The notes below the pieces were generated by a model. It searched no databases, was not told the origin of the DNA, and worked only from the letters and a program-made list of their open reading frames with translations. A stretch of 64,000 nt of DNA from Cellvibrio sp. KY-YJ-3 (GTDB lineage Bacteria; Pseudomonadota; Gammaproteobacteria; Pseudomonadales; Cellvibrionaceae): the NCBI RefSeq assembly GCF_008806955.1, contig NZ_CP031727.1, positions 4,292,001-4,356,000 on the forward strand, given 5' to 3'. The position numbers and the translations under genes were made by a program. Shown here piece by piece: positions 1 to 64,000 of this stretch. Position 1 is the first letter of the stretch. Each line of letters begins with the position of its first letter.

Positions 1-1202
1 ATGTGCAGAATTTTTTTAGCCATGGCCCGTGCATCACTTACATCGTGAAATACAATGACCGCACCGCTAATAGCACCGAGGCGATTGCGAATGGGCGCGA
101 TAGAGTCTTCAATGGGAATTTCCGCACCATCGCGCCGCACCAATAAACAATTGCTCGGCAGTTTGATGGTTTTATTCGCTTTTAATGCGCGCCGCACCGG
201 GTTGGGCGGTGGTTGGCGGGAGTCGGCATCTATCACTTTAAACACGTCTTCCAGTGGCAAACCCAATGCCTCTTTCAACGACCAGCCGGTCATAGTTTCT
301 GCAGTGCGATTGAGGTAACTGATTTTACCGGCAAGGTTAGTGGTGAGCACCGCATCGCCAATCGAATTCAACGTTACTTGCGCGCGCTCTTGCTGATCAA
401 ACAACGCATCTTCCGATACGCGCAAAATAGTTTCTATGGCTTTGCGATCACTGATGTCTTCAACAATTTGTACATAGCCCTGCGCTTTTTTATTTGCTTT
501 GCTATTAATTGCTGCGGCATTTAAGCGTGTCCACACCATGGTATTGTCGCTGCGCACAAACCGTACTTCTGCCAAAAATGGCTCACGCTTATTCACGGCG
601 GCGTGCCACTCCTTCACCGCTTGTTGACGGTCATCCGGGTGAATAGCTTCTGTCCAATTAGTGCCAAGGGTTTCGTCGAGTGTCTGCCCGGAAATTGTGT
701 GATAGGCCGCGTTGGTGTAAATGCAATCGCCTTGCGCATCGGATAGAAAAATGCCCAGTGGCGATGCATCACTCATTACCTGAAAACGCTCTTCGCTTTC
801 GCTCAGTGCGCTGCGCGATTCTTTGCGCTCTAAAATATAATTCAGCGCGCGCGGCAACCAGTGCGCATCTATATGCCCCTTGGCAAAATAATCATGGGCG
901 CCGCGCTCCATAGCGGCACGCCTCAATTCGTCATCACTCGCTGAGCTCAATACCAAAATCAACGCATCGGGTGCGGCGGCAATTACTTTATCGAATGCGC
1001 CCAACCCTTTTCCGTCGGGCAAGGCCAGATCCAGCAGCACCACTTCAATTGGATTGTTAACAAGGTATTCCAACGCTTCCGCCAGTGACTTTACCCACTC
1101 CACGACAAATGCAGCACTGTCGTCATGCAGCGCATCCTTTATCACCTTGGCATCGGCAGGATCGCTTTCTATTAACAATAAATGGGTCGCAGAACTCTTC
1201 AT
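1..1202 (-). CDS. REC-PAS-PAS signalling protein, cut by the left edge
   Basis: This open frame starts with ATG at 1202 and runs off the left edge without a stop, so about 400 N-terminal residues are visible. Residues 1-125 form a response-regulator receiver domain. The acidic pocket is at E12-D14, the phosphoacceptor is D58 in a LLDLALPDG context, and the conserved lysine is in YFAKGH. Two PAS domains follow: residues about 145-260, with a PEERF-like start and a DITxRK-type end, and residues about 270-400, beginning VTLNSIGDAV. In proteobacteria this order is usually followed by GGDEF and EAL domains or by a kinase core, but that part lies outside the window. The ribosome-binding site is weak. 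It probably responds to a phosphorelay together with small-molecule sensing by the PAS domains. The domain calls are firm and the output is unknown. Confidence 0.85.
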   Translation of the reverse strand, partial: MKSSATHLLLIESDPADAKVIKDALHDDSAAFVVEWVKSLAEALEYLVNNPIEVVLLDLALPDGKGLGAFDKVIAAAPDALILVLSSASDDELRRAAMERGAHDYFAKGHIDAHWLPRALNYILERKESRSALSESEERFQVMSDASPLGIFLSDAQGDCIYTNAAYHTISGQTLDETLGTNWTEAIHPDDRQQAVKEWHAAVNKREPFLAEVRFVRSDNTMVWTRLNAAAINSKANKKAQGYVQIVEDISDRKAIETILRVSEDALFDQQERAQVTLNSIGDAVLTTNLAGKISYLNRTAETMTGWSLKEALGLPLEDVFKVIDADSRQPPPNPVRRALKANKTIKLPSNCLLVRRDGAEIPIEDSIAPIRNRLGAISGAVIVFHDVSDARAMAKKILH

Positions 1203-1358
1203 GAGAAAACATCACCCGAAGTGAAAAAGATGCACCAAGGTTAACGCACCGATTCACCCGCTTCGGTGCGGTGTCGTACAGAGAGGGGTTTCAGGGGTTT
1301 GAGTGCCGTGCGGTTATCTAACGCGATACAGATGTTCTCGTATTACGTTAGATATGCA
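1203..1358. other. short intergenic stretch with a small dyad
   Basis: No gene is seen between the receiver-PAS gene and the Fic gene. A GCACCG...CGGTGC inverted repeat lies at 1246-1269. It is followed by GTCGTACAGAG, which resembles half of the dyad seen before several envelope genes elsewhere in the window. Confidence 0.3.
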
Positions 1359-2519
1359 TTATTTTTTTTCTTCATTTAAGGTTGCAGGGATAAAACCTTC
1401 AGCAGATAAGGCTCTAATGACACCGCGCATCAAGTAGTTATTACTAAAGCCGAAGGTATATTGGCGCGCACCATCGCTTACGGGTTGTAGCATTTTTCGC
1501 TCAACTAACTTTTTAATTTGATAAGTACGCTGATGCGCAGTCAAATGTGGCATTGCTTCTGCCAAATCAGCCGCTTTTGCAATGCCCATTTTGGCCGCTA
1601 TGTGCAATATGCTTTCCTCTTGCGCGGTAATAAGCTCGCGTTGTTTTGCATAAGCCAATGCCGGTGTGAGAATTTTGTTACGCAAATAAGCAAAATCAGT
1701 TAGCTGATCAACTTTTCTCAGCTCATCTAAAATACCCGTTAGTACATAGGTACACCAAGCTTCTTGCCCCTCCGGTAAACCTGAATCAGCAAGAGCAAGC
1801 ATGGAATAATACTTATCCCTATCATTGCAAAATACTGCAGTCGGATTCAGCACACGCCCACCAGCTTGCACATTAAAACCATACTTAATCAGCAAGGCAT
1901 AAGTAAGCAGTCGCACCACGCGGCCATTACCATTACCGAAGGGGTGAATCCAACCGAAACGATGATGAGCCAGAGCCACTTTAATCAGATCATATTTAGG
2001 TGCATGTGGCTCATTAATAAATGCCACTAACTCCTGCATATAGGATGGTACTTGTATTGCGTCTGGAGGTAGATGCTCTGACTGCGATATGCGGACCGAC
2101 CCCGCGCGGTAAGCACCAGGAGTGCGATCACCTTCCCGCTCCAAGTTATCTACCGTCATGGCATGCAACTCGCGAATAAAGTGTTCAGTTAAATTGGTGC
2201 CTTTTTCTATGGATTCCTCTACAAATGCCATCGCCAGCTCAATGTTTTCCATTTCACGCAAATGATCCGAGTGGTCACTGGCGCCATCCAACTTACTTTC
2301 GACATAATCGGCTAGTGTGGTGTGATTGCCTTCAATGCGAGCAGACCCCAAACTTTCCAGCATGTGAAAAATGCGCTTAAGCTGTAAAAACAGGAGGGCG
2401 GGTGTAGAGCCGCGCAACTGTAAACGGCGCAAATGCTCAAGCTCGGTCAATACATCAACCAAGGGGGAGTCAAACGCTGGGTTGGGCAACATCAAGTTAT
2501 GGTGATTAAATCCAGGCAT
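1359..2519 (-). CDS. Fic family protein (probable AMPylase) with inhibitory motif
   Basis: A 386-residue Fic-domain protein. The active-site loop [12 protein letters not shown] is at about residues 191-202 and matches the canonical HPFx(D/N)GNGRxxR signature. It holds the catalytic histidine and the anion-binding residues needed to transfer AMP from ATP to a hydroxyl side chain of a target protein. The segment SARIEGN at residues 59-65 fits the (S/T)xxxE(G/N) inhibitory helix, with E63 as the predicted blocking glutamate, so this would be an N-terminally self-inhibited (class II) Fic protein. The C-terminal 100 residues look like a winged-helix module (an [16 protein letters not shown] stretch), common in Fic proteins of this size. 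No antitoxin gene is adjacent, which fits in-cis inhibition. It is cytoplasmic and the target is unknown. Confidence 0.9.
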
Positions 2520-2705
2520 AGCATTAATTATCTGTAATGGTGTTACCGCGACATCTGTAATCTACTCAAAAAAGATCAATAGAGTCAAACAATTAGAAGA
2601 AAGAAGATAAACTTTTATCTGTAAAAAACCCTGTCAGCAAGTTGAATACACTCTTCACCCATCTTCAAAAAGTATCTACATAAAATAGAAACCCAACCAC
2701 ACCGC

Positions 2706-5700
2706 CTATGCGATAACACGAACCTCCACCCTCCGCTCCCTACCATCATCCACCAACGGAATTCCCGCGCTGTGCAGCTCAATGCCATCCAGCAGGATTT
2801 TGTTTTCACCCCCAAGGTTTTGAATCACTTCAATGCGATAAAGCGTATTGCCAAAGCGATAATCCACCGAATAACCCGGCCAATCTTTCGGCAGGCAAGG
2901 TTTGATATGCAGTTCGGTGCCGTGACGGGTGATGCCGAGCAGGGATTCCACCATCAGGCGATACAACCAGCCCGCCGAGCCGGTATACCAACTCCAACCG
3001 CCGCGACCAGTGTGGGGGGCGATGGCGTAGACGTCGGCGGCGACCACATAGGGTTCAGCTTTGTAGAGTGCGACGGCGGCAGCGCTATTGCCGTGGTTGA
3101 CCGGGTTGATGATGTTGAACAGTTCCCAGGCGCGTTGGCTATCGCCCAATTCGGCGAAGGCCATAGTCGCCCAGATGGCGGCGTGGGTGTACTGGCCGCC
3201 ATTTTCGCGCACGCCGGGCACATAGCCTTTGATGTAGCCGGGGTTCATGGCGGACTTGTCGAAGGGTGGATCGAGCAGTTGGATAATGCCCTGGTCGCGG
3301 CGCACCAAATGTTTATCGAGTGAACTCATGGCCTGACGGGCACGCATGGGATCGCCTGCGCCTGACAGCACCGACCAACTTTGGGCGATGGAATCGATAC
3401 GGCACTCGTCGTTAACTGCTGAACCTAAAGCGACGCCGTCATCGAACCAGGCGCGACGGAACCAGGCACCGTCCCAGGCGTATTGGTCGATATTGTGTTG
3501 CAGCTGTTTGGCCTCGTGAACGCAGCGCTCGGCAAAGACTGAATCATTGCGTTGATTAGCGATTTTGGCGAAGGCGAGCAGCACTTTGTAGAGCATAAAA
3601 CCGAGCCAGACGCTCTCGCCTTTGCCGTGAATGCCGACCAGATTCATGCCGTCATTCCAATCGCCCGAGCCCATGAGCGGCAGGCCGCGCTCGCCAAAAC
3701 GCAGGCCGTGTTCGATGGCGCGCTGACAATGTTGATAGAGGCTGCCGGTGTCGCTGCTCTGCCCCGGCAGATCGTAATAGGATTCCTCATCGTCATTGAG
3801 CGCGCGACCGGTCAGGTAGTGCAACTGCTCGTCGAGCACGCCGGTATCGCCGGTATTTTGCACATAGTGGCAAGTGACCAGCGGCAGCCAGAGGTAGTCG
3901 TCTGAACAGCGGGTGCGCACGCCGCGCCCTTGCGGTGGATGCCACCAATGTTGCACATCGCCTTCGTGATATTGGCGCTGGGCGGCACGCAGCACTTGTG
4001 CGCGCATCATGCCCGGCTGGCTGTGAGCGAGTGCCATGGTGTCTTGCAGTTGATCGCGATAACCGTAGGCGCCGCCGGATTGGTAATAACCGCTGCGCGC
4101 CCAAAGGCGACAGGCGAGGGTTTGATAAAGCAGCCAACCGTTGGCGAGTACATTGAAGGCCGGATCGGGCGTTTTGACTTGCACGGCACCAAGGGTGCGC
4201 GTCCAGTAGTCATGCACCTTGGCCAGTGCAGAGCGGGCGGAACCCATGTTGCGCATACGCTGCGCCAGAGCGCGGGCCTGTTCCAGATCCTGCCCTGCAC
4301 CGAGGCGGAAAATAATCTCGTGCGACTCACCTTCATCCAGCTCAAACGGCACCTGAATGGCACCGCAAGGGTCTAGCCCCGCGCCTAAACGGCCGGAGAG
4401 TCGCGTGCGGGTCAGTGCGTCCGGGTTGCCGAGCGAACCGTTGCGGCCGAGGAATTCGGTGCGGTCGCCGGTCAGACTGCGCGCGTTGTCGTCCACGTCA
4501 AAGAAACACACGCGCCCACCAAATTCGCTGTTGTAGGCGTTGCGCGCAAAGAGTGCACCGCTGGCGGCGTCGATTTCAGTCACCATGTGCAAGGCGGATT
4601 TGGTGCGCAGATCACCCAGCACCCACTCCACGTAACCGGTTGCCGACAAACGCCGCGGGCGCTTGGACAAGTTAGTGACTTTGAGTACCGAGAATTTGAC
4701 CGACTCCTCCAAATCCACATAGACCCACAGCTGCGAACAGACGCCATCTTCCGTGTGCTCAAATACGCTGTAACCAAAGCCGTGGCGCGTGACATAAGGC
4801 GCGTGGCCGCGTTTGGGCAAAGGCGTGGGCGACCAGAAATGGCCGGTCTCTTCATCGCGCAGGTAAAACGCTTCACCGCCGGCGCTGCCGACCGGATCGT
4901 CGCACCAAGGCGTCAAGCGGAATTCATGCGCGTTTTCGCTCCAGGTATAGGCCAGCCCACTCTCTGAAATCACCGTGCCGAAGTTAGGGTTGGCGATAAC
5001 GTTGACCCAAGGCAGTGGCGTTACCTGCGCTTGGGTAGTGGTGATGATGTATTCGCGGCCGTCCGGGGTAAAACCGCCGAGCGGATTGGTAAGAATCAAG
5101 TCGGCGCGCGGGGCGATAATTTGGGGTTGGGTTGTATCTTCAACATATTTGCGCTGATGAACCAAGCGCGCGACTTTCTTCTCAGCCAGGCCCTTCCAAT
5201 TGATCTGCTCCGCCAAGCTGCCTTTAGTACCGTCGATAATGGCCCGTGCTACGGATTGCAGCAGAATGCGATCCTCGTGGGAAATCTGCTCCGCTGAGCG
5301 CACAAAAATCCCGCCGGGGCGATCAATCGCATGGCTTTCGCTGCCCGTGGCAATCAACCCCATAATTTGGTCTTGCAGGCGTTGGCGATAGCCGATGTGG
5401 TCTTCATTCCAAATCACCAGATCGACCGATAACCCCTTCAAGCGCCAATAGGCATGACATTGGATTAGCTGGCGCGCCAGTTCGATATGGTCACCGCTGG
5501 CGATTTTAAGCAGCACAATCGGCAGGTCGCCAGAGATGGCGTAACCCCACAAACCGGACTGGCCGCGCCGGTTCTGGATCAGCACACTCGCCTCGGCGCG
5601 CAGGGCGGCGTGGGCATAGAGCACGCTGCTGGCTAGGCGTCGATAAATCTGTGCATCCGCCTCACTGGCATTGATCTGGCGCAGGGTCACCCCGCTGTGA

Positions 5701-8700
5701 GTCGCAGCCAGATCGAAAACGCGGTCGGCCAAGTGGCGATCCTGATAGCGACTTACCAACGTCATGCAGGCGTCGCGGTTATCGGCGGTGCCACTGACCA
5801 AATCGAGTGTGGCCACCTGCCCTGCTTCCAGCGTAATGCGACAGCGGATGGCGACAATCGGATCGAGTACCGAGCCTTGGCTGCCGGAGAGTTCCCCGCC
5901 ACTGGTAACCGCTTGGGGTTCAACCAGAGTGCGGCCACGGCCGGTAAACCGCAGCCGGTCAGTTTCGTAAGAGAACTGATCCACCGGGCTGCCGTTGGGG
6001 GACAACAAATGGAACATCCAGGGGGTGTGCTCACCCACGGAGCGCGGGCGACGGGTGCAGAGTAGCGCGCGTCGCTCGGGCAGAATTTCGGTCTGCACAA
6101 ACAAATTGCCAAACGCGGTTTGGGTGGCATCGGCCGCCGGTAATGCCAAAACCACTTCGGCGTAGCTGGTGAGTTCCAGGGTGCGGGTGCGCGACGAGCG
6201 GTTGGTGATGCGCAGGCGGCGCAGCTCTATATCGTCCTCGGGTGAGACGACTAACTCGGTATAGGTCTCGATGTCATGATCACGGCGGCGGAATTCCGCG
6301 CGGCCTTCGGAGAACATCGCCTCGTAATTGTCGGCGCGTTTGAGTGTGGGTTGATGGCTTGCCGACCAGAAGTCGCTAGTAGTGGTATCTCGCAGATAGA
6401 CAAACATGCCCCAGTTGTCGCGCGTTGCATCCTCCCGCCAGCGGGTCACGGCAAGGTCTTTCCAGCGGCTGTAACCGCCACCGGCGTTGGTGACCATCAC
6501 CTGATAGCGACCGTTGGATAAGAGTTGCACTTCTGGTGTTGGTGTATCCGCCTCCAACGGTGCGTAGCTAGCGGTTTCGACTTGATCGAATATCGCCGCA
6601 CCTTCGGCATGTTCGGCGACATGGGTATGCAGTACCGATGCTTTGGGAATGCGCTCCTGCAATAACAGCAAGGTCGCCTGCAATAGCGGGTCCGCCTCAA
6701 ACCGGCGCTGCATGGGGCGATCCAATAACAGATAGGCCAGTGCCAGCAAACTCATGCCCTGGTGGTGGACCATAAACGAGCGCACGCAGGCGCTGGCCTG
6801 GCCGCGCGCCAAACGCGACGGGGTGTAATCCACCGCTTCATAAAACCCGAAGCGGCCTTCAACCCCATTGCTGGCAAGCTGTTCCAGATTCTCGCAGGCT
6901 GTCTCTGGTGCAACCATCAGCGCCATCACCGTCGCATAGGGGGAGATGACCATGTCCTCCGCCAAGCCGCGCTTGAACCCTAAACCGGGCACCCCAAAGG
7001 CGTGATATTGGTAATTCAGGCTGGCATCAAAGGTGTGATAGCCGGATTCCGATACGCCCCAAGGCAGGCCACGCTGTTTGCCGTAAGCGATCTGGCGGTT
7101 GACGGCGGCGCGACAGGTTTGATCGAGCAAGGTGCCCTCATAGCTGGGCATCACCAGCATCGGCATCAAATACTCAAACATCGAGCCACTCCAGGAAACC
7201 AATACCGGCTCGCCCTCGGTCATGGTGCGCAAACGCCCCAGGGCAAACCAACTCTCCTGCGGCACCTGGCCCTGGGCGATGGCAACAAAGTTACACAGGC
7301 GCGCCTCGGAGGCGAGCAGGTCGTAAAAGCTGTTATCGCGGCGATAATCGTCCAGGTTGTAACCTACGGCGATCAGGTGGCGGGTGCGGTCATAAAGGAA
7401 GCCGTATTCCATCGCCGCAAACTCGTGAGCCTGAGCCACCAACTCCATACAGGTGGCGATACGTTCGCTGGCGCGCTGGCTGGCGGTGTTGATCAAACCG
7501 CGCAATTCCAGCAGCCACTCCCGGTCGGCCGGTGTGCCGGGGCGCAGCAATTGTTCATCCAGCAGCGGCACCAACCGCTGGCTGTAACCCGCCAAACTGC
7601 GCAAGCTGGGAATAGCATTCAGGTTGGCGGCAGGCTCGCTTTGCACCAGACCAGCCATAAACCCGGTCAAGGCCGGGGGTGTCGGGCGGAAGGACAACCA
7701 GGGCGCAAAAAACAATAACTCGTCCAGCGCCGCGCGGCTCTGTTGTGCCAGTGCCTCGCCCCAGCTTCGGGCTTCATAACCTAATGTCTCTGCGCCCAAC
7801 ATATCGTTCAGCAGCGCACCGCTCACCGCCAGTTTTACCTGGGGTTGGGAGGTTAAATAGGCATTGATGGTAATGGCCGCATCATTCACCGCTTTCAGGC
7901 AGTGCATGAGTGATAACAAGTTGGTAGTGCGCTCGCCCTGATTGTGCGCGCAGGCGGCACTGAGCAAGCTGCGCATGCGGATAATGCACGCCTGAACGGC
8001 ATGGGGCAGGTCGTCCTGCATGTGGGCAACTTGCAAGCTGTCGGTGAGTACAGCGAGCGTATCCGCCAAGCCCTGAAAGACCCGCTCATGGGGAATTTGG
8101 TGATCCGGCAGCGCTACCAGCCCGGCGCGCAGGGTGAGCAAATGACCTGCGAGGTTGCCGCTGTCCACCGCTGAAATGTAGCGCGGCGGCAGTGGCTGCA
8201 AGGTGACTGTGTCATACCAGTTAAAGAAATGGCCGCGATATCGCGCCAGTTTGCTCATGCTGCCAAAGGTATTGGCAGTGCGTTCGAGCATCACATCGGC
8301 GGAGATAAAACCGAAATCGTAGGCGGATAAGTTACCCAGCAGCGCCAACCCGATATTGGTGGGCGATGTGCGGTGGGCAATCACCGGGCCGGGGTTTTCC
8401 TGAAAATTATCCGGCGGCAGCCAGTTGTCTTCCGCCACTACAAAACGCTCAAAATAGGCCCAGGTTTTACGCGCAATCTTGCGCAAAAACTGGGTCTGCT
8501 GCTCCGATAAACTCGGCTGCCTGCGCACCAGGGGGCGGCCTAACCACCACACACTGACCGGCGCGACAAACCATAACAGCAGCAGCGGTGCCGCAATTAG
8601 CAAGGCAGCAGGCTGCACAATTGCCAGAGTAGCGGCGGTCGCCAGCGCAATTACCGGTGCCGACCAGAGCAAGTTCCAGCTCGCCGCCAAACCACCTTTG

Positions 8701-11615
8701 ATTTTGCGTTCCTGCTCCGCCGAGGTACACCATTCCAGCAAGCGCCCCGGCGCAAACCACAGGCGCCACAGGCTGCGCAAAATGGCGGTCAAACTAAAAC
8801 AGGCCTCATGGGGCAAACCGCTAATGCGGAACAGCGCCTGCAAAAAATGGCGCCGGGCAGTGCTCGCCACCGCCGCCAAATGCTGCGCCCAAAATACTTC
8901 TTTGGGTTTGCGCAGTGCATCCACCAGCAGGGCTAATACCGGCGGTAGCAGCACTATGCCTAACACCGCGAGCGTCCAGAGCGCTGGCGCCGGCAGCAGC
9001 GTCCAACCGGTTAACAGCAGTAACAACAGCGCGACCGGCGCCATGCTGCGCAACAGGTTGTCGGCAATTTTCCAGCGCGATAAGGCCGACAGCGGGTTCG
9101 CCAATGTTTCCCCATTGGCACCCGGCACTCGCGGCCAGAGCCAGCGGGCGATTTGCCAATCGCCGCGCAGCCAGCGCTCGCGTCGCGCCACATCCAACTC
9201 GTAACGGGCAGGAGAATCCTCGTAAAGATGGACATCGCTCAACAAGCCCGCGCGCGCATAACAGCCTTCCAGTAAATCGTGACTGAGGATGCGATTGTCG
9301 GGAAAACGCCCACCGAGCACTTGCTCGAAGGCATCCAGATCATAAATGCCCTTGCCGATAAACGAGCCTTCGCCGAACAAATCCTGATACACATCCGACA
9401 CCGAGCGGGTGTAAGGGTCGATACCCGGTTCGCCGCCGTAAAGCTGCACATAACGCGAGCAATTGGCGGCCGACAAAGTGGCTGCCATACGCGGCTGCAA
9501 AATGCCGTAACCCCGGCTGATAATGTGTTTTTCCGGGTCGTAAACCGGCTGATTGAGTGGGTGAGCCATGGTGCCGACAAACTGGCGAGCGGCGTCGCGC
9601 GGGAGCTGGGTATCTGTGTCCAGCGTGATCACGTAGCGCACTTTGGGTAAGGCAGTCACATCACCCACAATTAATGAAAAAGCCTCAGACCCCGCACTGC
9701 CCGCGCGCAATAGTTGGTTTAAATCGGCAAGTTTGCCGCGCTTGCGTTCATATCCCATCCAGCGTTCGCACACGGGGTTCCATTGGCGCGGGCGATGAAA
9801 TAGAAAGAAGCGATTGCAGTTATTGCCGGTGCGGGTAGCTGTTGGTGGATAAGCCCTGTTGAGCTGTTCGATACCCTCACGCGCCCGGCTTAACAAGGCT
9901 TCATCACCCGGTAGGGATTCATTGTGGGCATCGCCAAAATCAGTGAGCAGCCCAAAATACAATTGCTCGTCGCGATTGCCCAAAAAGCGCACTTCCAGTG
10001 CTTCCAGTAAATCATCAACTCCCTGTTGGCTGGTCAGCAACGTGGGCACTACCACCAGCGTGGCCAGGCTTTCCGGTATGCCCTGCTCAAAATCCAGGCG
10101 CGGCAAACGTTTGGGAATTACCAGCAGCGTGACTAACCAATTCACCAGCGCGGTCGCGAGCGCCGTGGATGCAAACACCGCCAACACCACCATCAAACCC
10201 AGCGACCAACCGGCCATTCCAGCCTGCTGCGCCAAGCCAGCAAAACCGGCCGAGACCAGCACTACCAGCGCCAGTATTGCGCCGAGGTACAGGGGCAAGC
10301 GCACCCGCGCGCAGCCACGCCGCAACCGCTCCCACAGCGGCAAACGCGCCGCCACGGCGTGCTCCAACTGCGCCAAACCGCGATCCACCAGGTAGTAACC
10401 AACATGGCGGGCATGAGCGGCAGAATCACTGGCGTGTTGCGCCAATTCAATCGCGACACGGGCAATGCCCGCCTCGGAAATTTTGCTGCGCTTGGCAAGG
10501 CGATCAATCACATGGCGGTATTCATCGCGCGTCGCAAAATCCATACGGCGATACACATCATCCCTGTCCTCCAGCAAAATCTGCTCGACGATGCTCATGG
10601 TCTCCACAAATACCCGCCAGTCGTAAGCGCCTAAAAAACGCAAACTGCCAATGCTATTGCTAATGGAGACTTGATCAACCGCCTGCTGCTGGGTTTCCGC
10701 CTGCACCATCTGTTCAATGGTCAAACTTTCTTCTGCCAATCGCTGCTCAATCCAAGTCAACGGCAAGGCCAATGCGGGGCCGTGCCCCTGCAAACGGCGC
10801 ACTAATTCAGCGACAAAGGCACTTACCATCGGCGGGTTGGAGCGCGCCATATCGGCGATGACGACAATTAAATTTTTCGGGTCGCTCTCGGCCACCTCCA
10901 CCATTTGGCTCGCCCATTCGCGCGCCAAATTGAGATAGGTGCGCGCATTGGTAATGCGCAAACTTACGCGGCGCAAATTCTCAATCAGCGCCAGGCGCAA
11001 CATAATGGGAATCGCCCAGAGTTCGCCGAGCGTTAGTGGGGTGACGGTTTGATAAGCCGCGACAAAACGGCTGAGAATGTCGGCATCGATACGGCCATCA
11101 CCGTGGGCGATGGCGGCGAGCGCCAAATCATAAACACGCGGCAAACCGGCGGAGCGTCCCGCGCTTAAACGTGGCAATTCGCGGCTGTAATTTTTGGGGA
11201 AATGGCGTTTGGCGGTACGGATTTGCTCTTCAATCATGTAAAAGTTGTCGAGCAACCACTCGCCCGCAGGCGCGATGCGCGAACGCGCTTTCACCGCCTC
11301 CGCCAGTAACTCGCAACCGCTAATCAATACTTGTTCGTTTTCATCCAACCGCGTCAGCAAGCGGTCACGCGTGCGCGCTTTACTCAAACTGTGCTCACTC
11401 GCCAACACGCGACCAAAATGTTCCATCTGGTCGGCGCTGAATAATTCTGCACGCAGGGGGTTCAGATCCTCCGGTCGCGGCGCACGCCGGTCGTGTATTC
11501 GCCCGCGCCAGGAACGAAAACCCGCTTTAACATTAAGGCCAGCAAGGCCAGATTTGGCACCAAAAGTAGAGCGATCAGAAAGGGACAGGGTTTTACCCAA
11601 GCGCGTATTCAGCAT
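2706..11615 (-). CDS. cyclic beta-1,2-glucan synthase-like protein (GT84/GH94)
   Basis: A 2969-residue membrane protein with the architecture of NdvB/ChvB-type cyclic glucan synthases. The N-terminal 430 residues are cytoplasmic. A first transmembrane cluster lies near 440-520, and a family-2-like glycosyltransferase (GT84) core follows, with TLDTDTQLP at about 660-670 supplying the metal-binding aspartates and LRGDWQIARW near 840 resembling the acceptor motif. A second membrane cluster spans about 870-1060, followed by a glucoamylase-like domain (FEYLMPMLVMP region near 1480). Two carbohydrate-binding beta-sandwich regions lead into a C-terminal GH94 phosphorylase-type (alpha/alpha)6 domain with GSGDWNDGMN near residue 2650. 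In the family, UDP-glucose is polymerised on the protein, trimmed by the GH94 part and cyclised. The product is periplasmic and serves osmoadaptation or host interaction. It is single-gene, with no linked transporter in view. Linkage and cyclisation are inferred from the family. Confidence 0.88.
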   Translation of the reverse strand: MLNTRLGKTLSLSDRSTFGAKSGLAGLNVKAGFRSWRGRIHDRRAPRPEDLNPLRAELFSADQMEHFGRVLASEHSLSKARTRDRLLTRLDENEQVLISGCELLAEAVKARSRIAPAGEWLLDNFYMIEEQIRTAKRHFPKNYSRELPRLSAGRSAGLPRVYDLALAAIAHGDGRIDADILSRFVAAYQTVTPLTLGELWAIPIMLRLALIENLRRVSLRITNARTYLNLAREWASQMVEVAESDPKNLIVVIADMARSNPPMVSAFVAELVRRLQGHGPALALPLTWIEQRLAEESLTIEQMVQAETQQQAVDQVSISNSIGSLRFLGAYDWRVFVETMSIVEQILLEDRDDVYRRMDFATRDEYRHVIDRLAKRSKISEAGIARVAIELAQHASDSAAHARHVGYYLVDRGLAQLEHAVAARLPLWERLRRGCARVRLPLYLGAILALVVLVSAGFAGLAQQAGMAGWSLGLMVVLAVFASTALATALVNWLVTLLVIPKRLPRLDFEQGIPESLATLVVVPTLLTSQQGVDDLLEALEVRFLGNRDEQLYFGLLTDFGDAHNESLPGDEALLSRAREGIEQLNRAYPPTATRTGNNCNRFFLFHRPRQWNPVCERWMGYERKRGKLADLNQLLRAGSAGSEAFSLIVGDVTALPKVRYVITLDTDTQLPRDAARQFVGTMAHPLNQPVYDPEKHIISRGYGILQPRMAATLSAANCSRYVQLYGGEPGIDPYTRSVSDVYQDLFGEGSFIGKGIYDLDAFEQVLGGRFPDNRILSHDLLEGCYARAGLLSDVHLYEDSPARYELDVARRERWLRGDWQIARWLWPRVPGANGETLANPLSALSRWKIADNLLRSMAPVALLLLLLTGWTLLPAPALWTLAVLGIVLLPPVLALLVDALRKPKEVFWAQHLAAVASTARRHFLQALFRISGLPHEACFSLTAILRSLWRLWFAPGRLLEWCTSAEQERKIKGGLAASWNLLWSAPVIALATAATLAIVQPAALLIAAPLLLLWFVAPVSVWWLGRPLVRRQPSLSEQQTQFLRKIARKTWAYFERFVVAEDNWLPPDNFQENPGPVIAHRTSPTNIGLALLGNLSAYDFGFISADVMLERTANTFGSMSKLARYRGHFFNWYDTVTLQPLPPRYISAVDSGNLAGHLLTLRAGLVALPDHQIPHERVFQGLADTLAVLTDSLQVAHMQDDLPHAVQACIIRMRSLLSAACAHNQGERTTNLLSLMHCLKAVNDAAITINAYLTSQPQVKLAVSGALLNDMLGAETLGYEARSWGEALAQQSRAALDELLFFAPWLSFRPTPPALTGFMAGLVQSEPAANLNAIPSLRSLAGYSQRLVPLLDEQLLRPGTPADREWLLELRGLINTASQRASERIATCMELVAQAHEFAAMEYGFLYDRTRHLIAVGYNLDDYRRDNSFYDLLASEARLCNFVAIAQGQVPQESWFALGRLRTMTEGEPVLVSWSGSMFEYLMPMLVMPSYEGTLLDQTCRAAVNRQIAYGKQRGLPWGVSESGYHTFDASLNYQYHAFGVPGLGFKRGLAEDMVISPYATVMALMVAPETACENLEQLASNGVEGRFGFYEAVDYTPSRLARGQASACVRSFMVHHQGMSLLALAYLLLDRPMQRRFEADPLLQATLLLLQERIPKASVLHTHVAEHAEGAAIFDQVETASYAPLEADTPTPEVQLLSNGRYQVMVTNAGGGYSRWKDLAVTRWREDATRDNWGMFVYLRDTTTSDFWSASHQPTLKRADNYEAMFSEGRAEFRRRDHDIETYTELVVSPEDDIELRRLRITNRSSRTRTLELTSYAEVVLALPAADATQTAFGNLFVQTEILPERRALLCTRRPRSVGEHTPWMFHLLSPNGSPVDQFSYETDRLRFTGRGRTLVEPQAVTSGGELSGSQGSVLDPIVAIRCRITLEAGQVATLDLVSGTADNRDACMTLVSRYQDRHLADRVFDLAATHSGVTLRQINASEADAQIYRRLASSVLYAHAALRAEASVLIQNRRGQSGLWGYAISGDLPIVLLKIASGDHIELARQLIQCHAYWRLKGLSVDLVIWNEDHIGYRQRLQDQIMGLIATGSESHAIDRPGGIFVRSAEQISHEDRILLQSVARAIIDGTKGSLAEQINWKGLAEKKVARLVHQRKYVEDTTQPQIIAPRADLILTNPLGGFTPDGREYIITTTQAQVTPLPWVNVIANPNFGTVISESGLAYTWSENAHEFRLTPWCDDPVGSAGGEAFYLRDEETGHFWSPTPLPKRGHAPYVTRHGFGYSVFEHTEDGVCSQLWVYVDLEESVKFSVLKVTNLSKRPRRLSATGYVEWVLGDLRTKSALHMVTEIDAASGALFARNAYNSEFGGRVCFFDVDDNARSLTGDRTEFLGRNGSLGNPDALTRTRLSGRLGAGLDPCGAIQVPFELDEGESHEIIFRLGAGQDLEQARALAQRMRNMGSARSALAKVHDYWTRTLGAVQVKTPDPAFNVLANGWLLYQTLACRLWARSGYYQSGGAYGYRDQLQDTMALAHSQPGMMRAQVLRAAQRQYHEGDVQHWWHPPQGRGVRTRCSDDYLWLPLVTCHYVQNTGDTGVLDEQLHYLTGRALNDDEESYYDLPGQSSDTGSLYQHCQRAIEHGLRFGERGLPLMGSGDWNDGMNLVGIHGKGESVWLGFMLYKVLLAFAKIANQRNDSVFAERCVHEAKQLQHNIDQYAWDGAWFRRAWFDDGVALGSAVNDECRIDSIAQSWSVLSGAGDPMRARQAMSSLDKHLVRRDQGIIQLLDPPFDKSAMNPGYIKGYVPGVRENGGQYTHAAIWATMAFAELGDSQRAWELFNIINPVNHGNSAAAVALYKAEPYVVAADVYAIAPHTGRGGWSWYTGSAGWLYRLMVESLLGITRHGTELHIKPCLPKDWPGYSVDYRFGNTLYRIEVIQNLGGENKILLDGIELHSAGIPLVDDGRERRVEVRVIA

Positions 11616-11671
11616 AATAGAGCCTTGAAAAAAACATGGTTCTATAGAGCCTGACCAATCCGCGCCGATCT

Positions 11672-11691
11672 GTCTGTTCGTTAGCTAGCTT
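11672..11691 (-). promoter_or_regulatory. weak copy of the GTACG-dyad before the glucan synthase gene
   Basis: Read on the minus strand this 20-mer ends in ACGAACAGAC and matches the copy at 25556-25575 at 13 of 20 positions. Its edge lies 56 bp before the ATG at 11615. That is the same distance seen for the clearer copies at 12255, 24339 and 25556. The match alone is weak and the spacing is what makes it worth listing. Confidence 0.35.
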
Positions 11692-12254
11692 TAGCGACTC
11701 ATCAACGAAAACCCTGCGCAAAATCCCCCACACGCGGGGCGAACCGCCGCCTCACGCTGGATATAACACGCCGTAGAAAATCTGCCCGTTAAAACAGTCG
11801 TTCTATACGCCGCAGTTGTACACGCACTGCATTTTTATTGGGTTCATGGCGATGCCGGTGATGTGTTTTTTATCATCTTCATCAAGATAATTCTCCACCA
11901 GATGCGCAGATTTGTGCGCACGAAAACCAGACTTTCGTGGCTGGGCACCTAATTCATAAGAATTTTTTTCACTATTAGAAAAAATATTTTTATCGCCATT
12001 AATATCTTTTTTCATTTCTCAATCCGTCCGTAAATTTATTACCTGGCTGCCGACGACTAATCTGACCACTTATTATTAACATCTTGTGACGACTGGTTAT
12101 GCAACGATAATTAATAATGGGCGCAGCGTTAAAGGTGCACTGCCATGAAAACTTTATTTACCGAAAATAAAAAATTCATACGCAACACACAATTGAACAA
12201 TAAAGAGGGCATTTACGAAGATCAGTGCGCTAAACCGCATAGATAAAACAATCT
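11692..12254. other. intergenic region between divergent genes
   Basis: This stretch lies between the minus-strand glucan synthase gene and the plus-strand membrane protein gene. It is AT-rich from about 11940 to 12230. Apart from a possible small reading frame at 11803-12015 I see no gene or RNA, and no strong terminator. Confidence 0.4.
11803..12015 (-). CDS. possible small hydrophilic protein, unrecognised
   Basis: A 70-residue frame starting at an ATG with a weak GAG-type site just upstream. The protein is hydrophilic and rich in Lys, Asp, Asn and Ser, with a stretch of mixed charge (YLDEDDKKH) and two cysteines near the end (QCVYNCGV). I do not recognise it and see no signal peptide or membrane segment. 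Support is limited to an intact frame in a non-coding gap and a composition that looks like protein rather than a shadow, since no real gene lies opposite. It could be a small stress protein or chance. Confidence 0.35.
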   Translation of the reverse strand: MKKDINGDKNIFSNSEKNSYELGAQPRKSGFRAHKSAHLVENYLDEDDKKHITGIAMNPIKMQCVYNCGV

Positions 12255-12274
12255 GTGTGTGTTTTCGTACAGAC
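12255..12274 (+). promoter_or_regulatory. GTACG-dyad copy before the 12.3-kb membrane protein gene
   Basis: The 20-mer ending TTCGTACAGAC matches the copy at 25556-25575 at 15 of 20 positions, with the right half-site intact. It ends 53 bp before the ATG at 12328, almost the same distance as at 24339 and 25556. Confidence 0.5.
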
Positions 12275-12327
12275 TTGATCGGCTTCAATTCATATGGTGA
12301 GGGTTCACAAACTGACTGGAGCTTGAA

Positions 12328-13362
12328 ATGGAAACTCAATTTGCACAACGCCCTGAAAATAATTATCGCGATGGGACATTAAGTACTCAGCCAGTAAATG
12401 ACAGCGCCGTTGCATGGTGTGCTGTGTTTGCCGGTGCAGTCGCGTCTGCCGCGCTGTCGTTAATTTTATTATTGTTAGGCACCGGCTTCGGCCTAACCCT
12501 GGTTTCACCCTGGGACAGCGAGGGCATTAGCGCCACCACGTTTGGTGTGACCAGTATTATCGGCATCACTTTAATATCCTTAGCGGCCTCAGCGCTGGGC
12601 GGGTACCTCGCAGGCCGGTTGAGAACCCGCTGGTTTAACACACCCAACGACGAAGTGTATTTCCGCGATACCGCCCACGGGTTTTTATCCTGGGCAGTGG
12701 CAACACTAGGCACCGCCGCATTACTCACCGGTGTGATTGGCAGCATTGTGGGTGGCGGTGTTAAAGCAGGCGCAAGCGTTGCAGAAGGTGCGGCCACTGT
12801 TGCAACCGGAGTAGCGGCAAGCGGTGCCGCTGCAGCACTGATTGAAAACAATAGTGAAGGCGATACCACACTCCCTTATTTGTTGGACTCGCTGCTGCGC
12901 AAAGATGCATCCACAAGTTCTGCAGCCGTTTCCCAACAGCCAATCATTAATCAAGAAACACCTGCTGAAGGGCAACCCGCGTTGGCACCAGCACCTGCAG
13001 CAGAAAAAAATGAATCAGCATCTACAACACAAAACGATGCAAGCAAAAGTGAACTTATGCGCATTTTTGTTCACGGCATTGCAACAGATTCCCTACCCCA
13101 AGACGACGTGCAATACGCCGGTCAACTGGTTGCGCAAGCAACAGGCATAGATCAACGCGCCGCTGAACAACGAGTAACTGATGCTTTCACAACCTTGCGC
13201 CAAAAAGTGGAAGACGCAGAAACAGCAACACGCGCCGCCGCCGATAAAGCACGCGAAGCCTCAGCCTACACATCGTTGTGGTTGTTTATTTCATTATTAA
13301 GCGGCGCATTTATCGCCAGCTTGATGGCCGTATTCGGCGGACGCCAACGCGACTTTAATTAA
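12328..13362 (+). CDS. multi-pass envelope protein with glycine-rich membrane segments
   Basis: A 344-residue membrane protein preceded by a GGAG site. Helices lie at about residues 28-52 (AWCAVFAGAVASAALSL), 66-90, and 117-145 (glycine-rich, TGVIGSIVGGGVKAG). A periplasmic or cytoplasmic alanine/glutamine-rich linker covers about 190-240, and a charged helical stretch at 245-310 (QRAAEQRVTDAF, then EDAETATRAAADKAREA) has coiled-coil character. A final transmembrane helix is at about 313-335. It resembles proteins annotated PhnA-like or YrzE-like, but the function is unknown. A 23-codon membrane peptide follows with its own strong ribosome-binding site and a shared terminator, so the two are probably co-transcribed. 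The upstream dyad links it to the small membrane genes at 24.4, 25.6 and 50.5 kb. Confidence 0.75.
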   Translation: METQFAQRPENNYRDGTLSTQPVNDSAVAWCAVFAGAVASAALSLILLLLGTGFGLTLVSPWDSEGISATTFGVTSIIGITLISLAASALGGYLAGRLRTRWFNTPNDEVYFRDTAHGFLSWAVATLGTAALLTGVIGSIVGGGVKAGASVAEGAATVATGVAASGAAAALIENNSEGDTTLPYLLDSLLRKDASTSSAAVSQQPIINQETPAEGQPALAPAPAAEKNESASTTQNDASKSELMRIFVHGIATDSLPQDDVQYAGQLVAQATGIDQRAAEQRVTDAFTTLRQKVEDAETATRAAADKAREASAYTSLWLFISLLSGAFIASLMAVFGGRQRDFN

Positions 13363-13388
13363 CATTATTTTTTCTTAAGGAGAAAAAT

Positions 13389-13460
13389 ATGCGCTCTATA
13401 CTTTTATTCATGCTGGGCATTCCAATTCCGATTATTATTCTTATCGCCATACTGTTGTAA
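13389..13460 (+). CDS. 23-residue membrane peptide
   Basis: A 24-codon frame encoding a single hydrophobic helix with an N-terminal arginine and a double Ile-Pro motif (GIPIPIII). It is preceded by a near-perfect Shine-Dalgarno sequence (TTAAGGAGAAAAAT before ATG) 26 bp after the previous stop, and a strong terminator follows its stop within a few bases. That gives a complete translation signal set for a frame too short for most gene callers. I recall similar uncharacterised peptides in other proteobacteria beside envelope-stress genes, but this is memory, not a search. It is likely an inner-membrane peptide co-expressed with the upstream protein. Confidence 0.7.
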   Translation: MRSILLFMLGIPIPIIILIAILL

Positions 13461-13463
13461 GCT

Positions 13464-13507
13464 CAAAAAAATGGCCCGGAAGTGATTCACTTTCGGGCCA
13501 TTTTTTA
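13464..13507 (+). terminator. rho-independent terminator
   Basis: The hairpin pairs AATGGCCCGGAAGTGA with TTCACTTTCGGGCCATT and runs straight into a T tract. It ends the transcript of the membrane protein and the 23-residue peptide. Confidence 0.92.
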
Positions 13508-13769
13508 TTGCTAAAAAAACAACCTCATTAATTGATTCGGGTTGTACTCCACCACCTCCACCATCTGCACACACCTTCGCTTCGATGCGGACGGTTAAAA
13601 ATAGAGGCTGCACACCTCCGAGTGCATTAAACCCTCTATTTTCAACTTTAATTATGGCGATCACTAAGATATTCCCGTATCTAGCAATTTTTGAAGGGCG
13701 GGGTTAATCTTCCCGCAATATACGGTCTTAGCTACTGAATGAACTGTTAGATTTCCATAGGAAAAAACT

Positions 13770-14780
13770 TTGTCACAATCAATAAACTTTCAAAACTTTA
13801 ACGAAACAGATGTGAGAGAAGAAATTCTTGCACCGCTCATAAGAGCGCTCGGCTATCGTTCAGGCTCAGAACATAATGTTGTTCGGGAGCAATCACTTCG
13901 ATATCCGAGAGCATTTCTTGGCCGCAAAAACACTAAAAAAGATCCAATACTTCGGGGAAAAGCAGACTATATTCTTGAGGCAGGCTCCAAAGTCCGCTGG
14001 ATTATTGAGGCCAAGTCACCAGATGTTGAAATGGATTTCGATTCGATAGATCAGGCTTATACCTATGCAAATCACCCTGAAATTAGGGCGGTATATTTTG
14101 CATTATGTAACGGAAAGCGGTTTATTGTATTTCAAACTAATCAAGGGCCCGAAGCTGGCGCTCTTCTTAATCTAACCTTCGAAGAACTTCAAGAGAAATA
14201 CCAAACCATTGAAAACTTACTTTCACCTCATTCAATCTTGCGAGACCATCCAGTCCTCGAAAGGGATATGGGAGTACCAATTGGGCATGGCCTTCGCTCT
14301 GTAGTGAGAATCACCAATGGCGTGATAAGTTATTGCGGTAATTCCGTAAACCTACCATCATTAACAGAACTGCAAATAGGAATTTCTGGAGGTGCAATCG
14401 AAAGGAATGAAAGCGGCCAAATGCTTGCTTTTTTAAATACAGTCGCACCAACCCGATCTATGCAATTGTTAAATCAGAGATTAGGATTAACGTCCTTCGA
14501 AATGATAAGTGAAGATAGATATATTTCAAATGATTCAAAAACCCCCACTGTCTTTATTAGTGACAAAACGGTGATACTTCCAGCAGGTGAGCGGTTATTA
14601 GACATTAATTCCTGGCAAGAATTTGTTATCCCCGAAAATATTGTTTGCAGGGTTCAGACTCAGGCATCAGGCCATCTTCAAGGGAATCTATTTCACGGTG
14701 ATTTTTCTTCAATAATGCACTATCAAAATGTAGATCGACTGATAAATCTGTACGGTAAATATGAAATGTATGTGGCGTAA
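13770..14780 (+). CDS. solitary HsdR-N-like nuclease-fold protein
   Basis: A 336-residue protein starting with TTG, supported by AGGAAAAAAC just upstream. Residues about 5-135 match the N-terminal domain of type I restriction R subunits (HSDR_N), a PD-(D/E)XK fold. The visible pieces are E in REEILAPLIRALGY, D in GKADYIL and the EAK of WIIEAKSP, followed by DQAYTYANHP. The C-terminal 200 residues have no helicase motor and I do not recognise them. No hsdM, hsdS or other restriction-modification gene is adjacent. Composition is clearly more AT-rich than the flanking core genes, which fits horizontal transfer. It could be a stand-alone defence nuclease, a remnant of a mobile element or a regulator that lost cleavage. 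The domain is well supported and the role is not. Confidence 0.8.
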   Translation: MSQSINFQNFNETDVREEILAPLIRALGYRSGSEHNVVREQSLRYPRAFLGRKNTKKDPILRGKADYILEAGSKVRWIIEAKSPDVEMDFDSIDQAYTYANHPEIRAVYFALCNGKRFIVFQTNQGPEAGALLNLTFEELQEKYQTIENLLSPHSILRDHPVLERDMGVPIGHGLRSVVRITNGVISYCGNSVNLPSLTELQIGISGGAIERNESGQMLAFLNTVAPTRSMQLLNQRLGLTSFEMISEDRYISNDSKTPTVFISDKTVILPAGERLLDINSWQEFVIPENIVCRVQTQASGHLQGNLFHGDFSSIMHYQNVDRLINLYGKYEMYVA

Positions 14781-14875
14781 TTCCCCAACCTACGGCGGCG
14801 ATAAAAAATTAATATTTGTATCGTACAATTTACAAACTGCTGTTGTGGTTAACATTATAGAAATGGAATCTGCAA

Positions 14876-15148
14876 GTGCGAGCTAAAATTATTGTAAGTT
14901 TATTATTTGGTCTATTGTTGCCGTGGCTCTACTTCTTAGTGGTAGAAATAGTACCAATGGATATTTATAAAAATGATGTCTTAATAAGAAAGGCCGCATA
15001 TAAAAGTGAACTAATGCTTTTTATCGATTATCATGGCTGGCTAAATGCATCGGTTTTGTACCTAAAATCATTTATAGCTTGCTCACTATGTACATTTACT
15101 ATTTGTTATTCCCATAGTTTTATAGCTAGAAAATTAAACAGTAATTAA
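14876..15148 (+). CDS. small two-helix membrane protein, unrecognised
   Basis: A 90-residue frame starting with GTG. An N-terminal hydrophobic helix covers about residues 5-25 (IVSLLFGLLLPWLYFLV) and a second about 60-78, which includes two cysteines. The ends are short and basic. It has no recognised domain. It is AT-rich like its neighbours and is followed by a convincing terminator at 15237, which supports it being a real transcription unit end. The ribosome-binding site is poor. It may belong to the same transferred patch as the HsdR-N-like gene 95 bp upstream. Confidence 0.5.
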   Translation: MRAKIIVSLLFGLLLPWLYFLVVEIVPMDIYKNDVLIRKAAYKSELMLFIDYHGWLNASVLYLKSFIACSLCTFTICYSHSFIARKLNSN

Positions 15149-15479
15149 TAAAAACAAAACCAAAGTCGCACACTATGCGCAACGTTTTCCATTCCAAAAA
15201 GTAAAGCGAAGAAATAATTAAGAAAATGCAAAAATTCCCGAAAATTATTTTTCCGGGCCCTTTTTATTTCATTCCGGATGTTCGCCAGATTAGAGCATTA
15301 AATCGCCACGCATGATCAGACGGGCAACAGTTTGGTATACACGTATTTTTATCGGAGAATCAATAGCCCCCCAAACTGAATGCATAGGGGGCAGAAAATT
15401 TTATGAATACTCATCAGGTGCTAGGCAACCTTGGCTGCATGGCAGCCAGAATTGTTCTGCCTTTGAGGCGGCACTACAA
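15149..15479. other. intergenic region with terminator and nested inverted repeat
   Basis: No gene is convincing here. A plus-strand frame at 15312-15521 lacks a ribosome-binding site and crosses the inverted repeat. The stretch holds a terminator at 15237-15268 and an elaborate inverted repeat at 15416-15493, both listed separately. Confidence 0.5.
15237..15268 (+). terminator. terminator after the small membrane protein gene
   Basis: CCCGAAAA pairs with TTTTCCGGG around a TTATT loop, and a CCCTTTTTATTT tail follows. It closes the 14876-15148 unit. Confidence 0.75.
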
Positions 15480-15493
15480 TTACAGTGCACCTG
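15416..15493 (-). repeat. nested inverted repeat at the 3' end of the immunity-like gene
   Basis: The outer arms CAGGTGC and GCACCTG enclose inner arms including GGCTGC/GCAGCC and AGGC/GCCT, so the whole 78-bp stretch can fold as a branched hairpin. It overlaps the last codons and stop of the 15480-15998 gene on the minus strand. It lacks a T tract. It could be a structured 3' end, a recombination site or the remnant of a small palindromic element. Confidence 0.5.
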
Positions 15494-15998
15494 TCTCATA
15501 CCTCAGCGCAAGCTCTTTTAATTTTTCCAATAAACCTCCTTCAAGCAACAAATCCCTGGGAATATCCCATTGCTGCGGAGGAATTTCAGAAATGTAACTC
15601 ACACGGCTAGCATTCCAGATATTAAAACCCGGTAAATTTTCTGCGCAGCAATGAGCCATTGCATTAATGCCAATGAACTCACCATTAAACTCTTTTCGCA
15701 GGCTACGCTCAAAATCAGAGACTCCACCTTGATCCTGTGGTTTAAAAAAACCATTTTCAAAACGATCCACAAGCCAGGGCAAAGCAGACAATGGAAATTC
15801 TTTTTGTGTCATATTCCAAGATTTATTAAGCTTGTTCCAAAATACGGTATGTATTACCAAGTAATTATCTTTTTTATATAACCTTACCTTTTTTTCTGGA
15901 AACATCTCATAATAAATAGAAAATAGAAACTGCTCATTGACTTTTAATTTATCTGGATCAATTAGACCTAAGGGCTGAGAAATTATTTTTTGATTCAT
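15480..15998 (-). CDS. candidate immunity protein of the adjacent toxin-like gene
   Basis: A 172-residue soluble protein with no signal peptide or membrane helix, rich in aromatic residues (several Trp and Phe) and mixed charge. Its ATG follows directly on the TAA of the upstream 489-residue gene with no gap, so the two are translationally coupled. I do not recognise a domain. The order (large multidomain gene, then a small acidic/aromatic partner with zero spacing, AT-rich, unrelated to flanking genes) is the usual layout of a polymorphic toxin followed by its immunity protein. That role is inferred from layout only. Alternatives are a chaperone or adaptor for the large protein. Confidence 0.6.
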   Translation of the reverse strand: MNQKIISQPLGLIDPDKLKVNEQFLFSIYYEMFPEKKVRLYKKDNYLVIHTVFWNKLNKSWNMTQKEFPLSALPWLVDRFENGFFKPQDQGGVSDFERSLRKEFNGEFIGINAMAHCCAENLPGFNIWNASRVSYISEIPPQQWDIPRDLLLEGGLLEKLKELALRYETGAL

Positions 15999-17468
15999 TT
16001 AAACCACCTTTAGCGGCACTAAGTTAATAGTTTTGACATTACTCATTTTGCTGATAGGTGGCGGATTGTTTTCCAATGTCAAAGTTTCCACCACTCCGTA
16101 TTCCGTACTTTTCTCACGAGACTGAGTTAATCCGTTACCCGTAAACTCACTGTTAGCGCCAATTTCTGTTCTAACATTATGACGAGCACTAAATTTCTTT
16201 TTGTCCGATGAGGCAATACTTCCCGCAAACATTTCCTCATCTTCTTTATCAAATTCTTTAAGACCAGCATCGCGATAAGCATCCATATCCCGCGCATATT
16301 GCTTTTGATATTCCGGAGTCATTACCTCAGACAAAACCGCAGAATCATGCTTACCGCCTAAATATTTTTGTGTCGGCTCTTGCATATTATCCCATGTAGG
16401 GATCAGCGTATTTTGGCCAAACAAATCACCCTTTTCACCTCGATCAATAATGTGCAGTACATAGTCCTTGGAAGGATCGTAAGGAGTACCCAGGATATCG
16501 GCAATCAGTTGTGGGTCGGTATCAGCATTTTCCAACTGATCAAAACTCGTGGCCCATATTGGTACAAGCTTGCTATCGCGCTGATAAGCGAGCTTCGCAT
16601 CTGGATCAATGTTTTTAGTTTGGAAACTAACCAGAAACCGCTCCTGACTCACCTCATTATTTTTTACTTTGACTAACTGCTGCTCATCTGTGTATTTAGC
16701 TTGGTAGCCCCCTGTTATCAATCGTTCACGTGCATCTTTCAGGCAGTGCGCACAATCATCCAAGGTTTGCGGCGGTGCTTTTTTGGCTGGCGGCTTTTCA
16801 GTATTACTGCTCGCTGAAGAATTATTAGCCTCCGGCGCCAAAGGCACCGGTCTATCTGCTGCAGTAACCGGGAGAAATTCCTGCGCTTTTACCGATGGAG
16901 TTTTGGGTGGTAAGGGAATTTTGTAGGCAAGCAATTCGCCAGTAGCGAGTAACCCTAGGGCTTCGGCCAAAGGGTTTCGTTTTTGATAGCTGTTGTAGAG
17001 ATTTTCGCCATTCAAATAACCTAAAAACGCCTCATTGCTAATGCCTAATTCCGCCAACAATTGTTGGGCAGAAGCTGCCGTTTGAATCGATTCCGGGCTG
17101 AGATCAGTTGCGCTGTGGGGTTTGGGGCCTTTGATGATGCTTAGACCAAAACCCTTTTTGCCCGCCAGACAATGGTTGGCATTCATTGAAGGCAGCTGAT
17201 AGAGCGACAAGTCGCCCCGCACAATCGCCTCGGCAACAGCTTGATACACCTCTCCCGGATGACTGCTGTGAAAATCGGGGAGCCGTTGATGAGTGCTTTT
17301 TAGAATTTGCACCCATTGCGCTGGTGCCAGCGGCAGCGTTGCAACGAAGCGAAAGGTGGAATAGGAATCGCTGGAGTAGCGTTTTGCTGAAGATGAACGG
17401 GATGGATTTGAGCGACTGGTCAGCTCATAGGACTGACCAGTAAAGCTTTTAATAATGAGATTGACCAA
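15999..17468 (-). CDS. candidate polymorphic toxin/effector of unknown catalytic type
   Basis: A 489-residue protein with modular appearance. Residues 1-195 form an N-terminal region with no signal peptide: a Ser/Arg-rich start, then LPLAPAQWVQILKS, a GDLSLYQLP segment and a second LLATGELLAYKIPLP segment. Residues about 196-235 are a Pro/Ala/Ser-rich linker. Residues about 236-489 form a distinct C-terminal domain beginning at a CAHC pair and containing DYVLHIIDRGEKGDLFG and TLIPTWDNM. The C-terminal part is where a toxin domain would sit, and the small gene that abuts it would supply immunity. I do not recognise either domain. There is no T6SS, Rhs, VgrG or contact-dependent inhibition gene nearby, so an export route is not shown. 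A plain hypothetical protein remains possible. Confidence 0.6.
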   Translation of the reverse strand: MVNLIIKSFTGQSYELTSRSNPSRSSSAKRYSSDSYSTFRFVATLPLAPAQWVQILKSTHQRLPDFHSSHPGEVYQAVAEAIVRGDLSLYQLPSMNANHCLAGKKGFGLSIIKGPKPHSATDLSPESIQTAASAQQLLAELGISNEAFLGYLNGENLYNSYQKRNPLAEALGLLATGELLAYKIPLPPKTPSVKAQEFLPVTAADRPVPLAPEANNSSASSNTEKPPAKKAPPQTLDDCAHCLKDARERLITGGYQAKYTDEQQLVKVKNNEVSQERFLVSFQTKNIDPDAKLAYQRDSKLVPIWATSFDQLENADTDPQLIADILGTPYDPSKDYVLHIIDRGEKGDLFGQNTLIPTWDNMQEPTQKYLGGKHDSAVLSEVMTPEYQKQYARDMDAYRDAGLKEFDKEDEEMFAGSIASSDKKKFSARHNVRTEIGANSEFTGNGLTQSREKSTEYGVVETLTLENNPPPISKMSNVKTINLVPLKVV

Positions 17469-17628
17469 AATTGCATCCTTGTGTTGATGATCGCGTAGAA
17501 ACTTGAACGCGCAGTGTAAGGATTCAACGCTGTATGTCCAGAGTTAAGGAATCAGTGAGTTAAAACTGTGATGCCAGTCGGGTAAGAGCGGGCGCACTAT
17601 ATGTGCCAAGTGAAGCAGAGAATAACTA

Positions 17629-17670
17629 CCCCAGTGCAGAATGTTGTACTTAACATTGACTGCACTGGGG
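17629..17670 (-). terminator. hairpin downstream of the first Crp/Fnr gene
   Basis: The arms CCCCAGTGCAG and CTGCACTGGGG form a perfect 11-bp stem 13 bases after the Crp/Fnr stop codon. No T tract follows on either strand, so termination is only suggested by position. Confidence 0.4.
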
Positions 17671-17682
17671 ATGTAAATTGGT

Positions 17683-18408
17683 TCAGGTTTGGGCTGCTCC
17701 CAACAACCGCTGCATTTCCTTCCGCACTACGGCGTAACATTCGCAAGCATAACCCTCAAGGCTTTTGCGATTGAGTACGGATATATGCCCGCGCCGGTAA
17801 CTAATGCATCCATTTCCCTGCAAACTGGCTGCGGCAGCCGTAACACTTTCGCGGCGCACGCCGAGCATGTTGGCAACTAATTCTTGCGTGAGTACAAACT
17901 CACCCGAGGTGATGCGATCCAAGGTGAGTAGTAACCAGCGGCTGAGTTGTTGCTCCACTGAGTGGTGGCGATTGCACGCGGCGGTTTGGGAGACTTGAGT
18001 GATAAGTGCCTGGGTGTAGCGAAGCAGCATTTTTTGTAGGGCAATATTGTTTGCAAACTCGGCATTTAGCAGCGACCGCTCCAGGCGATACGCGTAACCG
18101 CTGGTGTGTACCATGGCGGAGCTGGGTGTGGTGTTGCCGCCCATAAACAGCGAAATACCCACCATACCTTCATTACCTACACCGGAAATTTCCACCGAGG
18201 CGCCCGAGGCAGTGACATAGTGCAACGACACTATAGCGCTCGTAGGAAAATAAGCGTGCTGTAATTGTGTGTTGGGTTCGTAAAGCATATCGCCCAGGCG
18301 CAATTGCACTAATTCCAAATTCGCCTCAAGCGGCGCAAGATTGGCGGCAGGTAGTGCGCCCAGTAAAAAATTCAGGTGGGGTGTCTGCATTTTTTCAGCG
18401 GAAGTCAT
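17683..18408 (-). CDS. Crp/Fnr family transcription regulator (copy 1)
   Basis: About 241 residues from the chosen ATG at 18408. The frame stays open to 18471, but that longer start would overlap the upstream gene by 32 bases. The shorter start also aligns with the paralogue at 24.7-25.5 kb. It has an N-terminal cyclic-nucleotide-binding-like beta roll (GDMLYEPNTQLQHAYFP, EISGVGNEGMVGISLFMGG) and a C-terminal Crp-type helix-turn-helix (LTQELVANMLGVRRESVTAAAASL). The canonical cAMP-binding arginine-serine pair is not evident, so the ligand is unknown. It follows a hybrid kinase and a REC-PAS protein in the same direction with tight spacing, so it is probably the transcriptional output of that operon. 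Confidence 0.88.
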   Translation of the reverse strand: MTSAEKMQTPHLNFLLGALPAANLAPLEANLELVQLRLGDMLYEPNTQLQHAYFPTSAIVSLHYVTASGASVEISGVGNEGMVGISLFMGGNTTPSSAMVHTSGYAYRLERSLLNAEFANNIALQKMLLRYTQALITQVSQTAACNRHHSVEQQLSRWLLLTLDRITSGEFVLTQELVANMLGVRRESVTAAAASLQGNGCISYRRGHISVLNRKSLEGYACECYAVVRKEMQRLLGAAQT

Positions 18409-18439
18409 CGATGCGCCCTTTGGTTTTGTGAGTGCAGAA

Positions 18440-19300
18440 TTAACTACTGGCGGTATTGTTGATAAGGGCATTGCTGTACACCATTTGTTTACACTGCACG
18501 CCTATGCCGCGATAGCCGATAAAGCGACAGGCTTGATCAAACATGGGTTCACCACTCACACGATAATGCTGCTGTGAACCGTCGGGATAAGTGCGGCTGA
18601 ACGCAAAATCAATAAAAGGTTGGCGCGCTTCAATAGCCGCGTGTAATTGCGCGCGCTCGGCGGCGTCCCATCCGTCCGGGTCATCACCCTTGGTGCTGCC
18701 ATCCAGTGTATCGACGCGAATGCCGAGCATATCCAGTACCGGGCCAGACACTTTGGTGAAATAACCGCGTTCATCCTGTTCCCAATACCAATCGGAGGCC
18801 AGCTCGGTCAGGCTGCGAAAACGCGCTTCACTTTCGCGCAATTCTGCAGTGCGCTCGGCCACTTTTTCTTCCAGTTCTTTGCTGTAGTCTTCCAATTTTT
18901 TATACAGCAAGCGCACTTCCAGCATATTGCTGATACGCGTTTTTACTTCAATTAAATCAAACGGCTTGCTGATAAAATCTTTTGCGCCAGCCTGCAATGC
19001 ACGCAGTTTATGTGCGGGCTGGGCGGTCAATACAATAACCGGCAAATAGGCGTCGGTAATATTGGTGCGCAAACCCGCCATCACTTCAAAACCATCCATG
19101 CCCGGCATTTGTAAATCGAGCAAAATTAAATCGTATTGGTGCTGGCGATGCAGTGCGCAGACCTCCAGGGGGTTGAGGGTAGCGCTGAGATTTTTATAGC
19201 CCGCCTCGCTGAGTAATTGCTCCAGCAATTGCACATTGGAGAGCTGATCATCCACGATTAAAATTTTTGCGTTTAGCAAATCCATCGTCGTCAGCGTCAT
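18440..19300 (-). CDS. response regulator with REC and PAS domains
   Basis: A 286-residue protein. Residues about 10-125 are a receiver domain with the acidic pair in LIVDDQ, the phosphoacceptor Asp in LILLDLQMPGMDGFE and the lysine in DFISKPFD. A charged coiled-coil linker (KKLEDYSKELEEKVAERTAELRE) spans about 128-160 and leads to a PAS domain at about 165-280. There is no DNA-binding or enzymatic output. Its start overlaps the stop of the hybrid kinase gene by four bases (ATGA type), so the pair is translationally coupled. It probably relays or stores a signal from the kinase, perhaps to a partner that binds the PAS domain, and the Crp/Fnr gene follows 31 bp downstream. Confidence 0.88.
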   Translation of the reverse strand: MTLTTMDLLNAKILIVDDQLSNVQLLEQLLSEAGYKNLSATLNPLEVCALHRQHQYDLILLDLQMPGMDGFEVMAGLRTNITDAYLPVIVLTAQPAHKLRALQAGAKDFISKPFDLIEVKTRISNMLEVRLLYKKLEDYSKELEEKVAERTAELRESEARFRSLTELASDWYWEQDERGYFTKVSGPVLDMLGIRVDTLDGSTKGDDPDGWDAAERAQLHAAIEARQPFIDFAFSRTYPDGSQQHYRVSGEPMFDQACRFIGYRGIGVQCKQMVYSNALINNTASS

Positions 19301-21000
19301 AGGGGTTGCCCCGCGTGTGGCGCCGGGTGCGCATCAGCATGTTTGAGTGTGAGATCGAGCGTATCCATAAATTCATTCACTTTAATGGGCTTGGTGAGGT
19401 AGCGGAAAAAACCGGCCTCCAAGCCCTTGGCAATATCGCGCGGCATTGCATTTGCGCTCAGTGCCACAATCGGAATATGTTTGGTGCTTGGGTCTTTGGC
19501 GAGAATAAGCAGCGCCGTAATACCGCTGATGCCGGGTAAATTAATATCCATCAAAATCATGTCGGGCAGTGCACTGCGCGCCAGTGCAACACCTTCAAGA
19601 CCATCGCGCGCGGTAATTAATTTAATGTCCGGGCGACGCGCAATCAGGTCTTCCACCAACATCAAATTGGCGGGGTTGTCCTCTACATACAACAACAAAT
19701 GTTGTGCAGCATTCGTTTGGCGATAGGTTTTTGTCGGCTCATCACTGACTTCACCGACATCCTGCACTCGGGTAGTGGTTAAATCCATTTCCACCCAAAA
19801 TACGCAGCCCTGCCCAACCACACTGTCCAAACCAATGGCGCCACCCATTAATTCCACCAGCCGTTTGGTCATAACCAAACCTATACCTGTGCCCTCTTCC
19901 GCATTGGCTTCCTGCCCAAGGCGATTAAACGGCTGGAATAATTGTTCAATTTGTTCGGGCGCCAAACCTGAGCCTGTATCCTCCACGGAAATACGAATGC
20001 GCCCCGGCACACGCTCCTCACAGGTCACAGTGACACTGCCGCCAACACTGTTGTATTTAATGGCGTTGGATAACAAATTAATCAGCACTTGTTTAACGCG
20101 GGTGCGATCTGCCTTCACAAAATAGCGCATGCCCAGTGGCGGAAATGTCACGCGAATACCGCGTTTGTGAGCCTGCGGTTCAATCATCGCCGCGCATTCC
20201 AGCATCACATCCGCCAAGCCCATAGGCTCAAGCGAGAGCGATAATTTGCCCGATTCAATTAACGCCAAATCGAGAATTTCATTAATCAATTCCAGCAGAT
20301 ACCATCCCGCTTGCAGTATCTGATCGATGCTGCGTTTTTGCGTGGCGGTCGGCGGTGGGTTACCCGATTCAATTAATTGTGCAAAACCTAAAATCGCACT
20401 CAAGGGTGTGCGCAATTCATGGCTCATGCTGGAGAGAAAATCGGATTTGGCGAGGTTGGCTTTTTCCGCAATCGCCATGGCCTGAGTTAATTTCAACTCT
20501 GCTTGTTTGCGCTGGGAATTGTCGGTACCAATTAATAAATAACCAATCAAACCATCTTCATCATCGCGCAGTGGCGTGATCGAGACTATCGCCGGAAAAC
20601 GGCTGCCGTCTTTGCAGATGTAAGTGAGCTCGTAAATATCTTCAATACCGCGCGATGCCTTGAATGCGAGCGCTTCAAAACCGGGGTTAATCTGCGTACC
20701 CAATTCCAGACTCAACGCCTGCGCACGCTCCAACTCCTCGTGTGGATCGTAGATATCACTGGGGGTAATTTTATTGACTACATCATCGGCAGCGTAGCCC
20801 AGTGAACGTTCTGCACCGATATTAAATAATTGGATAATGCCATTCTCATCAGTCGCAATAATGGAGAAGTTTGCGCTGTTCAAAATTGCATTTTGCAAGG
20901 CGCCGGTTTTCAACAGCGCCTGCTGCCGCTTTATTTCACTCATACTTTCTGCACTGCGCGTATTGGTTGGAGGAACAGCGTTCTCTTTTGTAGTAATCAT
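19297..21000 (-). CDS. hybrid sensor histidine kinase (PAS-HisKA-HATPase-REC)
   Basis: About 567 residues from the preferred ATG at 21000. The frame is open to 21093, but the extra 31 residues look like read-through of the leader. The domains are a PAS sensor (NSANFSIIATDENGIIQLFN onward), a HisKA H-box with the phosphorylated His in SSMSHELRTPLSAI, an HATPase with N-box NLLSNAIKYN and G-boxes DTGSGL and GTGIGL, and a C-terminal receiver with Asp in MILMDINLPG and Lys in YLTKPIK. No membrane segment is seen, so it is a cytoplasmic sensor. It heads an operon with the REC-PAS and Crp/Fnr genes. A copy of the GTACG-dyad lies 110 bp before this start. Confidence 0.88.
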   Translation of the reverse strand: MITTKENAVPPTNTRSAESMSEIKRQQALLKTGALQNAILNSANFSIIATDENGIIQLFNIGAERSLGYAADDVVNKITPSDIYDPHEELERAQALSLELGTQINPGFEALAFKASRGIEDIYELTYICKDGSRFPAIVSITPLRDDEDGLIGYLLIGTDNSQRKQAELKLTQAMAIAEKANLAKSDFLSSMSHELRTPLSAILGFAQLIESGNPPPTATQKRSIDQILQAGWYLLELINEILDLALIESGKLSLSLEPMGLADVMLECAAMIEPQAHKRGIRVTFPPLGMRYFVKADRTRVKQVLINLLSNAIKYNSVGGSVTVTCEERVPGRIRISVEDTGSGLAPEQIEQLFQPFNRLGQEANAEEGTGIGLVMTKRLVELMGGAIGLDSVVGQGCVFWVEMDLTTTRVQDVGEVSDEPTKTYRQTNAAQHLLLYVEDNPANLMLVEDLIARRPDIKLITARDGLEGVALARSALPDMILMDINLPGISGITALLILAKDPSTKHIPIVALSANAMPRDIAKGLEAGFFRYLTKPIKVNEFMDTLDLTLKHADAHPAPHAGQPL

Positions 21001-21109
21001 GTACCAACACCCTAAGAAATAACCAATTATCCAAGTGCAACCTGCCTGGGGCAGTGCGAATTTCGCCCCCCTGAGGCAACCGGGAATAATCATGATGTTT
21101 TAGGGCGCT

Positions 21110-21129
21110 GTCTGTACGCTACCGAACAT
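21110..21129 (-). promoter_or_regulatory. GTACG-dyad copy before the hybrid kinase gene
   Basis: On the minus strand this reads ATGTTCGGTAGCGTACAGAC and matches the copy at 25556-25575 at 18 of 20 positions. It lies upstream of the kinase/REC-PAS/Crp operon, so the regulator that binds it may include the Crp/Fnr protein of this operon. That is inference. Confidence 0.55.
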
Positions 21130-21171
21130 ACAGAAACATAAATACAAACTAGAGATGATGGGTAACAATGC

Positions 21172-21197
21172 AAAAAGCCAGCAATTGCTGGCCTTTT
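21172..21197 (-). terminator. terminator after the OmpA-like gene
   Basis: GGCCAGCAATTGCTGGC on the minus strand forms a near-perfect palindrome followed by TTTTTG, 30 bases after the stop of the OmpA-like gene. Because the stem is flanked by A and T runs it could act on both strands. Confidence 0.75.
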
Positions 21198-21225
21198 GAT
21201 CACAATCCGGCTATTGCCGGTGCAA

Positions 21226-22725
21226 TTATTTTTGCGGGTAAGCAAAAATTACGTTTACGCGGCGATTATCCTGTTGACCAGCAGCACTGGTGTTGTAGGA
21301 GTAGCGACGGGTTTTACCAAAGCCTTCTGCAGTCAAGCGCGAGCGCTCAATACCTTCCTGGGTTACTAGATAATCCACTACGTTTTGTGCGCGCTTGAGT
21401 GAGATCTCCTGCGCAAGTGCCGGCGTGGTTTGCAAATCAGCGGTGTGGCCTTCAATAGTGGCGGTCACGGTTTTGTTTTCTTTCAAGAATTTGGCAACCT
21501 TGCCCAACTCATTGTGGTACTGCGGTTTAACGGCAGCGCTGTTGTTATCAAACTCAACCAACATGCCCATAGTTACCCGCGCTGCAGCAGGCGTTAAGCC
21601 TTCAATATCACTGGCGCAAGAGATCATGGTGTTAATGCGACGGTTAGCGCGTTTACCATCTTCCGTTGCATTGCTGGCGATTGGGCGGGTATCGCCATAA
21701 CCTACGGCGCTAACACGCGAGCTGGCAACACGTTGTTCGCGCACCAAATAACTCATGACACTTTCAGCGCGATCACGCGACAATTCCATATTGGATTCAG
21801 GCGTGCCGACGTTATCCGTGTGGCCTTCAACAACGGCTTTGGTGTCCGGGTATTTTTTCAGGAAGGTGCCAACTACCGCCAGGCGCTCTAAATCTTCGCG
21901 CTGGATTTCGGCATTGTTAATTTCAAATTGCACATCGAGCGTGGTGCAGTATTCATCGCGCATTTGATCGCGGCGAGTCACTGGCTCTACGTAGGCTGCA
22001 GCCGGTGCTGCATTTGGCTCACCAAAGCGATACAGCGCGCCGAGTGAGTACATGTTGATGTTGCCGTTATTGCCCATTACATCATTAATGGCATAGCGCT
22101 CTGCTTCAAGGCGCATACCGAATTTTTGAGTGAAATCATATTGCAGACCACCACCCCATTTAAAATTCACATCGCGATCGCGGCGATGGCGATCGGTAAC
22201 AATCACGTTATCGCTACCTTGAAAGCGGTCTTTCGATTCACTGTAATGTGCACCGGCACGGGCAAAGGCCGATAATTTTTCAGTCATTGGCAATGAGCCA
22301 ACCAAATCCAGATTAAAACCGCGGGTTTTGGTGCGGGTTTTTAGTGCACCTTCATTTCCTTTAACGGCACGCGAACCGAATTGGCCCAAATCAAAATAAC
22401 CACCTTCAATGGCGAAGTTGTCATTCAATTGGTAACCGGCAAATACTTTGTAACCGTTGTCGCGATCATCATCAGTCAGTGACGTTAAACCACCACCGAT
22501 TTCGCTTTGGGCGATTGCGCCGTCGTTAATACTTTCGTGGGTCTGGCCAATATTTAAACCGCCGTACCAATTTGAAGTAAGGTCGTATTTGTTGTCAGCT
22601 TGTGCAAACAATACCGGGCTGCTCACCATGGCTGCAAGGCTGATTGCCAATGCAAGACGGGTAGGCTTGAGTGATTGGGTGCGTGAAATATTTTGGGTGT
22701 GTAAATTAGGTGGTGTGTGTTTCAT
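21226..22725 (-). CDS. OmpA family outer-membrane protein with two peptidoglycan-binding domains
   Basis: A 499-residue protein starting behind a GGAG site. A signal peptide occupies about residues 1-42 (hydrophobic LALAISLAAMVSSPVLF, cleavage near AQA). An eight-stranded OmpA-type beta-barrel follows to about residue 245 (YDLTSNWYGGLNIG, AGYQLNDNFAIEGGYF). Two OmpA C-terminal domains come next. The first has VEGHTDNVGTPESN and LSRDRAESV; the second has IEGHTADLQTTP and LKRAQNVVDYL. Two such domains in one chain are unusual, as the classical protein has one. The second lacks the usual TDN (it has TAD), so peptidoglycan contact may differ. It would tether outer membrane to cell wall. The gene is monocistronic with its own terminator. 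Confidence 0.9.
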   Translation of the reverse strand: MKHTPPNLHTQNISRTQSLKPTRLALAISLAAMVSSPVLFAQADNKYDLTSNWYGGLNIGQTHESINDGAIAQSEIGGGLTSLTDDDRDNGYKVFAGYQLNDNFAIEGGYFDLGQFGSRAVKGNEGALKTRTKTRGFNLDLVGSLPMTEKLSAFARAGAHYSESKDRFQGSDNVIVTDRHRRDRDVNFKWGGGLQYDFTQKFGMRLEAERYAINDVMGNNGNINMYSLGALYRFGEPNAAPAAAYVEPVTRRDQMRDEYCTTLDVQFEINNAEIQREDLERLAVVGTFLKKYPDTKAVVEGHTDNVGTPESNMELSRDRAESVMSYLVREQRVASSRVSAVGYGDTRPIASNATEDGKRANRRINTMISCASDIEGLTPAAARVTMGMLVEFDNNSAAVKPQYHNELGKVAKFLKENKTVTATIEGHTADLQTTPALAQEISLKRAQNVVDYLVTQEGIERSRLTAEGFGKTRRYSYNTSAAGQQDNRRVNVIFAYPQK

Positions 22726-23093
22726 GTGTAGCTCCGGGAGATGTGCCGTCCGTGATTGCGCGGAGTGCGCAGCCAGACCTTAGGCTCAATAAGCTGAGCG
22801 GCTTCTTCGGTGGCCAGTATCTGGTTTTCTAGCAGTGAGATCGGTGCGCTGGCAAACGGAGACAGTGTTATTTTTAAAGAGTTTCAATTTTTATGCGGGT
22901 TTTTCAATTTTATTGTTCAGTTTTTCAGCAATATTTTTTTGTAGCCGCAATTAAAGACCAGTGCCGTTAATTTAACCTGTTGGTGTTAGGCATACCCGCG
23001 TGCGCAGGTTTAACAAAAGGTGAATATTTCAGAGTGTCGCTTTACCCGATGAATAATTGCTGAATCAAATTATTTAGCAATCAACGAGTTTTA
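22726..23093. other. long leader region of the OmpA-like gene
   Basis: There is no gene in these 368 bases. The half nearer the alpha/beta-hydrolase gene is AT-rich. The sequence GGTGCGCTGGCAAACGG at about 22843 faintly resembles the GTACG-dyad. A palindrome-like ATACCCGCGTGCGCAGGT lies at about 22990 (see the REP-like finding). The promoter is presumably here, but I cannot place it. Confidence 0.4.
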
Positions 23094-23810
23094 TTAATGA
23101 ATAATTTTTGCAAGCCATTGGATTAGCGCTTCATTAACACGCTGTGGTTGTTCAAGCGCAGAGAGGTGCCCGCAGTCACTCACCATCACTAAACCTGCGC
23201 CTTCTATTGCCGCCACCATTTCCTGATGCAGACCTATAGGGGTCAGCGCATCCTCGCGACCACACAACACCAGCGTTGGACATTTAATTAATGATAATGA
23301 GGGAATACTATCGATACGACCGGCGATGGCGCGCTGCTGGCGAATAAAAATTTTATTGCCCAGGCTCATTGCCATATCGGTAATTAAACTGACGAGATCT
23401 GCATCCTCCATATGCATGGGGTGCAGCTGTTTAGGCATTAGTGCTGCAATGACCGCTTGGTAATTGGATTCTGCCTGTTCAATTGCTTCGTTGCGCATGT
23501 CGCGCGCAATAAGCGAATCGGGCCGCGCACTGGTATCCAGTAATGCGAGCGCCACAATCCGTTCCGGCGCCTCGCGCATAATTTCCAGTGCAACATAACC
23601 ACCCATCGACAAACCAGCCAAGGCAAATGGCCCGGCTGGCGCGCTGGCTAAAATGTCCGAAGCCATTTCGGCGATGGTGTGGCCTTTGGTTAAATCGCCA
23701 ACAGTCACCTGCGCAATTTCCGCAAGCCCGGATACCTGGTGTTGCCACAAGCGTGAATCATTCACCAAACCAGGCAATAAAACGAGATGCGGATATTGAG
23801 CAGCTAACAT
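23094..23810 (-). CDS. alpha/beta-fold hydrolase
   Basis: About 238 residues from the ATG at 23810, which has GGAG eight bases upstream. A longer frame begins at a TTG, which is less likely. The catalytic triad is visible: the nucleophile serine is in GLSMGGYVALE near residue 90, the acid is in CGREDALTP, and the histidine is in SDCGHLSALEQP. There is no signal peptide, so it is cytoplasmic. Size and motifs fit the general carboxylesterase/lactonase-like group around menaquinone-pathway MenH and 3-oxoadipate enol-lactonase, and the substrate cannot be read from the sequence. The gene stands alone between OmpA and a BON-domain lipoprotein. Confidence 0.85.
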   Translation of the reverse strand: MLAAQYPHLVLLPGLVNDSRLWQHQVSGLAEIAQVTVGDLTKGHTIAEMASDILASAPAGPFALAGLSMGGYVALEIMREAPERIVALALLDTSARPDSLIARDMRNEAIEQAESNYQAVIAALMPKQLHPMHMEDADLVSLITDMAMSLGNKIFIRQQRAIAGRIDSIPSLSLIKCPTLVLCGREDALTPIGLHQEMVAAIEGAGLVMVSDCGHLSALEQPQRVNEALIQWLAKIIH

Positions 23811-23843
23811 GTGACTCTCCAATAATAAGAAGCAACTAAAACA

Positions 23844-24221
23844 CTATTTAATGCGCATATCATTTTTTACCGATTTAACACCACCGACACCACGAGCAAC
23901 ACTCACCGCGCGGTTGATATCGCTTTGTGAAGTTACAAAACCACTGAGCTGCACCACACCTTTAAACGTCTCAACATTAATTTCTGTCACTTTGAGTTCT
24001 TTGTCCTCAAGGATGGCGGCTTTTACTTTCGTGGTTATGACACTGTCATCAATATATTCGCCCGTGCTTGAGCGGGTGGAGGTAGAACTGCAACCCACCA
24101 GTACGGCGAATAAAAATGCCATTAATAACGCAATGCTAAAAACATGGGCAGCACGTGCGCCAAGTTGCGCAGTAGTCGCTGTGGCGGTGTTAGTAAAAAC
24201 AGGTAAATGAAAAGTATTCAT
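23844..24221 (-). CDS. BON-domain lipoprotein (OsmY-like)
   Basis: About 125 residues from an ATG preceded by AAAGAGGC. A hydrophobic segment ends in the lipobox LVGC at about residues 41-44, followed by Ser/Thr-rich sequence. A single BON domain then occupies the rest (DSVITTKVKAAILEDKEL, INVETFKGVVQLSGFV, and the terminal GGVKSVKNDM). BON domains bind membranes or envelope components, and such lipoproteins typically respond to osmotic or envelope stress. The unusually long Ala/Thr-rich stretch before the hydrophobic core is atypical for a signal peptide. The gene diverges from the small membrane-protein gene at 24416. Confidence 0.87.
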   Translation of the reverse strand: MNTFHLPVFTNTATATTAQLGARAAHVFSIALLMAFLFAVLVGCSSTSTRSSTGEYIDDSVITTKVKAAILEDKELKVTEINVETFKGVVQLSGFVTSQSDINRAVSVARGVGGVKSVKNDMRIK

Positions 24222-24338
24222 AGGAAGCCTCTTTAGGAATGAATAAACGACCATAAGAGCATGCCGGTTTAACTACACCAACTCCGTACGGCAGGGCACA
24301 GAACCACCTAAATCGATAATTTTTTTTGTTCGCACGGC

Positions 24339-24358
24339 ATGTACGCTAGCGCACCGAC
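24339..24358 (+). promoter_or_regulatory. GTACG-dyad copy before the 72-residue membrane protein gene
   Basis: ATGTACGCTAGCGCACCGAC, a nearly symmetric dyad (GTACGC TAGCGCAC core), matching the copy at 25556 at 17 of 20 positions. It ends 57 bp before the ATG at 24416. Confidence 0.6.
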
Positions 24359-24415
24359 AGCCGCCACTCGCAAATTCCAGAATGTGCTTCTTTTATTAAT
24401 AACAGAGCAAACTTT

Positions 24416-24634
24416 ATGGATCTGAAAAAAATTATCGCCCTGGCATTTATCATTATTGGTATTGCCGGTCTTGCTTACGGCGGTTTCAGTTACACCAAGG
24501 AGACACACGAAACCAATATTGGCCCGCTGAAGTTGAGCGTAAAAGAAGAGCAGCGAGTGAACATTCCCTTATCGCTCGGTATTGGTTTTATTATTCTGGG
24601 CGGGGTATTGCTCGCTGTGCGCATTAAACCCTAG
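24416..24634 (+). CDS. 72-residue two-helix membrane protein
   Basis: A small inner-membrane protein with hydrophobic helices at about residues 5-24 (IIALAFIIIGIAGLAYGG) and 48-67 (IPLSLGIGFIILGGVLLAV). They are separated by a polar loop with alternating charge (TKETHETNIGPLKLSVKEEQRV). Small proteins of this shape are widespread in proteobacteria and uncharacterised, and I do not assign a family name. An upstream dyad shared with other small membrane genes suggests common control. The ribosome-binding site is weak. Confidence 0.75.
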   Translation: MDLKKIIALAFIIIGIAGLAYGGFSYTKETHETNIGPLKLSVKEEQRVNIPLSLGIGFIILGGVLLAVRIKP

Positions 24635-24691
24635 TCATGAACTGGGGTTTAGTTAGGAAGGAGAAATTGTGCAGTAAGACAAGGAATTGTG

Positions 24692-25486
24692 TTACTGCGC
24701 GCATGGAGGCATACGTAAAACACGCGGCAATTCGCAAGGGCGAATAACCGACGAAATGGTTAATGGGCAAGGCATAAGCCGATCAGTTTCTTTTTTTACA
24801 ACGGCATAACATTCACAGGTTAATTGCTCCAACTGCGGGCGATCCAGCACAGTAATTTTTCCGCGCGAATATTCAATCACACCCAGTTTTTGTAATTTAC
24901 CCGCCGCTTCGGTGACACCTTCGCGCCTTACGCCAAGCATGTTGGCAATTAATTCTTGCGTCATGGTTAAACAATTACTCGGCAAGCGATCCAACGACAA
25001 CAGCAGCCAGCGACACAATTGTTGATCGATAGAGTGATGGCGATTGCACACGGCGGTTTGTGCCATTTGGGTAATGAGCGATTGGGTGTAGCGCAGGAGC
25101 AACATCAGCATTTCAGTGTGGCGATTAAATTCTTCTTTGAATTTTTGCCCCAGCAAGCGGTAGGCATAACCACCGCTTTGGATGATGGCGCGGCTCGGTG
25201 TGCTTTCGCCGCCCATAAACAGCGCGATACCGATAATGCCCTCTTTACCCACCACTGAAATTTCTGCCGATGAACCGTTTTCCATCACGTATAGGAGCGA
25301 CACTATGCAATCGATAGGGAAATACACATGGCGCAAGGTGTCGCCGGATTCATACAAAACTTTGCCTAAGGGCAATGCGACCAGTTCAAGGTTGGGGAGC
25401 AAGCGCGCTTGTACCTCGGACGGCAGGGCGGCAATTAGATAATTTTGTTGCGGTTTTAGTGACGGGGATTTAGCTGTTTGTGGCAT
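24692..25486 (-). CDS. Crp/Fnr family transcription regulator (copy 2)
   Basis: About 264 residues from the ATG at 25486, preceded by GGAGTAACGCCT. The frame continues to 25591, but that extension has no ribosome-binding site and covers the shared regulatory dyad. It is a paralogue of the 17.7-kb protein through its whole length, with the same beta-roll phrases (GKVLYESGDTLRHVYFP, EISVVGKEGIIGIALFMGG) and helix-turn-helix (TQELIANMLGVRREGVTEAAGKL). The last 25 residues differ. It is divergent from the small membrane gene at 25628, with the GTACG-dyad between them, so it could control itself and that gene. The ligand is unknown and Fnr-type cysteines are absent. Confidence 0.88.
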   Translation of the reverse strand: MPQTAKSPSLKPQQNYLIAALPSEVQARLLPNLELVALPLGKVLYESGDTLRHVYFPIDCIVSLLYVMENGSSAEISVVGKEGIIGIALFMGGESTPSRAIIQSGGYAYRLLGQKFKEEFNRHTEMLMLLLRYTQSLITQMAQTAVCNRHHSIDQQLCRWLLLSLDRLPSNCLTMTQELIANMLGVRREGVTEAAGKLQKLGVIEYSRGKITVLDRPQLEQLTCECYAVVKKETDRLMPCPLTISSVIRPCELPRVLRMPPCAQ

Positions 25487-25555
25487 AGGCGTTACTCCAA
25501 TAAGTGCTATCGAACATCCAGGTGTCAGCATCTTAGCCGAGCAATCGCGGTAGCT

Positions 25556-25575
25556 ATGTACGTTAGCGTACAGAC
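25556..25575 (+). promoter_or_regulatory. GTACG-dyad, best copy, between Crp/Fnr copy 2 and a small membrane gene
   Basis: ATGTACGTTAGCGTACAGAC contains the dyad GTACG-TTAG-CGTAC. It ends 52 bp before the ATG at 25628 and lies 70 bp before the divergent Crp/Fnr start at 25486. I used it as the reference copy for the other matches in the window. Confidence 0.6.
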
Positions 25576-25627
25576 TACGCCTAAACATCACCGAAGAATT
25601 TATTATTTTGCTATTGGTGGGAAAATC

Positions 25628-25783
25628 ATGAGCAATCGCATAACACCGGTTTTTTTTGCAATTGTTTTTATGGGTGCAATCGCGACTACGTCGCTTTTTG
25701 GCGGGGTTGCGCTGTTGTTATTTTTGTTGATGCTGGGAGCAGTAGTTATTGGCGAACGCGCTTTTGTCTTGCGGCGCAGGTAA
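25628..25783 (+). CDS. 51-residue membrane protein
   Basis: A small frame with an ATG behind GGTGGGAAAATC. The protein has two closely spaced hydrophobic stretches (VFFAIVFMGAIATTSLFGG and ALLLFLLMLGAVVIG) and a basic tail ending in three arginines. The tail orients the C-terminus to the cytoplasm. It has no recognised domain. The frame is open further upstream, but the extension crosses the regulatory dyad and is unlikely to be translated. It ends five bases before the convergent diguanylate cyclase gene. Confidence 0.55.
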   Translation: MSNRITPVFFAIVFMGAIATTSLFGGVALLLFLLMLGAVVIGERAFVLRRR

Positions 25784-25787
25784 TGCA

Positions 25788-27302
25788 TTAACCATAGGTG
25801 ATGCGATTGCGCCCCTCTTGTTTGGATTGATAGAGCAAGGCATCGGCGCGGTTAATGGCTTCTTCCAGCGGTTCATCACTGCCCAAGATAACCAAACCGC
25901 CACTCAAGGTGATGGGGCTGTTGTCGGTAATAATTCGCGTGCGCTGGGCGGCGCTGCGCATGCGCTCGGCCACATCCCGCGCATTTTCCACTTTATCCAG
26001 CGCAATCAACATAATAAATTCTTCACCGCCCCAGCGACAAAACACATCCGAGGGGCGACAGGCGTTTAACAAATTAGCGCCCAATTGTTTCAGCACCGCA
26101 TCACCCACCGCGTGACCATAGGTGTCGTTAATTTTTTTGAAGTGATCTATATCCATCATCAACACCGCCAGGCTGAGCTGTTGGCGCTTGGCAACGGCCA
26201 TGGCAACTTCTGCCGATTCAAAAAAACCGCGCCGGTTAAATGCCTGGGTGAGCGGATCAACCCGCGTTAAGCGCGTGACTTCTGCCAGTGTGCGCTGCAG
26301 GCGCAGCGACATAATGGCGAGAATAGTAATCAGCACCACCACAAACCAAACACCCACACTGTCGCGCGCGGCCGCACGCCACAATTGCGCGCGGGTCAAG
26401 CGATGCACCAGCCAGAGTTCGTCATCAATCACCCAACTGCTGAGCCACAGGTCACCGTCTTTACCCTTGTCCCACTCCGTGAGGCTAGTGCTCAACGGCG
26501 GGTGCAACAATACGCCCGGTGCAAAACCACTCTGGCGGGCGATAAGGCGATCATTCTCGCTGATCAACATGGATTCGCCCGTCGCCGTTCCCACATTGGT
26601 CAAATGCTCCAGCGTATTTACGCTCAGATCCAGCGCCACCATGCCCAGAAATTCATCGCCACTGTAGACCGGCCGGGCAAAAGTAATCACCCAGCCTTTG
26701 CCGGCCATGTCTTTGTAGGGGCCTTTAAGAACTAAACGGCGCGAAGGGTTAGTGTGTTCGCCGCCCTCCAGCCAATAACCACTGTTGTAAAGTTCGGGCG
26801 TAAAGTGAAATTCGGCGGGGGAAATTTTGGGGGCGATGTAAATAAAATTATGGCGCGATTGGTAATAAAGCCAGGCGACTTCCTCTGCGAGTTCCAACGC
26901 CGGGGTAATTTGGGCATCCAGCGCCAGCGCGGCATGAATTTCCCGCTCTACTTGCAGCGGCAGGGGCAACTCACCCATGCCCGTCAAACTCCCGGCAATA
27001 GCATTGTGTTGCTGTAATTCCCACACCCCGAGTTCAGGGTGTTGCTTCAGGGTTAAGGGGCGGGAGCCTGGCTCTACCCCCACTTCATAACGCCCGACCA
27101 ATAAATTGTGCATGACCAGCACCCGGTCGCGCTGCAGTGCAACAAATTGGCGTGTCAGTTCGTGGCGGCTTTTAAATGTTGTCTCCACTTCCGCTTTTAA
27201 TTTCCACAAATGACGGGCGAACGTGGCGGTGCAGGTAATGATGCAAAACATCGCCAGCACGCTGACCAATAACAACACCCGTTGTCGCGGTTCAATCAAC
27301 AT
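25788..27302 (-). CDS. membrane diguanylate cyclase with periplasmic sensor (Cache-like)
   Basis: About 504 residues from the ATG at 27302, which has GGAGC eight bases upstream. An N-terminal transmembrane helix (LLLVSVLAMFCIITC) is followed by a periplasmic sensing region of about 290 residues. Its VITFARPVYSGDEFLGMVALDLSV stretch is typical of Cache/PAS-like extracellular sensors. A second helix at about 315-335 (VGVWFVVVLITILAIMSL) leads to a GGDEF domain with the active-site motif CRWGGEEFIM and the upstream substrate site FKKINDTYGHAVGD. It should make c-di-GMP from two GTP. An RxxD inhibitory site is not evident. It would change adhesion, biofilm or motility in response to an external small molecule. 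Confidence 0.88.
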   Translation of the reverse strand: MLIEPRQRVLLLVSVLAMFCIITCTATFARHLWKLKAEVETTFKSRHELTRQFVALQRDRVLVMHNLLVGRYEVGVEPGSRPLTLKQHPELGVWELQQHNAIAGSLTGMGELPLPLQVEREIHAALALDAQITPALELAEEVAWLYYQSRHNFIYIAPKISPAEFHFTPELYNSGYWLEGGEHTNPSRRLVLKGPYKDMAGKGWVITFARPVYSGDEFLGMVALDLSVNTLEHLTNVGTATGESMLISENDRLIARQSGFAPGVLLHPPLSTSLTEWDKGKDGDLWLSSWVIDDELWLVHRLTRAQLWRAAARDSVGVWFVVVLITILAIMSLRLQRTLAEVTRLTRVDPLTQAFNRRGFFESAEVAMAVAKRQQLSLAVLMMDIDHFKKINDTYGHAVGDAVLKQLGANLLNACRPSDVFCRWGGEEFIMLIALDKVENARDVAERMRSAAQRTRIITDNSPITLSGGLVILGSDEPLEEAINRADALLYQSKQEGRNRITYG

Positions 27303-27567
27303 GCAATGGCTCCAGCTCAATCCCGATTGATCAAGTAAAGCCCAGCTGCTGAGGTAATACAAATCGCGCAGATTGATGTGCCAGTACAAAAACACTTTTC
27401 TGCACACTTGTAACTAAACGTCGAGAAATGTAAATGCGGTTGCCCGTGTGATAGCGGATGCTTAGGCTCTCGTATAGGTCTATTCGTAATACAAATTCTG
27501 TAGTTTACTTTTTAAAACAAAAACAAAGACCTACCTAATCGACTGATCTTCTAATACGGATTTTTCC

Positions 27568-28725
27568 ATGCCCGACTTTCTCGCACGTTTATCACCCGGC
27601 CAACGTTGGTTGGCCATTATTGCCCTGCCTATTGTGCTGCTTGCCGTTTGGTTTTTTGGCTTTCGCGACGCAGAAGAAAAACGCCCGCCGCCACCTAACC
27701 CCTGGATGGGCCCAACACCCGTGAATGTAGTCACGGCGACCAAAGAAAATTTAACCGTCTATATAAAAGCGATTGGCAGCGTTGCACCGCTCAATACCGT
27801 GACCGTGCGCAGCCGGGTAGACGGCCAGTTATTGCGTATTTTGTTTGAAGAGGGGCAACGGGTAAAAGCGGGCGATTTACTCGCCGAAATTGACCCGGCC
27901 ACTTATCAAGTGCGCCTGGCACAGGCCGAAGGCACGCTGCAGGAAACCCGCGCGCAGTTAAAAAATGCCGAGGAGGATTTGGCGCTCTATCAAAGTCTGC
28001 TGAGCAAAAATTCCATCGCCAAACAACAGTTTGATAAACAAAAAGCCTTGGTTGAACAGTTGCGCGGCACCTTAAAAAATCACACCGCACAATTGGATGA
28101 TGCGCGCCTGCAGCTCTCTTACACCCGCATCACCGCGCCCATTGCCGGCCGCACCGGTTTACGCAAAGTGGATGTGGGCAACTTAATCAAAACCGGCGAT
28201 GCCGAAGGGTTGGTCACCATCACCCAAACCCAGCCGATTGCCGTGATGTTTACCATCCCCGAAAACCAATTAATTGCCGTGCGTGGCGCCTATGGCGATG
28301 CGCAAAAAAATAACCGCACCCTGCCGGTAGAGGCGTGGGATCGCAGCGAGCAGAGTTTATTGGCAACCGGCCAGCTCACCACCCTGGACAACCAGATCGA
28401 TACCGCCACCGGCACCCTTAAACTAAAAGCCCAGTTTGATAACAGCGATGACAGCCTGTTCCCCAATCAATTTGTGAATGCGCGCTTGCAGGTACAAACC
28501 CTGAACGATGCCATCACCATTCCGGCGGATGCCGTGCAGTACGGCTCCAAAGGCACCTATGTCTACACCATTAAAGATGGCAAAGCGGCCATGCGCCTAC
28601 TGAAGTTGGGGGCAAGCGAAGGCACCAAAGTCGCGGTGGTAGAAGGTTTGGAAGAAGGTGAGCAGGTGGTATTGGAAGGCTTGGATCGTTTGCACGAAGG
28701 CAAAGACGTCAAGGTGATGGAATGA
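27568..28725 (+). CDS. mdtA: RND efflux periplasmic adaptor (MdtA-like)
   Basis: A 385-residue membrane-fusion protein. An N-terminal anchor helix ([19 protein letters not shown]) precedes the lipoyl/barrel-sandwich halves ([41 protein letters not shown] with GDLLAEIDP). An alpha-helical hairpin runs at about 115-175, and a beta-barrel and membrane-proximal domain follow ([38 protein letters not shown]). It would bridge the inner-membrane pumps encoded next to an outer-membrane channel. Its stop overlaps the next gene by four bases (ATGA). The order adaptor-pump-pump is that of the MdtABC/MuxABC type, which uses two different RND subunits. The symbol is by analogy. Confidence 0.9.
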
Positions 28726-31700
28726 GCCTTTCCAAACCGTTTATTTTGCGCCCGGTCGCGACCTCGCTGCTGATGTTGGCGATGTTGCTGGCCGGTATTT
28801 TGGGCTATCGTTTATTGCCGGTGGCCGCGCTGCCGCAGGTGGATTACCCGATTATCCAGGTATTCACCTTTAACCCCGGTGCCAGCCCCGATGTGATGGC
28901 GCGCACCGTCACCGCCCCACTGGAGCGCAGCCTGGGGCAGATTCCCGGCTTAAAACAAATGTCGTCCACCAGCTCCACCGGCGCCTCGATTATCACCCTG
29001 CAATTTTCCCTGGAGATTGATTTGGGTGTGGCCGAACAAGAGGTGCAATCCGCACTCAACTCTGCCAATAACCTGCTGCCGAATGACCTGCCCACACCGC
29101 CGATTTACCGCAAGGTCAACCCCGCCGACACCCCCATTGTCACCCTCGCCGTCACCTCCGCCAGCCTGCCGCTACCGGAGGTGTATGACCTGGTGAATAC
29201 GCGTATGGCGCAGAAACTCGCGCAATTGCCCGGTGTAGGCATGGTGAGTTTGGCCGGTGGCCAGCGCCCGGCGATTCGCATCAAGGTCAACCCCAACGCC
29301 CTCGCCAGTACCCAGTTGAGTTTGGAGCAGGTGCGCAACGCGGTTGTCACCGCCAATACCAACCAGCCCAAGGGCAGCTTCGACGGTGAATACCGCTCCA
29401 CCATGCTCGACGCCAATGACCAAATGCGCTCAGTGCAGGAATATCGCGATTTGCTGATCAGCTGGCGCGACGGTTCACCGCTGCGTTTGGGCGATGTCGC
29501 CACCGTGGAAAACGGCGCTGAGGATCGCTTCCTCGCCGCTTGGGCCAATGAACAACCCGCCGTGCTGATTAATGTGCAGCGCCAACCCGGCGCCAACGTG
29601 ATTGAAGTGGCCGACAGCATTGCCGAGCTGCTGCCCAAACTAACCGCCACCCTGCCCGCCGCAGTGAATGTAGCGGTGCTGACTGATCGCACCGAGAGCA
29701 TTCGCGCCTCGATTCGCGATGTGCAAAAAGAGCTGATTTTTGCCATCTGTTTGGTGGTCGCAGTGACCCTGGTTTTCCTGCGTTCAGTGCCCGCCACCAT
29801 TATTCCCAGCCTCGCCGTACCGCTGTCACTGGTGGGTACTTTTGCGGTGATGTACTTCCTGGATTTCTCCATCAATAACCTCACCCTTATGGCGCTCACC
29901 ATCGCCACCGGTTTTGTGGTGGACGACGCCATCGTCATGCTCGAAAACATCGCCCGCCACCGCGAGCAGGGGGAATCGCCCATGCAAGCGGCGCTCAAGG
30001 GCGCGGGGGAAATCGGGTTTACGCTGGTATCGCTCACTCTGTCGTTGATTGCGGTGCTGATTCCGCTACTGTTTATGGGTGATCTTGTCGGGCGATTATT
30101 TCAGGAGTTTGCAATTACGCTGGCGGTGGCGATTGGTATCTCGCTGCTGGTATCCCTCACCCTCACCCCCATGATGTGCGCGCGCATGCTCAAAAATGCG
30201 CCCACCCACGGCAGTGAGCCGGATTTTATGGAGCGGGTGATTGTGCGCTACGGGCGCGGGCTGGATGTGGTGCTGCAACACCAAACCGCCGCCATGGCCG
30301 TGATGATTGGCACTGTGCTGCTCACCGCCGGGCTTTACCTCGCCGTGCCCAAGGGGTTTTTCCCGGTACAGGACAGCGGCGCAATTCAAGCCGTGACCGA
30401 GGCGCCGCAGGACATTTCCTTCAGCGCCATGGCCGAAAAACAACAGCAATTGGCAGAGCAGATTTTGCAGGATGAGGACGTTGAAAGCCTGTCGTCCTTT
30501 ATTGGAGTAGATGGCAGCAACACTACCCTCAACTCCGGCCGTTTGCTCATCAACCTCAAATCCCATGACGAGCGCGACGCCCATGCCAGCCAGGTGATTG
30601 ACCGATTGCGGGAGCAGATCAAAAACGTTACCGGCATTACCGCCTGGTTCCAGCCGGTGCAGGAACTGAGTATTGAGGACCGAGTGAGCCGCACCCAATA
30701 TCAGTTCAGCTTAACCACCCCGGATGGCACCGAATTGGATACCTGGGTGCCGCGTTTATTAGAGCGTTTGCGCATGGAGCCAGCCTTGGCGGATGTCGCC
30801 GCCGACCTGCAAAGCCGTGGCCTGCAAGCCTATGTGGAAATTGACCGCGACGCCGCCGCGCGCCTCGGGGTGCGCATTAGCGACATCGCTGGCGCCCTGC
30901 AAACGGCTTACGGCCAGCGCCAAATTGCGACCCTGTTTACCCAGGCTAACCAATACCGGGTGGTACTGGAAGTAGACCCCGATTACGCCCAGGGTATCGC
31001 CGCACTGCAAAATACCTATGTGGCCACCAGCAACGGCACACCGGTGTTGCTTTCCACTATCGCCAAAATCACCCAGCGCCCGGCACCATTGCTGATTAAC
31101 AATCAAGAGCAATTCCCCTCCTCCACTTTCTCTTTCAACCTCGGTCCCGGTGCATCGCTAGGCGCTGCGATTGAAGCCATTGAAGCCGTGGAAGCGGAAA
31201 TGGGCATGCCCGCCACCCTGGAGTTGCGTTTTCAGGGCGCCGCCGAAGCCTTCCGAGCCTCGCTTAGCAATACGCTGTGGCTGATCCTCGCGGCGATTAT
31301 CACCATGTACATAGTGCTGGGGATTTTGTACGAGAGCTTTATCCACCCCGTCACCATTCTCTCCACCCTGCCCTCGGCGACGGTGGGCGCACTCTTGGCG
31401 CTATTACTGACCGGCCAACCGCTGGATTTGATTGCGGTGATCGGGGTGGTACTGCTGATCGGGCTGGTGAAAAAGAACGGCATCATGATGGTGGACTTTG
31501 CGCTGGACGCCCAACGCACCCTCGGCATGTCGCCGCGCGAAGCGATTCATCGCGCCGCCCTGATGCGTTTCCGCCCAATTCTCATGACCACCCTCGCCGC
31601 GCTGTTTGGCGCAGTGCCCCTGATGCTCGCCTCTGGCTCCGGCGCCGAATTGCGCCAACCACTGGGTTTGGTGATGGTGGGCGGCTTGCTGGTAAGCCAG

Positions 31701-31802
31701 GTATTAACCCTGTTCACCACGCCGGTGGTGTATTTGTTTTTTGATCGTTGGGTAAACAAAAAACCCGCGGCCGATCCCGTTCCACAAGAGGTGGAGGCGT
31801 AA
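28722..31802 (+). CDS. mdtB: RND multidrug efflux permease, first subunit (MdtB-like)
   Basis: A 1026-residue inner-membrane proton/drug antiporter, the usual length for the HAE1 family. It has twelve predicted helices with two large periplasmic loops. The transmembrane-4 proton-relay aspartates are in [13 protein letters not shown], and the transmembrane-10 lysine is in [15 protein letters not shown]. The N-terminal [17 protein letters not shown] helix and the [13 protein letters not shown] segment are standard. It forms part of an asymmetric trimer with the next gene product in MdtBC-type pumps, exporting drugs, bile-like detergents or siderophores. It is translationally coupled to the adaptor gene. 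Confidence 0.92.
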
Positions 31803-31809
31803 AACAAAT

Positions 31810-34800
31810 ATGAATATCGCAGAGCCGTTTATTAAAAGACCCGTCGCCGCCAGCTTGCTGGCGGTGGCGATTGTATTGCTCGGGTTATTGTCCTGGCGCT
31901 TGTTGCCGGTGGCACCCTTGCCGCAGGTGGATTTCCCCGCCATTCAGGTGTACGCCAGCTTGCCCGGCGCCAGCCCGGAGAGTATGGCATCTACCGTGGC
32001 GACACCGCTGGAGCGCGCGCTGGGCAGTATTCCGGGCGTAACCGCCATCAACTCCAACTCCACCCAGGGGTTCACTAACATCTGGGTAGAATTCACCCTG
32101 GATCGCAACCTGGATTCCGCCGCGCGCGACGTGCAAGCCGCGCTCAATGCTGCGCGCGGTCAACTGCCCGCCGGTATGCCGGGCAACCCGGGGTATCGCA
32201 AAATCAGCCCATCGCAAGCGCCAATTATGGCGCTCGCACTCAGCTCCCCCAACCTTGCGCCCAGCGCACTCTACGACGCAGCCTCCACCGTGCTCGCGCA
32301 AAAGCTGGCGCAAATTAAAGGCGTGGGCCAAGTGGGTATCGACGGGGCTTCGCTGCCTGCGGTGCGCATCCAACTCAACCCCAATGCCTTGGCCAATTAC
32401 GGCATAGCGCTGGATGAAGTGCGCAACGCTATCAGCACTGCCAATGTGCTGCGCCCGCTGGGTTTGCTGGAGGAGGATGACACTCGCTGGCAGGTGCGCA
32501 CCAACGAAAGCCTGCGCAGTGCCGCCGACTACAAAAATCTGGTGATCCGCTATGGCGATTCCGGGCCGGTGCGGCTGCAGGATGTGGCCACAGTGAACGA
32601 CTCGGTGGAAAACCGTTATACCGATGGTTTCCACAATCGCAGTTCGGCGGTGACGCTCACCGTGAGCCGCCAAACCGGCGCCAATATAGTGGAAACCATC
32701 GACGCCATTAACGCCCAACTCCCGGCGTTGCGCGCGCTGATGCCCGGCGACACCCAATTAAAAGTGGTGATGGATCGCTCCCCCGGTATTCGCGCCACCC
32801 TCAAAGAGGCAGAGGTCACTTTGGTGCTGGCGGTGCTGTTAGTGGTGGCGGTGGTATGGGTATTTCTGGGCAGTGCACGCAGTGCACTTATTCCGAGCCT
32901 TGCGATTCCGGTGGCCATTATCGGCGCGTTTGTGGTCATGTACCTCTACGGATTTTCGCTCAACAACCTCTCGCTCATGGCGTTGATTGTGGCGGCAGGA
33001 TTGGTGGTAGACGACGCGATTGTGGTGCTGGAAAACATCAAACGCCATATTGAACGCGGCCTGCCCCCTATGGAAGCCGCGATACTCGGCGCCCGCGAAG
33101 TGGGCTTTACCCTGCTGGCGATGAACATCACCCTGGTGGTGATTTTTGTCTCCATCCTGCTGATGGGCGGAGTAGTGGAAAAATTGTTCCGCGAATTCTC
33201 CATCACCCTCGCCGCCGCGATGCTGATTTCACTGCTGGTATCGCTCAGCCTCACCCCGGCGCTCTGCGCCCAACTGCTGAAAAAAGCGCCGAAAAAATCC
33301 GAACGTCCCGGCACCTTCGACGAAATCAAACAGGGTTATGGCATCGCCCTCAGCTGGGCGCTGCGCCACAGCCGGATTGTGATGCTGCTGCTCGCGGCAG
33401 TTATTGGAGTCAATATCTACCTCTATGTCGCCATCCCCAAAACCATGCTACCCGAACAGGACACCGGCCAGATGACCGCCTGGGTTCGCGGCGACGATGG
33501 TTTTTCCTTCCAATTGATGCAACCCAAGATTCAGGAATTCCGCAAAGTCCTGCTCACCGACCCCGCTGTGGAAGATGTATTTGGCGCCAGCGGTGGCGGT
33601 AATGGGGTGAGTAATGCGTGGATGCGTATCAGCCTCAAACCCATGGCAGAGCGCGGCGTAAGTGTGCATGAGGTGGTGGATCGCATCCGGCGCCAGATTC
33701 CCAGCATTCCCGGCGCCATGATGATGATCGGCCCGGACCAGGACATTCGCCTCTCTTCGCCCTTTAGCCGCAGCGAACAGGAATTGCTGTTGCTCTCCGA
33801 CGATTTAAAACTGATGTCCAAATGGGCCGCCAAAATCACCACCGCCATGGAAAACATGCCGGAAGTGACCGAAGTGGACGGCGTAAAAGAGGAAGGCACC
33901 CAGCAGGTGGTACTCACCATCGACCGCGAAACCGCCCAGCGCCTGGGGGTGGATATGGCGACCGTAGCGACCCTGCTCAATAACTCCTTCTCGCAACGGC
34001 AAGTCTCCACCATGTACGACCGGATGAACCAATACCGGGTGGTGATGGAGCTGGAGCCGGGTTACACCGCCACACCGGCAGTATTGGAGCAGTTACAGGT
34101 GATTACCCGCGACGGCGAGCGGGTGCCGCTTTCCACCTTTTCCAGCTTTGACTATGGCTTGGCGGAAGATCGGGTGCGTCACACCAACCAGTTCGCCTCG
34201 GAGAGCATTGGTTACGGTGTCGCCGAAGGTTTTACCGAGGAGCAGGCGCGCATTGCCATTGAACAAAAAATCGGCGAGTTAATGGTACCCAAAGAAGTCT
34301 ACCTGGCCACCGCTGGCACCAGTCGCCCCGGCTGGGGGCCAAGCACCCCCGGCATGGCGCAGGAACCGGCGGTGCTGATCGCCTGTGTATTGCTTGCGGT
34401 CTACCTGATTTTGGGCATTTTGTACGAGAGCACTATCCACCCGCTCACCATTCTCTCCACCCTGCCCTCGGCTGGCATTGGTGCCCTGCTGGCGCTGCGC
34501 TTGAGTGACACCCCCTTCAGCCTGATCGCCATGCTCGGCCTGTTTTTATTAATTGGCATAGTGATGAAAAACGCGATTTTGATGATCGACTTTGCGCTGG
34601 AGCTGGAGCGCAAAGAGGGCTTGTCCTCCCGCGACTCCATCTTCCAAGCGGCGATGATGCGCCTGCGCCCGATTATGATGACCAACCTCGCTGGCCTGCT
34701 CGGCGCCCTGCCGCTAATTCTGGGCAGTAACGAAGGCTCGGAGCTGCGCACACCACTCGGTATTACCATCATCGGCGGTCTTGCGGTCAGCCAGTTGCTC

Positions 34801-34932
34801 ACCCTGTTTACGACCCCGGTGGTCTACCTCTACATGGAAAAGCTGCGCAACTGGGGTTTACACCGCAAAACCCTTATCTCTCCCCTTGCCTCCACTACCA
34901 CCTCTGGATCAACCAAGACACAAACCGATTAA
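31810..34932 (+). CDS. mdtC: RND multidrug efflux permease, second subunit (MdtC-like)
   Basis: A 1040-residue RND transporter that starts seven bases after the first pump gene, behind a GAGG site. The proton-relay aspartates are in AGLVVDDAIVVLEN, and the transmembrane-10 residue set is in IGIVMKNAILMIDFA. The C-terminal tail is Ser/Thr-rich. Two non-identical permeases in tandem after one adaptor point to an MdtABC/MuxABC-like heteromeric pump. No outer-membrane factor gene follows, so a TolC-type channel encoded elsewhere must be shared. Confidence 0.92.
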   Translation: MNIAEPFIKRPVAASLLAVAIVLLGLLSWRLLPVAPLPQVDFPAIQVYASLPGASPESMASTVATPLERALGSIPGVTAINSNSTQGFTNIWVEFTLDRNLDSAARDVQAALNAARGQLPAGMPGNPGYRKISPSQAPIMALALSSPNLAPSALYDAASTVLAQKLAQIKGVGQVGIDGASLPAVRIQLNPNALANYGIALDEVRNAISTANVLRPLGLLEEDDTRWQVRTNESLRSAADYKNLVIRYGDSGPVRLQDVATVNDSVENRYTDGFHNRSSAVTLTVSRQTGANIVETIDAINAQLPALRALMPGDTQLKVVMDRSPGIRATLKEAEVTLVLAVLLVVAVVWVFLGSARSALIPSLAIPVAIIGAFVVMYLYGFSLNNLSLMALIVAAGLVVDDAIVVLENIKRHIERGLPPMEAAILGAREVGFTLLAMNITLVVIFVSILLMGGVVEKLFREFSITLAAAMLISLLVSLSLTPALCAQLLKKAPKKSERPGTFDEIKQGYGIALSWALRHSRIVMLLLAAVIGVNIYLYVAIPKTMLPEQDTGQMTAWVRGDDGFSFQLMQPKIQEFRKVLLTDPAVEDVFGASGGGNGVSNAWMRISLKPMAERGVSVHEVVDRIRRQIPSIPGAMMMIGPDQDIRLSSPFSRSEQELLLLSDDLKLMSKWAAKITTAMENMPEVTEVDGVKEEGTQQVVLTIDRETAQRLGVDMATVATLLNNSFSQRQVSTMYDRMNQYRVVMELEPGYTATPAVLEQLQVITRDGERVPLSTFSSFDYGLAEDRVRHTNQFASESIGYGVAEGFTEEQARIAIEQKIGELMVPKEVYLATAGTSRPGWGPSTPGMAQEPAVLIACVLLAVYLILGILYESTIHPLTILSTLPSAGIGALLALRLSDTPFSLIAMLGLFLLIGIVMKNAILMIDFALELERKEGLSSRDSIFQAAMMRLRPIMMTNLAGLLGALPLILGSNEGSELRTPLGITIIGGLAVSQLLTLFTTPVVYLYMEKLRNWGLHRKTLISPLASTTTSGSTKTQTD

Positions 34933-34938
34933 AAAAAA

Positions 34939-34965
34939 GCCAGAGTGTCACTTCGACACTCTGGC
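34939..34965 (-). terminator. strong hairpin after the efflux operon, U tract only on the minus strand
   Basis: GCCAGAGTGTC-ACTT-GACACTCTGGC-type stem with a perfect 11-bp pairing. The plus strand has eight A residues before it and no T run after it. As a factor-independent terminator it would therefore work best for transcripts entering from the right. For the efflux operon it may act only as a 3' stabilising hairpin. Confidence 0.6.
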
Positions 34966-35034
34966 AGAGCACTGCTATATTTTGTGCACACCCTCACAGG
35001 TTTTGAGGAACGTATCTGAAGGAATGGAAGACCA

Positions 35035-37830
35035 ATGAGTGCATCCTCCGCCAATCAAAGCGAGTTCTACCAGCGCGCCTCGCGCCAGCTGCAGCAAACA
35101 CTGCGGTCTGGCCGCTTACCTGACTTGGACGAATCCGAACAGCTCGCACGCGAACTGGATATCTACCGCCTCGCCCTGCAATTGCAGCAGCAAGAGCTGG
35201 ATCAGCTAGAGCAGAAACTGACTGAATTTGCCAGCCACGAGCGCGAACAGTTAGAGGCGCTGCGCACTAACGCGCGTATCCTCGAAGCTTCACAGGCCAT
35301 CGCCAAAGTCGGGGGCGTCGAGATGCACGTACCCACCCGCAGCCTCTACTGGACTGCCGAAACCTATCGCATCCACGACACCACCCCCGAAGAATTCACC
35401 CCCTCACTCGACGAGGGCTTTTCTATGTACTTGCCTGGCTCCCGCGAGCGTATCGCCCAAGCCATGCGCCACGCCATAGAAACCGGCGAAGTGTTTGATA
35501 TTGAGGTGGAAAAATACACCTTCAAAGGGCGCAAAATCGACCTGCGCACAACTTGTACCGCCCACTATGAAAATGGCACGCTCGTGCGCCTGACCGGCAT
35601 TTACCAGGACATTACCGAGCGCAAACAAGCCGAGCGCCGCTACCAGCATCACAACCATATACTGGAAATACTGCTCACCAAAATCCCGTTGGATGAGGTG
35701 CTGCGCAGTATTGTGTGCGATGTAGAGGAGCTGGTACCCGGCGCCATTTGCAGCATCCTGCTGACCGACGAGAGCGGCACTCACCTCACTCACGGCGCCG
35801 CGCCCCATCTGCCCGAGTTTTATGTAAAGGCAATCAACGGCGCCAGCATAGGCCCTGCCACCGGCTCCTGTGGTACCGCCGCCTTTTTGGGTGAGCGCGT
35901 CATAGTGGAGGACATAGACACCCACCCCTACTGGCGCGACTATCGCGAACTGGCTGCCCAAGCCGGGCTGCGCGCCTGCTGGTCGCAGCCGATATTTTCT
36001 GCCCAGGGCAAGGTGCTGGGCACTTTCGCCATCTACCATCGCGAACCCAGCAGCCCCCAAGTGGAAGACCTGCGCCTGATCGAAAGTGAAGCGCGGCTCT
36101 CGGCACTGGCCATTGAACAGTCTCATGTAGAGACTCGCCTGCAGCTGGCGGCCAGTGTATTTACCCATGCACGGGAGGGGATTTTTATCACCGACCTGCT
36201 GGGCAATATCATTGAGGTCAACCAGATATTCAGCGATATCACCGGCTACACCCGTGAGGAAGTGATTGGCAAAAACCCGCGCCTGCTCAAATCCGGCCTG
36301 CACGGACAAGAGTTTTACGCCTCCCTTTGGCACGATTTGGAACAAAAAGGTTACTGGCACGGCGAGCTGTGGAATCGCCATAAAAATGGCAAGTTATACG
36401 CCACCATGATGACCATCAGCGCCGTGCAGGACGGCCTTGGCCACACCCAAAGTTACGTCAACCTATTCACCGACATCACGCCCATCAAAGAGCACCAGCG
36501 CCAACTCGAATATATCGCCCACTACGATGCGCTCACCGGTTTACCCAATCGGGTACTGCTGGCGGATCGCCTGAAACAGGCTATTTCCCACAGCCATCGG
36601 CAGAATGCTGCCTTGGCAGTGCTCTATATCGACCTGGATGGTTTTAAAGCGATCAACGATCAATACGGCCACGATACCGGCGACCAACTGCTGGTCAATA
36701 TTGCCCACCGCTTAAAAGCCACCCTGCGCGAGGGCGACACTATCGCCCGTATTGGCGGCGACGAATTTGTGGTGGTTATGACCGGGCTTGAAGGGCCCAA
36801 AACCCACGAATTGGTACTGGAGCGCCTGCTGCACGAAGCCGCTACCCCGCTGATGCTGAACGAGCAGTTATTGCAAGTCTCGGCCAGTATCGGCGCCACC
36901 CTTTACCCGCAGGATGCCGCCGACGCCGACCAATTATTGCGCCACGCCGACCAGGCCATGTACATCGCCAAACAGGCGGGTAAAAACGGTTACCACCTGT
37001 TTGATGTTGCCAAAGACATGGCGGTAAAAACCCAGCGCGAATCACTGGAACACATTCGTAGCGCACTGGATAAACGAGAATTTGTATTGTTTTACCAACC
37101 CAAGGTAAACATGCGCAGCGGCGAAATTATCGGCGTAGAAGCGCTAGTGCGCTGGCAACATCCACAACAAGGGTTAATACCCCCCATCAAATTTTTACCC
37201 GTTATTGAAGATCACCCACTGAGCATTGAATTGGGCGACTGGGTAATCGACGAAGCACTGAGCCAAATTGAACGCTGGCAAGCACTGGGGCTGCAAATGC
37301 CAGTGAGTGTGAATGTGGGGGCGCTGCAATTACAGCGCAGTGATTTTGCCGCGCGCCTCGCCGAGCAACTGCTCGCTCACCCGCAAGTGCCACCGGCATT
37401 TTTGGAATTGGAGATTGTGGAGACCAGCGCGCTCAAAGACATCGCCGAAGTGGCCGACTTAATGCGCGCCTGCTGTGCCCTGGGGGTGCATTTTGCGGTG
37501 GATGATTTTGGCACCGGCTATTCATCGCTCACCTATTTAAAACGCCTGCCCGCCGATTTATTAAAAATTGATCAAACTTTTGTGCGCGACATGCTCGATG
37601 ATCCGGACGATTTAGCCATCGTAAAAGGTGTGATAGGTTTGGCAAACGCATTTCACCGCCGCGTAATTGCCGAAGGTGTAGAGACTATCGCCCACGGTGA
37701 ATTATTGATTCCTCTCGGCTGTGAATTGGCGCAAGGTTACGGCATTGCCCGTCCCATGCCCGCCAGTGACCTGCCACGTTGGGCTGCGCAGTGGCAACCC
37801 GACCCCGCGTGGCGCAATTTCACCGGCTGA
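35035..37830 (+). CDS. PAS-GAF-PAS-GGDEF-EAL c-di-GMP protein
   Basis: A 931-residue cytoplasmic signalling protein. The order is a coiled-coil N-terminus (ELDIYRLALQLQQQELDQLEQ, about 45-85), PAS (about 90-200), GAF (about 205-360, GSCGTAAFLGERVIVEDI), PAS (about 365-490, FITDLLGNIIEVNQIF), GGDEF (about 495-660, RIGGDEFVVV) and EAL (about 670-925, EALVRWQHP, DDFGTGYSSL and EGVET). The GGDEF and EAL signatures are both intact, so cyclase and phosphodiesterase activity are both possible. GAF or PAS ligand binding would set the balance. The start has GGAAGACCA just before ATG. The gene stands alone downstream of the efflux operon. Confidence 0.9.
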   Translation: MSASSANQSEFYQRASRQLQQTLRSGRLPDLDESEQLARELDIYRLALQLQQQELDQLEQKLTEFASHEREQLEALRTNARILEASQAIAKVGGVEMHVPTRSLYWTAETYRIHDTTPEEFTPSLDEGFSMYLPGSRERIAQAMRHAIETGEVFDIEVEKYTFKGRKIDLRTTCTAHYENGTLVRLTGIYQDITERKQAERRYQHHNHILEILLTKIPLDEVLRSIVCDVEELVPGAICSILLTDESGTHLTHGAAPHLPEFYVKAINGASIGPATGSCGTAAFLGERVIVEDIDTHPYWRDYRELAAQAGLRACWSQPIFSAQGKVLGTFAIYHREPSSPQVEDLRLIESEARLSALAIEQSHVETRLQLAASVFTHAREGIFITDLLGNIIEVNQIFSDITGYTREEVIGKNPRLLKSGLHGQEFYASLWHDLEQKGYWHGELWNRHKNGKLYATMMTISAVQDGLGHTQSYVNLFTDITPIKEHQRQLEYIAHYDALTGLPNRVLLADRLKQAISHSHRQNAALAVLYIDLDGFKAINDQYGHDTGDQLLVNIAHRLKATLREGDTIARIGGDEFVVVMTGLEGPKTHELVLERLLHEAATPLMLNEQLLQVSASIGATLYPQDAADADQLLRHADQAMYIAKQAGKNGYHLFDVAKDMAVKTQRESLEHIRSALDKREFVLFYQPKVNMRSGEIIGVEALVRWQHPQQGLIPPIKFLPVIEDHPLSIELGDWVIDEALSQIERWQALGLQMPVSVNVGALQLQRSDFAARLAEQLLAHPQVPPAFLELEIVETSALKDIAEVADLMRACCALGVHFAVDDFGTGYSSLTYLKRLPADLLKIDQTFVRDMLDDPDDLAIVKGVIGLANAFHRRVIAEGVETIAHGELLIPLGCELAQGYGIARPMPASDLPRWAAQWQPDPAWRNFTG

Positions 37831-37934
37831 TTGCACTGCTGGATAAAACTGACCCGGCGTTAAAAAATATCCCTACCCTTCGCACAAAATACAATAGGCC
37901 CCGCGCCGTTGCGGCCACCCACGCTATTCTCAGA

Positions 37935-37954
37935 TTGTATTATGAATAATAAAT
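37935..37954 (+). promoter_or_regulatory. AT-rich palindromic motif before the FadR-type gene
   Basis: TTGTATTATGAATAATAAAT contains the inverted repeat TATTAT-GA-ATAATA. It lies 46 bp before the ATG at 38001. Its left part resembles the TTGTCTTATAAT motif upstream of GH43 genes at 50.3 and 60.4 kb, which is compatible with autoregulation and a shared regulator. Confidence 0.35.
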
Positions 37955-38000
37955 CGTTAATCTTCAGCGATCTTTTTTGCTTATCTGGACGACAAAAATA

Positions 38001-38720
38001 ATGGCGCTTCTCGACCGCAACTTCAATCTTTCACAACGCATGGTACAAGAGCTGGGACGCACAATTATCTGTGGCGAATTCAGTGACGACAGTCTGCCCA
38101 CCGAGGCCGAACTGTGTGAGAAGTTTGGCGTAAGCCGCAGCGCGGTACGTGAAGCGGTAAAAATGCTTTCCGCCAAAGGGTTAATCTCCAGCAAACCACG
38201 CCAGGGCATTCGCATTCTGCCGGAAGACCAATGGAATATTTTTGACCCGGACTTACTGCGCTGGACCCTGGAAAGCCGCCCCACCCTCAGAGTGCTCAAA
38301 GAATTCCTGCAAGTGCGCATCGCCATTGAACCCGAAGCCGCCTCACTTGCCGCACGCTACGCCGACGACAAAAAAATCGACGCCATTGAACAAGCGCTGG
38401 AGCGCATGCGCAACGCCGAAGAAAACAGCAAAGAAGACCTGGAAGCCGACATCGCCTTTCACGTCAGCATTCTCTACGCCAGCAACAACCGTTTTTACAT
38501 CCGCCTGCGCGATTTCATTTCAACCGCTTTGCGTGTCAGTATCAGCCACACCAGCCCCATAAAAGGTAACCACGACGGCATAGTGGAAGACCACGCCAAA
38601 GTGTTCAACGCCATCAAAAACCGCAACCCCGAACGCGCCAAACAATCCATGCTCGCGCTTATCGACGAAGCCCTGAATTTTATTGAAGATGAAATTGTGA
38701 AACAGGAAAGCGTGAAATAA
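38001..38720 (+). CDS. GntR family regulator, FadR subfamily
   Basis: A 239-residue protein from the ATG at 38001. An upstream in-frame start at 37977 would add eight residues with no ribosome-binding site. The N-terminal winged helix has the typical LPTEAELCEKFGVSRSAVREAVKMLSAKG signature, listed here only by its key parts: LPTE, VSRSAVREA and GLI. The C-terminal all-helical FCD domain carries likely metal/ligand residues in LEADIAFH, SISHTS and VEDHAKVF. Family members bind sugar acids or related carboxylates and are usually repressors released by them. No catabolic operon is attached, and the nearest carbohydrate genes are 6 kb away. A related AT-rich motif precedes this gene and several GH43 genes. 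Confidence 0.9.
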   Translation: MALLDRNFNLSQRMVQELGRTIICGEFSDDSLPTEAELCEKFGVSRSAVREAVKMLSAKGLISSKPRQGIRILPEDQWNIFDPDLLRWTLESRPTLRVLKEFLQVRIAIEPEAASLAARYADDKKIDAIEQALERMRNAEENSKEDLEADIAFHVSILYASNNRFYIRLRDFISTALRVSISHTSPIKGNHDGIVEDHAKVFNAIKNRNPERAKQSMLALIDEALNFIEDEIVKQESVK

Positions 38721-38744
38721 TATTTACTCGAAATCCTGAAACGC

Positions 38745-38775
38745 AAAAAGGCAGAACGCGAGTTCTGCCTTTTTT
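38745..38775 (+). terminator. terminator after the FadR-type gene
   Basis: AAAAAGGCAGAAC-GCGA-GTTCTGCCTTTTTT forms a perfect stem with T and A tails on both sides, 25 bases after the stop. Confidence 0.92.
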
Positions 38776-38992
38776 ATTTCGCTATTTATTATTTACATTT
38801 TTATTTTTTATTTTTACCTTTTGTTTTCATATCGGGATAAATTTTTTCACCCCTAAAAAACTAGGCAAAAAAACCAAATATTTACCCGCTTTTACAAGCC
38901 ATCAGAAATTTTTTGTTAAGGCATTCCAGGTTAATTGGGCGCGACTGATATAGTCGATAAAACAATAGCCTTAATTAACAAGGAACTTTCCC
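38776..38992. other. AT-rich promoter region of the secreted hydrolase gene
   Basis: There is no gene in this stretch, which is very AT-rich. AAGGAACTTTCCC immediately before 38993 is the ribosome-binding site of the next gene. I do not place the promoter. Confidence 0.4.
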
Positions 38993-39889
38993 ATGCAAAA
39001 AATACTACCCTTTTTATGGATGCTAACATTCAGTATTGCAACACCCGCATTTGCCAAAGACACCAACAGCCGGATTGTAGAAGGTGGCGGGACAGGAAAA
39101 TTTCCTGCAATTATGAAAAGCGAGGACTCACTCCAAACGCACACTATTTTCCGCCCGCAGGATATCCAGCATTTCAGCGGTAAAAAAACCTTACCTATTG
39201 TTGTCTGGGGTAACGGCGCCTGTTTTGACTCGCCGTTTGAACACGTCAATTTTTTAAATGAAATCGCCTCGCAGGGTTTTATGGTTATCGCTATAGGAAC
39301 AATGCCCAGAGCATCTGGTGAACAAAATAAAGAGAGATCAACCTCTGCCAAACTCACCGCCGCTATAGACTGGGCATTTGCACAAAACACCAATAAAAAC
39401 AGCGTTTACTTCAAGAAATTGAACACCAACAAAATTGCCCTTGCCGGTATGTCCTGCGGTGGATTACAAGCACTGGAAGTGGCAGACGACCCGCGCATTA
39501 CTACATTGATAGTCGCCAACAGCGGTATTTTTATCGAACCACTGCGCGGCAATGCCATGCCGATGATGCCGCAACTGGACAAAACCCAACTGAAAAAAAT
39601 TCACACACCAACCCTCTATTTGCTGGGCGGCCCATCTGACATAGCCTATAAAAATGGCATGGATGATGTGAAAAAAATTAATCATGTACCGGTATTTGTC
39701 GCTAACCTGAACGTAGGTCACGGCGGCACCTATGCACAAGCGTTTGGCGGTGAATATGGCAAGGTCGCCACGGCGTGGCTTAACTGGCAATTAAAAGGCG
39801 ATAAAAATTCCAGCAAGCTTTTTAAAGGAAAAACCCCAAAATTATCAACATGGAAAGGCTGGGTTGTTGACAAAAAAAATATGAAATAA
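38993..39889 (+). CDS. secreted alpha/beta hydrolase
   Basis: A 298-residue protein with a clear signal peptide (MQKILPFLWMLTFSIATPAFA, residues 1-21, cleavage after AFA). The fold is alpha/beta hydrolase: an LPIVVWGNGACFD oxyanion strand, the nucleophile serine in AGMSCGGLQALE at about residue 152, an acid candidate in LGGPSDIAY, and the histidine in NVGHGGTYA. The GxSCGG elbow and GHGG histidine resemble the dienelactone-hydrolase/PET-hydrolase-like secreted esterases and some fungal-type cell-wall esterases, so an ester substrate is likely but unidentified. The gene stands alone, with a FadR-type regulator gene upstream. Confidence 0.82.
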   Translation: MQKILPFLWMLTFSIATPAFAKDTNSRIVEGGGTGKFPAIMKSEDSLQTHTIFRPQDIQHFSGKKTLPIVVWGNGACFDSPFEHVNFLNEIASQGFMVIAIGTMPRASGEQNKERSTSAKLTAAIDWAFAQNTNKNSVYFKKLNTNKIALAGMSCGGLQALEVADDPRITTLIVANSGIFIEPLRGNAMPMMPQLDKTQLKKIHTPTLYLLGGPSDIAYKNGMDDVKKINHVPVFVANLNVGHGGTYAQAFGGEYGKVATAWLNWQLKGDKNSSKLFKGKTPKLSTWKGWVVDKKNMK

Positions 39890-39905
39890 AAAATAAAATA
39901 ACCCA

Positions 39906-39931
39906 AAGAAGCAGAGTAAAAACTCTGCTTC
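39906..39931 (+). terminator. terminator after the secreted hydrolase gene
   Basis: AGAAGCAGAGT-AAAA-ACTCTGCTTCT forms an 11-bp stem between convergent genes. The T run after it is short. Confidence 0.7.
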
Positions 39932-39947
39932 TATTTGCACGGAAATA

Positions 39948-40268
39948 CTAGATATTTCGCTTGGAAAGTTTTCCTAATTCACTATCCAGCAGGCTGACCA
40001 TTTTTTGGGAAGCACCAGCGACTGCTTGTTCAATAGTCCCAGCCTCACCTGTTACTGCGGCTGGCTCGCGCCCTGCTAATCGCGCCTCAAGCAAACAACG
40101 TTTGTCTTTCCGGCCTGATTTAGCACCGTTTTCATCGCTTAAATGCACTTCCACGCGTGTGAGCTGGGCAGAAAAGCGCCCCAAATTTTTAGAAAGTATG
40201 CCTTCAATCTGCCGAGCCAAACCTTCTTTGCCTGGAATGTTTTTATCCGTATTCACCTGAATTTGCAT
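39948..40268 (-). CDS. HPF/RaiA-like ribosome-associated protein
   Basis: About 106 residues from the ATG at 40268, which sits six bases after a GGAGGT site. A TTG four codons upstream is an artefact of that site. The sequence begins with the beta strand MQIQVNTDKNI, continues with SRVEVHLSDENG-like segments and ends with a helix rich in Lys, in line with the HPF/YfiA (sigma-54 modulation/S30EA) fold that binds the 30S subunit. It lacks a long C-terminal dimerisation domain. The middle Lys/Arg patch (GAKSGRKDKRC) would contact rRNA. It lies just outside the cassette array. Confidence 0.8.
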   Translation of the reverse strand: MQIQVNTDKNIPGKEGLARQIEGILSKNLGRFSAQLTRVEVHLSDENGAKSGRKDKRCLLEARLAGREPAAVTGEAGTIEQAVAGASQKMVSLLDSELGKLSKRNI

Positions 40269-40413
40269 ATCTACCTCCAATCAAGTCATCTTCATTAAGG
40301 TGCTGCATTTTTTATGACTGATAATTAGCGGTGGGGTTCAGATGATTAGGTTAATAATTGGAAAGCTGTGTAAAGGCTGCCATAGATACTAAATAAGGAC
40401 ACACCGGTAATTA

Positions 40414-40872
40414 TTAGGCGACTATGGCTAAAGTAAATTTTAATCTGGGCAGCATTCTTTTTTGAGGTTCACTGTATATTTCCCCCACTTTAAATGCCCC
40501 TTTTTTTAAATAGAAACCTTCAGCGTCTGGATCAGATGTTATATAAAACTCAGTGATATCCAGCGTTTTACACTCTGAAAGAATTTGTTCAAATACTAGA
40601 TTCCCATAGCCCTTGCCAATGGCTTTTGGCAATAGCCAAAAATGATCAAGCTCATCACTATCGCCTTTCACTATGGCGAAGAATCCAATCACATCTTTAT
40701 CTTTTAAAATTAGTTTGACTGTATTGCGAGAAATATACTTTTCTTCAAACCTTAAATTAGATCTCCATTCTTCAAGCTGCTCTTGAGAATAACCCCAATA
40801 GCCCTTCGATGTAATTAAGGTATCTCGAAGCAGATCGGTATCTTTTACTTCGGCATCTATAAAGTTAAGCAC
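40414..40872 (-). CDS. GNAT-family N-acetyltransferase (cassette gene)
   Basis: A 152-residue protein starting with GTG behind AGGTG. It shows the GNAT order: an N-terminal helix region, the beta strand VIGFFAIVKGD, the acetyl-CoA pyrophosphate loop near LPKAIGKGYGNLVFEQIL (a Q/RxxGxG/A-type motif), and the terminal FYLKKGAFKVGE strand-helix. It is cytoplasmic and the substrate is unknown. As the last gene of the cassette array its downstream side has only a degenerate GCCTAATAA near the stop and no clear attC. Antibiotic or toxin acetylation is common for cassette GNATs but is not shown here. Confidence 0.85.
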   Translation of the reverse strand: MLNFIDAEVKDTDLLRDTLITSKGYWGYSQEQLEEWRSNLRFEEKYISRNTVKLILKDKDVIGFFAIVKGDSDELDHFWLLPKAIGKGYGNLVFEQILSECKTLDITEFYITSDPDAEGFYLKKGAFKVGEIYSEPQKRMLPRLKFTLAIVA

Positions 40873-40889
40873 TTATTTACACCTGACGT

Positions 40890-40998
40890 TGGATTAAACC
40901 GCAGTTTTTAAGCAAAAAACTCATTTCCATTTTTAGAATGACCATATATTAAAGAAATTATGAGCGCTCCTTTACAGTTTTGCTTAGAGGAAACTGCG
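40890..40998 (-). repeat. degenerate attC-like palindrome
   Basis: CGCAGTTTTTAAGCAAAA near 40900 pairs imperfectly with TTTTGCTTAGAGGAAACTGCG near 40980, spanning the gap between the HhH and acetyltransferase cassettes. It overlaps the last codons of the HhH gene. A clean GTTAGGC-type core is missing, so it may be an inactivated attC. Confidence 0.5.
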
Positions 40999-41220
40999 TG
41001 CTGCATTAATTGCCGAACTAATAGCATTTTTTGCTTGCGGGCTATTTTTCCAGCAAGTTGACCCGGTAATATTTGCGCCATGCTCCAAAATATTATTTAT
41101 GTCAGCGCTAGCCAATTGAGATAGCGTTACAAATCCCATTTGCTCTAAGCGCTCTACAACTTTTGGCCCTACACCTTTAACGCTTAGCAATACTGCTTTT
41201 TCAGATTCAGAAAATGGCAC
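40984..41220 (-). CDS. helix-hairpin-helix protein (cassette gene)
   Basis: A 78-residue protein starting with GTG, with AAGGAA 13 bases upstream. The LSVKGVGPKVVERLEQMGF segment is a helix-hairpin-helix of the type that touches the DNA backbone, followed by a second helical hairpin (LSQLASADINNILEHG). It resembles the small Cdd1/pathogenicity-locus and TfoX C-terminal group. It is probably a stand-alone nucleic-acid-binding or adaptor protein. Being short, cytoplasmic and without partners is typical of cassette cargo. Confidence 0.75.
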   Translation of the reverse strand: MPFSESEKAVLLSVKGVGPKVVERLEQMGFVTLSQLASADINNILEHGANITGSTCWKNSPQAKNAISSAINAARSFL

Positions 41221-41237
41221 AGTTTTTATTCCTTGTA

Positions 41238-41861
41238 TTAGTTAACGCCGCAATCACGCGCTTGTCGCGTGCATTGCTTGTTAGCACTAACCAGCCAAAT
41301 ATCCGGCAGATTGTCTGCAACCTCACGATACGTCTTCTTGGATAAAAGAACGTCCAAAACGGGCTTTATAGGCTCTGCCCATATCTCCGGTAGATCAGCT
41401 TCTCCATCTGAGACTATCGGGAATGCCAAATACTCAACCGGAGGACGGAATTCAGCCGCAACACCGGCCTTGTTTCCCCTGGCATCAATTCGATACCAGC
41501 CATGCATTTCAAGATATACAGCATTCAGGCCATGCAGACAAAACGGCGGCTTATCATTGCTGATGGTCAGCCGCTGATAACATAAGCCCGCCGGAATGCC
41601 GTTCGCACGCAAAAGTGCCGCAAGCAAATGGCTCTTCGCATAGCAGTAGCCCGTTCCGTACTTCAGAACATCGGAAGCCTTACACGTTACAGGATCACAC
41701 TCATAATCCCAGCTATGCTTAATTTGGTCTCGAACAAAGACAAAACATTTATCTGCAATTTGCTCAAGGCTCTCCGTGCCGTCAGCGAGCGACTTCGCCT
41801 TAGCCAGCACCTCTGGCTCTTTCCAATCTATATATTTCGTTGATTCTAGATATTGATGCAC
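41238..41861 (-). CDS. transglutaminase-like cysteine protein (cassette gene)
   Basis: A 207-residue protein starting with GTG after TAGGAAATCG. The Cys-His-Asp triad of transglutaminase-like proteins is visible: Cys in KYGTGYCYAKSHLL at about residue 93, His in FCLHGLNAVYL at about 130, and Asp in YRIDARGNK at about 146. It is cytoplasmic and probably a peptidase-like or crosslinking enzyme with unknown substrate. The last 14 residues (from NKQCTRQARDC to the end) are read entirely from the adjacent attC, and the stop codon lies beyond it. The natural stop was probably lost, or the cassette evolved with this tail. Confidence 0.83.
   Translation of the reverse strand: MHQYLESTKYIDWKEPEVLAKAKSLADGTESLEQIADKCFVFVRDQIKHSWDYECDPVTCKASDVLKYGTGYCYAKSHLLAALLRANGIPAGLCYQRLTISNDKPPFCLHGLNAVYLEMHGWYRIDARGNKAGVAAEFRPPVEYLAFPIVSDGEADLPEIWAEPIKPVLDVLLSKKTYREVADNLPDIWLVSANKQCTRQARDCGVN
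41240..41288 (-). repeat. attC site, short type
   Basis: On the minus strand it starts GCTAACAAGCAATGCACGCG, has the loop ACAAG, and ends CGCGTGATTGCGGCGTTAAC. The stem pairs nearly throughout. Length is about 49 bp, near the minimum for a 59-base element. It is also translated as the tail of the transglutaminase-like gene. Confidence 0.75.
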
Positions 41862-41880
41862 GTATTCGATTTCCTATTAC

Positions 41881-41932
41881 GGCTAACGTTGCGTTTCAGG
41901 TATTGATTTTTTACCACAGTCGCTTGTTATGG
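41881..41932 (-). repeat. attC site, short type
   Basis: Minus-strand ends are CCATAACAAGCG and CGCAACGTTAGCC, giving an approximately 52-bp element with paired core boxes and a partly paired centre. The stop codon TAA of the membrane-protein cassette lies inside the first core box. Confidence 0.72.
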
Positions 41933-42328
41933 TTTTCTATTTAATGAAGAGCCAATAAAAATAATTGTGGCTATGGTTGCGGTATTTCCGAACATTGATG
42001 CTGCATAAGTAATTACAACTGTTAGAGCGTCAAAGTTAATAATGCTATTAAAATGAATTTTAAGCGTTGTAGATGTGACTGCAGTTATGAGGCCTGCACC
42101 TATTAAATACCGCCATAATTTATGATTTTTAAAAACAATATATTCAATAAGCGGCACTTCAATTTTGCCGCGAAATTTGTAGCCTATGTACAACAATGGA
42201 GCAGCCAATATGAGAGCGGTAGAAATCTTTAGCAAATCATGATCCATTGTTAAATACGGAAGTAGAAAGACAATTAAGATAGCTAAAGCACTTAATGCCG
42301 CCCCGTGAATAATATCTTTTAGAAACAT
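41927..42328 (-). CDS. four-helix membrane protein (cassette gene)
   Basis: A 133-residue polytopic protein with hydrophobic stretches at about residues 8-26, 32-50, 72-90 and 105-127. The short connecting loops contain few charges. I do not recognise a family. The stop codon falls in the attC core box, as in other cassettes. The ribosome-binding site is weak (GGTAAAAAT). Small hydrophobic proteins of unknown function are common integron cargo. Confidence 0.7.
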   Translation of the reverse strand: MFLKDIIHGAALSALAILIVFLLPYLTMDHDLLKISTALILAAPLLYIGYKFRGKIEVPLIEYIVFKNHKLWRYLIGAGLITAVTSTTLKIHFNSIINFDALTVVITYAASMFGNTATIATIIFIGSSLNRKP

Positions 42329-42334
42329 ATTTTT

Positions 42335-42467
42335 ACCATAGCGCCGTGCTCAACGGCAGTTTGTAAGTCGTAGTTTTGTGGGTGACTTTTGCGCAGCAAA
42401 ACCACAAAGCTGCGACTTATAAACTGTCCAGTGCACGCAGTGCGCGGGTTGCTACGCTTTGTTATAT
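42335..42467 (-). repeat. attC site, long type, copy A
   Basis: About 133 bp. The minus-strand start is TATAACAAAGCG and the far end is GGCGCTATGG, where a T-to-C change disturbs the expected GTTATGG. The long stem includes AAGTCGCAGCTTTGTGGTTTT against its complement, with GCTGCGCAAAAG at the tip. It is very similar to the site at 42917-43051. Confidence 0.85.
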
Positions 42468-42898
42468 TTTGACTCAGCTATAGCTTTTATTTTTTGATTG
42501 TGAAGGCTATACCTATGCTGGTAAGAAATAATTAGTTTACGTTTAGCCAAACCACTAAAAGCACCACAAAATGTTTCTTCTTGTATTAATTTGCAGCGGG
42601 ATTCGGATATTTCAGATAAGGTAAACTTTCTTATGCCGCTAAGCAAACCTCCAATGATTGGAAGTGTCCCAGTCCATTCTAGATGCCTACGCTCTACAAT
42701 TTTTACTTTATTTAGATTTATTCTTAACGGGAGACCAGACATTTGGGTTTTAAGTAATACTGGGACCCCATTTTTCATGCGAACCTCGACACCACTTTTA
42801 TGCCAGTCACTCCATTTTGAGAAACTTGAAATAATATTCCATACAGTATCGGCACTTGCCTCGATTTCTGTTTCGACTCTGACATCAGAACTGTTCAT
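42452..42898 (-). CDS. SRPBCC-fold protein (cassette gene)
   Basis: A 148-residue protein with GGAAATTGGTGCC before the ATG. The SRPBCC/polyketide-cyclase-like pattern is clear: VETEIEASADTVWNIISSFSKWSDWHKSG at the start (only key parts repeated here: EASADTVW and FSKWSDW), the strand RRHLEWTGTLP in the middle, and a long C-terminal helix. Such domains bind hydrophobic ligands in a deep pocket. It is cytoplasmic and the ligand is unknown. The final four codons and the stop are read from the attC core TATAACAAAGCG. Confidence 0.83.
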   Translation of the reverse strand: MNSSDVRVETEIEASADTVWNIISSFSKWSDWHKSGVEVRMKNGVPVLLKTQMSGLPLRINLNKVKIVERRHLEWTGTLPIIGGLLSGIRKFTLSEISESRCKLIQEETFCGAFSGLAKRKLIISYQHRYSLHNQKIKAIAESKYNKA

Positions 42899-42916
42899 GG
42901 CACCAATTTCCGGAAA

Positions 42917-43051
42917 ATATAACGCCGAGTTCAGCGGCAGTTTTTAAGTTGTGGTTTTGTGGATTACTTTTGCGCAGCAAAACCACAAAACTGCGACTTA
43001 AATTCTGTCCAGTGGAGCGAAGCGGAACGGTGTTTGACCACTTTGTTAGGC
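42917..43051 (-). repeat. attC site, long type, copy B
   Basis: About 135 bp. On the minus strand it starts with the canonical GCCTAAC box and ends GGCGTTATAT. It folds as a long hairpin with AAGTCGCAGTTTTGTGGTTTT paired to its complement. It shares most of its sequence with the 42335-42467 site, including the GCTGCGCAAAAG apex. Confidence 0.87.
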
Positions 43052-43056
43052 TCTAT

Positions 43057-43554
43057 TTATTTTGACTGAAGAAGTTTCGTTTTTTCTTGTTCAAATTCAA
43101 CTTCTGATAGAATTCCACGCCTTCTAAGATCGTCCAGTTTAAGCAAGTCATTGTAAGTGTCAGACTTCGTTTCAGGTTTTTCTTCACCTTTTACCGATAT
43201 TTTAATATTTTGTGCAACTGCAATATTTTCATTTGCATCTGTAATGTCCGGTCTCTCAATTGCTGGGGCTCCGGGTTTTAATGCGCGAAATATTAAATCT
43301 GCACTCGGAGGATTCCTACCTAGCTGCCCTTCACGTGCTTTAAACGAAACTGGAACCATAACCAGCCCTTTCGATGCGCAAAAATCATTTGCTTTCTGAT
43401 AAACGATTTCTCGTACACCGGCGGTTGCAAAACCTGCCCCACTCGCTGAAACCATATAAGTATCTGGCCCAGTTGGAATAACATTAGAGGAAGTACATCC
43501 ACTCACCTGTAAAATTGAAACACATATAAATAGCAGATTTTGAAGGACTTTCAT
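43057..43554 (-). CDS. SHOCT-domain lipoprotein (cassette gene)
   Basis: About 165 residues from the ATG at 43554. The frame is open to 43641, but that extension is the translated attC. A lipoprotein signal (VLQNLLFICVSILQVSGC, lipobox VSGC) leads to a beta-rich middle region (YMVSASGAGFATAGVREIVYQKANDFC). The C-terminal SHOCT module (LLKLDDLRRRGILSEVEFEQEK) covers about the last 35 residues. SHOCT is a short oligomerisation-type domain found on many unrelated proteins. It would sit in the periplasmic face of the envelope. The function is unknown. Confidence 0.8.
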   Translation of the reverse strand: MKVLQNLLFICVSILQVSGCTSSNVIPTGPDTYMVSASGAGFATAGVREIVYQKANDFCASKGLVMVPVSFKAREGQLGRNPPSADLIFRALKPGAPAIERPDITDANENIAVAQNIKISVKGEEKPETKSDTYNDLLKLDDLRRRGILSEVEFEQEKTKLLQSK

Positions 43555-43569
43555 ATTTTCGATCTCATA

Positions 43570-43682
43570 GCCTAACGTTGCGCTCACCTGCGGATTGTAA
43601 GTAGCGCGTTGCGATAAACTTAGCGTAGCGATATTGCACAAGCGCTACTTACAATGCGTCAGGTGCAATGCATTGTTATAGG
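43570..43682 (-). repeat. attC site with the best-conserved core boxes
   Basis: About 113 bp. The minus-strand start is CCTATAACAATGC and the end is CGCAACGTTAGGC, an exact GTTRRRY crossover box. The arms CACCTGACGCATTGTAAGTAGCGC and its near-complement pair over about 24 bp with two to three bulges. The central loop is GC-poor. Confidence 0.9.
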
Positions 43683-43731
43683 TTGCTATTTTTTCTCCAT
43701 TCTTAAATGGAGAAAAATGTACATGCTGCGC

Positions 43732-44046
43732 TTATGATTTTACCGTTTTACCTGCAAGAGATGAATGCTCTGCAAGCTCGGCATTTATGAAAGCAGCAAT
43801 CATTGCACGATAAACGGCTTCAGTGACATCGGGATTTGCTGCTGATTCAACTGCAAGAGCACGTACTTTTGAAATTACTTGCTCGACTCTCTGGGGCGCT
43901 TTAACGTCTTCGGTTGTTTTTTTGAAGCGAGCGGCTTGCATAACAAAGCCGCCACGCTGAGCGATAAGGCTAACAATTTTTTGATCGATAGCATCGATAT
44001 TTGAACGAACTTCCTCAAGGGAACTGCAGGTTACGATATTGTTCAT
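43732..44046 (-). CDS. chorismate-mutase-like protein, AroQ fold (cassette gene)
   Basis: A 104-residue all-helical protein with AAGGAGTTAAAA before its ATG. The pattern EVRSNIDAIDQKIVSLIAQRGGFVMQAARFK at the start (key residues R in VRSNID, D in IDQKI, and R in AQRGG), then APQRVEQVISKVR, is that of type II chorismate mutases and isochorismate-pyruvate lyases (PchB-like). These convert chorismate to prephenate, or isochorismate to salicylate plus pyruvate. No salicylate, siderophore or aromatic-amino-acid gene is nearby, so the role as a cassette is open. Confidence 0.82.
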   Translation of the reverse strand: MNNIVTCSSLEEVRSNIDAIDQKIVSLIAQRGGFVMQAARFKKTTEDVKAPQRVEQVISKVRALAVESAANPDVTEAVYRAMIAAFINAELAEHSSLAGKTVKS

Positions 44047-44064
44047 TTTTAACTCCTTGTTTGT

Positions 44065-44200
44065 GCCTATAACGTTAAGCGCAGGGGCGCGTTGTAAGTA
44101 GTGATTTTATGGAAGACTTTTGCGAAGCAAAACCATAAAAGCGCTACTTACAATGCGTCCAGCACACGAAGTGTGCGAGCCTGGCGCTTCTTGTTATGGC
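44065..44200 (-). repeat. attC site, first of the array on the upstream side
   Basis: About 136 bp. On the minus strand it starts GCCATAACAAGAAGCGCC and ends CGCTTAACGTTATAGGC. The stem pairs GCATTGTAAGTAGCGCTTTTATGGTTTTG with its partner, with the apex GCTTCGCAAAAG. An attC here implies a preceding cassette at about 44200-44460, although no convincing gene is found there. Confidence 0.85.
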
Positions 44201-44577
44201 AGCGACGGTTTGCACTTTCAGAAAGCCACGTTTCTACAAAAACCAACCGAAGCTGCCAATTAATATTACCGATGCACAATTTACACCGATTTTCTTTCTT
44301 GCACCCCAAAATGCGAAGCGCGTTGCCACACACTTTCTATTAGCACCGGAACGACACTGCGCACTTTGAACATTGCGGAAACGCCAAAAGGTGTTTGCTT
44401 GCGATGAGCTTTCCTTGTGTACGTTCAAAAACAGTTCGCACGCTATAACAGTTTATTAAACGGCTCAAGCCGTATATCACCCAGCCGCATATCTTTTTAT
44501 GGCGGGTACCTTTTACTCAAAAAGATACTGCTGATTCAATCACTTGGCGAGCTGCTTGTATATATCAATTATTAAAA

Positions 44578-44608
44578 AACCGGCGCGAGTATGGATACTG
44601 CGCCGGTT
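44578..44608 (-). terminator. hairpin with minus-strand T tract
   Basis: AACCGGCGC and GCGCCGGTT pair across a 13-base loop. On the minus strand TTTTTTAAT follows. It lies 212 bases past the end of the GH43 operon. Confidence 0.6.
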
Positions 44609-44777
44609 ATTGCTTTATGCGATATTTTTTACTACAGATAACCTACTGTTTTTAAAAGCATTAATCTTGTGGGCAGATAAACAAGAAGGTGATATGCGGC
44701 ACGAGCAGATTATCAGGATTGGTGCAGCTAATTAAAACGGGGGGCAGGATACATGCACTCGCGGGGTGATCGAAAAT

Positions 44778-44805
44778 GGTGGATGCCGTTTGTGCGGCAC
44801 CCACC
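44778..44805 (-). terminator. hairpin just after the GH43 operon
   Basis: On the minus strand GGTGGGTGCCG and CGGCATCCACC pair with one mismatch and are followed by ATTTTCG, 15 bases after the last stop of the operon. Confidence 0.65.
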
Positions 44806-44819
44806 CTATGCAGGAAATA

Positions 44820-46796
44820 TTATTGTACGGGTTTAATTTGGAAGCGCTGTCCGTTGCTGTTTAGCCATTGGGCTTGGGCGAAGTTGGTGAAGTCTTCCAC
44901 GCCGCCGTGAGCTAAATCGATGACCAGTGTACTTTTACGGTTGGCGAGTTTTACGGTGCCGTCAGCTAAAAACTCTACTTGCCATTGGGTGTAATCCTCT
45001 CCGCAATTTTCCAGCTCGATATTAGTACCGGGCACGATAGACTTTTTTGCGACCGCAATACATTGTTGTGCATTGCTATTAGATTGCTCGGCACTCGGCT
45101 GAATGTAGAAGTAACCTTCATCGGCCGCTGCAAATTTCCAACGTTGGTTCGATTTGTTTAGCCACTCTTGCTGCGCAATATTTTTAACGGCTGTATTTTC
45201 CACGACGGTAATTGCTTTACCGCTTTGAATACTGGTGATGGCATTTTCACCTTGTGGTTGTAATGCCCATTGGGCACAAGCAGATTTTGGCTCGATAAAT
45301 TGCGGAATATCCTCAACTGATTTTTGCACTTCTTTTGGCGCGGGCTCCTTGCAATCAGCAAAGCGTAACTCTTCCTGGGTTTGTGCATTTACCAGTGCGA
45401 CCCAACCTTTAATATAAGGTTTGATTTGCCATTGCTGGCAAAGTTGGTTGTGCCAAGGGGCACTGCTCAACCCTGCATCGGTAATCGCGCACTGCTCGCC
45501 ACCGGCGGTGAGGAATAATCCGCTTGGTGTTACCAATCGATAATTGCCGTTGGTGGTGTAATCCAAATTCCAAGTCGCGCTGGCATTATTGCTCGCGGTA
45601 TCTGCGCAGCTCGCGGCAGAAATTTTTCCGCTATTATCGGCAACCACACAGGTGTTATCCGCTTTGCTTACCAAGGATATTTGAGTGCCTTGCACTTTAG
45701 TGACGAGCGGGCCGTTTTCACCAGAGGGAGATGCTACAGGCACACCGGCAGCGACCGGCTCACCAAAGTTTGGGGTGCCATCTTCATTCCAGGTAAATTT
45801 TTGTGCGCGCACTGAGCGAGTGCTGGTGCAACCTTCCAATTCGCTGGCGTTACCGTGGTAAATAATCCAGTCCTCGGTGCCATCGGGCGATTTAAAGAAA
45901 CCGTTGTGCCCGGGGCCAAACACACCGTTGGCTTTGCTAAATACCGGCTTATCAAATTTATGCCAAGACTCTACTTTTAACGGGTCATCGCCCACTAATT
46001 CCACCAAGCCCAATTTGTAGTCCGGGGTATTACAAAAACTCGCGGAATACACCATGTAGGTTTTGCCATTGCGCTTTAACATTTCCGGGCCTTCATTGAC
46101 TTTCATGCCAGAAAATTCCCATTCGTATTCGGGGCGAATAATTTTTACTCGCTCACCTTCTACCGTCCAGGGGTTGCTCATTTTGGAAATCCAAATGGTT
46201 TGTTCATCGCCCACCCACTGGGACCAGAGCAAATACAACTGGCCCTTGTGCTCAAAATAATTGCCGTCGATATTCCAAATATCGGGCATGGGCGAACCTT
46301 TGTAGGTATAAGGGCCGAGCGGGTCATCGCCGTGGCTTTCAATCACACTCAAATGCTGGCGATCAAAATTTTCGGCAATGCCCGAGGTGTACATAACGTA
46401 CCAGCGCGGCCCTTTGGGTGTATTCAGGCGATGAAATTCAAACGCCCAAAAATTACAGCAACGGCCCAAATCACTCTCTGACCAGATATTAATCGGCGTT
46501 GCTGTAGCAAGGCCAGCGAGTGTGGGCGATTTGCGCATCACCAACTGCGATGTCCAGGTGGTGGTGGTTAAATAATAATTGCCTTCAAAATATTCCAACC
46601 AAGGGTCGGCACCGTTGGGGAAAATCGGGTTGATAAAGCTATTGACCATTTGCTGGGCGGTGGGGCCATTAGCCGGTTGACTTGCAACCGACGTTTGCGC
46701 TCCGGGTGCCGCGCTTTTTTCAGCGGGCACCTCTGCCTCTTTACCGCAGCCGATTAATACCGCGGGCAATAACAACAGGGATAATAATTTTTTCAT
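44820..46796 (-). CDS. GH43 lipoprotein with C-terminal ricin-type trefoil region
   Basis: A 658-residue protein with a GAGAGAGG site before ATG. A lipoprotein signal (LLLLPAVLIGC) anchors it, most likely to the outer membrane. The five-bladed GH43 domain covers about residues 50-350. The predicted base Asp is in FPNGADPWLEY, the pKa-modulating Asp in WNIDGNYFEHKG and the acid Glu in GMKVNEGPEML. Residues about 365-658 hold ricin-B-like repeats (QW-type endings such as LCQQWQIKP and AQWLNSNGQRFQIKP) that would bind carbohydrate. Likely activity is exo-acting alpha-L-arabinofuranosidase on arabinan or arabinoxylan side chains. It is the third gene of the operon starting at 50267. Confidence 0.87.
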   Translation of the reverse strand: MKKLLSLLLLPAVLIGCGKEAEVPAEKSAAPGAQTSVASQPANGPTAQQMVNSFINPIFPNGADPWLEYFEGNYYLTTTTWTSQLVMRKSPTLAGLATATPINIWSESDLGRCCNFWAFEFHRLNTPKGPRWYVMYTSGIAENFDRQHLSVIESHGDDPLGPYTYKGSPMPDIWNIDGNYFEHKGQLYLLWSQWVGDEQTIWISKMSNPWTVEGERVKIIRPEYEWEFSGMKVNEGPEMLKRNGKTYMVYSASFCNTPDYKLGLVELVGDDPLKVESWHKFDKPVFSKANGVFGPGHNGFFKSPDGTEDWIIYHGNASELEGCTSTRSVRAQKFTWNEDGTPNFGEPVAAGVPVASPSGENGPLVTKVQGTQISLVSKADNTCVVADNSGKISAASCADTASNNASATWNLDYTTNGNYRLVTPSGLFLTAGGEQCAITDAGLSSAPWHNQLCQQWQIKPYIKGWVALVNAQTQEELRFADCKEPAPKEVQKSVEDIPQFIEPKSACAQWALQPQGENAITSIQSGKAITVVENTAVKNIAQQEWLNKSNQRWKFAAADEGYFYIQPSAEQSNSNAQQCIAVAKKSIVPGTNIELENCGEDYTQWQVEFLADGTVKLANRKSTLVIDLAHGGVEDFTNFAQAQWLNSNGQRFQIKPVQ

Positions 46797-46855
46797 GGTA
46801 CCTCTCTCTCACATTTACATTTTTAATTTTTGATTTTTTGGTCGTATGCCAAAAT

Positions 46856-48805
46856 TTATTTAAATACCATCACAAAACCGGCACTGGGGCGCAGGCTAAG
46901 AGTGTGTGGTGTTTTGGTATTAACATCCTGCTGTATAAAATCGCGCTCACCTGCACCACTGGCAATCAGCGTGCCTTTTTTGTCGCCGATAAAACCTAGA
47001 TCCAGATTCAGGGTTTTATTTTCTTTTTTCGCATTAATACCAGCGACATACCAAACATCGCCTGCGCGACGGGCAATTACGGCGTACTTTCCTGGGTAGC
47101 CATCAATAAATTTCACCTCATCCCATGCACGCGGTAATTCTTGCAAAAATGCTTTTACATAGTCCGGTGCAGTCGCCATACCTTCGGGAATTTCTGCAAA
47201 GTGTTGAATACCGGAAATCATGAGCACCGCTTCGGCTAACTCAAATGAATTCTCTGTCACACGTTTAATATTCGGGATATCACCAAAAGCCATGGGCGTG
47301 TAATCCATTGGGTCAAACACATTGCGTGCAAAAAGCGACATAACCACATGCGCCGCTACCGGGTCCTGGTCGGCTTGGGTAAAGGTGGTGAACTCAAAAC
47401 CCTTAATGGATTCCATGGTCATTAAGTTGGGATAAGTGCGCTGCCAACCGCGCGGCAGAGTGGCGCCGTGAAAGTTGAGCAACAAACCATGTGCAGCAGC
47501 ATCGGCCATGATGTCGTGGTAATAGGCCATCATGGATTGACCATCACCGGCAAAAAAATCGATTTTCAAACCCTTTACGCCAATTGATTTCAACTGCGCA
47601 AATACAGCCTGGCGCTGCTCATGGGTGAGCAATTCGCTTTTAGGGCTGTAGGGTGTTTCATTCCAGCTGCCCGATGAGTTGTACCATACCAGAATGCCAA
47701 TATTTTTTTGCGCAGCATACTCAACTAGTTCTTTCAATTTTTCCATGCCGATTTTTTTATCCCAATCGGCATCAATCAGGGTGTAATCCCAGTGCATTTC
47801 AGCGGCGTAGTCGATGAATTTTTTTTGCACATCGAAGGTAGTGAAATCATCTTTTAAAATAGCCCAGCTCCAGGATGAGTGACCAGGCTGGATAATATTT
47901 TTATCCAGCGCTATGGCAGGCTCAGCGACATCGGTTCCTAAAGTTGATTCCATAATGCGCGGCAAATCGCCTATTGCGAGAATACGCCAGGGGGAAATTA
48001 AATCGCCGCGGCTATTGGCAAGCAGTGCGCCTTTTTCGCCATTGGGTGCAATATAAATTTCCGGCGCTTGTGGTGTTGCAAATGTATATTTGCCCTTGGG
48101 TGATTCATGATGCAAACGTGAGGCATGCCAGTCGCGATTCACGCCCGCTTCCGAGATCAATACCCAGTTATTACCGGTATTAAACAACGCTGGGAACGCC
48201 CAGCCCGCACCGAGGGTGGAAGCAGTGCCCACCGGAATATCCATTTGGTAATGTTCTTCATAGGATGGATTGGTATTGCTCCAACCGGTTTGCGACACCG
48301 CCATAGGTTGCAACCAGGCGCGCGCCGTTTCCGGCAATTGGAAGCTGGTAGTTTCTTTCACAAATTCTTTGGTGGCGATAGCGGAATCTTTCACGGCATA
48401 ACGAAACGCAACACCGTCGTCTGATACGCGAAAGGTTAGTATGAGTTTTTGTTGTTGCGCATTTAAAATAGAAAATGTTTGTTCATTGGCGCGATAGGTG
48501 ATCTTATTTTTTTTACCCACCTGCATAGTGTAATCATCGCTCACCGGGGTGATGGCTGAACGCGATTCAATAGTGACGCCCTGGGTAAAATCGGCAGCGC
48601 TTAACTGCAAACCTAAATCTGATGGCAGAATCACCGGCTGCGCCGCGCGATCCACTGAATAAGCCAGTGTATTTTGCTCGGTAACAAATACCTTAACACT
48701 AAGGTTAGTGTCGGGACTGGTAAGGGGTTCTGGCGCTTTTTGACTGCAGGCAGTACCCAACACACTCACGCCCATCACAAGCAAAACGCTGGCTATTTTT
48801 TTCAT
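46856..48805 (-). CDS. GH97 glycoside hydrolase (retaining type)
   Basis: About 649 residues from an ATG eight bases after GGAG. A TTG one codon upstream is not needed. A lipoprotein signal (VLLVMGVSVLGTAC) is followed by the GH97 N-terminal beta-sandwich, and a (beta/alpha)8 barrel starts at about residue 275. GVKGLKIDFFAGDGQ places an aspartate near residue 416 where retaining GH97 alpha-galactosidases have their nucleophile, rather than the glutamate base of inverting SusB-type alpha-glucosidases. Calcium-binding glutamates are expected in MTMESIKGFEF. Some retaining GH97 enzymes act on beta-L-arabinopyranosides, which suits its place between two GH43 genes. Alpha-galactosidase is the alternative. 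Confidence 0.85.
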   Translation of the reverse strand: MKKIASVLLVMGVSVLGTACSQKAPEPLTSPDTNLSVKVFVTEQNTLAYSVDRAAQPVILPSDLGLQLSAADFTQGVTIESRSAITPVSDDYTMQVGKKNKITYRANEQTFSILNAQQQKLILTFRVSDDGVAFRYAVKDSAIATKEFVKETTSFQLPETARAWLQPMAVSQTGWSNTNPSYEEHYQMDIPVGTASTLGAGWAFPALFNTGNNWVLISEAGVNRDWHASRLHHESPKGKYTFATPQAPEIYIAPNGEKGALLANSRGDLISPWRILAIGDLPRIMESTLGTDVAEPAIALDKNIIQPGHSSWSWAILKDDFTTFDVQKKFIDYAAEMHWDYTLIDADWDKKIGMEKLKELVEYAAQKNIGILVWYNSSGSWNETPYSPKSELLTHEQRQAVFAQLKSIGVKGLKIDFFAGDGQSMMAYYHDIMADAAAHGLLLNFHGATLPRGWQRTYPNLMTMESIKGFEFTTFTQADQDPVAAHVVMSLFARNVFDPMDYTPMAFGDIPNIKRVTENSFELAEAVLMISGIQHFAEIPEGMATAPDYVKAFLQELPRAWDEVKFIDGYPGKYAVIARRAGDVWYVAGINAKKENKTLNLDLGFIGDKKGTLIASGAGERDFIQQDVNTKTPHTLSLRPSAGFVMVFK

Positions 48806-48840
48806 CAAAACTCTCCATTTATATTTTGTCGGTTGGAAAA

Positions 48841-48888
48841 GCGCAGCGCCTTCCGACAGTTTTTATCAACCACCGAAAGGCGCCGCGC
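48841..48888 (-). repeat. hairpin between the GH43 and GH97 genes
   Basis: GCGCAGCGCCTT and AAGGCGCCGCGC pair with one mismatch across 24 bases in the 94-bp gap inside the operon. There is no T tract. It may set differential mRNA stability between the first and second genes. Confidence 0.5.
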
Positions 48889-48902
48889 GTCAAACCCGGG
48901 TT

Positions 48903-50267
48903 TTATTTCAAGCGGGTTAAACTGAATTGTTGATTGGTGGCACCTGTCGCATTCCACTGAATGATTTGTGCACCATTTGCCGTGCTTAAATTCAACACGT
49001 CGAGCGGTAAATTACTCAGTTGCGAACGAATGGTGTAATAGCCGCTGCTATTCGTCAGGCTCCACTTCTGCCCTGCACCACCCCAATAATCCCACTGCGC
49101 GATATTGGCGCCCGCAGCGGTGGAATTGTTGTACACGTCCAAACTTTTCAAACTCGCCGCGTTAATCAGGCTGTAATAACCCGTGCCCTGGTTAATCACA
49201 TACCACTGTTGGGCGCGATAAGAGTTCCAGGTTTCCTGTTGAATCATCGCGCCATTGGCGGAGGATTTAGCGGCAGGCAGTAGATCTTTATTGCTATGAC
49301 GCGCAGTAATGCGATACAAACCATCACTCACACCACCACAACTGGCGACAGAAAAATTACGCGTGAGCGTCGGCCAGCCATTGCTGTAGGTCATTTTTAA
49401 CAGGTCTAACTTGGCATTGCCGTTATCGTTCAAGTCGTAATAATGAATAGAGGTGTAATTGCAGCCATCTTGTTTTAACAAACCTATGTGACCTGGGCCT
49501 TTGTAGTTGCCATCCACATTAGGCAGCAAGGTGCGCACATCGGTATAAGGGCCGTAGACGGAAGTTGAGCGTGCGACCTGCACGTAATAGGTACTATTAG
49601 CACCTTGGCAGCAGGCGCCGCGATTAATAAATAAGTAGTAATAATCGCCATTGCGTGAAATGTAAGGCGCTTCAATATCCGCGTGGTTGCCACCATATAC
49701 CTTAGTCACACTGCCATTGAGCTTACCGGTACTTTGGTTGATTTCAGCCACGCCAATCCCACCAAAAAACGAACCGTAGCTCATGTACACCTTGCCGTCA
49801 TGGTCGCGGTACAGCGCCGGGTCAATCGCGTTAATTTCGCTACTACCGCCCCAGGACTCCACCACTACCCCCAAATCCTGCCAGCTGGGTGAGGTCAGCG
49901 ATGCTGAACGCGCGACCCCAATTGCCGACACCGAGGTGCCAAAGGTGGATACGGAGTAATAAAGGTAGTAGTAGCCATTCATATGAATCGCTTCAGGCGC
50001 CCAGAAAGAGCCGCTGAAATTGGGGATCTTGCTGTAAATCCAGCTGGGGTAAGTGGTAAATACCGGCGCCGGGCCACCCGTCCAGGTGGTTAAATTGGTC
50101 GATGTGGAGTACCAAATACCGGTACCCGTGGTGAAGTGAAAGTAGGTATTACCATCCTTAATAAGGGCACCCGGGTCATGGGAATTAGTCAAACCCGAAA
50201 GCGTAATCGCCGATGCGCTAACGCTGCACAGCAAAAGGCCCAGTCCCGCCAGAATTGATTTAAACAT
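48903..50267 (-). CDS. GH43 arabinanase with ricin-type carbohydrate-binding domain
   Basis: A 454-residue secreted protein. AGGTAACC precedes the ATG, and a Sec signal peptide (ILAGLGLLLCSVSASA) covers about residues 1-21. The GH43 beta-propeller to about residue 315 has the catalytic Asp in TNSHDPGALI, the second Asp in NAIDPALYRD and the acid Glu in ADIEAPYISR. The HLG-type environment (KGPGHIGLL) that marks endo-arabinanases follows. Residues about 320-454 are a ricin-B/CBM13-type trefoil (NKDLLPAAKSSANG; AAGANIAQWDYWGG; GAQIIQWNATG). Likely role is endo-alpha-1,5-L-arabinanase with a binding module. It heads a three-gene operon, and a palindromic AT-rich motif lies 47 bp before its start. 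Confidence 0.88.
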   Translation of the reverse strand: MFKSILAGLGLLLCSVSASAITLSGLTNSHDPGALIKDGNTYFHFTTGTGIWYSTSTNLTTWTGGPAPVFTTYPSWIYSKIPNFSGSFWAPEAIHMNGYYYLYYSVSTFGTSVSAIGVARSASLTSPSWQDLGVVVESWGGSSEINAIDPALYRDHDGKVYMSYGSFFGGIGVAEINQSTGKLNGSVTKVYGGNHADIEAPYISRNGDYYYLFINRGACCQGANSTYYVQVARSTSVYGPYTDVRTLLPNVDGNYKGPGHIGLLKQDGCNYTSIHYYDLNDNGNAKLDLLKMTYSNGWPTLTRNFSVASCGGVSDGLYRITARHSNKDLLPAAKSSANGAMIQQETWNSYRAQQWYVINQGTGYYSLINAASLKSLDVYNNSTAAGANIAQWDYWGGAGQKWSLTNSSGYYTIRSQLSNLPLDVLNLSTANGAQIIQWNATGATNQQFSLTRLK

Positions 50268-50313
50268 AATGGTTACCTGTAGATTATTGTTAGACGGTAG
50301 GTTGTGATTGATA

Positions 50314-50335
50314 TTGTCTTAATATTATAAGACAA
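50314..50335 (-). promoter_or_regulatory. palindromic motif before the GH43-GH97-GH43 operon
   Basis: The arms TTGTCTTA and TAAGACAA are perfectly inverted around ATATTA. The core TAATATTATA recurs between the divergent GH43 genes at 53304-53313, and one half-site at 60401-60412. It may be an operator, though TATAAT could also serve as a promoter -10 element. Confidence 0.5.
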
Positions 50336-50428
50336 ATTGATTTTACTCATAAATCTACTTTCAGGCCAAGGGATTTAGGTGGTCTTTACACTTGTGGTGT
50401 AGATGGGTAACAGCGCCACCACACTCCT

Positions 50429-50448
50429 GTGTACGCCAGCGCACCGCC
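50429..50448 (+). promoter_or_regulatory. GTACG-dyad copy before the 63-residue membrane gene
   Basis: GTGTACGCCAGCGCACCGCC keeps the GTACG...GCGCAC core and matches the reference copy at 14 of 20 positions. It lies 98 bp before the ATG at 50547, farther than the other copies. Confidence 0.45.
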
Positions 50449-50546
50449 AAAACCCTCCCGCTTCGTTATGATCAATATCACTTAAGCGTTAGGGCAAATA
50501 GTAATGCCCTGCGCACCATCGTTAGCAAATCGCAAAGGAAAAGATC

Positions 50547-50738
50547 ATGGACTCCATTATTAACCTTATCGTCTACCTGGTTGTATTCGGGCTTATCTGG
50601 TGGCTGGTATCACTCTTGCCGCTGCCGTCACCGGTGGCGCAAGTGGTGCGGGTTTTATTCATTATCATGCTGATTCTGATAGTGCTTTCAGTCTTCGGCA
50701 TTATCCCGGGCAACTATTTACCGCGACTGACCATCTAG
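50547..50738 (+). CDS. 63-residue two-helix membrane protein
   Basis: A small hydrophobic protein preceded by AAAGGAAAAGATC. It has two transmembrane helices, at about residues 3-23 (IINLIVYLVVFGLIWWLV) and 32-53 (VVRVLFIIMLILIVLSVFG), with almost no loops. It resembles the group sometimes annotated Thivi_2564-type membrane proteins. Function unknown. It is monocistronic, with a strong terminator right after it. The dyad upstream links it to the other small membrane genes in the window. Confidence 0.78.
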   Translation: MDSIINLIVYLVVFGLIWWLVSLLPLPSPVAQVVRVLFIIMLILIVLSVFGIIPGNYLPRLTI

Positions 50739-50753
50739 CTCAGACGCTGTAAC

Positions 50754-50790
50754 AAAAAGCCCCGCCTTTCAGATGAAAGGCGGGGCTTTT
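50754..50790 (+). terminator. terminator after the 63-residue membrane gene
   Basis: AAAAAGCCCCGCCTTTC-AGAT-GAAAGGCGGGGCTTTTT, a perfect stem with A and T tails, usable on both strands. Confidence 0.93.
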
Positions 50791-50820
50791 TCGTTTAGCC
50801 ATGTTAGAACTATGTTGAAT

Positions 50821-50859
50821 AAAAAAACGCCCTGCACTTTTCAGTACAGGGCGTTTTTT
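50821..50859 (-). terminator. terminator for the aldose epimerase transcript
   Basis: AAAAAAACGCCCTGCACTT..CAGTACAGGGCGTTTTTT pairs CGCCCTG with CAGGGCG and adjoining bases. Together with the preceding hairpin it separates two convergent units. Confidence 0.85.
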
Positions 50860-50915
50860 GTTGTCTACTGCAAAGTGCGGCGGAGTGCTGCGCGACTCCA
50901 CCCTACTCCGAATAA

Positions 50916-52037
50916 TTACTTAACTGATAACTTAAAAATGGTGCGGGTTTTATATTCATCACCAGGGCGCAACACTATCGATGGAAATTGTGCTTGGTTA
51001 ATCGAATCGGGAGCGTGCTGTGGCTCCAAACAAAAACCGCTGCGCTTTTTATAAGTGACACCTTTACCAGTAAGAGTGCCATCTAAAAAGTTACCGGAAT
51101 AAAATTGTACGCCCGGCTCTTCAGTGAATACTTCCAGTACTCGGCCAGAAGTTTCTTCTTCAACACGCGCCGCCAGGGTTAATGCTTTGTAGGTTTTTTG
51201 ATTGATCAAAAAATTGTGATCGTAACCAAAACCATTTTTTATCTGCTCGTGCTCATCATTAATGCGACTGCCAATTAACGTCGGCTCGCGAAAATCAAAC
51301 GGTGTTCCGGCAACCGGCATTGGTTCATCTACCGGAATTGCCGCTTGATTTACCGCGTTAATGTGATCGGCAAATATCTGGGCTTTGTGGCCGAGAATAG
51401 TTTCGCCTGACGCTGCACCAATACCAGCCAAATTAAAATAACTGTGCTGGGTGAGGTTTACCGGTGTGGCTTTGTCGGTCGTGGCGAAATAATCCACGAT
51501 CAATTCATCGCTGTGGGTGAATTGATAAGTGACAGTCACACTCAAATTGCCGGGGAAGCCCTGGTCGCCATCTTCACTGAGCAAATGCAATTTTAATATG
51601 GGACCATTTGCATCTTCAGCGGTGGTAGCGCTCCAGACTCTTTTATCAAACCCCTGTGAGCCGCCGTGTAAATTATTGCTGCCATTGTTAGCAGTTAATT
51701 TATAGGTCGTGCCATCCAGCGTAAATTGCGCATTGGCAATGCGGTTGCCCACGCGGCCAATCAGTGCACCAAAATAAGGGCCTACCTCAAGGTAGGGTTC
51801 AAGGGTGTCAAACCCCAACACTACATCACCGAGCGCGCCGTTTTTATCGCGCATGTGCCACTCGGTAATAATACCGCCGAGGGTAATAATACTTACCTGG
51901 CTACCCAGTTTATTGGTGAGGGTAAATTCGTTTACCGCTTCGCCCGCAGGAGTAGTGCCAAATAATTTTTGCGCAATCATTGTTGTAGATGTTGTTGCCG
52001 ATAGTGGTGCTGTAGTTGTTGTCATAGCTGCTGTCAT
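50916..52037 (-). CDS. galM: aldose 1-epimerase (mutarotase)
   Basis: A 373-residue protein of the galactose-mutarotase fold. The catalytic histidines are in NNLHGGSQGFDKRVW and NLTQHSYFNLAG, and the general-base glutamate is in EEPGVQFYSGNF near the C-terminus. The FGALIGRVGNRIANAQF stretch is the sugar-binding arginine region. It interconverts alpha and beta anomers of free aldoses, including L-arabinose and galactose. The Thr/Ala-rich first 19 residues do not look like a signal peptide, and a start at codon 20 (51980) is possible. Neither start has a good ribosome-binding site. It lies 60 bp after a GH43 gene on the same strand, so it is probably co-transcribed with it. Confidence 0.88.
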   Translation of the reverse strand: MTAAMTTTTAPLSATTSTTMIAQKLFGTTPAGEAVNEFTLTNKLGSQVSIITLGGIITEWHMRDKNGALGDVVLGFDTLEPYLEVGPYFGALIGRVGNRIANAQFTLDGTTYKLTANNGSNNLHGGSQGFDKRVWSATTAEDANGPILKLHLLSEDGDQGFPGNLSVTVTYQFTHSDELIVDYFATTDKATPVNLTQHSYFNLAGIGAASGETILGHKAQIFADHINAVNQAAIPVDEPMPVAGTPFDFREPTLIGSRINDEHEQIKNGFGYDHNFLINQKTYKALTLAARVEEETSGRVLEVFTEEPGVQFYSGNFLDGTLTGKGVTYKKRSGFCLEPQHAPDSINQAQFPSIVLRPGDEYKTRTIFKLSVK

Positions 52038-52097
52038 AGTAGTTGAAGTATTAGTAGAGGCGTGGCGCTCGGTGCGCCGGGCTTCAAACCCCTGCGC

Positions 52098-53249
52098 TCA
52101 GGGAGCAAGGGCATCGGGTTGGTCTTGTCCGAAGTCGGGGAACCCCTCGGCTGTCCAACCCAGTTCACGAATATAGGTGTGGCGATTGGGATCAGTAAGC
52201 GGTGTGCCCTGTAGCTCGGCGTAATCGCGCGCATGATATACCAGCACATCGGTTTTACCATCATCCGCCAGGGTAAAACTATTGTGGCCAGGGCCAAAAC
52301 GCTTGAGTTTTTCGTTGGTGAAAAAAATCGGCTCAGGCGATTTATTCCACGAATTTTTATCGAGTAAATTTGCGTCCACGTCGGCCCAGACCAACCCTAC
52401 CGCATAGCGATGGTCAGTAGCACTCGCCGAGTAGCTGATAAAAATTTTACCGTTGCGAATAATCACCGCTGCACCTTCATTCACTTTATAACCTTGAATT
52501 TCCCAATCCAATGTCGGGCGGGTAATTTCCACTTCCAGTGCACCAACCTGAGTAGGCGAATCCAGTGTGGCAATATAGAGCGCGGAATTCATGGTGCCTT
52601 CCGGGTCACGTTGCGCCCACACCAAATAGCGCTGGCCTTTGTGCTCAAACACGGTGGCATCGAGCGAGAAGGAGTCGCGCGCGGTTCTTACCAGACCCAA
52701 TTCTTTCCATTCACCCTGCATGGGGTCGGCCGATTCATTGGCCAACACATACATGCGAATACTACCACCCACACCTTTTTCACCAGCGGCAAAATAGATG
52801 TACCAGGTATCGTTAAAGCGATGTAATTCCGGCGCCCAAATATTTTCACTCATCGGGCCGGATTCATGCTTTTCCCAAATGGTCACTTCTTCTGCACTGC
52901 CAATACCTGACAAGCTAGGTGAGCTGCGCAACTGAATGCGATCAAACTTGGGCGCTGTCGCAATAAAATAGTAATGGCCCGATTCGGTGCGATAAATTTG
53001 CGGGTCAGCGCGCTGCGGCACCAAGGCCACCGGTACATCACTCGCGGTTTCCGGTTTGATATCGCCAACTACTGACGATGCACTGGCCGCAACAGATTCA
53101 CTGGTAGCGGCTGACTCAGCTGAACCGACCGGTGCGCTAGATTCCCCACAAGCCGCCAATAAAAAACTACCCAACGCCACGGCGGCGATGCGCAAACTGC
53201 TCAGGGATAACAAGTGGAAGGTGTGCGATTGAATAGCAATAAACTTCAT
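52098..53249 (-). CDS. GH43 lipoprotein, probable exo-alpha-L-arabinofuranosidase
   Basis: A 383-residue protein with AGGAGAATCATCC before ATG. An N-terminal signal ends in the lipobox LLAAC at about residues 30-34, followed by a Ser/Ala-rich linker. The GH43 propeller runs from about 75 to 375, with the base Asp in PQRADPQIYR, the second Asp in SFSLDATVFEHKG and the acid Glu in GYKVNEGAAVII. The ENIWAPELHRF and GPGHNSFTL segments match the group that includes exo-1,5-alpha-L-arabinofuranosidases (GH43_26-like). It shares a 103-bp divergent promoter region with the endo-arabinanase gene at 53353, and the aldose epimerase gene follows. Endo and exo enzymes expressed together would take arabinan to L-arabinose. 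Confidence 0.87.
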   Translation of the reverse strand: MKFIAIQSHTFHLLSLSSLRIAAVALGSFLLAACGESSAPVGSAESAATSESVAASASSVVGDIKPETASDVPVALVPQRADPQIYRTESGHYYFIATAPKFDRIQLRSSPSLSGIGSAEEVTIWEKHESGPMSENIWAPELHRFNDTWYIYFAAGEKGVGGSIRMYVLANESADPMQGEWKELGLVRTARDSFSLDATVFEHKGQRYLVWAQRDPEGTMNSALYIATLDSPTQVGALEVEITRPTLDWEIQGYKVNEGAAVIIRNGKIFISYSASATDHRYAVGLVWADVDANLLDKNSWNKSPEPIFFTNEKLKRFGPGHNSFTLADDGKTDVLVYHARDYAELQGTPLTDPNRHTYIRELGWTAEGFPDFGQDQPDALAP

Positions 53250-53303
53250 GGATGATTCTCCTGTGCCCGGCTTTACACCGGTTAACTGTTATTTTTAATG
53301 GAA

Positions 53304-53313
53304 TAATATTATA
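53304..53313. promoter_or_regulatory. TAATATTATA core in the divergent GH43 promoter region
   Basis: This 10-mer equals the core of the palindrome at 50314-50335. It sits between divergent GH43 genes, 40 bp before the 53353 start. The flanking bases do not match well, so it may be only half of an operator or simply AT-rich promoter sequence. Confidence 0.35.
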
Positions 53314-53352
53314 TTACATATTGAGAGAAATCGACCTATAAGAGAGTTAACT

Positions 53353-54420
53353 ATGGTAAATACAGCCCCCCTCACCCGTTTCCGCCAAGCTACTGCCCGC
53401 GTTGGTTATACCGCTGCGCTGCTCCTCAACGCCGTCGCCCTGTTATTGGGAGCATCGGTTGCCCAAGCCAAACAAGTGGATGTGCACGACCCCGTGATGG
53501 CACGCGAAGGCGACACCTGGTATTTGTTCAGCACCGGCCCCGGCATCACTATTTACAGCTCCAAAGACAAAGTGAACTGGACTTTCTCTGACCGCGCCTT
53601 TGCCGACCAACCCACTTGGGCCAAATCGGTGTCGCCAAGCTTTGACGGTCACCTCTGGGCGCCCGATGTGATCGAACATAACAACCAGTTTTATTTGTAT
53701 TACTCGGTATCCGCCTTTGGCAAAAATACCTCAGCAATTGGTGTGACAGTTAATAAAACGCTGGATCCCAAATCGCCCGACTACCGTTGGGAAGATAAAG
53801 GCATAGTGATTGAATCGGTGCCCAACCGCGACAACTGGAACGCAATCGACCCCGCAGTAATTTTTGATGAACAAGGCCAAGCCTGGATGAGTTTTGGCTC
53901 TTTCTGGAGCGGTTTAAAAATTTTTAGATTAAACAGCGACCTCACCCGCCCTGCCGAACCACAAGAGTGGCACAGCATAGCGCGCCGTGATCAGGTTCCT
54001 ACCGGCACCGACGTTAACGCCGGCCCCGGTGAAATTGAAGCGCCATTTATTCTGCGCAAAGGTGACTACTACTATTTATTCGTAAGCTGGGGCCTCTGCT
54101 GTAAACGCGGTGAATCCACTTATCACCTCGCCGTAGGCCGCTCCAAAAATGTCACCGGCCCCTACCTTGACCGCGCTGGCCGCGACATGAACCAAGGCGG
54201 CGGCAGCTTGTTACTACTCGGCAATAAAAACTGGGTCGGCCTCGGCCACAACAGCGCCTATTCATGGGACGGTAAAGATTATTTGGTGCTACACGCCTAT
54301 GAAACCGCGGATAAATATTTGCAGAAATTAAAAATCATGAATATCAGCTGGGACAAAGAAGGCTGGCCTATGGTTGACCCAAAAGAGTTGGATACATACC
54401 AAAGTAAACGAGTTAAATAA
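53353..54420 (+). CDS. arb43A: endo-alpha-1,5-L-arabinanase, Arb43A-like (GH43)
   Basis: A 355-residue secreted enzyme. A signal peptide (residues about 1-39, ending SVAQA) leads directly into the five-bladed propeller. The catalytic base is D46 in QVDVHDPVM, the pKa modulator Asp is in DNWNAIDPAVIF, and the acid Glu is in GPGEIEAPFILRKGDYYYLF. The WAPDVIEHNNQFYLYYSVSAFG and NQGGGSLLLLGNKNWVGLGHNSAY phrases agree with my memory of C. japonicus Arb43A throughout, so I read it as the orthologue. Family members cut internal alpha-1,5 linkages of linear arabinan. It is single-domain, with no binding module. The start has GAGAG seven bases upstream. Confidence 0.93.
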   Translation: MVNTAPLTRFRQATARVGYTAALLLNAVALLLGASVAQAKQVDVHDPVMAREGDTWYLFSTGPGITIYSSKDKVNWTFSDRAFADQPTWAKSVSPSFDGHLWAPDVIEHNNQFYLYYSVSAFGKNTSAIGVTVNKTLDPKSPDYRWEDKGIVIESVPNRDNWNAIDPAVIFDEQGQAWMSFGSFWSGLKIFRLNSDLTRPAEPQEWHSIARRDQVPTGTDVNAGPGEIEAPFILRKGDYYYLFVSWGLCCKRGESTYHLAVGRSKNVTGPYLDRAGRDMNQGGGSLLLLGNKNWVGLGHNSAYSWDGKDYLVLHAYETADKYLQKLKIMNISWDKEGWPMVDPKELDTYQSKRVK

Positions 54421-54574
54421 GAAAAAAGTAAGCTTGTGTGGTGTGGCGCGTTAAACCTTTTGTGCGAGTTTAACTAAATAGCTCATAACTTTTTGATTGG
54501 AATTCCGCGGGGTTATTAGTTTTAACTCTTTGTTTAACACTCCTGAAAGGTCTAGGCTTTAACGAGGATATAGC

Positions 54575-54606
54575 TGTGGCGGGTAGATAGTTGTTTACCC
54601 GCCACA
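54575..54606 (+). repeat. perfect hairpin in the leader of the 88-residue gene
   Basis: TGTGGCGGGTA and TACCCGCCACA pair over 11 bp across a 10-base loop, 38 bases before the ATG at 54645. It has no T tract on either strand. It could be a protein-binding site or an mRNA structure controlling translation. Confidence 0.55.
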
Positions 54607-54644
54607 ACCTTGATAAAGGAACAGGATCAATTAGGAGAAGCGCC

Positions 54645-54908
54645 ATGAAACACGACAACATCAACCACGCCAAGTGGCTGCGTGAAGAACAGGGTGAAAC
54701 TGCACGTGAGTTGGCTGAAGTGATGCGCCTGGCGCAGGAAATGGGGCGCCGTCTGTGCAATGAAACCCACGGCGAAATGTACGATGAGGTGCGGCTGTTA
54801 ATGTCACTGCTACACCAAACTCGCGCCCAAGCCGATTTAATTGATGCGCAATTAAACTCTGCCGATCCCATCGCCGATTTATTGCAGCGCCGCCAATCGC
54901 GCCAGTAA
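54645..54908 (+). CDS. small soluble helical protein, unrecognised
   Basis: An 87-residue protein from the ATG at 54645, preceded by AGGAGAAGCGCC. An upstream in-frame start would cross the leader hairpin. It is almost entirely helical by composition, rich in Glu, Arg, Leu, Gln and Met (EEQGETARELAEVMRLAQEMGRRL), with heptad-like spacing suggesting a coiled coil. It has no membrane segment or signal peptide. I do not recognise it. It lies between an endo-arabinanase gene and a convergent amylosucrase gene and shows no obvious tie to either. Confidence 0.7.
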   Translation: MKHDNINHAKWLREEQGETARELAEVMRLAQEMGRRLCNETHGEMYDEVRLLMSLLHQTRAQADLIDAQLNSADPIADLLQRRQSRQ

Positions 54909-54927
54909 TTTTCAGGTCAAAAATTTC

Positions 54928-54949
54928 GATACCCGCAAACGCGGGTATC
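54928..54949. repeat. REP-like palindrome between convergent genes
   Basis: GATACCCGC-AAAC-GCGGGTATC, a perfect 9-bp stem. The same arms with loop GTGC occur at 57763-57782. It lies between the stops of the 54908 and 54962 genes and may double as a weak terminator. Confidence 0.55.
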
Positions 54950-54961
54950 TATTGAAAATAG

Positions 54962-56917
54962 TTAACCTGGAAAATACAACCACATTACCTGATACGCCCT
55001 AAGCACAAGCGGCTTGCTAAAATCCATGACCAAGGGTTTGTGATCAATCAGGTTAATCACCTCACGCGCGGGCAATAAATTGTGCAATATGTCTGCATTT
55101 ATCTCGCGCTCAGCCGCACTGAAATTACATATCGCTAATAACCGCTCACCATTATCCGCTTGCCGTAAATAAGCAAAACAATGGTCATTACCGGTACGCA
55201 AAATATGGGTACTGGCGTTGCCAAATACCGCATGTTTTTTACGCGCCGCAATCATTTTGCGCAAACCCACATTAACGGTGTATTGCGGTGTGCCGGGTTT
55301 GTGCGCGAGTGCAAGCGCTGGTTCATCAATACGCGGACGATTCACCCAGCGTGCGTCGTGCAATTTGTGAGGGTCAGACTGGAAACTGTAATCATTAAGC
55401 ATGGCCAATTCATCGCCCGCGTACAGCAGCGGTACGCCGCCGATACTTAAAATGACACTGTTCAATAACAAGATGCGTTTAATTGCCAGCTCAATTAATG
55501 CCGGGGAATTGCGTTCCAATGCCTGTTGCAGCCCAGCGAGTGATGCCAGTGAACCGCACACACGACAATCACCGTTTTCCGGATTTTCTTGAAAACCCAA
55601 GCCCACCGCAAACGAATTTTCAAAACGACCCGTGTAAAACTGATTCAAAAACAGCCGGTGATTGTAACCATTAATGCCCAAATGCGCCGCATCGCCATCG
55701 TCAAACGTCCAGCCGATATCGTCGTGGCAGCGCACATAATTGACCCAACTGCAGTGTGGATTTATTTCAAAGCGGTGACTTAAACTTTGGGTGATTAACC
55801 GCGTTTTTTGCGTGGCTAAACTATTCCACAATAGCGCCATTAGCAGCGGGTTGTAGGAGAGCTGGCATTCCGTGGGCGCGATATATTTCACCACCTCATC
55901 CGGGTGCACAATCGCTTCAGATTTAAATACCACCGCCGGTGCGACAATTTGCAAACAGCAGTTAAAGGCTTTGATTAGCGCATGGGCCTTGGGACGATTC
56001 TCACACACTGTACCCATGTCTTTCCAAATAAACGCCAAAGCATCCAGCCGCAGGGAATCGCAGCCGAGGTTGGCGAGGAATAACATTTCATCCACAATCG
56101 CGCGGAACACGGCAGGATTGCCGTAATTTAAATCCCACTGAAAATTGTTAAAAGTCGTCCACACCCATTTATCAATATCCGGCAAATAACTGAAACTGCC
56201 ACGGCGCACACTGGGGAAAATTTCGCGCAGGGTCGCATCGTATTGATCGGGAATACGCCGATCATCAAACATTAAATAATAATCCTGAAATTCAGCATCG
56301 CCAGCGCGCGCCGCTTTGGCCCAGGCATGATCATCCGCCGTGTGATTAAACACAAAATCCAATACCAGGCTGATGCCTTCGTCGCTTAAGGCATCCGCAA
56401 ATCGTTGCAGATCTTTGGTAGTGCCCAAGGCAGGATTCACACAGCGATAATCGGATACCGCATAGCCACCATCGCTATCACCTTCCGGCGATTTATACAG
56501 CGGCATTAAATGCAAATAGGTCAGCCCTAACTCGGTGAAATAGGGGATTTTTGCCAGCAGTCCGTTTAAATCACCGGCCATTAAATCCACGTAACAGGCC
56601 ATGCCCAGCATCTGTTCCGATTTATGCCAAAGCGGATCAGCAAGGCGCTGTTTATCTTTCTTTTTCAGGCGCGCTTTGCGCTGGGCAAAATTACTGGCGA
56701 GGGTTTGCACCAATTGCTGCAGGTGATAGTGCAAGTCGTAGTGTTTGTCATACACCTGCAACAACAATTCAAACAAAGTGGGAAAATGTTGCTCAAGGCG
56801 GGATAAAAATACTTTGTGATCAGTTTTAGTGAGCGACGATAAATCGATAGCACCAAGAACACGGGTTAAACATTTTTTGCTTTCGCTTGCTGGATTTATT
56901 TCTTTAACAGGATTCAT
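54962..56917 (-). CDS. amylosucrase-type GH13 enzyme
   Basis: A 651-residue protein, close in length to Neisseria polysaccharea amylosucrase. It has an N-terminal helical domain (to about 95) and a (beta/alpha)8 barrel with the four GH13 regions: DFVFNHTADDHAWA; DSLRLDALAF with the nucleophile Asp; VFKSEAIVHPDEV with the acid/base Glu; and VRCHDDIGWTFDDGDAAH with the stabilising Asp. The amylosucrase-specific B' domain phrase GYNHRLFLNQFYTGRFENSFA and the GDCRVCGSLASLAGL loop are present. Family members transfer glucose from sucrose to alpha-1,4-glucan, releasing fructose. A sucrose hydrolase is the alternative. It has no signal peptide. No sucrose uptake gene is adjacent. Confidence 0.9.
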   Translation of the reverse strand: MNPVKEINPASESKKCLTRVLGAIDLSSLTKTDHKVFLSRLEQHFPTLFELLLQVYDKHYDLHYHLQQLVQTLASNFAQRKARLKKKDKQRLADPLWHKSEQMLGMACYVDLMAGDLNGLLAKIPYFTELGLTYLHLMPLYKSPEGDSDGGYAVSDYRCVNPALGTTKDLQRFADALSDEGISLVLDFVFNHTADDHAWAKAARAGDAEFQDYYLMFDDRRIPDQYDATLREIFPSVRRGSFSYLPDIDKWVWTTFNNFQWDLNYGNPAVFRAIVDEMLFLANLGCDSLRLDALAFIWKDMGTVCENRPKAHALIKAFNCCLQIVAPAVVFKSEAIVHPDEVVKYIAPTECQLSYNPLLMALLWNSLATQKTRLITQSLSHRFEINPHCSWVNYVRCHDDIGWTFDDGDAAHLGINGYNHRLFLNQFYTGRFENSFAVGLGFQENPENGDCRVCGSLASLAGLQQALERNSPALIELAIKRILLLNSVILSIGGVPLLYAGDELAMLNDYSFQSDPHKLHDARWVNRPRIDEPALALAHKPGTPQYTVNVGLRKMIAARKKHAVFGNASTHILRTGNDHCFAYLRQADNGERLLAICNFSAAEREINADILHNLLPAREVINLIDHKPLVMDFSKPLVLRAYQVMWLYFPG

Positions 56918-57050
56918 AGTGTCTTCCCGACTATAAATTTATACATTAGCGACCACTGGGTTTTACACCAACTGGCAGGATATGAATAAAAAGAGTATAG
57001 ACAGGACAGCAGCGATTGCTGCCGAAAACAGCGGGAGATTCGCCACAAAT

Positions 57051-57087
57051 AAAAACGCCAGCGCAGGTTTATCCGGCTGGCGTTTTT
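57051..57087. terminator. bidirectional terminator
   Basis: AAAAACGCCAGC and GCTGGCGTTTTT-type arms pair around GCAGGTTTATCC. It lies 55 bases past the stop of the PEP-CTERM gene (minus strand) and would release transcripts of either direction. Confidence 0.88.
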
Positions 57088-57141
57088 AAGAAACTAAAAT
57101 TTATAACTTCTTAATTAACACTGAAAAAGTTAATCGACCAA

Positions 57142-57726
57142 TTATGCGCGGCGGCGCAACACACCTACGCCCAAAACCCCCATTAGCAGCAATACCAAGC
57201 CCGATGCCTCAGGCACACTGGCAGGGCGATGGATTTCTACGGTGAAATCATCCATACCCCAACTAACTCCCCAGTCAGCCAGACTGTTGTAAATCATCAG
57301 CTGATCTATACCCGCCCAATCCAATTGAATCCAACTTGCGCTCTCGGGCGTGATTACAAAAGTGTCCAAGGTGCTGTACACCAACACACCATCCAACCAA
57401 CCTTCAAACGCGAGTTCCTGTTCAAATAAATAAGACCCAAACCAGGCGCCGATAAAATCAAAACTGCCCGCGCCTGCCAAATCGATAGACGACCAGGCAC
57501 CAAATGCATTAAACGCAACATTAGTACCGGAGACGACCGCCGTATCCAAACCGGTGCCGGGGTAATCACTGCCGCTCAGGGCGCCGATTACATTCCAATT
57601 AAAGCCGCCGTAACCATCACCAATTTGCGCGAAGGATTCATCGCCCAGATCATCAAAATCAATTACCGCTGCGCTGGCAAATTGCGCCGCAAACATTAAC
57701 AACACACTTCCAATAAATACTTTCAT
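57142..57726 (-). CDS. PEP-CTERM-sorted secreted protein
   Basis: About 194 residues from the ATG at 57726 (a GTG four codons upstream is equally possible). It has a signal peptide (VFIGSVLLMFAAQFASA), a beta-rich exported region with low lysine content (IDFDDLGDESFAQIGDGYGGFNW; DWGVSWGMDDFTVEIH), and a C-terminal sorting tag. The tag is VPEASGLVLLLMGVLGVGVLRRRA, described by its parts: VPEA motif, hydrophobic helix and three arginines. Exosortase/archaeosortase-type enzymes would cut at the tag, and none is in the window. Such proteins decorate the outside of the cell with exopolysaccharide. The last motif letter is A, not P. A terminator follows. Confidence 0.85.
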   Translation of the reverse strand: MKVFIGSVLLMFAAQFASAAVIDFDDLGDESFAQIGDGYGGFNWNVIGALSGSDYPGTGLDTAVVSGTNVAFNAFGAWSSIDLAGAGSFDFIGAWFGSYLFEQELAFEGWLDGVLVYSTLDTFVITPESASWIQLDWAGIDQLMIYNSLADWGVSWGMDDFTVEIHRPASVPEASGLVLLLMGVLGVGVLRRRA

Positions 57727-57762
57727 TTTTTCACTCACTTTTTATAACAAGAATGTTTATGG

Positions 57763-57782
57763 ATACCCGCGTGCGCGGGTAT
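57763..57782. repeat. REP-like palindrome
   Basis: ATACCCGC-GTGC-GCGGGTAT with perfect 8-bp arms, between the PEP-CTERM gene and the large GH43 gene on the minus strand. Same arms as at 54928-54949. Confidence 0.55.
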
Positions 57783-57806
57783 GACTGAAATATTTTCAGC
57801 AAAAAC

Positions 57807-60176
57807 CTAGAATGCCAGGCTTTGAATTTGGCTTTCAGTTAATGCCGTTTCATAAATACGCAGCTCATCCATCGCGCCTTTGTAGGGCACATCCCACCAG
57901 TTCACACCAAGTGAAAAAATGCCATTGGTGGTGGTAAAAATATTCGGGAAGTTGGTGCCGCTGAATCTTTTCACGCCATTTACATACACATTGAGTGCGC
58001 CGTTATTCACCGTGAACGCCAAGTGCGACCACTGGCCTGCGGGAATATTCATACCCAAACCAGCGTCGTACCACGCGGTGCCTGACCAGAGCATGGTATT
58101 GCCATTAACCCAGCCATGCCCCATTGGCAATAAACTCACCCAGGAATCGGTAGTGCGTGCGGCAAAAAAGCTGGTGGTAAACGCATTCAGTTCCACGGGG
58201 TTCAACCAGAGCGAAACGGTGTAATTGTTGGAGCTGATAATACCGTTGGGCAAACGCACGCCGGTATTGCCGTCAAACACCGCTGCTGCGCCCTGCACAC
58301 CACTGGTGTAACTCAGGTTACCGCCGAGCCAATCGATACGCGCACCACTTACATTACCTGCCGCCAATACACCGGTGGCATCATTCAAATTATTATCAAA
58401 CGCATAGTGTGCAATCAGGCCGCCAATCGATTTCTCACGCACCACTACCACAAAATTTTTCGTCGCCGTGGTAGTGCCTTTTTTGATGCTCGCGGTGAGT
58501 GTCACCATGGCATCACCCGCACCATTTTCCGGGCGAGTCACCACACCCGTGGTGCTAACTGCTGACGGGTTCGATGATGTCCAGGTAATAGTGGCATTGC
58601 GTGCGCCGCTGGTTGGCAGGGTGAGGTTGCTGGTGATGGCCGAAGTATCACCGAGGTTTAATTCCGCTTTAATGGCATTCACGATTTGCAAATCAGTGCG
58701 TTTTAATAATTTACTGCCGTAAATCGCCACGCCTTGATTGGATAACGCGGAGAAAGTCAGGGTGTAAGTTTTTGCCGTTTCATCCCACTGGTTCACCACC
58801 ACACCTTTGTAAGTAGGTGCACCGGCCAGATTAATTTCCACCTGATTATTACCCACCAATAACCAACTACCGGTTGCCGCGCCAGTGACTGTGCCATTGC
58901 TATTCAAGCTGATATGTTGGGATTTTTTAATGGTCGCGGAAATATCTTTACCGTGATTCACCAACAAATAATCGCCCACCACAAAATCGCGACGTACGGT
59001 GCCCAGCGTTTCATTGGCGTAGCGATAAGGCGCAACTACCGGCCATGCATCGGCATTCATAAACATCTGATGCACACGAATTTCATGCGCTTCGCCGCGC
59101 TCGGGGAAACGGCTGTGGAAAATTAAAAAATATTTTCCGCTCGCGGCATCGTAGTACGCCGAGTTGTGACCGGGCGATACATAACCCGTGCCTATGCCGG
59201 TGCCCACTTCGCCGAGTTTGCGCTCAAACAAAAAGTTGCCCATCAGTTTCACACCAAAGGGCGCGATGCTTGCGTCATCAAAAATAGGCAGCGCGGGATT
59301 CGCTTTCACGCTCGCCATATTGTTGCCCTGCGCATCGTAATAAGGGCCGTCCGGCGCAGTCGCACGCGCAACACGCATGTTGTAACCACCCACCGCATCC
59401 AAACCGCCGAAGGAGCTGAACATATAGTAATAATTGGTTTGCGGACTGTAGAGCACATACACGCCTTCAATACGGCTGTGATTACCGCCCATCAAGTGTT
59501 TACCGTAACCCTGATTGGGCAGCGGCTTACCGGTTTGCGGATCAAGTTTGAGAATAAAAATCCCGCCGGAATAAGAGCCGTAAATCATCCACAAATTATT
59601 CTGCGCATCAAAAAAAGTATGCGGGTCGACCGCATTAGGGTGTTTGCGTGCGTCGTAAATGGTGCCGTCTTCACTGGGCAACCCCCACATGCCGGACTTG
59701 AGGAAAATCCCCTTGTCCACATAAGGCCCCTCCACCGAATCAGCCACCGCGACCCCCATCGCCGAACGCGGCGCATCGCCCCGGCAGGCGTTGTAGTACA
59801 TATAAAATTTGCCATCGGCGAGCCGAACAACATCCGCTGCCCATAAGGTATTCGTCTCCGCCCAACTGAAGGTCTCTGCCAGCTCGGTCACTACATTGGT
59901 AAACAGCGGGTTTTGTGGACTAACGCCATCGGCGATGGAAGTCCACTGCAACAAATCCGGCGACTTGGCCGCTGCCAAATGGGAGCCAAACACGTAGTAA
60001 TTGTTATCCACGCGGATAACCGAAGGGTCGTGCACCGAAGCATTAAGAAAGGTGGGCGCGCTCACCGGCGCCAACTGCGCCTGCGCACTCATACTGGTCA
60101 CTAAACCGCCCAGCGCTAAGGCCGAAGCCAACAAAGCCGCCAAACGTCGGGATTGGGGTTGGGTTATGAACTTCAT
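57807..60176 (-). CDS. large secreted GH43 arabinanase with Ig-like and LamG domains
   Basis: A 789-residue protein with GGAGAGAATCG before ATG and a signal peptide to about residue 33. GH43 spans about residues 40-390, with the base Asp in NASVHDPSVIRV, the modulator Asp in NAVDPHTFFDA, and the acid Glu in HSRIEGVYVLY. A GH43_C-type beta domain follows at about 395-500, as in AbnB-like endo-arabinanases of Bacillus. Then come a bacterial Ig-like (aBig-type) repeat at about 505-590 (ITWTSSNPSAVSTTGVVTRP) and a laminin-G-like domain at about 600-789 (VSLWLNPVELNAF; VYVNGVKRFSG). Binding modules suggest action on polymeric, possibly branched, arabinan outside the cell. A TTATCTTATAAT half-site lies about 225 bp upstream. 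Confidence 0.9.
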   Translation of the reverse strand: MKFITQPQSRRLAALLASALALGGLVTSMSAQAQLAPVSAPTFLNASVHDPSVIRVDNNYYVFGSHLAAAKSPDLLQWTSIADGVSPQNPLFTNVVTELAETFSWAETNTLWAADVVRLADGKFYMYYNACRGDAPRSAMGVAVADSVEGPYVDKGIFLKSGMWGLPSEDGTIYDARKHPNAVDPHTFFDAQNNLWMIYGSYSGGIFILKLDPQTGKPLPNQGYGKHLMGGNHSRIEGVYVLYSPQTNYYYMFSSFGGLDAVGGYNMRVARATAPDGPYYDAQGNNMASVKANPALPIFDDASIAPFGVKLMGNFLFERKLGEVGTGIGTGYVSPGHNSAYYDAASGKYFLIFHSRFPERGEAHEIRVHQMFMNADAWPVVAPYRYANETLGTVRRDFVVGDYLLVNHGKDISATIKKSQHISLNSNGTVTGAATGSWLLVGNNQVEINLAGAPTYKGVVVNQWDETAKTYTLTFSALSNQGVAIYGSKLLKRTDLQIVNAIKAELNLGDTSAITSNLTLPTSGARNATITWTSSNPSAVSTTGVVTRPENGAGDAMVTLTASIKKGTTTATKNFVVVVREKSIGGLIAHYAFDNNLNDATGVLAAGNVSGARIDWLGGNLSYTSGVQGAAAVFDGNTGVRLPNGIISSNNYTVSLWLNPVELNAFTTSFFAARTTDSWVSLLPMGHGWVNGNTMLWSGTAWYDAGLGMNIPAGQWSHLAFTVNNGALNVYVNGVKRFSGTNFPNIFTTTNGIFSLGVNWWDVPYKGAMDELRIYETALTESQIQSLAF

Positions 60177-60543
60177 CGATTCTCTCCAGAAGTAGCAATA
60201 ATTATGATTATTTCGCCTTAATGTCTGACAATTAAAAAACTAACAGGTACAGAAACTCACCCAGCGATAAGCTCGCCAAGAAAAACTGCAGATAATCTGT
60301 ACAAAAACAGGAGTTTTTAGCTGAAACGATATAAAAGCGTTATTTTTATAGCCGGATTAGTGTGTCACGCGCCAAAACATATCTCAATCATAATTTATTA
60401 TTATCTTATAATTTGTAGTTGTTAGTATCAGGGGTTTTTAGAGCGTTGTGGAAATCAGGATGCATACCCGGTTACGAAGGGGAAGCCAAGCAGAAGCAGG
60501 GTTACGGTATTAACTTTTAGCCGCAACGCTTGTTAGCGGATTA
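60177..60543. other. promoter region of the large GH43 gene
   Basis: There is no gene in these 367 bases, which are AT-rich around 60350-60430. TTATCTTATAAT at 60401-60412 equals one arm of the 50314-50335 palindrome except for one base. A second copy of the arm is not obvious, so the site would be a half-operator or a -10 element. Confidence 0.4.
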
Positions 60544-60921
60544 CTATTCAGGTTTATTTGTTCCTAACAATTCAAACTCATTTAAAAAACCCGCTATAAA
60601 CTTTTGAGTTTTCACATTTAAAGCACCAACAACTTGTTGCCCGTTAGCCTCTTCGGCCTGGATAATTACCACATTAGCTCTCATGCCAGTCTCACCATCC
60701 AAGTGAATAGCATATTGGGGGATTTCAATGTCTATTGGCGTTCCGATATTTATTCCATTTGATTTCAGAAGGAATACCGCAGCACCGCTGTTAATGTCTG
60801 ACTCTACAGCGTGTCTTTTAGATACATATTTAATGGCTGACAAGTCAGGCCAAGCTACTTTTAATTGGCCTAGAACAACCTCGGAAAAAAATAGTGTTAA
60901 TAGCAAGATAGAAGTTTTCAT
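60544..60921 (-). CDS. small secreted beta-rich protein, unrecognised
   Basis: About 125 residues from the ATG at 60921. The frame extends to 60984, but that extension is a His-rich stretch with no ribosome-binding site. A signal peptide (SILLLTLFFSEVVLG, cleavage near GQ) leads to a soluble domain of alternating polar/hydrophobic strands (NGINIGTPIDIEIPQYAIHLD; RANVVIIQAEEANGQQVVGAL). I do not recognise a family. It has no neighbours on its strand within 300 bp. It is probably periplasmic. Confidence 0.6.
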   Translation of the reverse strand: MKTSILLLTLFFSEVVLGQLKVAWPDLSAIKYVSKRHAVESDINSGAAVFLLKSNGINIGTPIDIEIPQYAIHLDGETGMRANVVIIQAEEANGQQVVGALNVKTQKFIAGFLNEFELLGTNKPE

Positions 60922-61218
60922 AAATTTATAGTGATTTCTGTGATGGTGATGGCGATGGTTTTTAAGTGATCCTTTACAGCACAATAAAAATAGCTAATGG
61001 CGAAACAGCCAATTAAAAAATGTATTAAAAATAAAAAAATATTTCATGGATTTTCTTCTGTAAACCTATTAAACGGCCAAACGGTAAATAGTTTTTTTGA
61101 TTGACGAATTTTCAAAAAACCACAAAAAGTCTAATGATATCGCGTGCTTTACTTTCTTTGATATTCCTTGGAGAGAAAATCACCAGAAACCGTAATCAAA
61201 GTTAGCAGGCACACACAG
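60922..61218. other. AT-rich intergenic stretch
   Basis: I see no gene, RNA or clear terminator between the small secreted protein gene and the halogenase gene, which are on the same strand. Composition is strongly AT-rich from about 60990 to 61160. Confidence 0.35.
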
Positions 61219-62736
61219 TTAACGCGCCATTTTTATCATGTCCGTCTGCAACGGAAAATTCAGCGCGCAGCCTTCCACAAATTTTTTCACTTCGCATTCG
61301 CGATATAAATCTCCCTTGCCCTGCCCCGGTTGATTAGCGGCGAGTGGTGGAAAGGCGCCGTAACCGGCGAGTAGGCAATGCCAGGAGGCAGTGTTGAAAG
61401 CGGGTTTGATTTTCCGCTGTGCCAGCTCTGCCGCCAAATCACCGCAGCGATACCAGACATCCAGAATTTGCAGTAGCGATTCGGGGAGTTGTTTGTTGTC
61501 GCGGTTCGCGCGCCAGTAATCGCTGCCGAGCGAATTATTTACGCCACGGGTATTTAATTTGTAGTGCGCAATTATGTAATCGCGCACACCGTCAAAATGA
61601 TTGGCGACGGTGCGATTAAAATTATCGCGCCCATTACTCGTAAAATTGTGTTCATCCAGCGCGTCCATTAAGGCTTCTATGGTGAGCTGCACCAGATGCA
61701 ATGCCGTGGCTTCCAGCGGTTCAATAAAACCTTGCGATAATCCGAGCCCCACACAATTGTGCGACCAGTGTTGCGCTAATTGCCCGACGCGCATGGTTAA
61801 ATGGCGACACTCCTGCGCACTTTCACTCATGCCGATGTGCGCGCGAAATTCTGCTTCGGCTTGATCGCGGCTGATAAATTGGCTGCTATACACATAGCCA
61901 TTACCGGTGCGATGGGTAAGCGGAATTTGCCAACACCAACCTGCGCTTAACGCAGTGGAGCGCGTTTCTACCGGAGGTTTTTCCAGTGCAGCTGTGGGCA
62001 TTACCACCGCACTGTCATTAAATAATTGCTGTTGATATGAATGAAATTGCACCGCCAATGCCTGTTGCATTAACAGCGACGCAAAACCAGTGCAGTCGAT
62101 AAAAAAATCACCCGCGATAAAATCACCGGCATCGGTTTGCAGGGCGGTAATTTCACCGCGATCATTGCGCAACACCTCGGCCAATTTCGCTTGGTAATGA
62201 ATCACTCCCCGCGCCGTAGCTACACCGGCCAAATAGCGGCCCAGCAACTGCGAATCAAAGTGATAACCGTATTCCATTTGAAAGGGAAAATTAGCCGACG
62301 CGATGGGCACCTTGCCCTGCCGAGCCAATTCACCATTGATAAAAAACTTTTCCGGGTCGGTGACTACATCCAACCCCAAACGGCGGGTGCGGCAGTTGGT
62401 AAAAAATGCGCGCTCATTAAATACGTCAGGCTGGGAATAAAAGGGATGTGAATATTCCTGCATGCTCGACGCGGGGCTCCAGCCCACAAAACGAATATTG
62501 GTTTTGTAAGTGGCGTGGCACGCGGGCATCCATTCCTGTTCGGGTAAATCCAACTGTTTAAAAAAACGTTTTAACGAGGGCGTTGAACCTTCACCTACAC
62601 CAATAATAGGAATCTCAGGGGATTCCATCAGTGTGATTTGCACTTGTTCGCGCGGCCAGCGTTTGGCAAATAAATTGGCAGCCATCCACCCGGCGGTACC
62701 GCCGCCTAAAATAACGATGCGCAACAGTTTATCCAC
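61219..62736 (-). CDS. flavin-dependent tryptophan-halogenase-like protein
   Basis: A 505-residue protein starting with GTG, overlapping the previous gene by eight bases. The FAD-binding GGGTAGWMAA motif is at residues 11-20. The catalytic lysine is K78 in CHATYKTNIRF, equivalent by context to K79 of PrnA. The halogenase-specific WxWxIP motif is in GWCWQIPLTHR, and the glutamate near the active site is in FIEPLEATALHL. Such enzymes use FADH2, oxygen and halide to make HOX and transfer it through the lysine to an electron-rich substrate. This subgroup in polysaccharide degraders has no known natural substrate. A separate flavin reductase would be needed and is not adjacent. Confidence 0.9.
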   Translation of the reverse strand: MDKLLRIVILGGGTAGWMAANLFAKRWPREQVQITLMESPEIPIIGVGEGSTPSLKRFFKQLDLPEQEWMPACHATYKTNIRFVGWSPASSMQEYSHPFYSQPDVFNERAFFTNCRTRRLGLDVVTDPEKFFINGELARQGKVPIASANFPFQMEYGYHFDSQLLGRYLAGVATARGVIHYQAKLAEVLRNDRGEITALQTDAGDFIAGDFFIDCTGFASLLMQQALAVQFHSYQQQLFNDSAVVMPTAALEKPPVETRSTALSAGWCWQIPLTHRTGNGYVYSSQFISRDQAEAEFRAHIGMSESAQECRHLTMRVGQLAQHWSHNCVGLGLSQGFIEPLEATALHLVQLTIEALMDALDEHNFTSNGRDNFNRTVANHFDGVRDYIIAHYKLNTRGVNNSLGSDYWRANRDNKQLPESLLQILDVWYRCGDLAAELAQRKIKPAFNTASWHCLLAGYGAFPPLAANQPGQGKGDLYRECEVKKFVEGCALNFPLQTDMIKMAR

Positions 62737-64000
62737 GGTTTATACCTGCGCGTGTTACGCCAGCGTATTGATGCAAAAATTCATCGTGGCTGGGCAATTG
62801 TGTGAGTGGCTGGCGTTTCGCGCTGGCGATACGCGCAAGCATGGACTGCAATTGTTCCGCGCCGGGAATATCCGCCGTGGGATGATAATCGCGCGGCATA
62901 ATGCCCTGCCCCATCATCACTTGCAGCCAGGAAGAATCCAGAAAAATATCACCGGGATCATTCATGACTGCGCCGGTTTCTTGGAACAGCGCAATTTTAT
63001 GCGCAAGGCGTTCAGGTATCCGCATATTGCGCAGGTAGCGCCAAAACTCGCTATCGTCGCGCTCATTCAAGTGATAGTGAAGAATAATAAAATCGCGCAC
63101 GGTTTCGTATTCGTGTTTGGAGTCCCGATTGTATTCATCCACTTGCGTTTGGCTGATGCCAGCATTGGGAAAATGTTTTAACAACCGCACAATCGCCGAT
63201 TGAATTAAATGAATACTGGTAGATTCCAGCGGCTCCAAAAATCCACTCGACAAGCCCACTGCAATCACATTTTTGTTCCATTGTTGTAAAGTGCGGCCGG
63301 TTTTAAATTTGATCGGTTTAGGTTCGGCGAGCGCAGTTGAATCCAAATTACTTAATAAAATAGTGGTCGCTTCATCGTCACTTAAATGGTGTGAGCTATA
63401 GACCAAACCATTGCCATTGCGATGGGTAAGCGGAATGCGCCACTGCCAACCAGCTTTGTGTGCAATGGAGCGCGTATAGGGCAAGGTTTTTTCAAAGCGT
63501 TCCGAGGGCACTGCCAGCGCGCGATTGCAAGGCAGCCAGTGACTCCAATCTTCATAACCGGTTTGTAATGCACCTTGAATTAGCAGGCCACGCATTCCGC
63601 TGCAGTCGATAAATAAATCGCCTTGAATTTCACTGCCATTTTCCATAAGCAGCGTTTCTACAAAACCGCTATCTGTATTTAACCGCACCTCACGGATTTT
63701 TCCTTCGGTGCGCACAACACCCGCCTGCTCGCTGATTTTGCGCAAATAGCGGCCGTAAAGTGCGGAGTCAAAATGGTAAGCGTAAGGCACTTGATAGAGC
63801 GGATCTTTGCCGTCGAATTTGCCGAATACACCGGCCTCGCAGCAGAGATAATTTAAATCGTAATCCCAAATTGATGTGTTCAAGCCTTGTTTTTGTGCGC
63901 GCAGCCAATAGTGTTGAAAGGCGCTAAAACCGATGGTAGTGCCGGGGGCGCCAAAGGTGTGGTAGTAGCTATCGCCCTGCTGTTTCCAGTTATCAAAACG
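62729..64000 (-). CDS. second flavin-dependent halogenase, cut by the right edge
   Basis: The frame is open to the window end, so the N-terminal roughly 100 residues, including the FAD dinucleotide motif and catalytic lysine, lie outside. The visible 423 residues contain the halogenase WxWxIP motif (GWQWRIPLTHRNGNG), DCSGMRGLL and GFLEPLESTSIHL. They align with the neighbouring protein throughout, for example QMEYGYHFDS against QVPYAYHFDS and VYSSHHLSDDEA against VYSSQFISRDQA. Its stop lies inside the start of the next halogenase gene, so the two are translationally coupled paralogues. Any start codon inside the window, such as at 63883, is not the true one. Confidence 0.88.
   Translation of the reverse strand, partial: RFDNWKQQGDSYYHTFGAPGTTIGFSAFQHYWLRAQKQGLNTSIWDYDLNYLCCEAGVFGKFDGKDPLYQVPYAYHFDSALYGRYLRKISEQAGVVRTEGKIREVRLNTDSGFVETLLMENGSEIQGDLFIDCSGMRGLLIQGALQTGYEDWSHWLPCNRALAVPSERFEKTLPYTRSIAHKAGWQWRIPLTHRNGNGLVYSSHHLSDDEATTILLSNLDSTALAEPKPIKFKTGRTLQQWNKNVIAVGLSSGFLEPLESTSIHLIQSAIVRLLKHFPNAGISQTQVDEYNRDSKHEYETVRDFIILHYHLNERDDSEFWRYLRNMRIPERLAHKIALFQETGAVMNDPGDIFLDSSWLQVMMGQGIMPRDYHPTADIPGAEQLQSMLARIASAKRQPLTQLPSHDEFLHQYAGVTRAGINRG

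Follow-up and report, generated by a model that had tools for sequence, protein, structure and literature searches.

The stretch 40414-44200 (minus strand) of the window, by which we mean the whole 64,000-nucleotide piece of DNA analysed, is a real integron cassette array without an integrase, i.e., a CALIN. We consider it quite likely that this array is a satellite integron, led by an attI and lacking an integrase gene of its own, that was filled in trans by a resident IntI and later stranded.

Structure and gene content of the array

The sequence-only reading had described seven consecutive short genes on one strand, separated by palindromes, as a CALIN in a chromosome, and this description was borne out: the ORF listing of the window gave seven minus-strand ORFs spanning 40414-44046, attC sites A to F were found where the palindromes had been placed, and the array carries real attC sites and no intI in a one-contig chromosome. 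We distinguished eight cassettes, seven of them with a recognisable gene. Matches above the Pfam family cut-off were obtained for five of the seven ORFs, while the lipoprotein fell slightly below it and the membrane-like protein had none. The features are given below from the head of the array onward, with fold z denoting folding energy relative to 100 dinucleotide shuffles on the plus strand (the sites' bottom strand) and R1 denoting a covariance model trained solely on window sites A-D.

44494..44726, minus strand: leader, with homology to the stretch from attI to intI in alpha-type integrons (local alignment; intI itself missing)
44446..44493, minus strand: attI core, alpha type (by homology and position; cassettes toward lower coordinates)
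about 44074-44448, minus strand: first cassette, ORF-poor (added to the array as first read)
44065..44200, minus strand: attC site A, closing the ORF-poor first cassette (fold z -9.9; R1 training site)
43732..44046, minus strand: cassette gene, chorismate mutase family protein (PF01817; ORF and Pfam)
43570..43682, minus strand: attC site B (fold z -5.2; R1 training site)
43057..43554, minus strand: cassette gene, lipoprotein-like protein with SHOCT-like end (ORF; slightly below Pfam cut-off)
42917..43051, minus strand: attC site C (fold z -3.3; R1 training site; cassette homology ends inside)
42452..42898, minus strand: cassette gene, SRPBCC protein (PF10604; ORF and Pfam)
42335..42467, minus strand: attC site D, core triplet degenerate as read from sequence (fold z -5.3; R1 training site)
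41927..42328, minus strand: cassette gene, membrane-like protein (ORF; no Pfam match)
41881..41933, minus strand: attC site E, short (boxes read from sequence; fold z -0.4, not significant)
41238..41861, minus strand: cassette gene, transglutaminase-like protein (PF01841; ORF and Pfam)
41239..41286, minus strand: attC site F, short (fold z -2.7)
40984..41220, minus strand: cassette gene, helix-hairpin-helix protein (PF14520; ORF; barely above Pfam cut-off)
40880..41025 (about), minus strand: attC site G, degenerate (fold z -2.0; added to the sites first read)
40414..40872, minus strand: last cassette gene, GNAT acetyltransferase (ORF and Pfam; no attC of its own recognised after it)

The array thus has the at least two tandem attC sites that define a CALIN (the four R1 training sites plus E, F and G) and no integron-integrase nearby in the window; of the parts of a complete (sedentary) integron, it has the attI at its head, by homology and position, and lacks intI. 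Two more genes of the inserted stretch, one esterase-like and one S30AE-like, were not counted as cassettes. The host is a plant-sugar-degrading bacterium of the genus Cellvibrio.

Folding of the bottom strand, the check proposed with the sequence-only reading, gave z values of -9.9 to -2.0 for sites A, B, C, D, F and G and a weak value for E, which we nevertheless kept as an attC because its 25-nt arm is also present at other array loci at about 90-96% identity. An eighth candidate after the GNAT gene (40345-40422) was rejected, since it folded no better than shuffles (z = 0.3). The covariance-model check was made with R1, our own model, instead of that of IntegronFinder, and it found dozens of same-strand tandem matches in the integron loci of relatives, adjoining intI genes, which argues that the window palindromes are more than chance. 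R1 did not recover window sites E, F and G, and an Rfam scan of the window gave no match at the gathering threshold. A home-made scan for R-boxes and arms was dropped for the covariance model because it performed no better than its null, with no strict matches in the array and relaxed matches that included A and F as well as far-off places.

The attI site and leader at the array head

The window sequence 44446-44493 shares 90% identity over 48-49 nt with what separates intI from the first cassette in the sister genome G020, and the same motif also precedes intI in G018. Beyond it, the leader (44509-44726) aligned locally with that of G020 at a score of 95 (200 shuffles: mean 32, maximum 55) and with that of G018 at a score of 93 (shuffle maximum 62), and the aligned sequence extends toward the intI start. 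Judged by homology and position, an attI heads the window array, and its leader is related to the leaders of complete integrons in sister species, so that the earlier statement that no attI lies on either side did not hold (44446-44726). A search of 44430-44830 for sigma-70-like promoters gave none, where shuffles gave a mean of 1.1; the leader may drive expression of the first cassettes. Searches of plasmids with the window attI-leader, and of plasmids and phages with the beta attI unit, returned no match.

Integrase genes and attC loci in the source genome

As the sequence-only reading had held, there was no intI: tblastn with IntI gave no match in the window, and a TIGR02249 profile search of the whole genome returned no protein above the integron-integrase cut-off. 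An IntI remnant of 40 residues lies before waaA at 2.23 Mb; this decayed IntI is of alpha type, the same type as the window attI, and G020 has a complete integron at the matching waaA place. As far as these sequences tell, the source genome's own IntI is decayed at the waaA locus. The genome-wide look for attC and intI suggested with that reading yielded eight attC loci and IntI only as the remnant; the count is at least eight, the window array included, since the whole-genome model searches scored 150 candidates in each genome, out of about 800-1540, and may have missed attC sites. An attI-like site heads all eight of these loci, each site belonging to one of three types.

attI-like sites across the genus

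A census of 21 Cellvibrio genomes gave 75 attI-like sites, 12 beside an intact intI, 3 beside a decayed intI (L102, L158, L143) and 60 with no intI nearby, meaning no tblastn match at E <= 1e-4 with at least about 1.4 kb covered on the outer side. Rows matching only the repeat tail (about query positions 203-285) and one 36-nt row (G030:C400) were left out. The alpha and beta IntI queries also detect gamma-type IntI (L036, L037), and L038 and L042 were entered as intI-bearing on the basis of a separate integrase search. An attC array on the correct side and strand is headed by 46 of the 60 intI-less sites; the other 14 had no R1 attC within 2.5 kb, a model that misses short attC types. The attC positions used were best-strand rows, at many loci only those nearest attI, and among these rows no opposite-strand attC lay on the outer side of an attI; two same-strand matches on the outer side, one at L167 and one at L074, a locus with several attI sites, were counted as further arrays. 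Across the genus, attI-led arrays without intI therefore exceed complete integrons in number.

Several of the intI-less units are close copies of one another. Most pairs of beta units without intI in G000 were 88-93% identical over 260-285 bp, and two such epsilon units in G027 were 94.6% identical over 299 bp. The beta units continue into a repeat, and at the corresponding place G014 and G019 have this repeat but no attI.

Cassette sharing and locus history

The whole SRPBCC cassette recurs in the distant congener G017 at 95% identity over 595 bp, and its homology with G017 and G020 stops at the site C crossover base (42923-42924); no relative of the SRPBCC protein was confirmed in the genome contig database. 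Homology around the GNAT gene with seven other genomes stops at 40875-40910, near the site G core in six of the seven. Shared array positions in relatives carry different cassette genes. The genes flanking the window array are neighbours without an array in G019 (0.15 kb apart) and G027 (0.73 kb), the only genomes in which the array-free site was seen; in G014 the same genes are separated by 6.4 kb of different content in which R1 finds no attC, and in G020 the place is rearranged, the array flanks lying at 2.34 and 4.65 Mb. A second array of the source genome, at 2.028 Mb, is a clean insert relative to all four relatives compared.

Origin of the array

We propose that attI-led arrays without intI (satellite integrons) stand at many chromosomal sites, where a resident IntI acting in trans would load cassettes into them (attI x attC recombination) and reshuffle their content (attC x attC recombination). 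Decay of IntI in the source genome would then leave the arrays stranded and their attC sites drifting, a drift that we read from the broken core triplets of sites D and G. By homology, the window array fits the putative satellite form, being an intI-less array headed by an attI of an intI-linked type, and filling in trans by IntI is probable, the different cassette genes at shared positions being an indirect sign of it.

The strongest competitor is plain loss of the integrase, in which every array was once a complete integron, each intI was deleted independently, the attI and leader were retained because they drive cassette expression, and the ends coincide by selection and not by dispersal. 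We regard this as a real possibility, though one we lean against. PMC11389934 names loss or translocation of the integrase as the paradigm now current for CALINs, three decayed intI genes do adjoin attI sites, the source genome lost its intI at waaA, and a leader extending toward the intI start is what removal of intI alone would leave. Yet 60 of the 63 attI-like sites without an intact intI show no intI remnant by tblastn, near-identical intI-less copies occur within one genome (the G000 beta pairs and the G027 epsilon pair), and the beta units run on into a repeat that stands without attI in G014 and G019. Chromosomal rearrangement that severed the array from a complete integron appears improbable. 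The distant flanks in G020 indicate that the window place has been a breakpoint, but the flanking genes are still adjacent in G019 and G027, so that the array was added to the ancestral arrangement, and the array at 2.028 Mb is cleanly inserted; rearrangement was dropped as the origin after the G019 and G027 comparison.

Equally improbable, in our estimate, is that an IntI located elsewhere put the cassettes into attG sites, which are non-classical targets, as described by Loot et al. (2024) according to other papers, with the attI-like heads incidental. This reading was dropped when each of the eight attC loci proved to have an attI-like head. Together with the 46 of 60 intI-less sites that head arrays, these heads are of types that also occur beside intact intI, and attG insertion, which calls for a non-attI head, does not predict leader homology to intI loci; the window head is homologous to an intI-linked attI and its leader. 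That the palindromes are terminators or repeats between unrelated genes and not attC sites has a negligible probability: the generic R-box and arm scan gave no distinction between the sites and chance, and folding is weak for E, G and the eighth candidate, but R1 gives dozens of matches beside intI genes, cassette homology stops at a crossover base, and an attI stands at the array head.

The satellite reading can be extended. The chances seem to us evenly balanced that leader-attI units are non-autonomous platforms that spread without intI and are loaded by a resident IntI, the window array being one stranded unit; one type of unit would, on this extension, spread beside a dispersed repeat. 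The similar intI-less copies within one genome and the repeat that occurs without attI bear on such spread, and selection for a conserved leader may also account for them. Sites without intI outnumber those with an intact intI by 60 to 12, about five to one. Such platforms, if real, would relate to integrons as miniature elements do to transposons.

Relation to known systems

Like the CALINs of Cury et al. (as cited in PMC9024848 and PMC8618304), the window array has tandem attC sites, cassettes and no adjacent intI, but, unlike the CALINs of the cited account, it has at its head an attI accompanied by an intI leader. The origins given for CALINs in PMC8618304 are off-target insertion, loss of intI and rearrangement. 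With sedentary chromosomal integrons the array shares its chromosomal place and related attC sites, and its attI is of the same type as that of the intI-bearing integron at waaA of G020; it differs in having no integrase gene, in being short and in being one of eight in the chromosome. Insertion at attG, as relayed by papers citing Loot et al. (2024), likewise has IntI putting cassettes away from its own integron, but into a non-classical site, whereas the window attI is homologous to intI-linked attI. The delta-attI-type gene cassettes of mobile integrons (PMC12901181) resemble the array in carrying attI-derived sequence away from its usual place; as presented there, these sites lie inside cassettes, whereas the window has a leader-attI unit in front of a separate array in the chromosome. 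MITEs and other hitcher elements, among which PMC11389934 counts CALINs, are similarly non-autonomous and dependent on a helper enzyme; they differ in that mobility of the attI unit itself is hypothetical here.

Neither attI-led CALINs nor chromosomes with many attI copies turned up as described, nor any paper that joins Cellvibrio with integrons and attC sites, in a literature search that most subscription journals lay outside. According to PMC9024848, IntegronFinder 2 detects no attI outside class 1, so that an attI at the head of a CALIN would go unseen, and attI-led CALINs could be widespread and stay unnoticed. One large survey reported there counted about as many CALINs as complete integrons (2961 versus 2760). 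If many CALINs keep an attI, they would not be debris but additional docking sites, all open to service in trans by a single integrase, and the number of chromosomal places able to collect cassettes would change. Cellvibrio is a direct test ground, with species that have IntI, species that have lost it, and shared loci holding different cassettes.

Cassette array and its attC sites

In the single-contig source genome (G000; 4,489,528 bp; window, G000:C1:4292001-4356000), the array (40414-44200) is on the minus strand and consists of eight cassette-sized units running down from ~44449 and separated by attC candidates A-G.

Cassette units of the window array
Unit 1, from ~44449 down, minus strand: short, without convincing gene
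Unit 2, minus strand: chorismate-mutase-family protein
Unit 3, minus strand: SHOCT-like lipoprotein
Unit 4, minus strand: SRPBCC protein
Unit 5, minus strand: membrane-like protein without known family
Unit 6, minus strand: transglutaminase-like protein
Unit 7, minus strand: helix-hairpin-helix protein
Unit 8, minus strand: GNAT acetyltransferase

The sole PADLOC match among the cassette proteins was weak (Csx19, E = 0.018, to the chorismate-mutase-family protein). Bottom-strand folding, proposed as a check in the sequence-only reading, was borne out: sites A-D folded far better than shuffled sequences, and all four folded better as the + strand, which is their bottom strand, than as the minus strand. 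A covariance model (R1) trained on sites A-D alone was run on the window and on 11 stretches around relatives' intI genes, where it gave dozens of high-scoring tandem one-strand matches (e.g., in relatives G020, G019, G033, and G027) and none in two of the 11 stretches (G022 and the short G018 contig). The covariance-model check thus returned dozens of attC matches beside relatives' intI rather than zero, and this transfer is non-circular evidence for the window attC sites. In G017, a congener in which proteins encoded by the flanking genes mostly share 40-70% identity with those of G000, a stretch of 595 bp matched the SRPBCC cassette with its attC (42329-42923) at 95% identity; the match broke off at 42923, which is the crossover base of attC C, and an attC follows the SRPBCC gene in G017 too. 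Homology of the GNAT cassette ended at 40875-40910 in comparison with seven other genomes, in six of them ~12 bases or less from the degenerate core of site G. The R1 matches at relatives' intI loci and the ending of cassette homology at the crossover base support the original view that the seven unrelated short genes and their palindromes form a real attC array.

attI and leader of the window array

The same reading had placed no attI on either side of the array, a claim that did not hold. The first cassette is headed by 48 nt (44446-44493) that were 90% identical to the DNA separating intI from the first cassette in G020, and this attI motif also precedes intI in G018. The adjoining stretch, 44509-44726, aligned to the G020 leader (the attI-to-intI stretch) with a score of 95 (200 shuffles: mean 32, maximum 55) and to the G018 leader with a score of 93 (shuffle maximum 62); scores against DNA downstream of the GH43 gene were 28 in G020 (not significant) and 51 in G019 (1 of 200 shuffles as high). 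A terminator-like hairpin at 44778-44805, beyond the leader homology, presumably belongs to the GH43 gene. No sigma-70-like promoter was found in the window leader; a putative, unproven role of this leader would be to drive cassette expression.

The window array is by definition a CALIN, a cassette array without integrase, and putatively functions as an integron that lacks an engine of its own. New here are the attI and leader that head the CALIN and its membership in a numerous genus-wide set; no account of such a set of attI-led, intI-less arrays was found in the literature searched.

Integrase loss

As had been claimed, the array lacks intI: no IntI similarity remained in the window, and no protein in the whole G000 genome passed the integron-integrase cut-off. 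By comparison, a strong match was present in 117 of the 144 genomes of the family and in 16 of the genus's 21. The suggested genome-wide search recovered only a frameshifted C-terminal IntI fragment at ~G000:C1:2,229,670-2,229,850, immediately before a gene that we take from its protein to be waaA; 40 residues of the fragment were 90% identical to G020 IntI. A complete integron lies between the same two genes in G020, the shared flanks being ~11 kb apart there versus 0.9 kb in G000; therefore, the G000 lineage once had an integron at waaA and lost it. The waaA locus holds an alpha-type intI in G020 (G020:C1:308962), the remnant in G000 (G000:C1:2229671), and intI with an epsilon-type attI in G014 (G014:C8:1389).

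Array loci in the chromosome and across the genus

The proposed search of the rest of the genome for attC proved productive: with 150 of 1348 candidates scored, R1 sites occurred at at least eight places in the G000 chromosome, including one place with a lone site, and all eight loci found were headed by an attI-like site.

attI types heading G000 attC loci, and relatives in which each type lies beside intact intI
alpha: window array (4.335 Mb), 2.028 Mb; beside intI in G020, G018
beta: 1.357, 1.476, 1.902, 3.853 Mb; beside intI in G019, G033
epsilon: 1.783, 2.463 Mb; beside intI in G014, G023, G027, G028

One more alpha attI site lies near the 3.85-Mb locus. Two near-identical two-ORF elements, presumably IS3-like (~G000:C1:1475041-1476310, L069 6042-7310; ~1901332-1902600, L071 8333-9600), both end a few bases outside an attC R' box at equal offset, and the element possibly targets attC surroundings. 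Filamentous-prophage-like genes (Zot-like by eye) and a tyrosine recombinase (G000:C1:2454171-2460760; L073 1172-7760) adjoin the 2.463-Mb array; in G014, G020, and G027, a distance of 2-4 kb separates the flanking genes.

Across the genus, 75 attI-like sites were compiled, 58 retained from a DNA search and 17 from a pattern search (whose reversed-pattern control matched in 0 of 21 genomes), and these were distributed over 19 of 21 genomes. intI was intact at 12, decayed at 3, and absent nearby at 60, of which 57 had a cassette side at least 1.2 kb long. An R1 attC in the right orientation lay within 2.5 kb on the cassette side of 46 of the 60 intI-less sites (median 526 bp), with none in that range at the other 14; the figures were 10 of 12 for intact and 2 of 3 for decayed intI. 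No opposite-strand attC occurred on the outer side among the matches entered. An array led by a gamma-type attI in G015 (G015:C1:960350-963800, L087) lies ~0.3 kb from the GH43-led gene cluster bordering the window array, at the cluster's opposite end, and includes an attC site with 92% identity to site D.

Origin of the intI-less units

Beta-type satellites (attI-led arrays without intI) matched intI-bearing beta leaders over positions 1 to ~188 and then ran into a repeat that also stands alone in the genomes. Two epsilon satellites in G027 were 94.6% identical over 299 bp; against the intI leader they were 68-69% identical over ~298 bp, diverging before the expected intI start. Judged from these sequences, the satellites could be copies of an intI-less unit, a reading that we consider evenly balanced. 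That leaders were instead retained by selection after separate intI losses is judged slightly less likely. At 3.853 Mb, G014 has the repeat without attI and G027 has a different attI-like core adjoining it; at 1.357 Mb, a portion of the repeat is present in G019, with no attI. Deletion of attI may account for the G014 and G019 states. Most beta-type attI units carry at their outer end a 32-mer dispersed in Cellvibrio genomes, GTAGGTTGCTGGTGAGTTTACGAACC..., presumably a REP-like repeat, which also occurs alone and at times as close inverted pairs.

Insertion and cassette turnover

The GntR-type and GH43 genes that flank the window array are separated by 6.1 kb in G000, a stretch that includes esterase-like and S30AE-like genes outside the array, versus 0.15 kb in G019 and 0.73 kb in G027; the gap is 6.4 kb with different content in G014, and the two genes are parted by rearrangement in G020. 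The two sides of 39883-44816 lie at 2.34 and 4.65 Mb in G020, and the array position therefore coincides with a rearrangement breakpoint of this sister genome. The 4.84-kb insert carrying the 2.028-Mb array was missing at the same point in four of four relatives compared, which retain gaps of 13-203 bp there. This insert also holds, outward of its attI, a two-gene pair (G000:C1:2029130-2030675; L072 9131-10676) that we take to resemble an AbiE-type toxin-antitoxin system.

Turnover was assessed by five tblastx comparisons at two array positions common to several species: the AhpC locus of G000, G014, G027, and G020 (the G020 copy having attC without a clear attI) and the 1.357-Mb locus of G000 and G020. 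Matches occurred at attC sites, and no common cassette gene was found in the five comparisons save one 32-residue segment of 34% identity; cassette content thus differs at integrase-less positions, which would point to IntI acting in trans.
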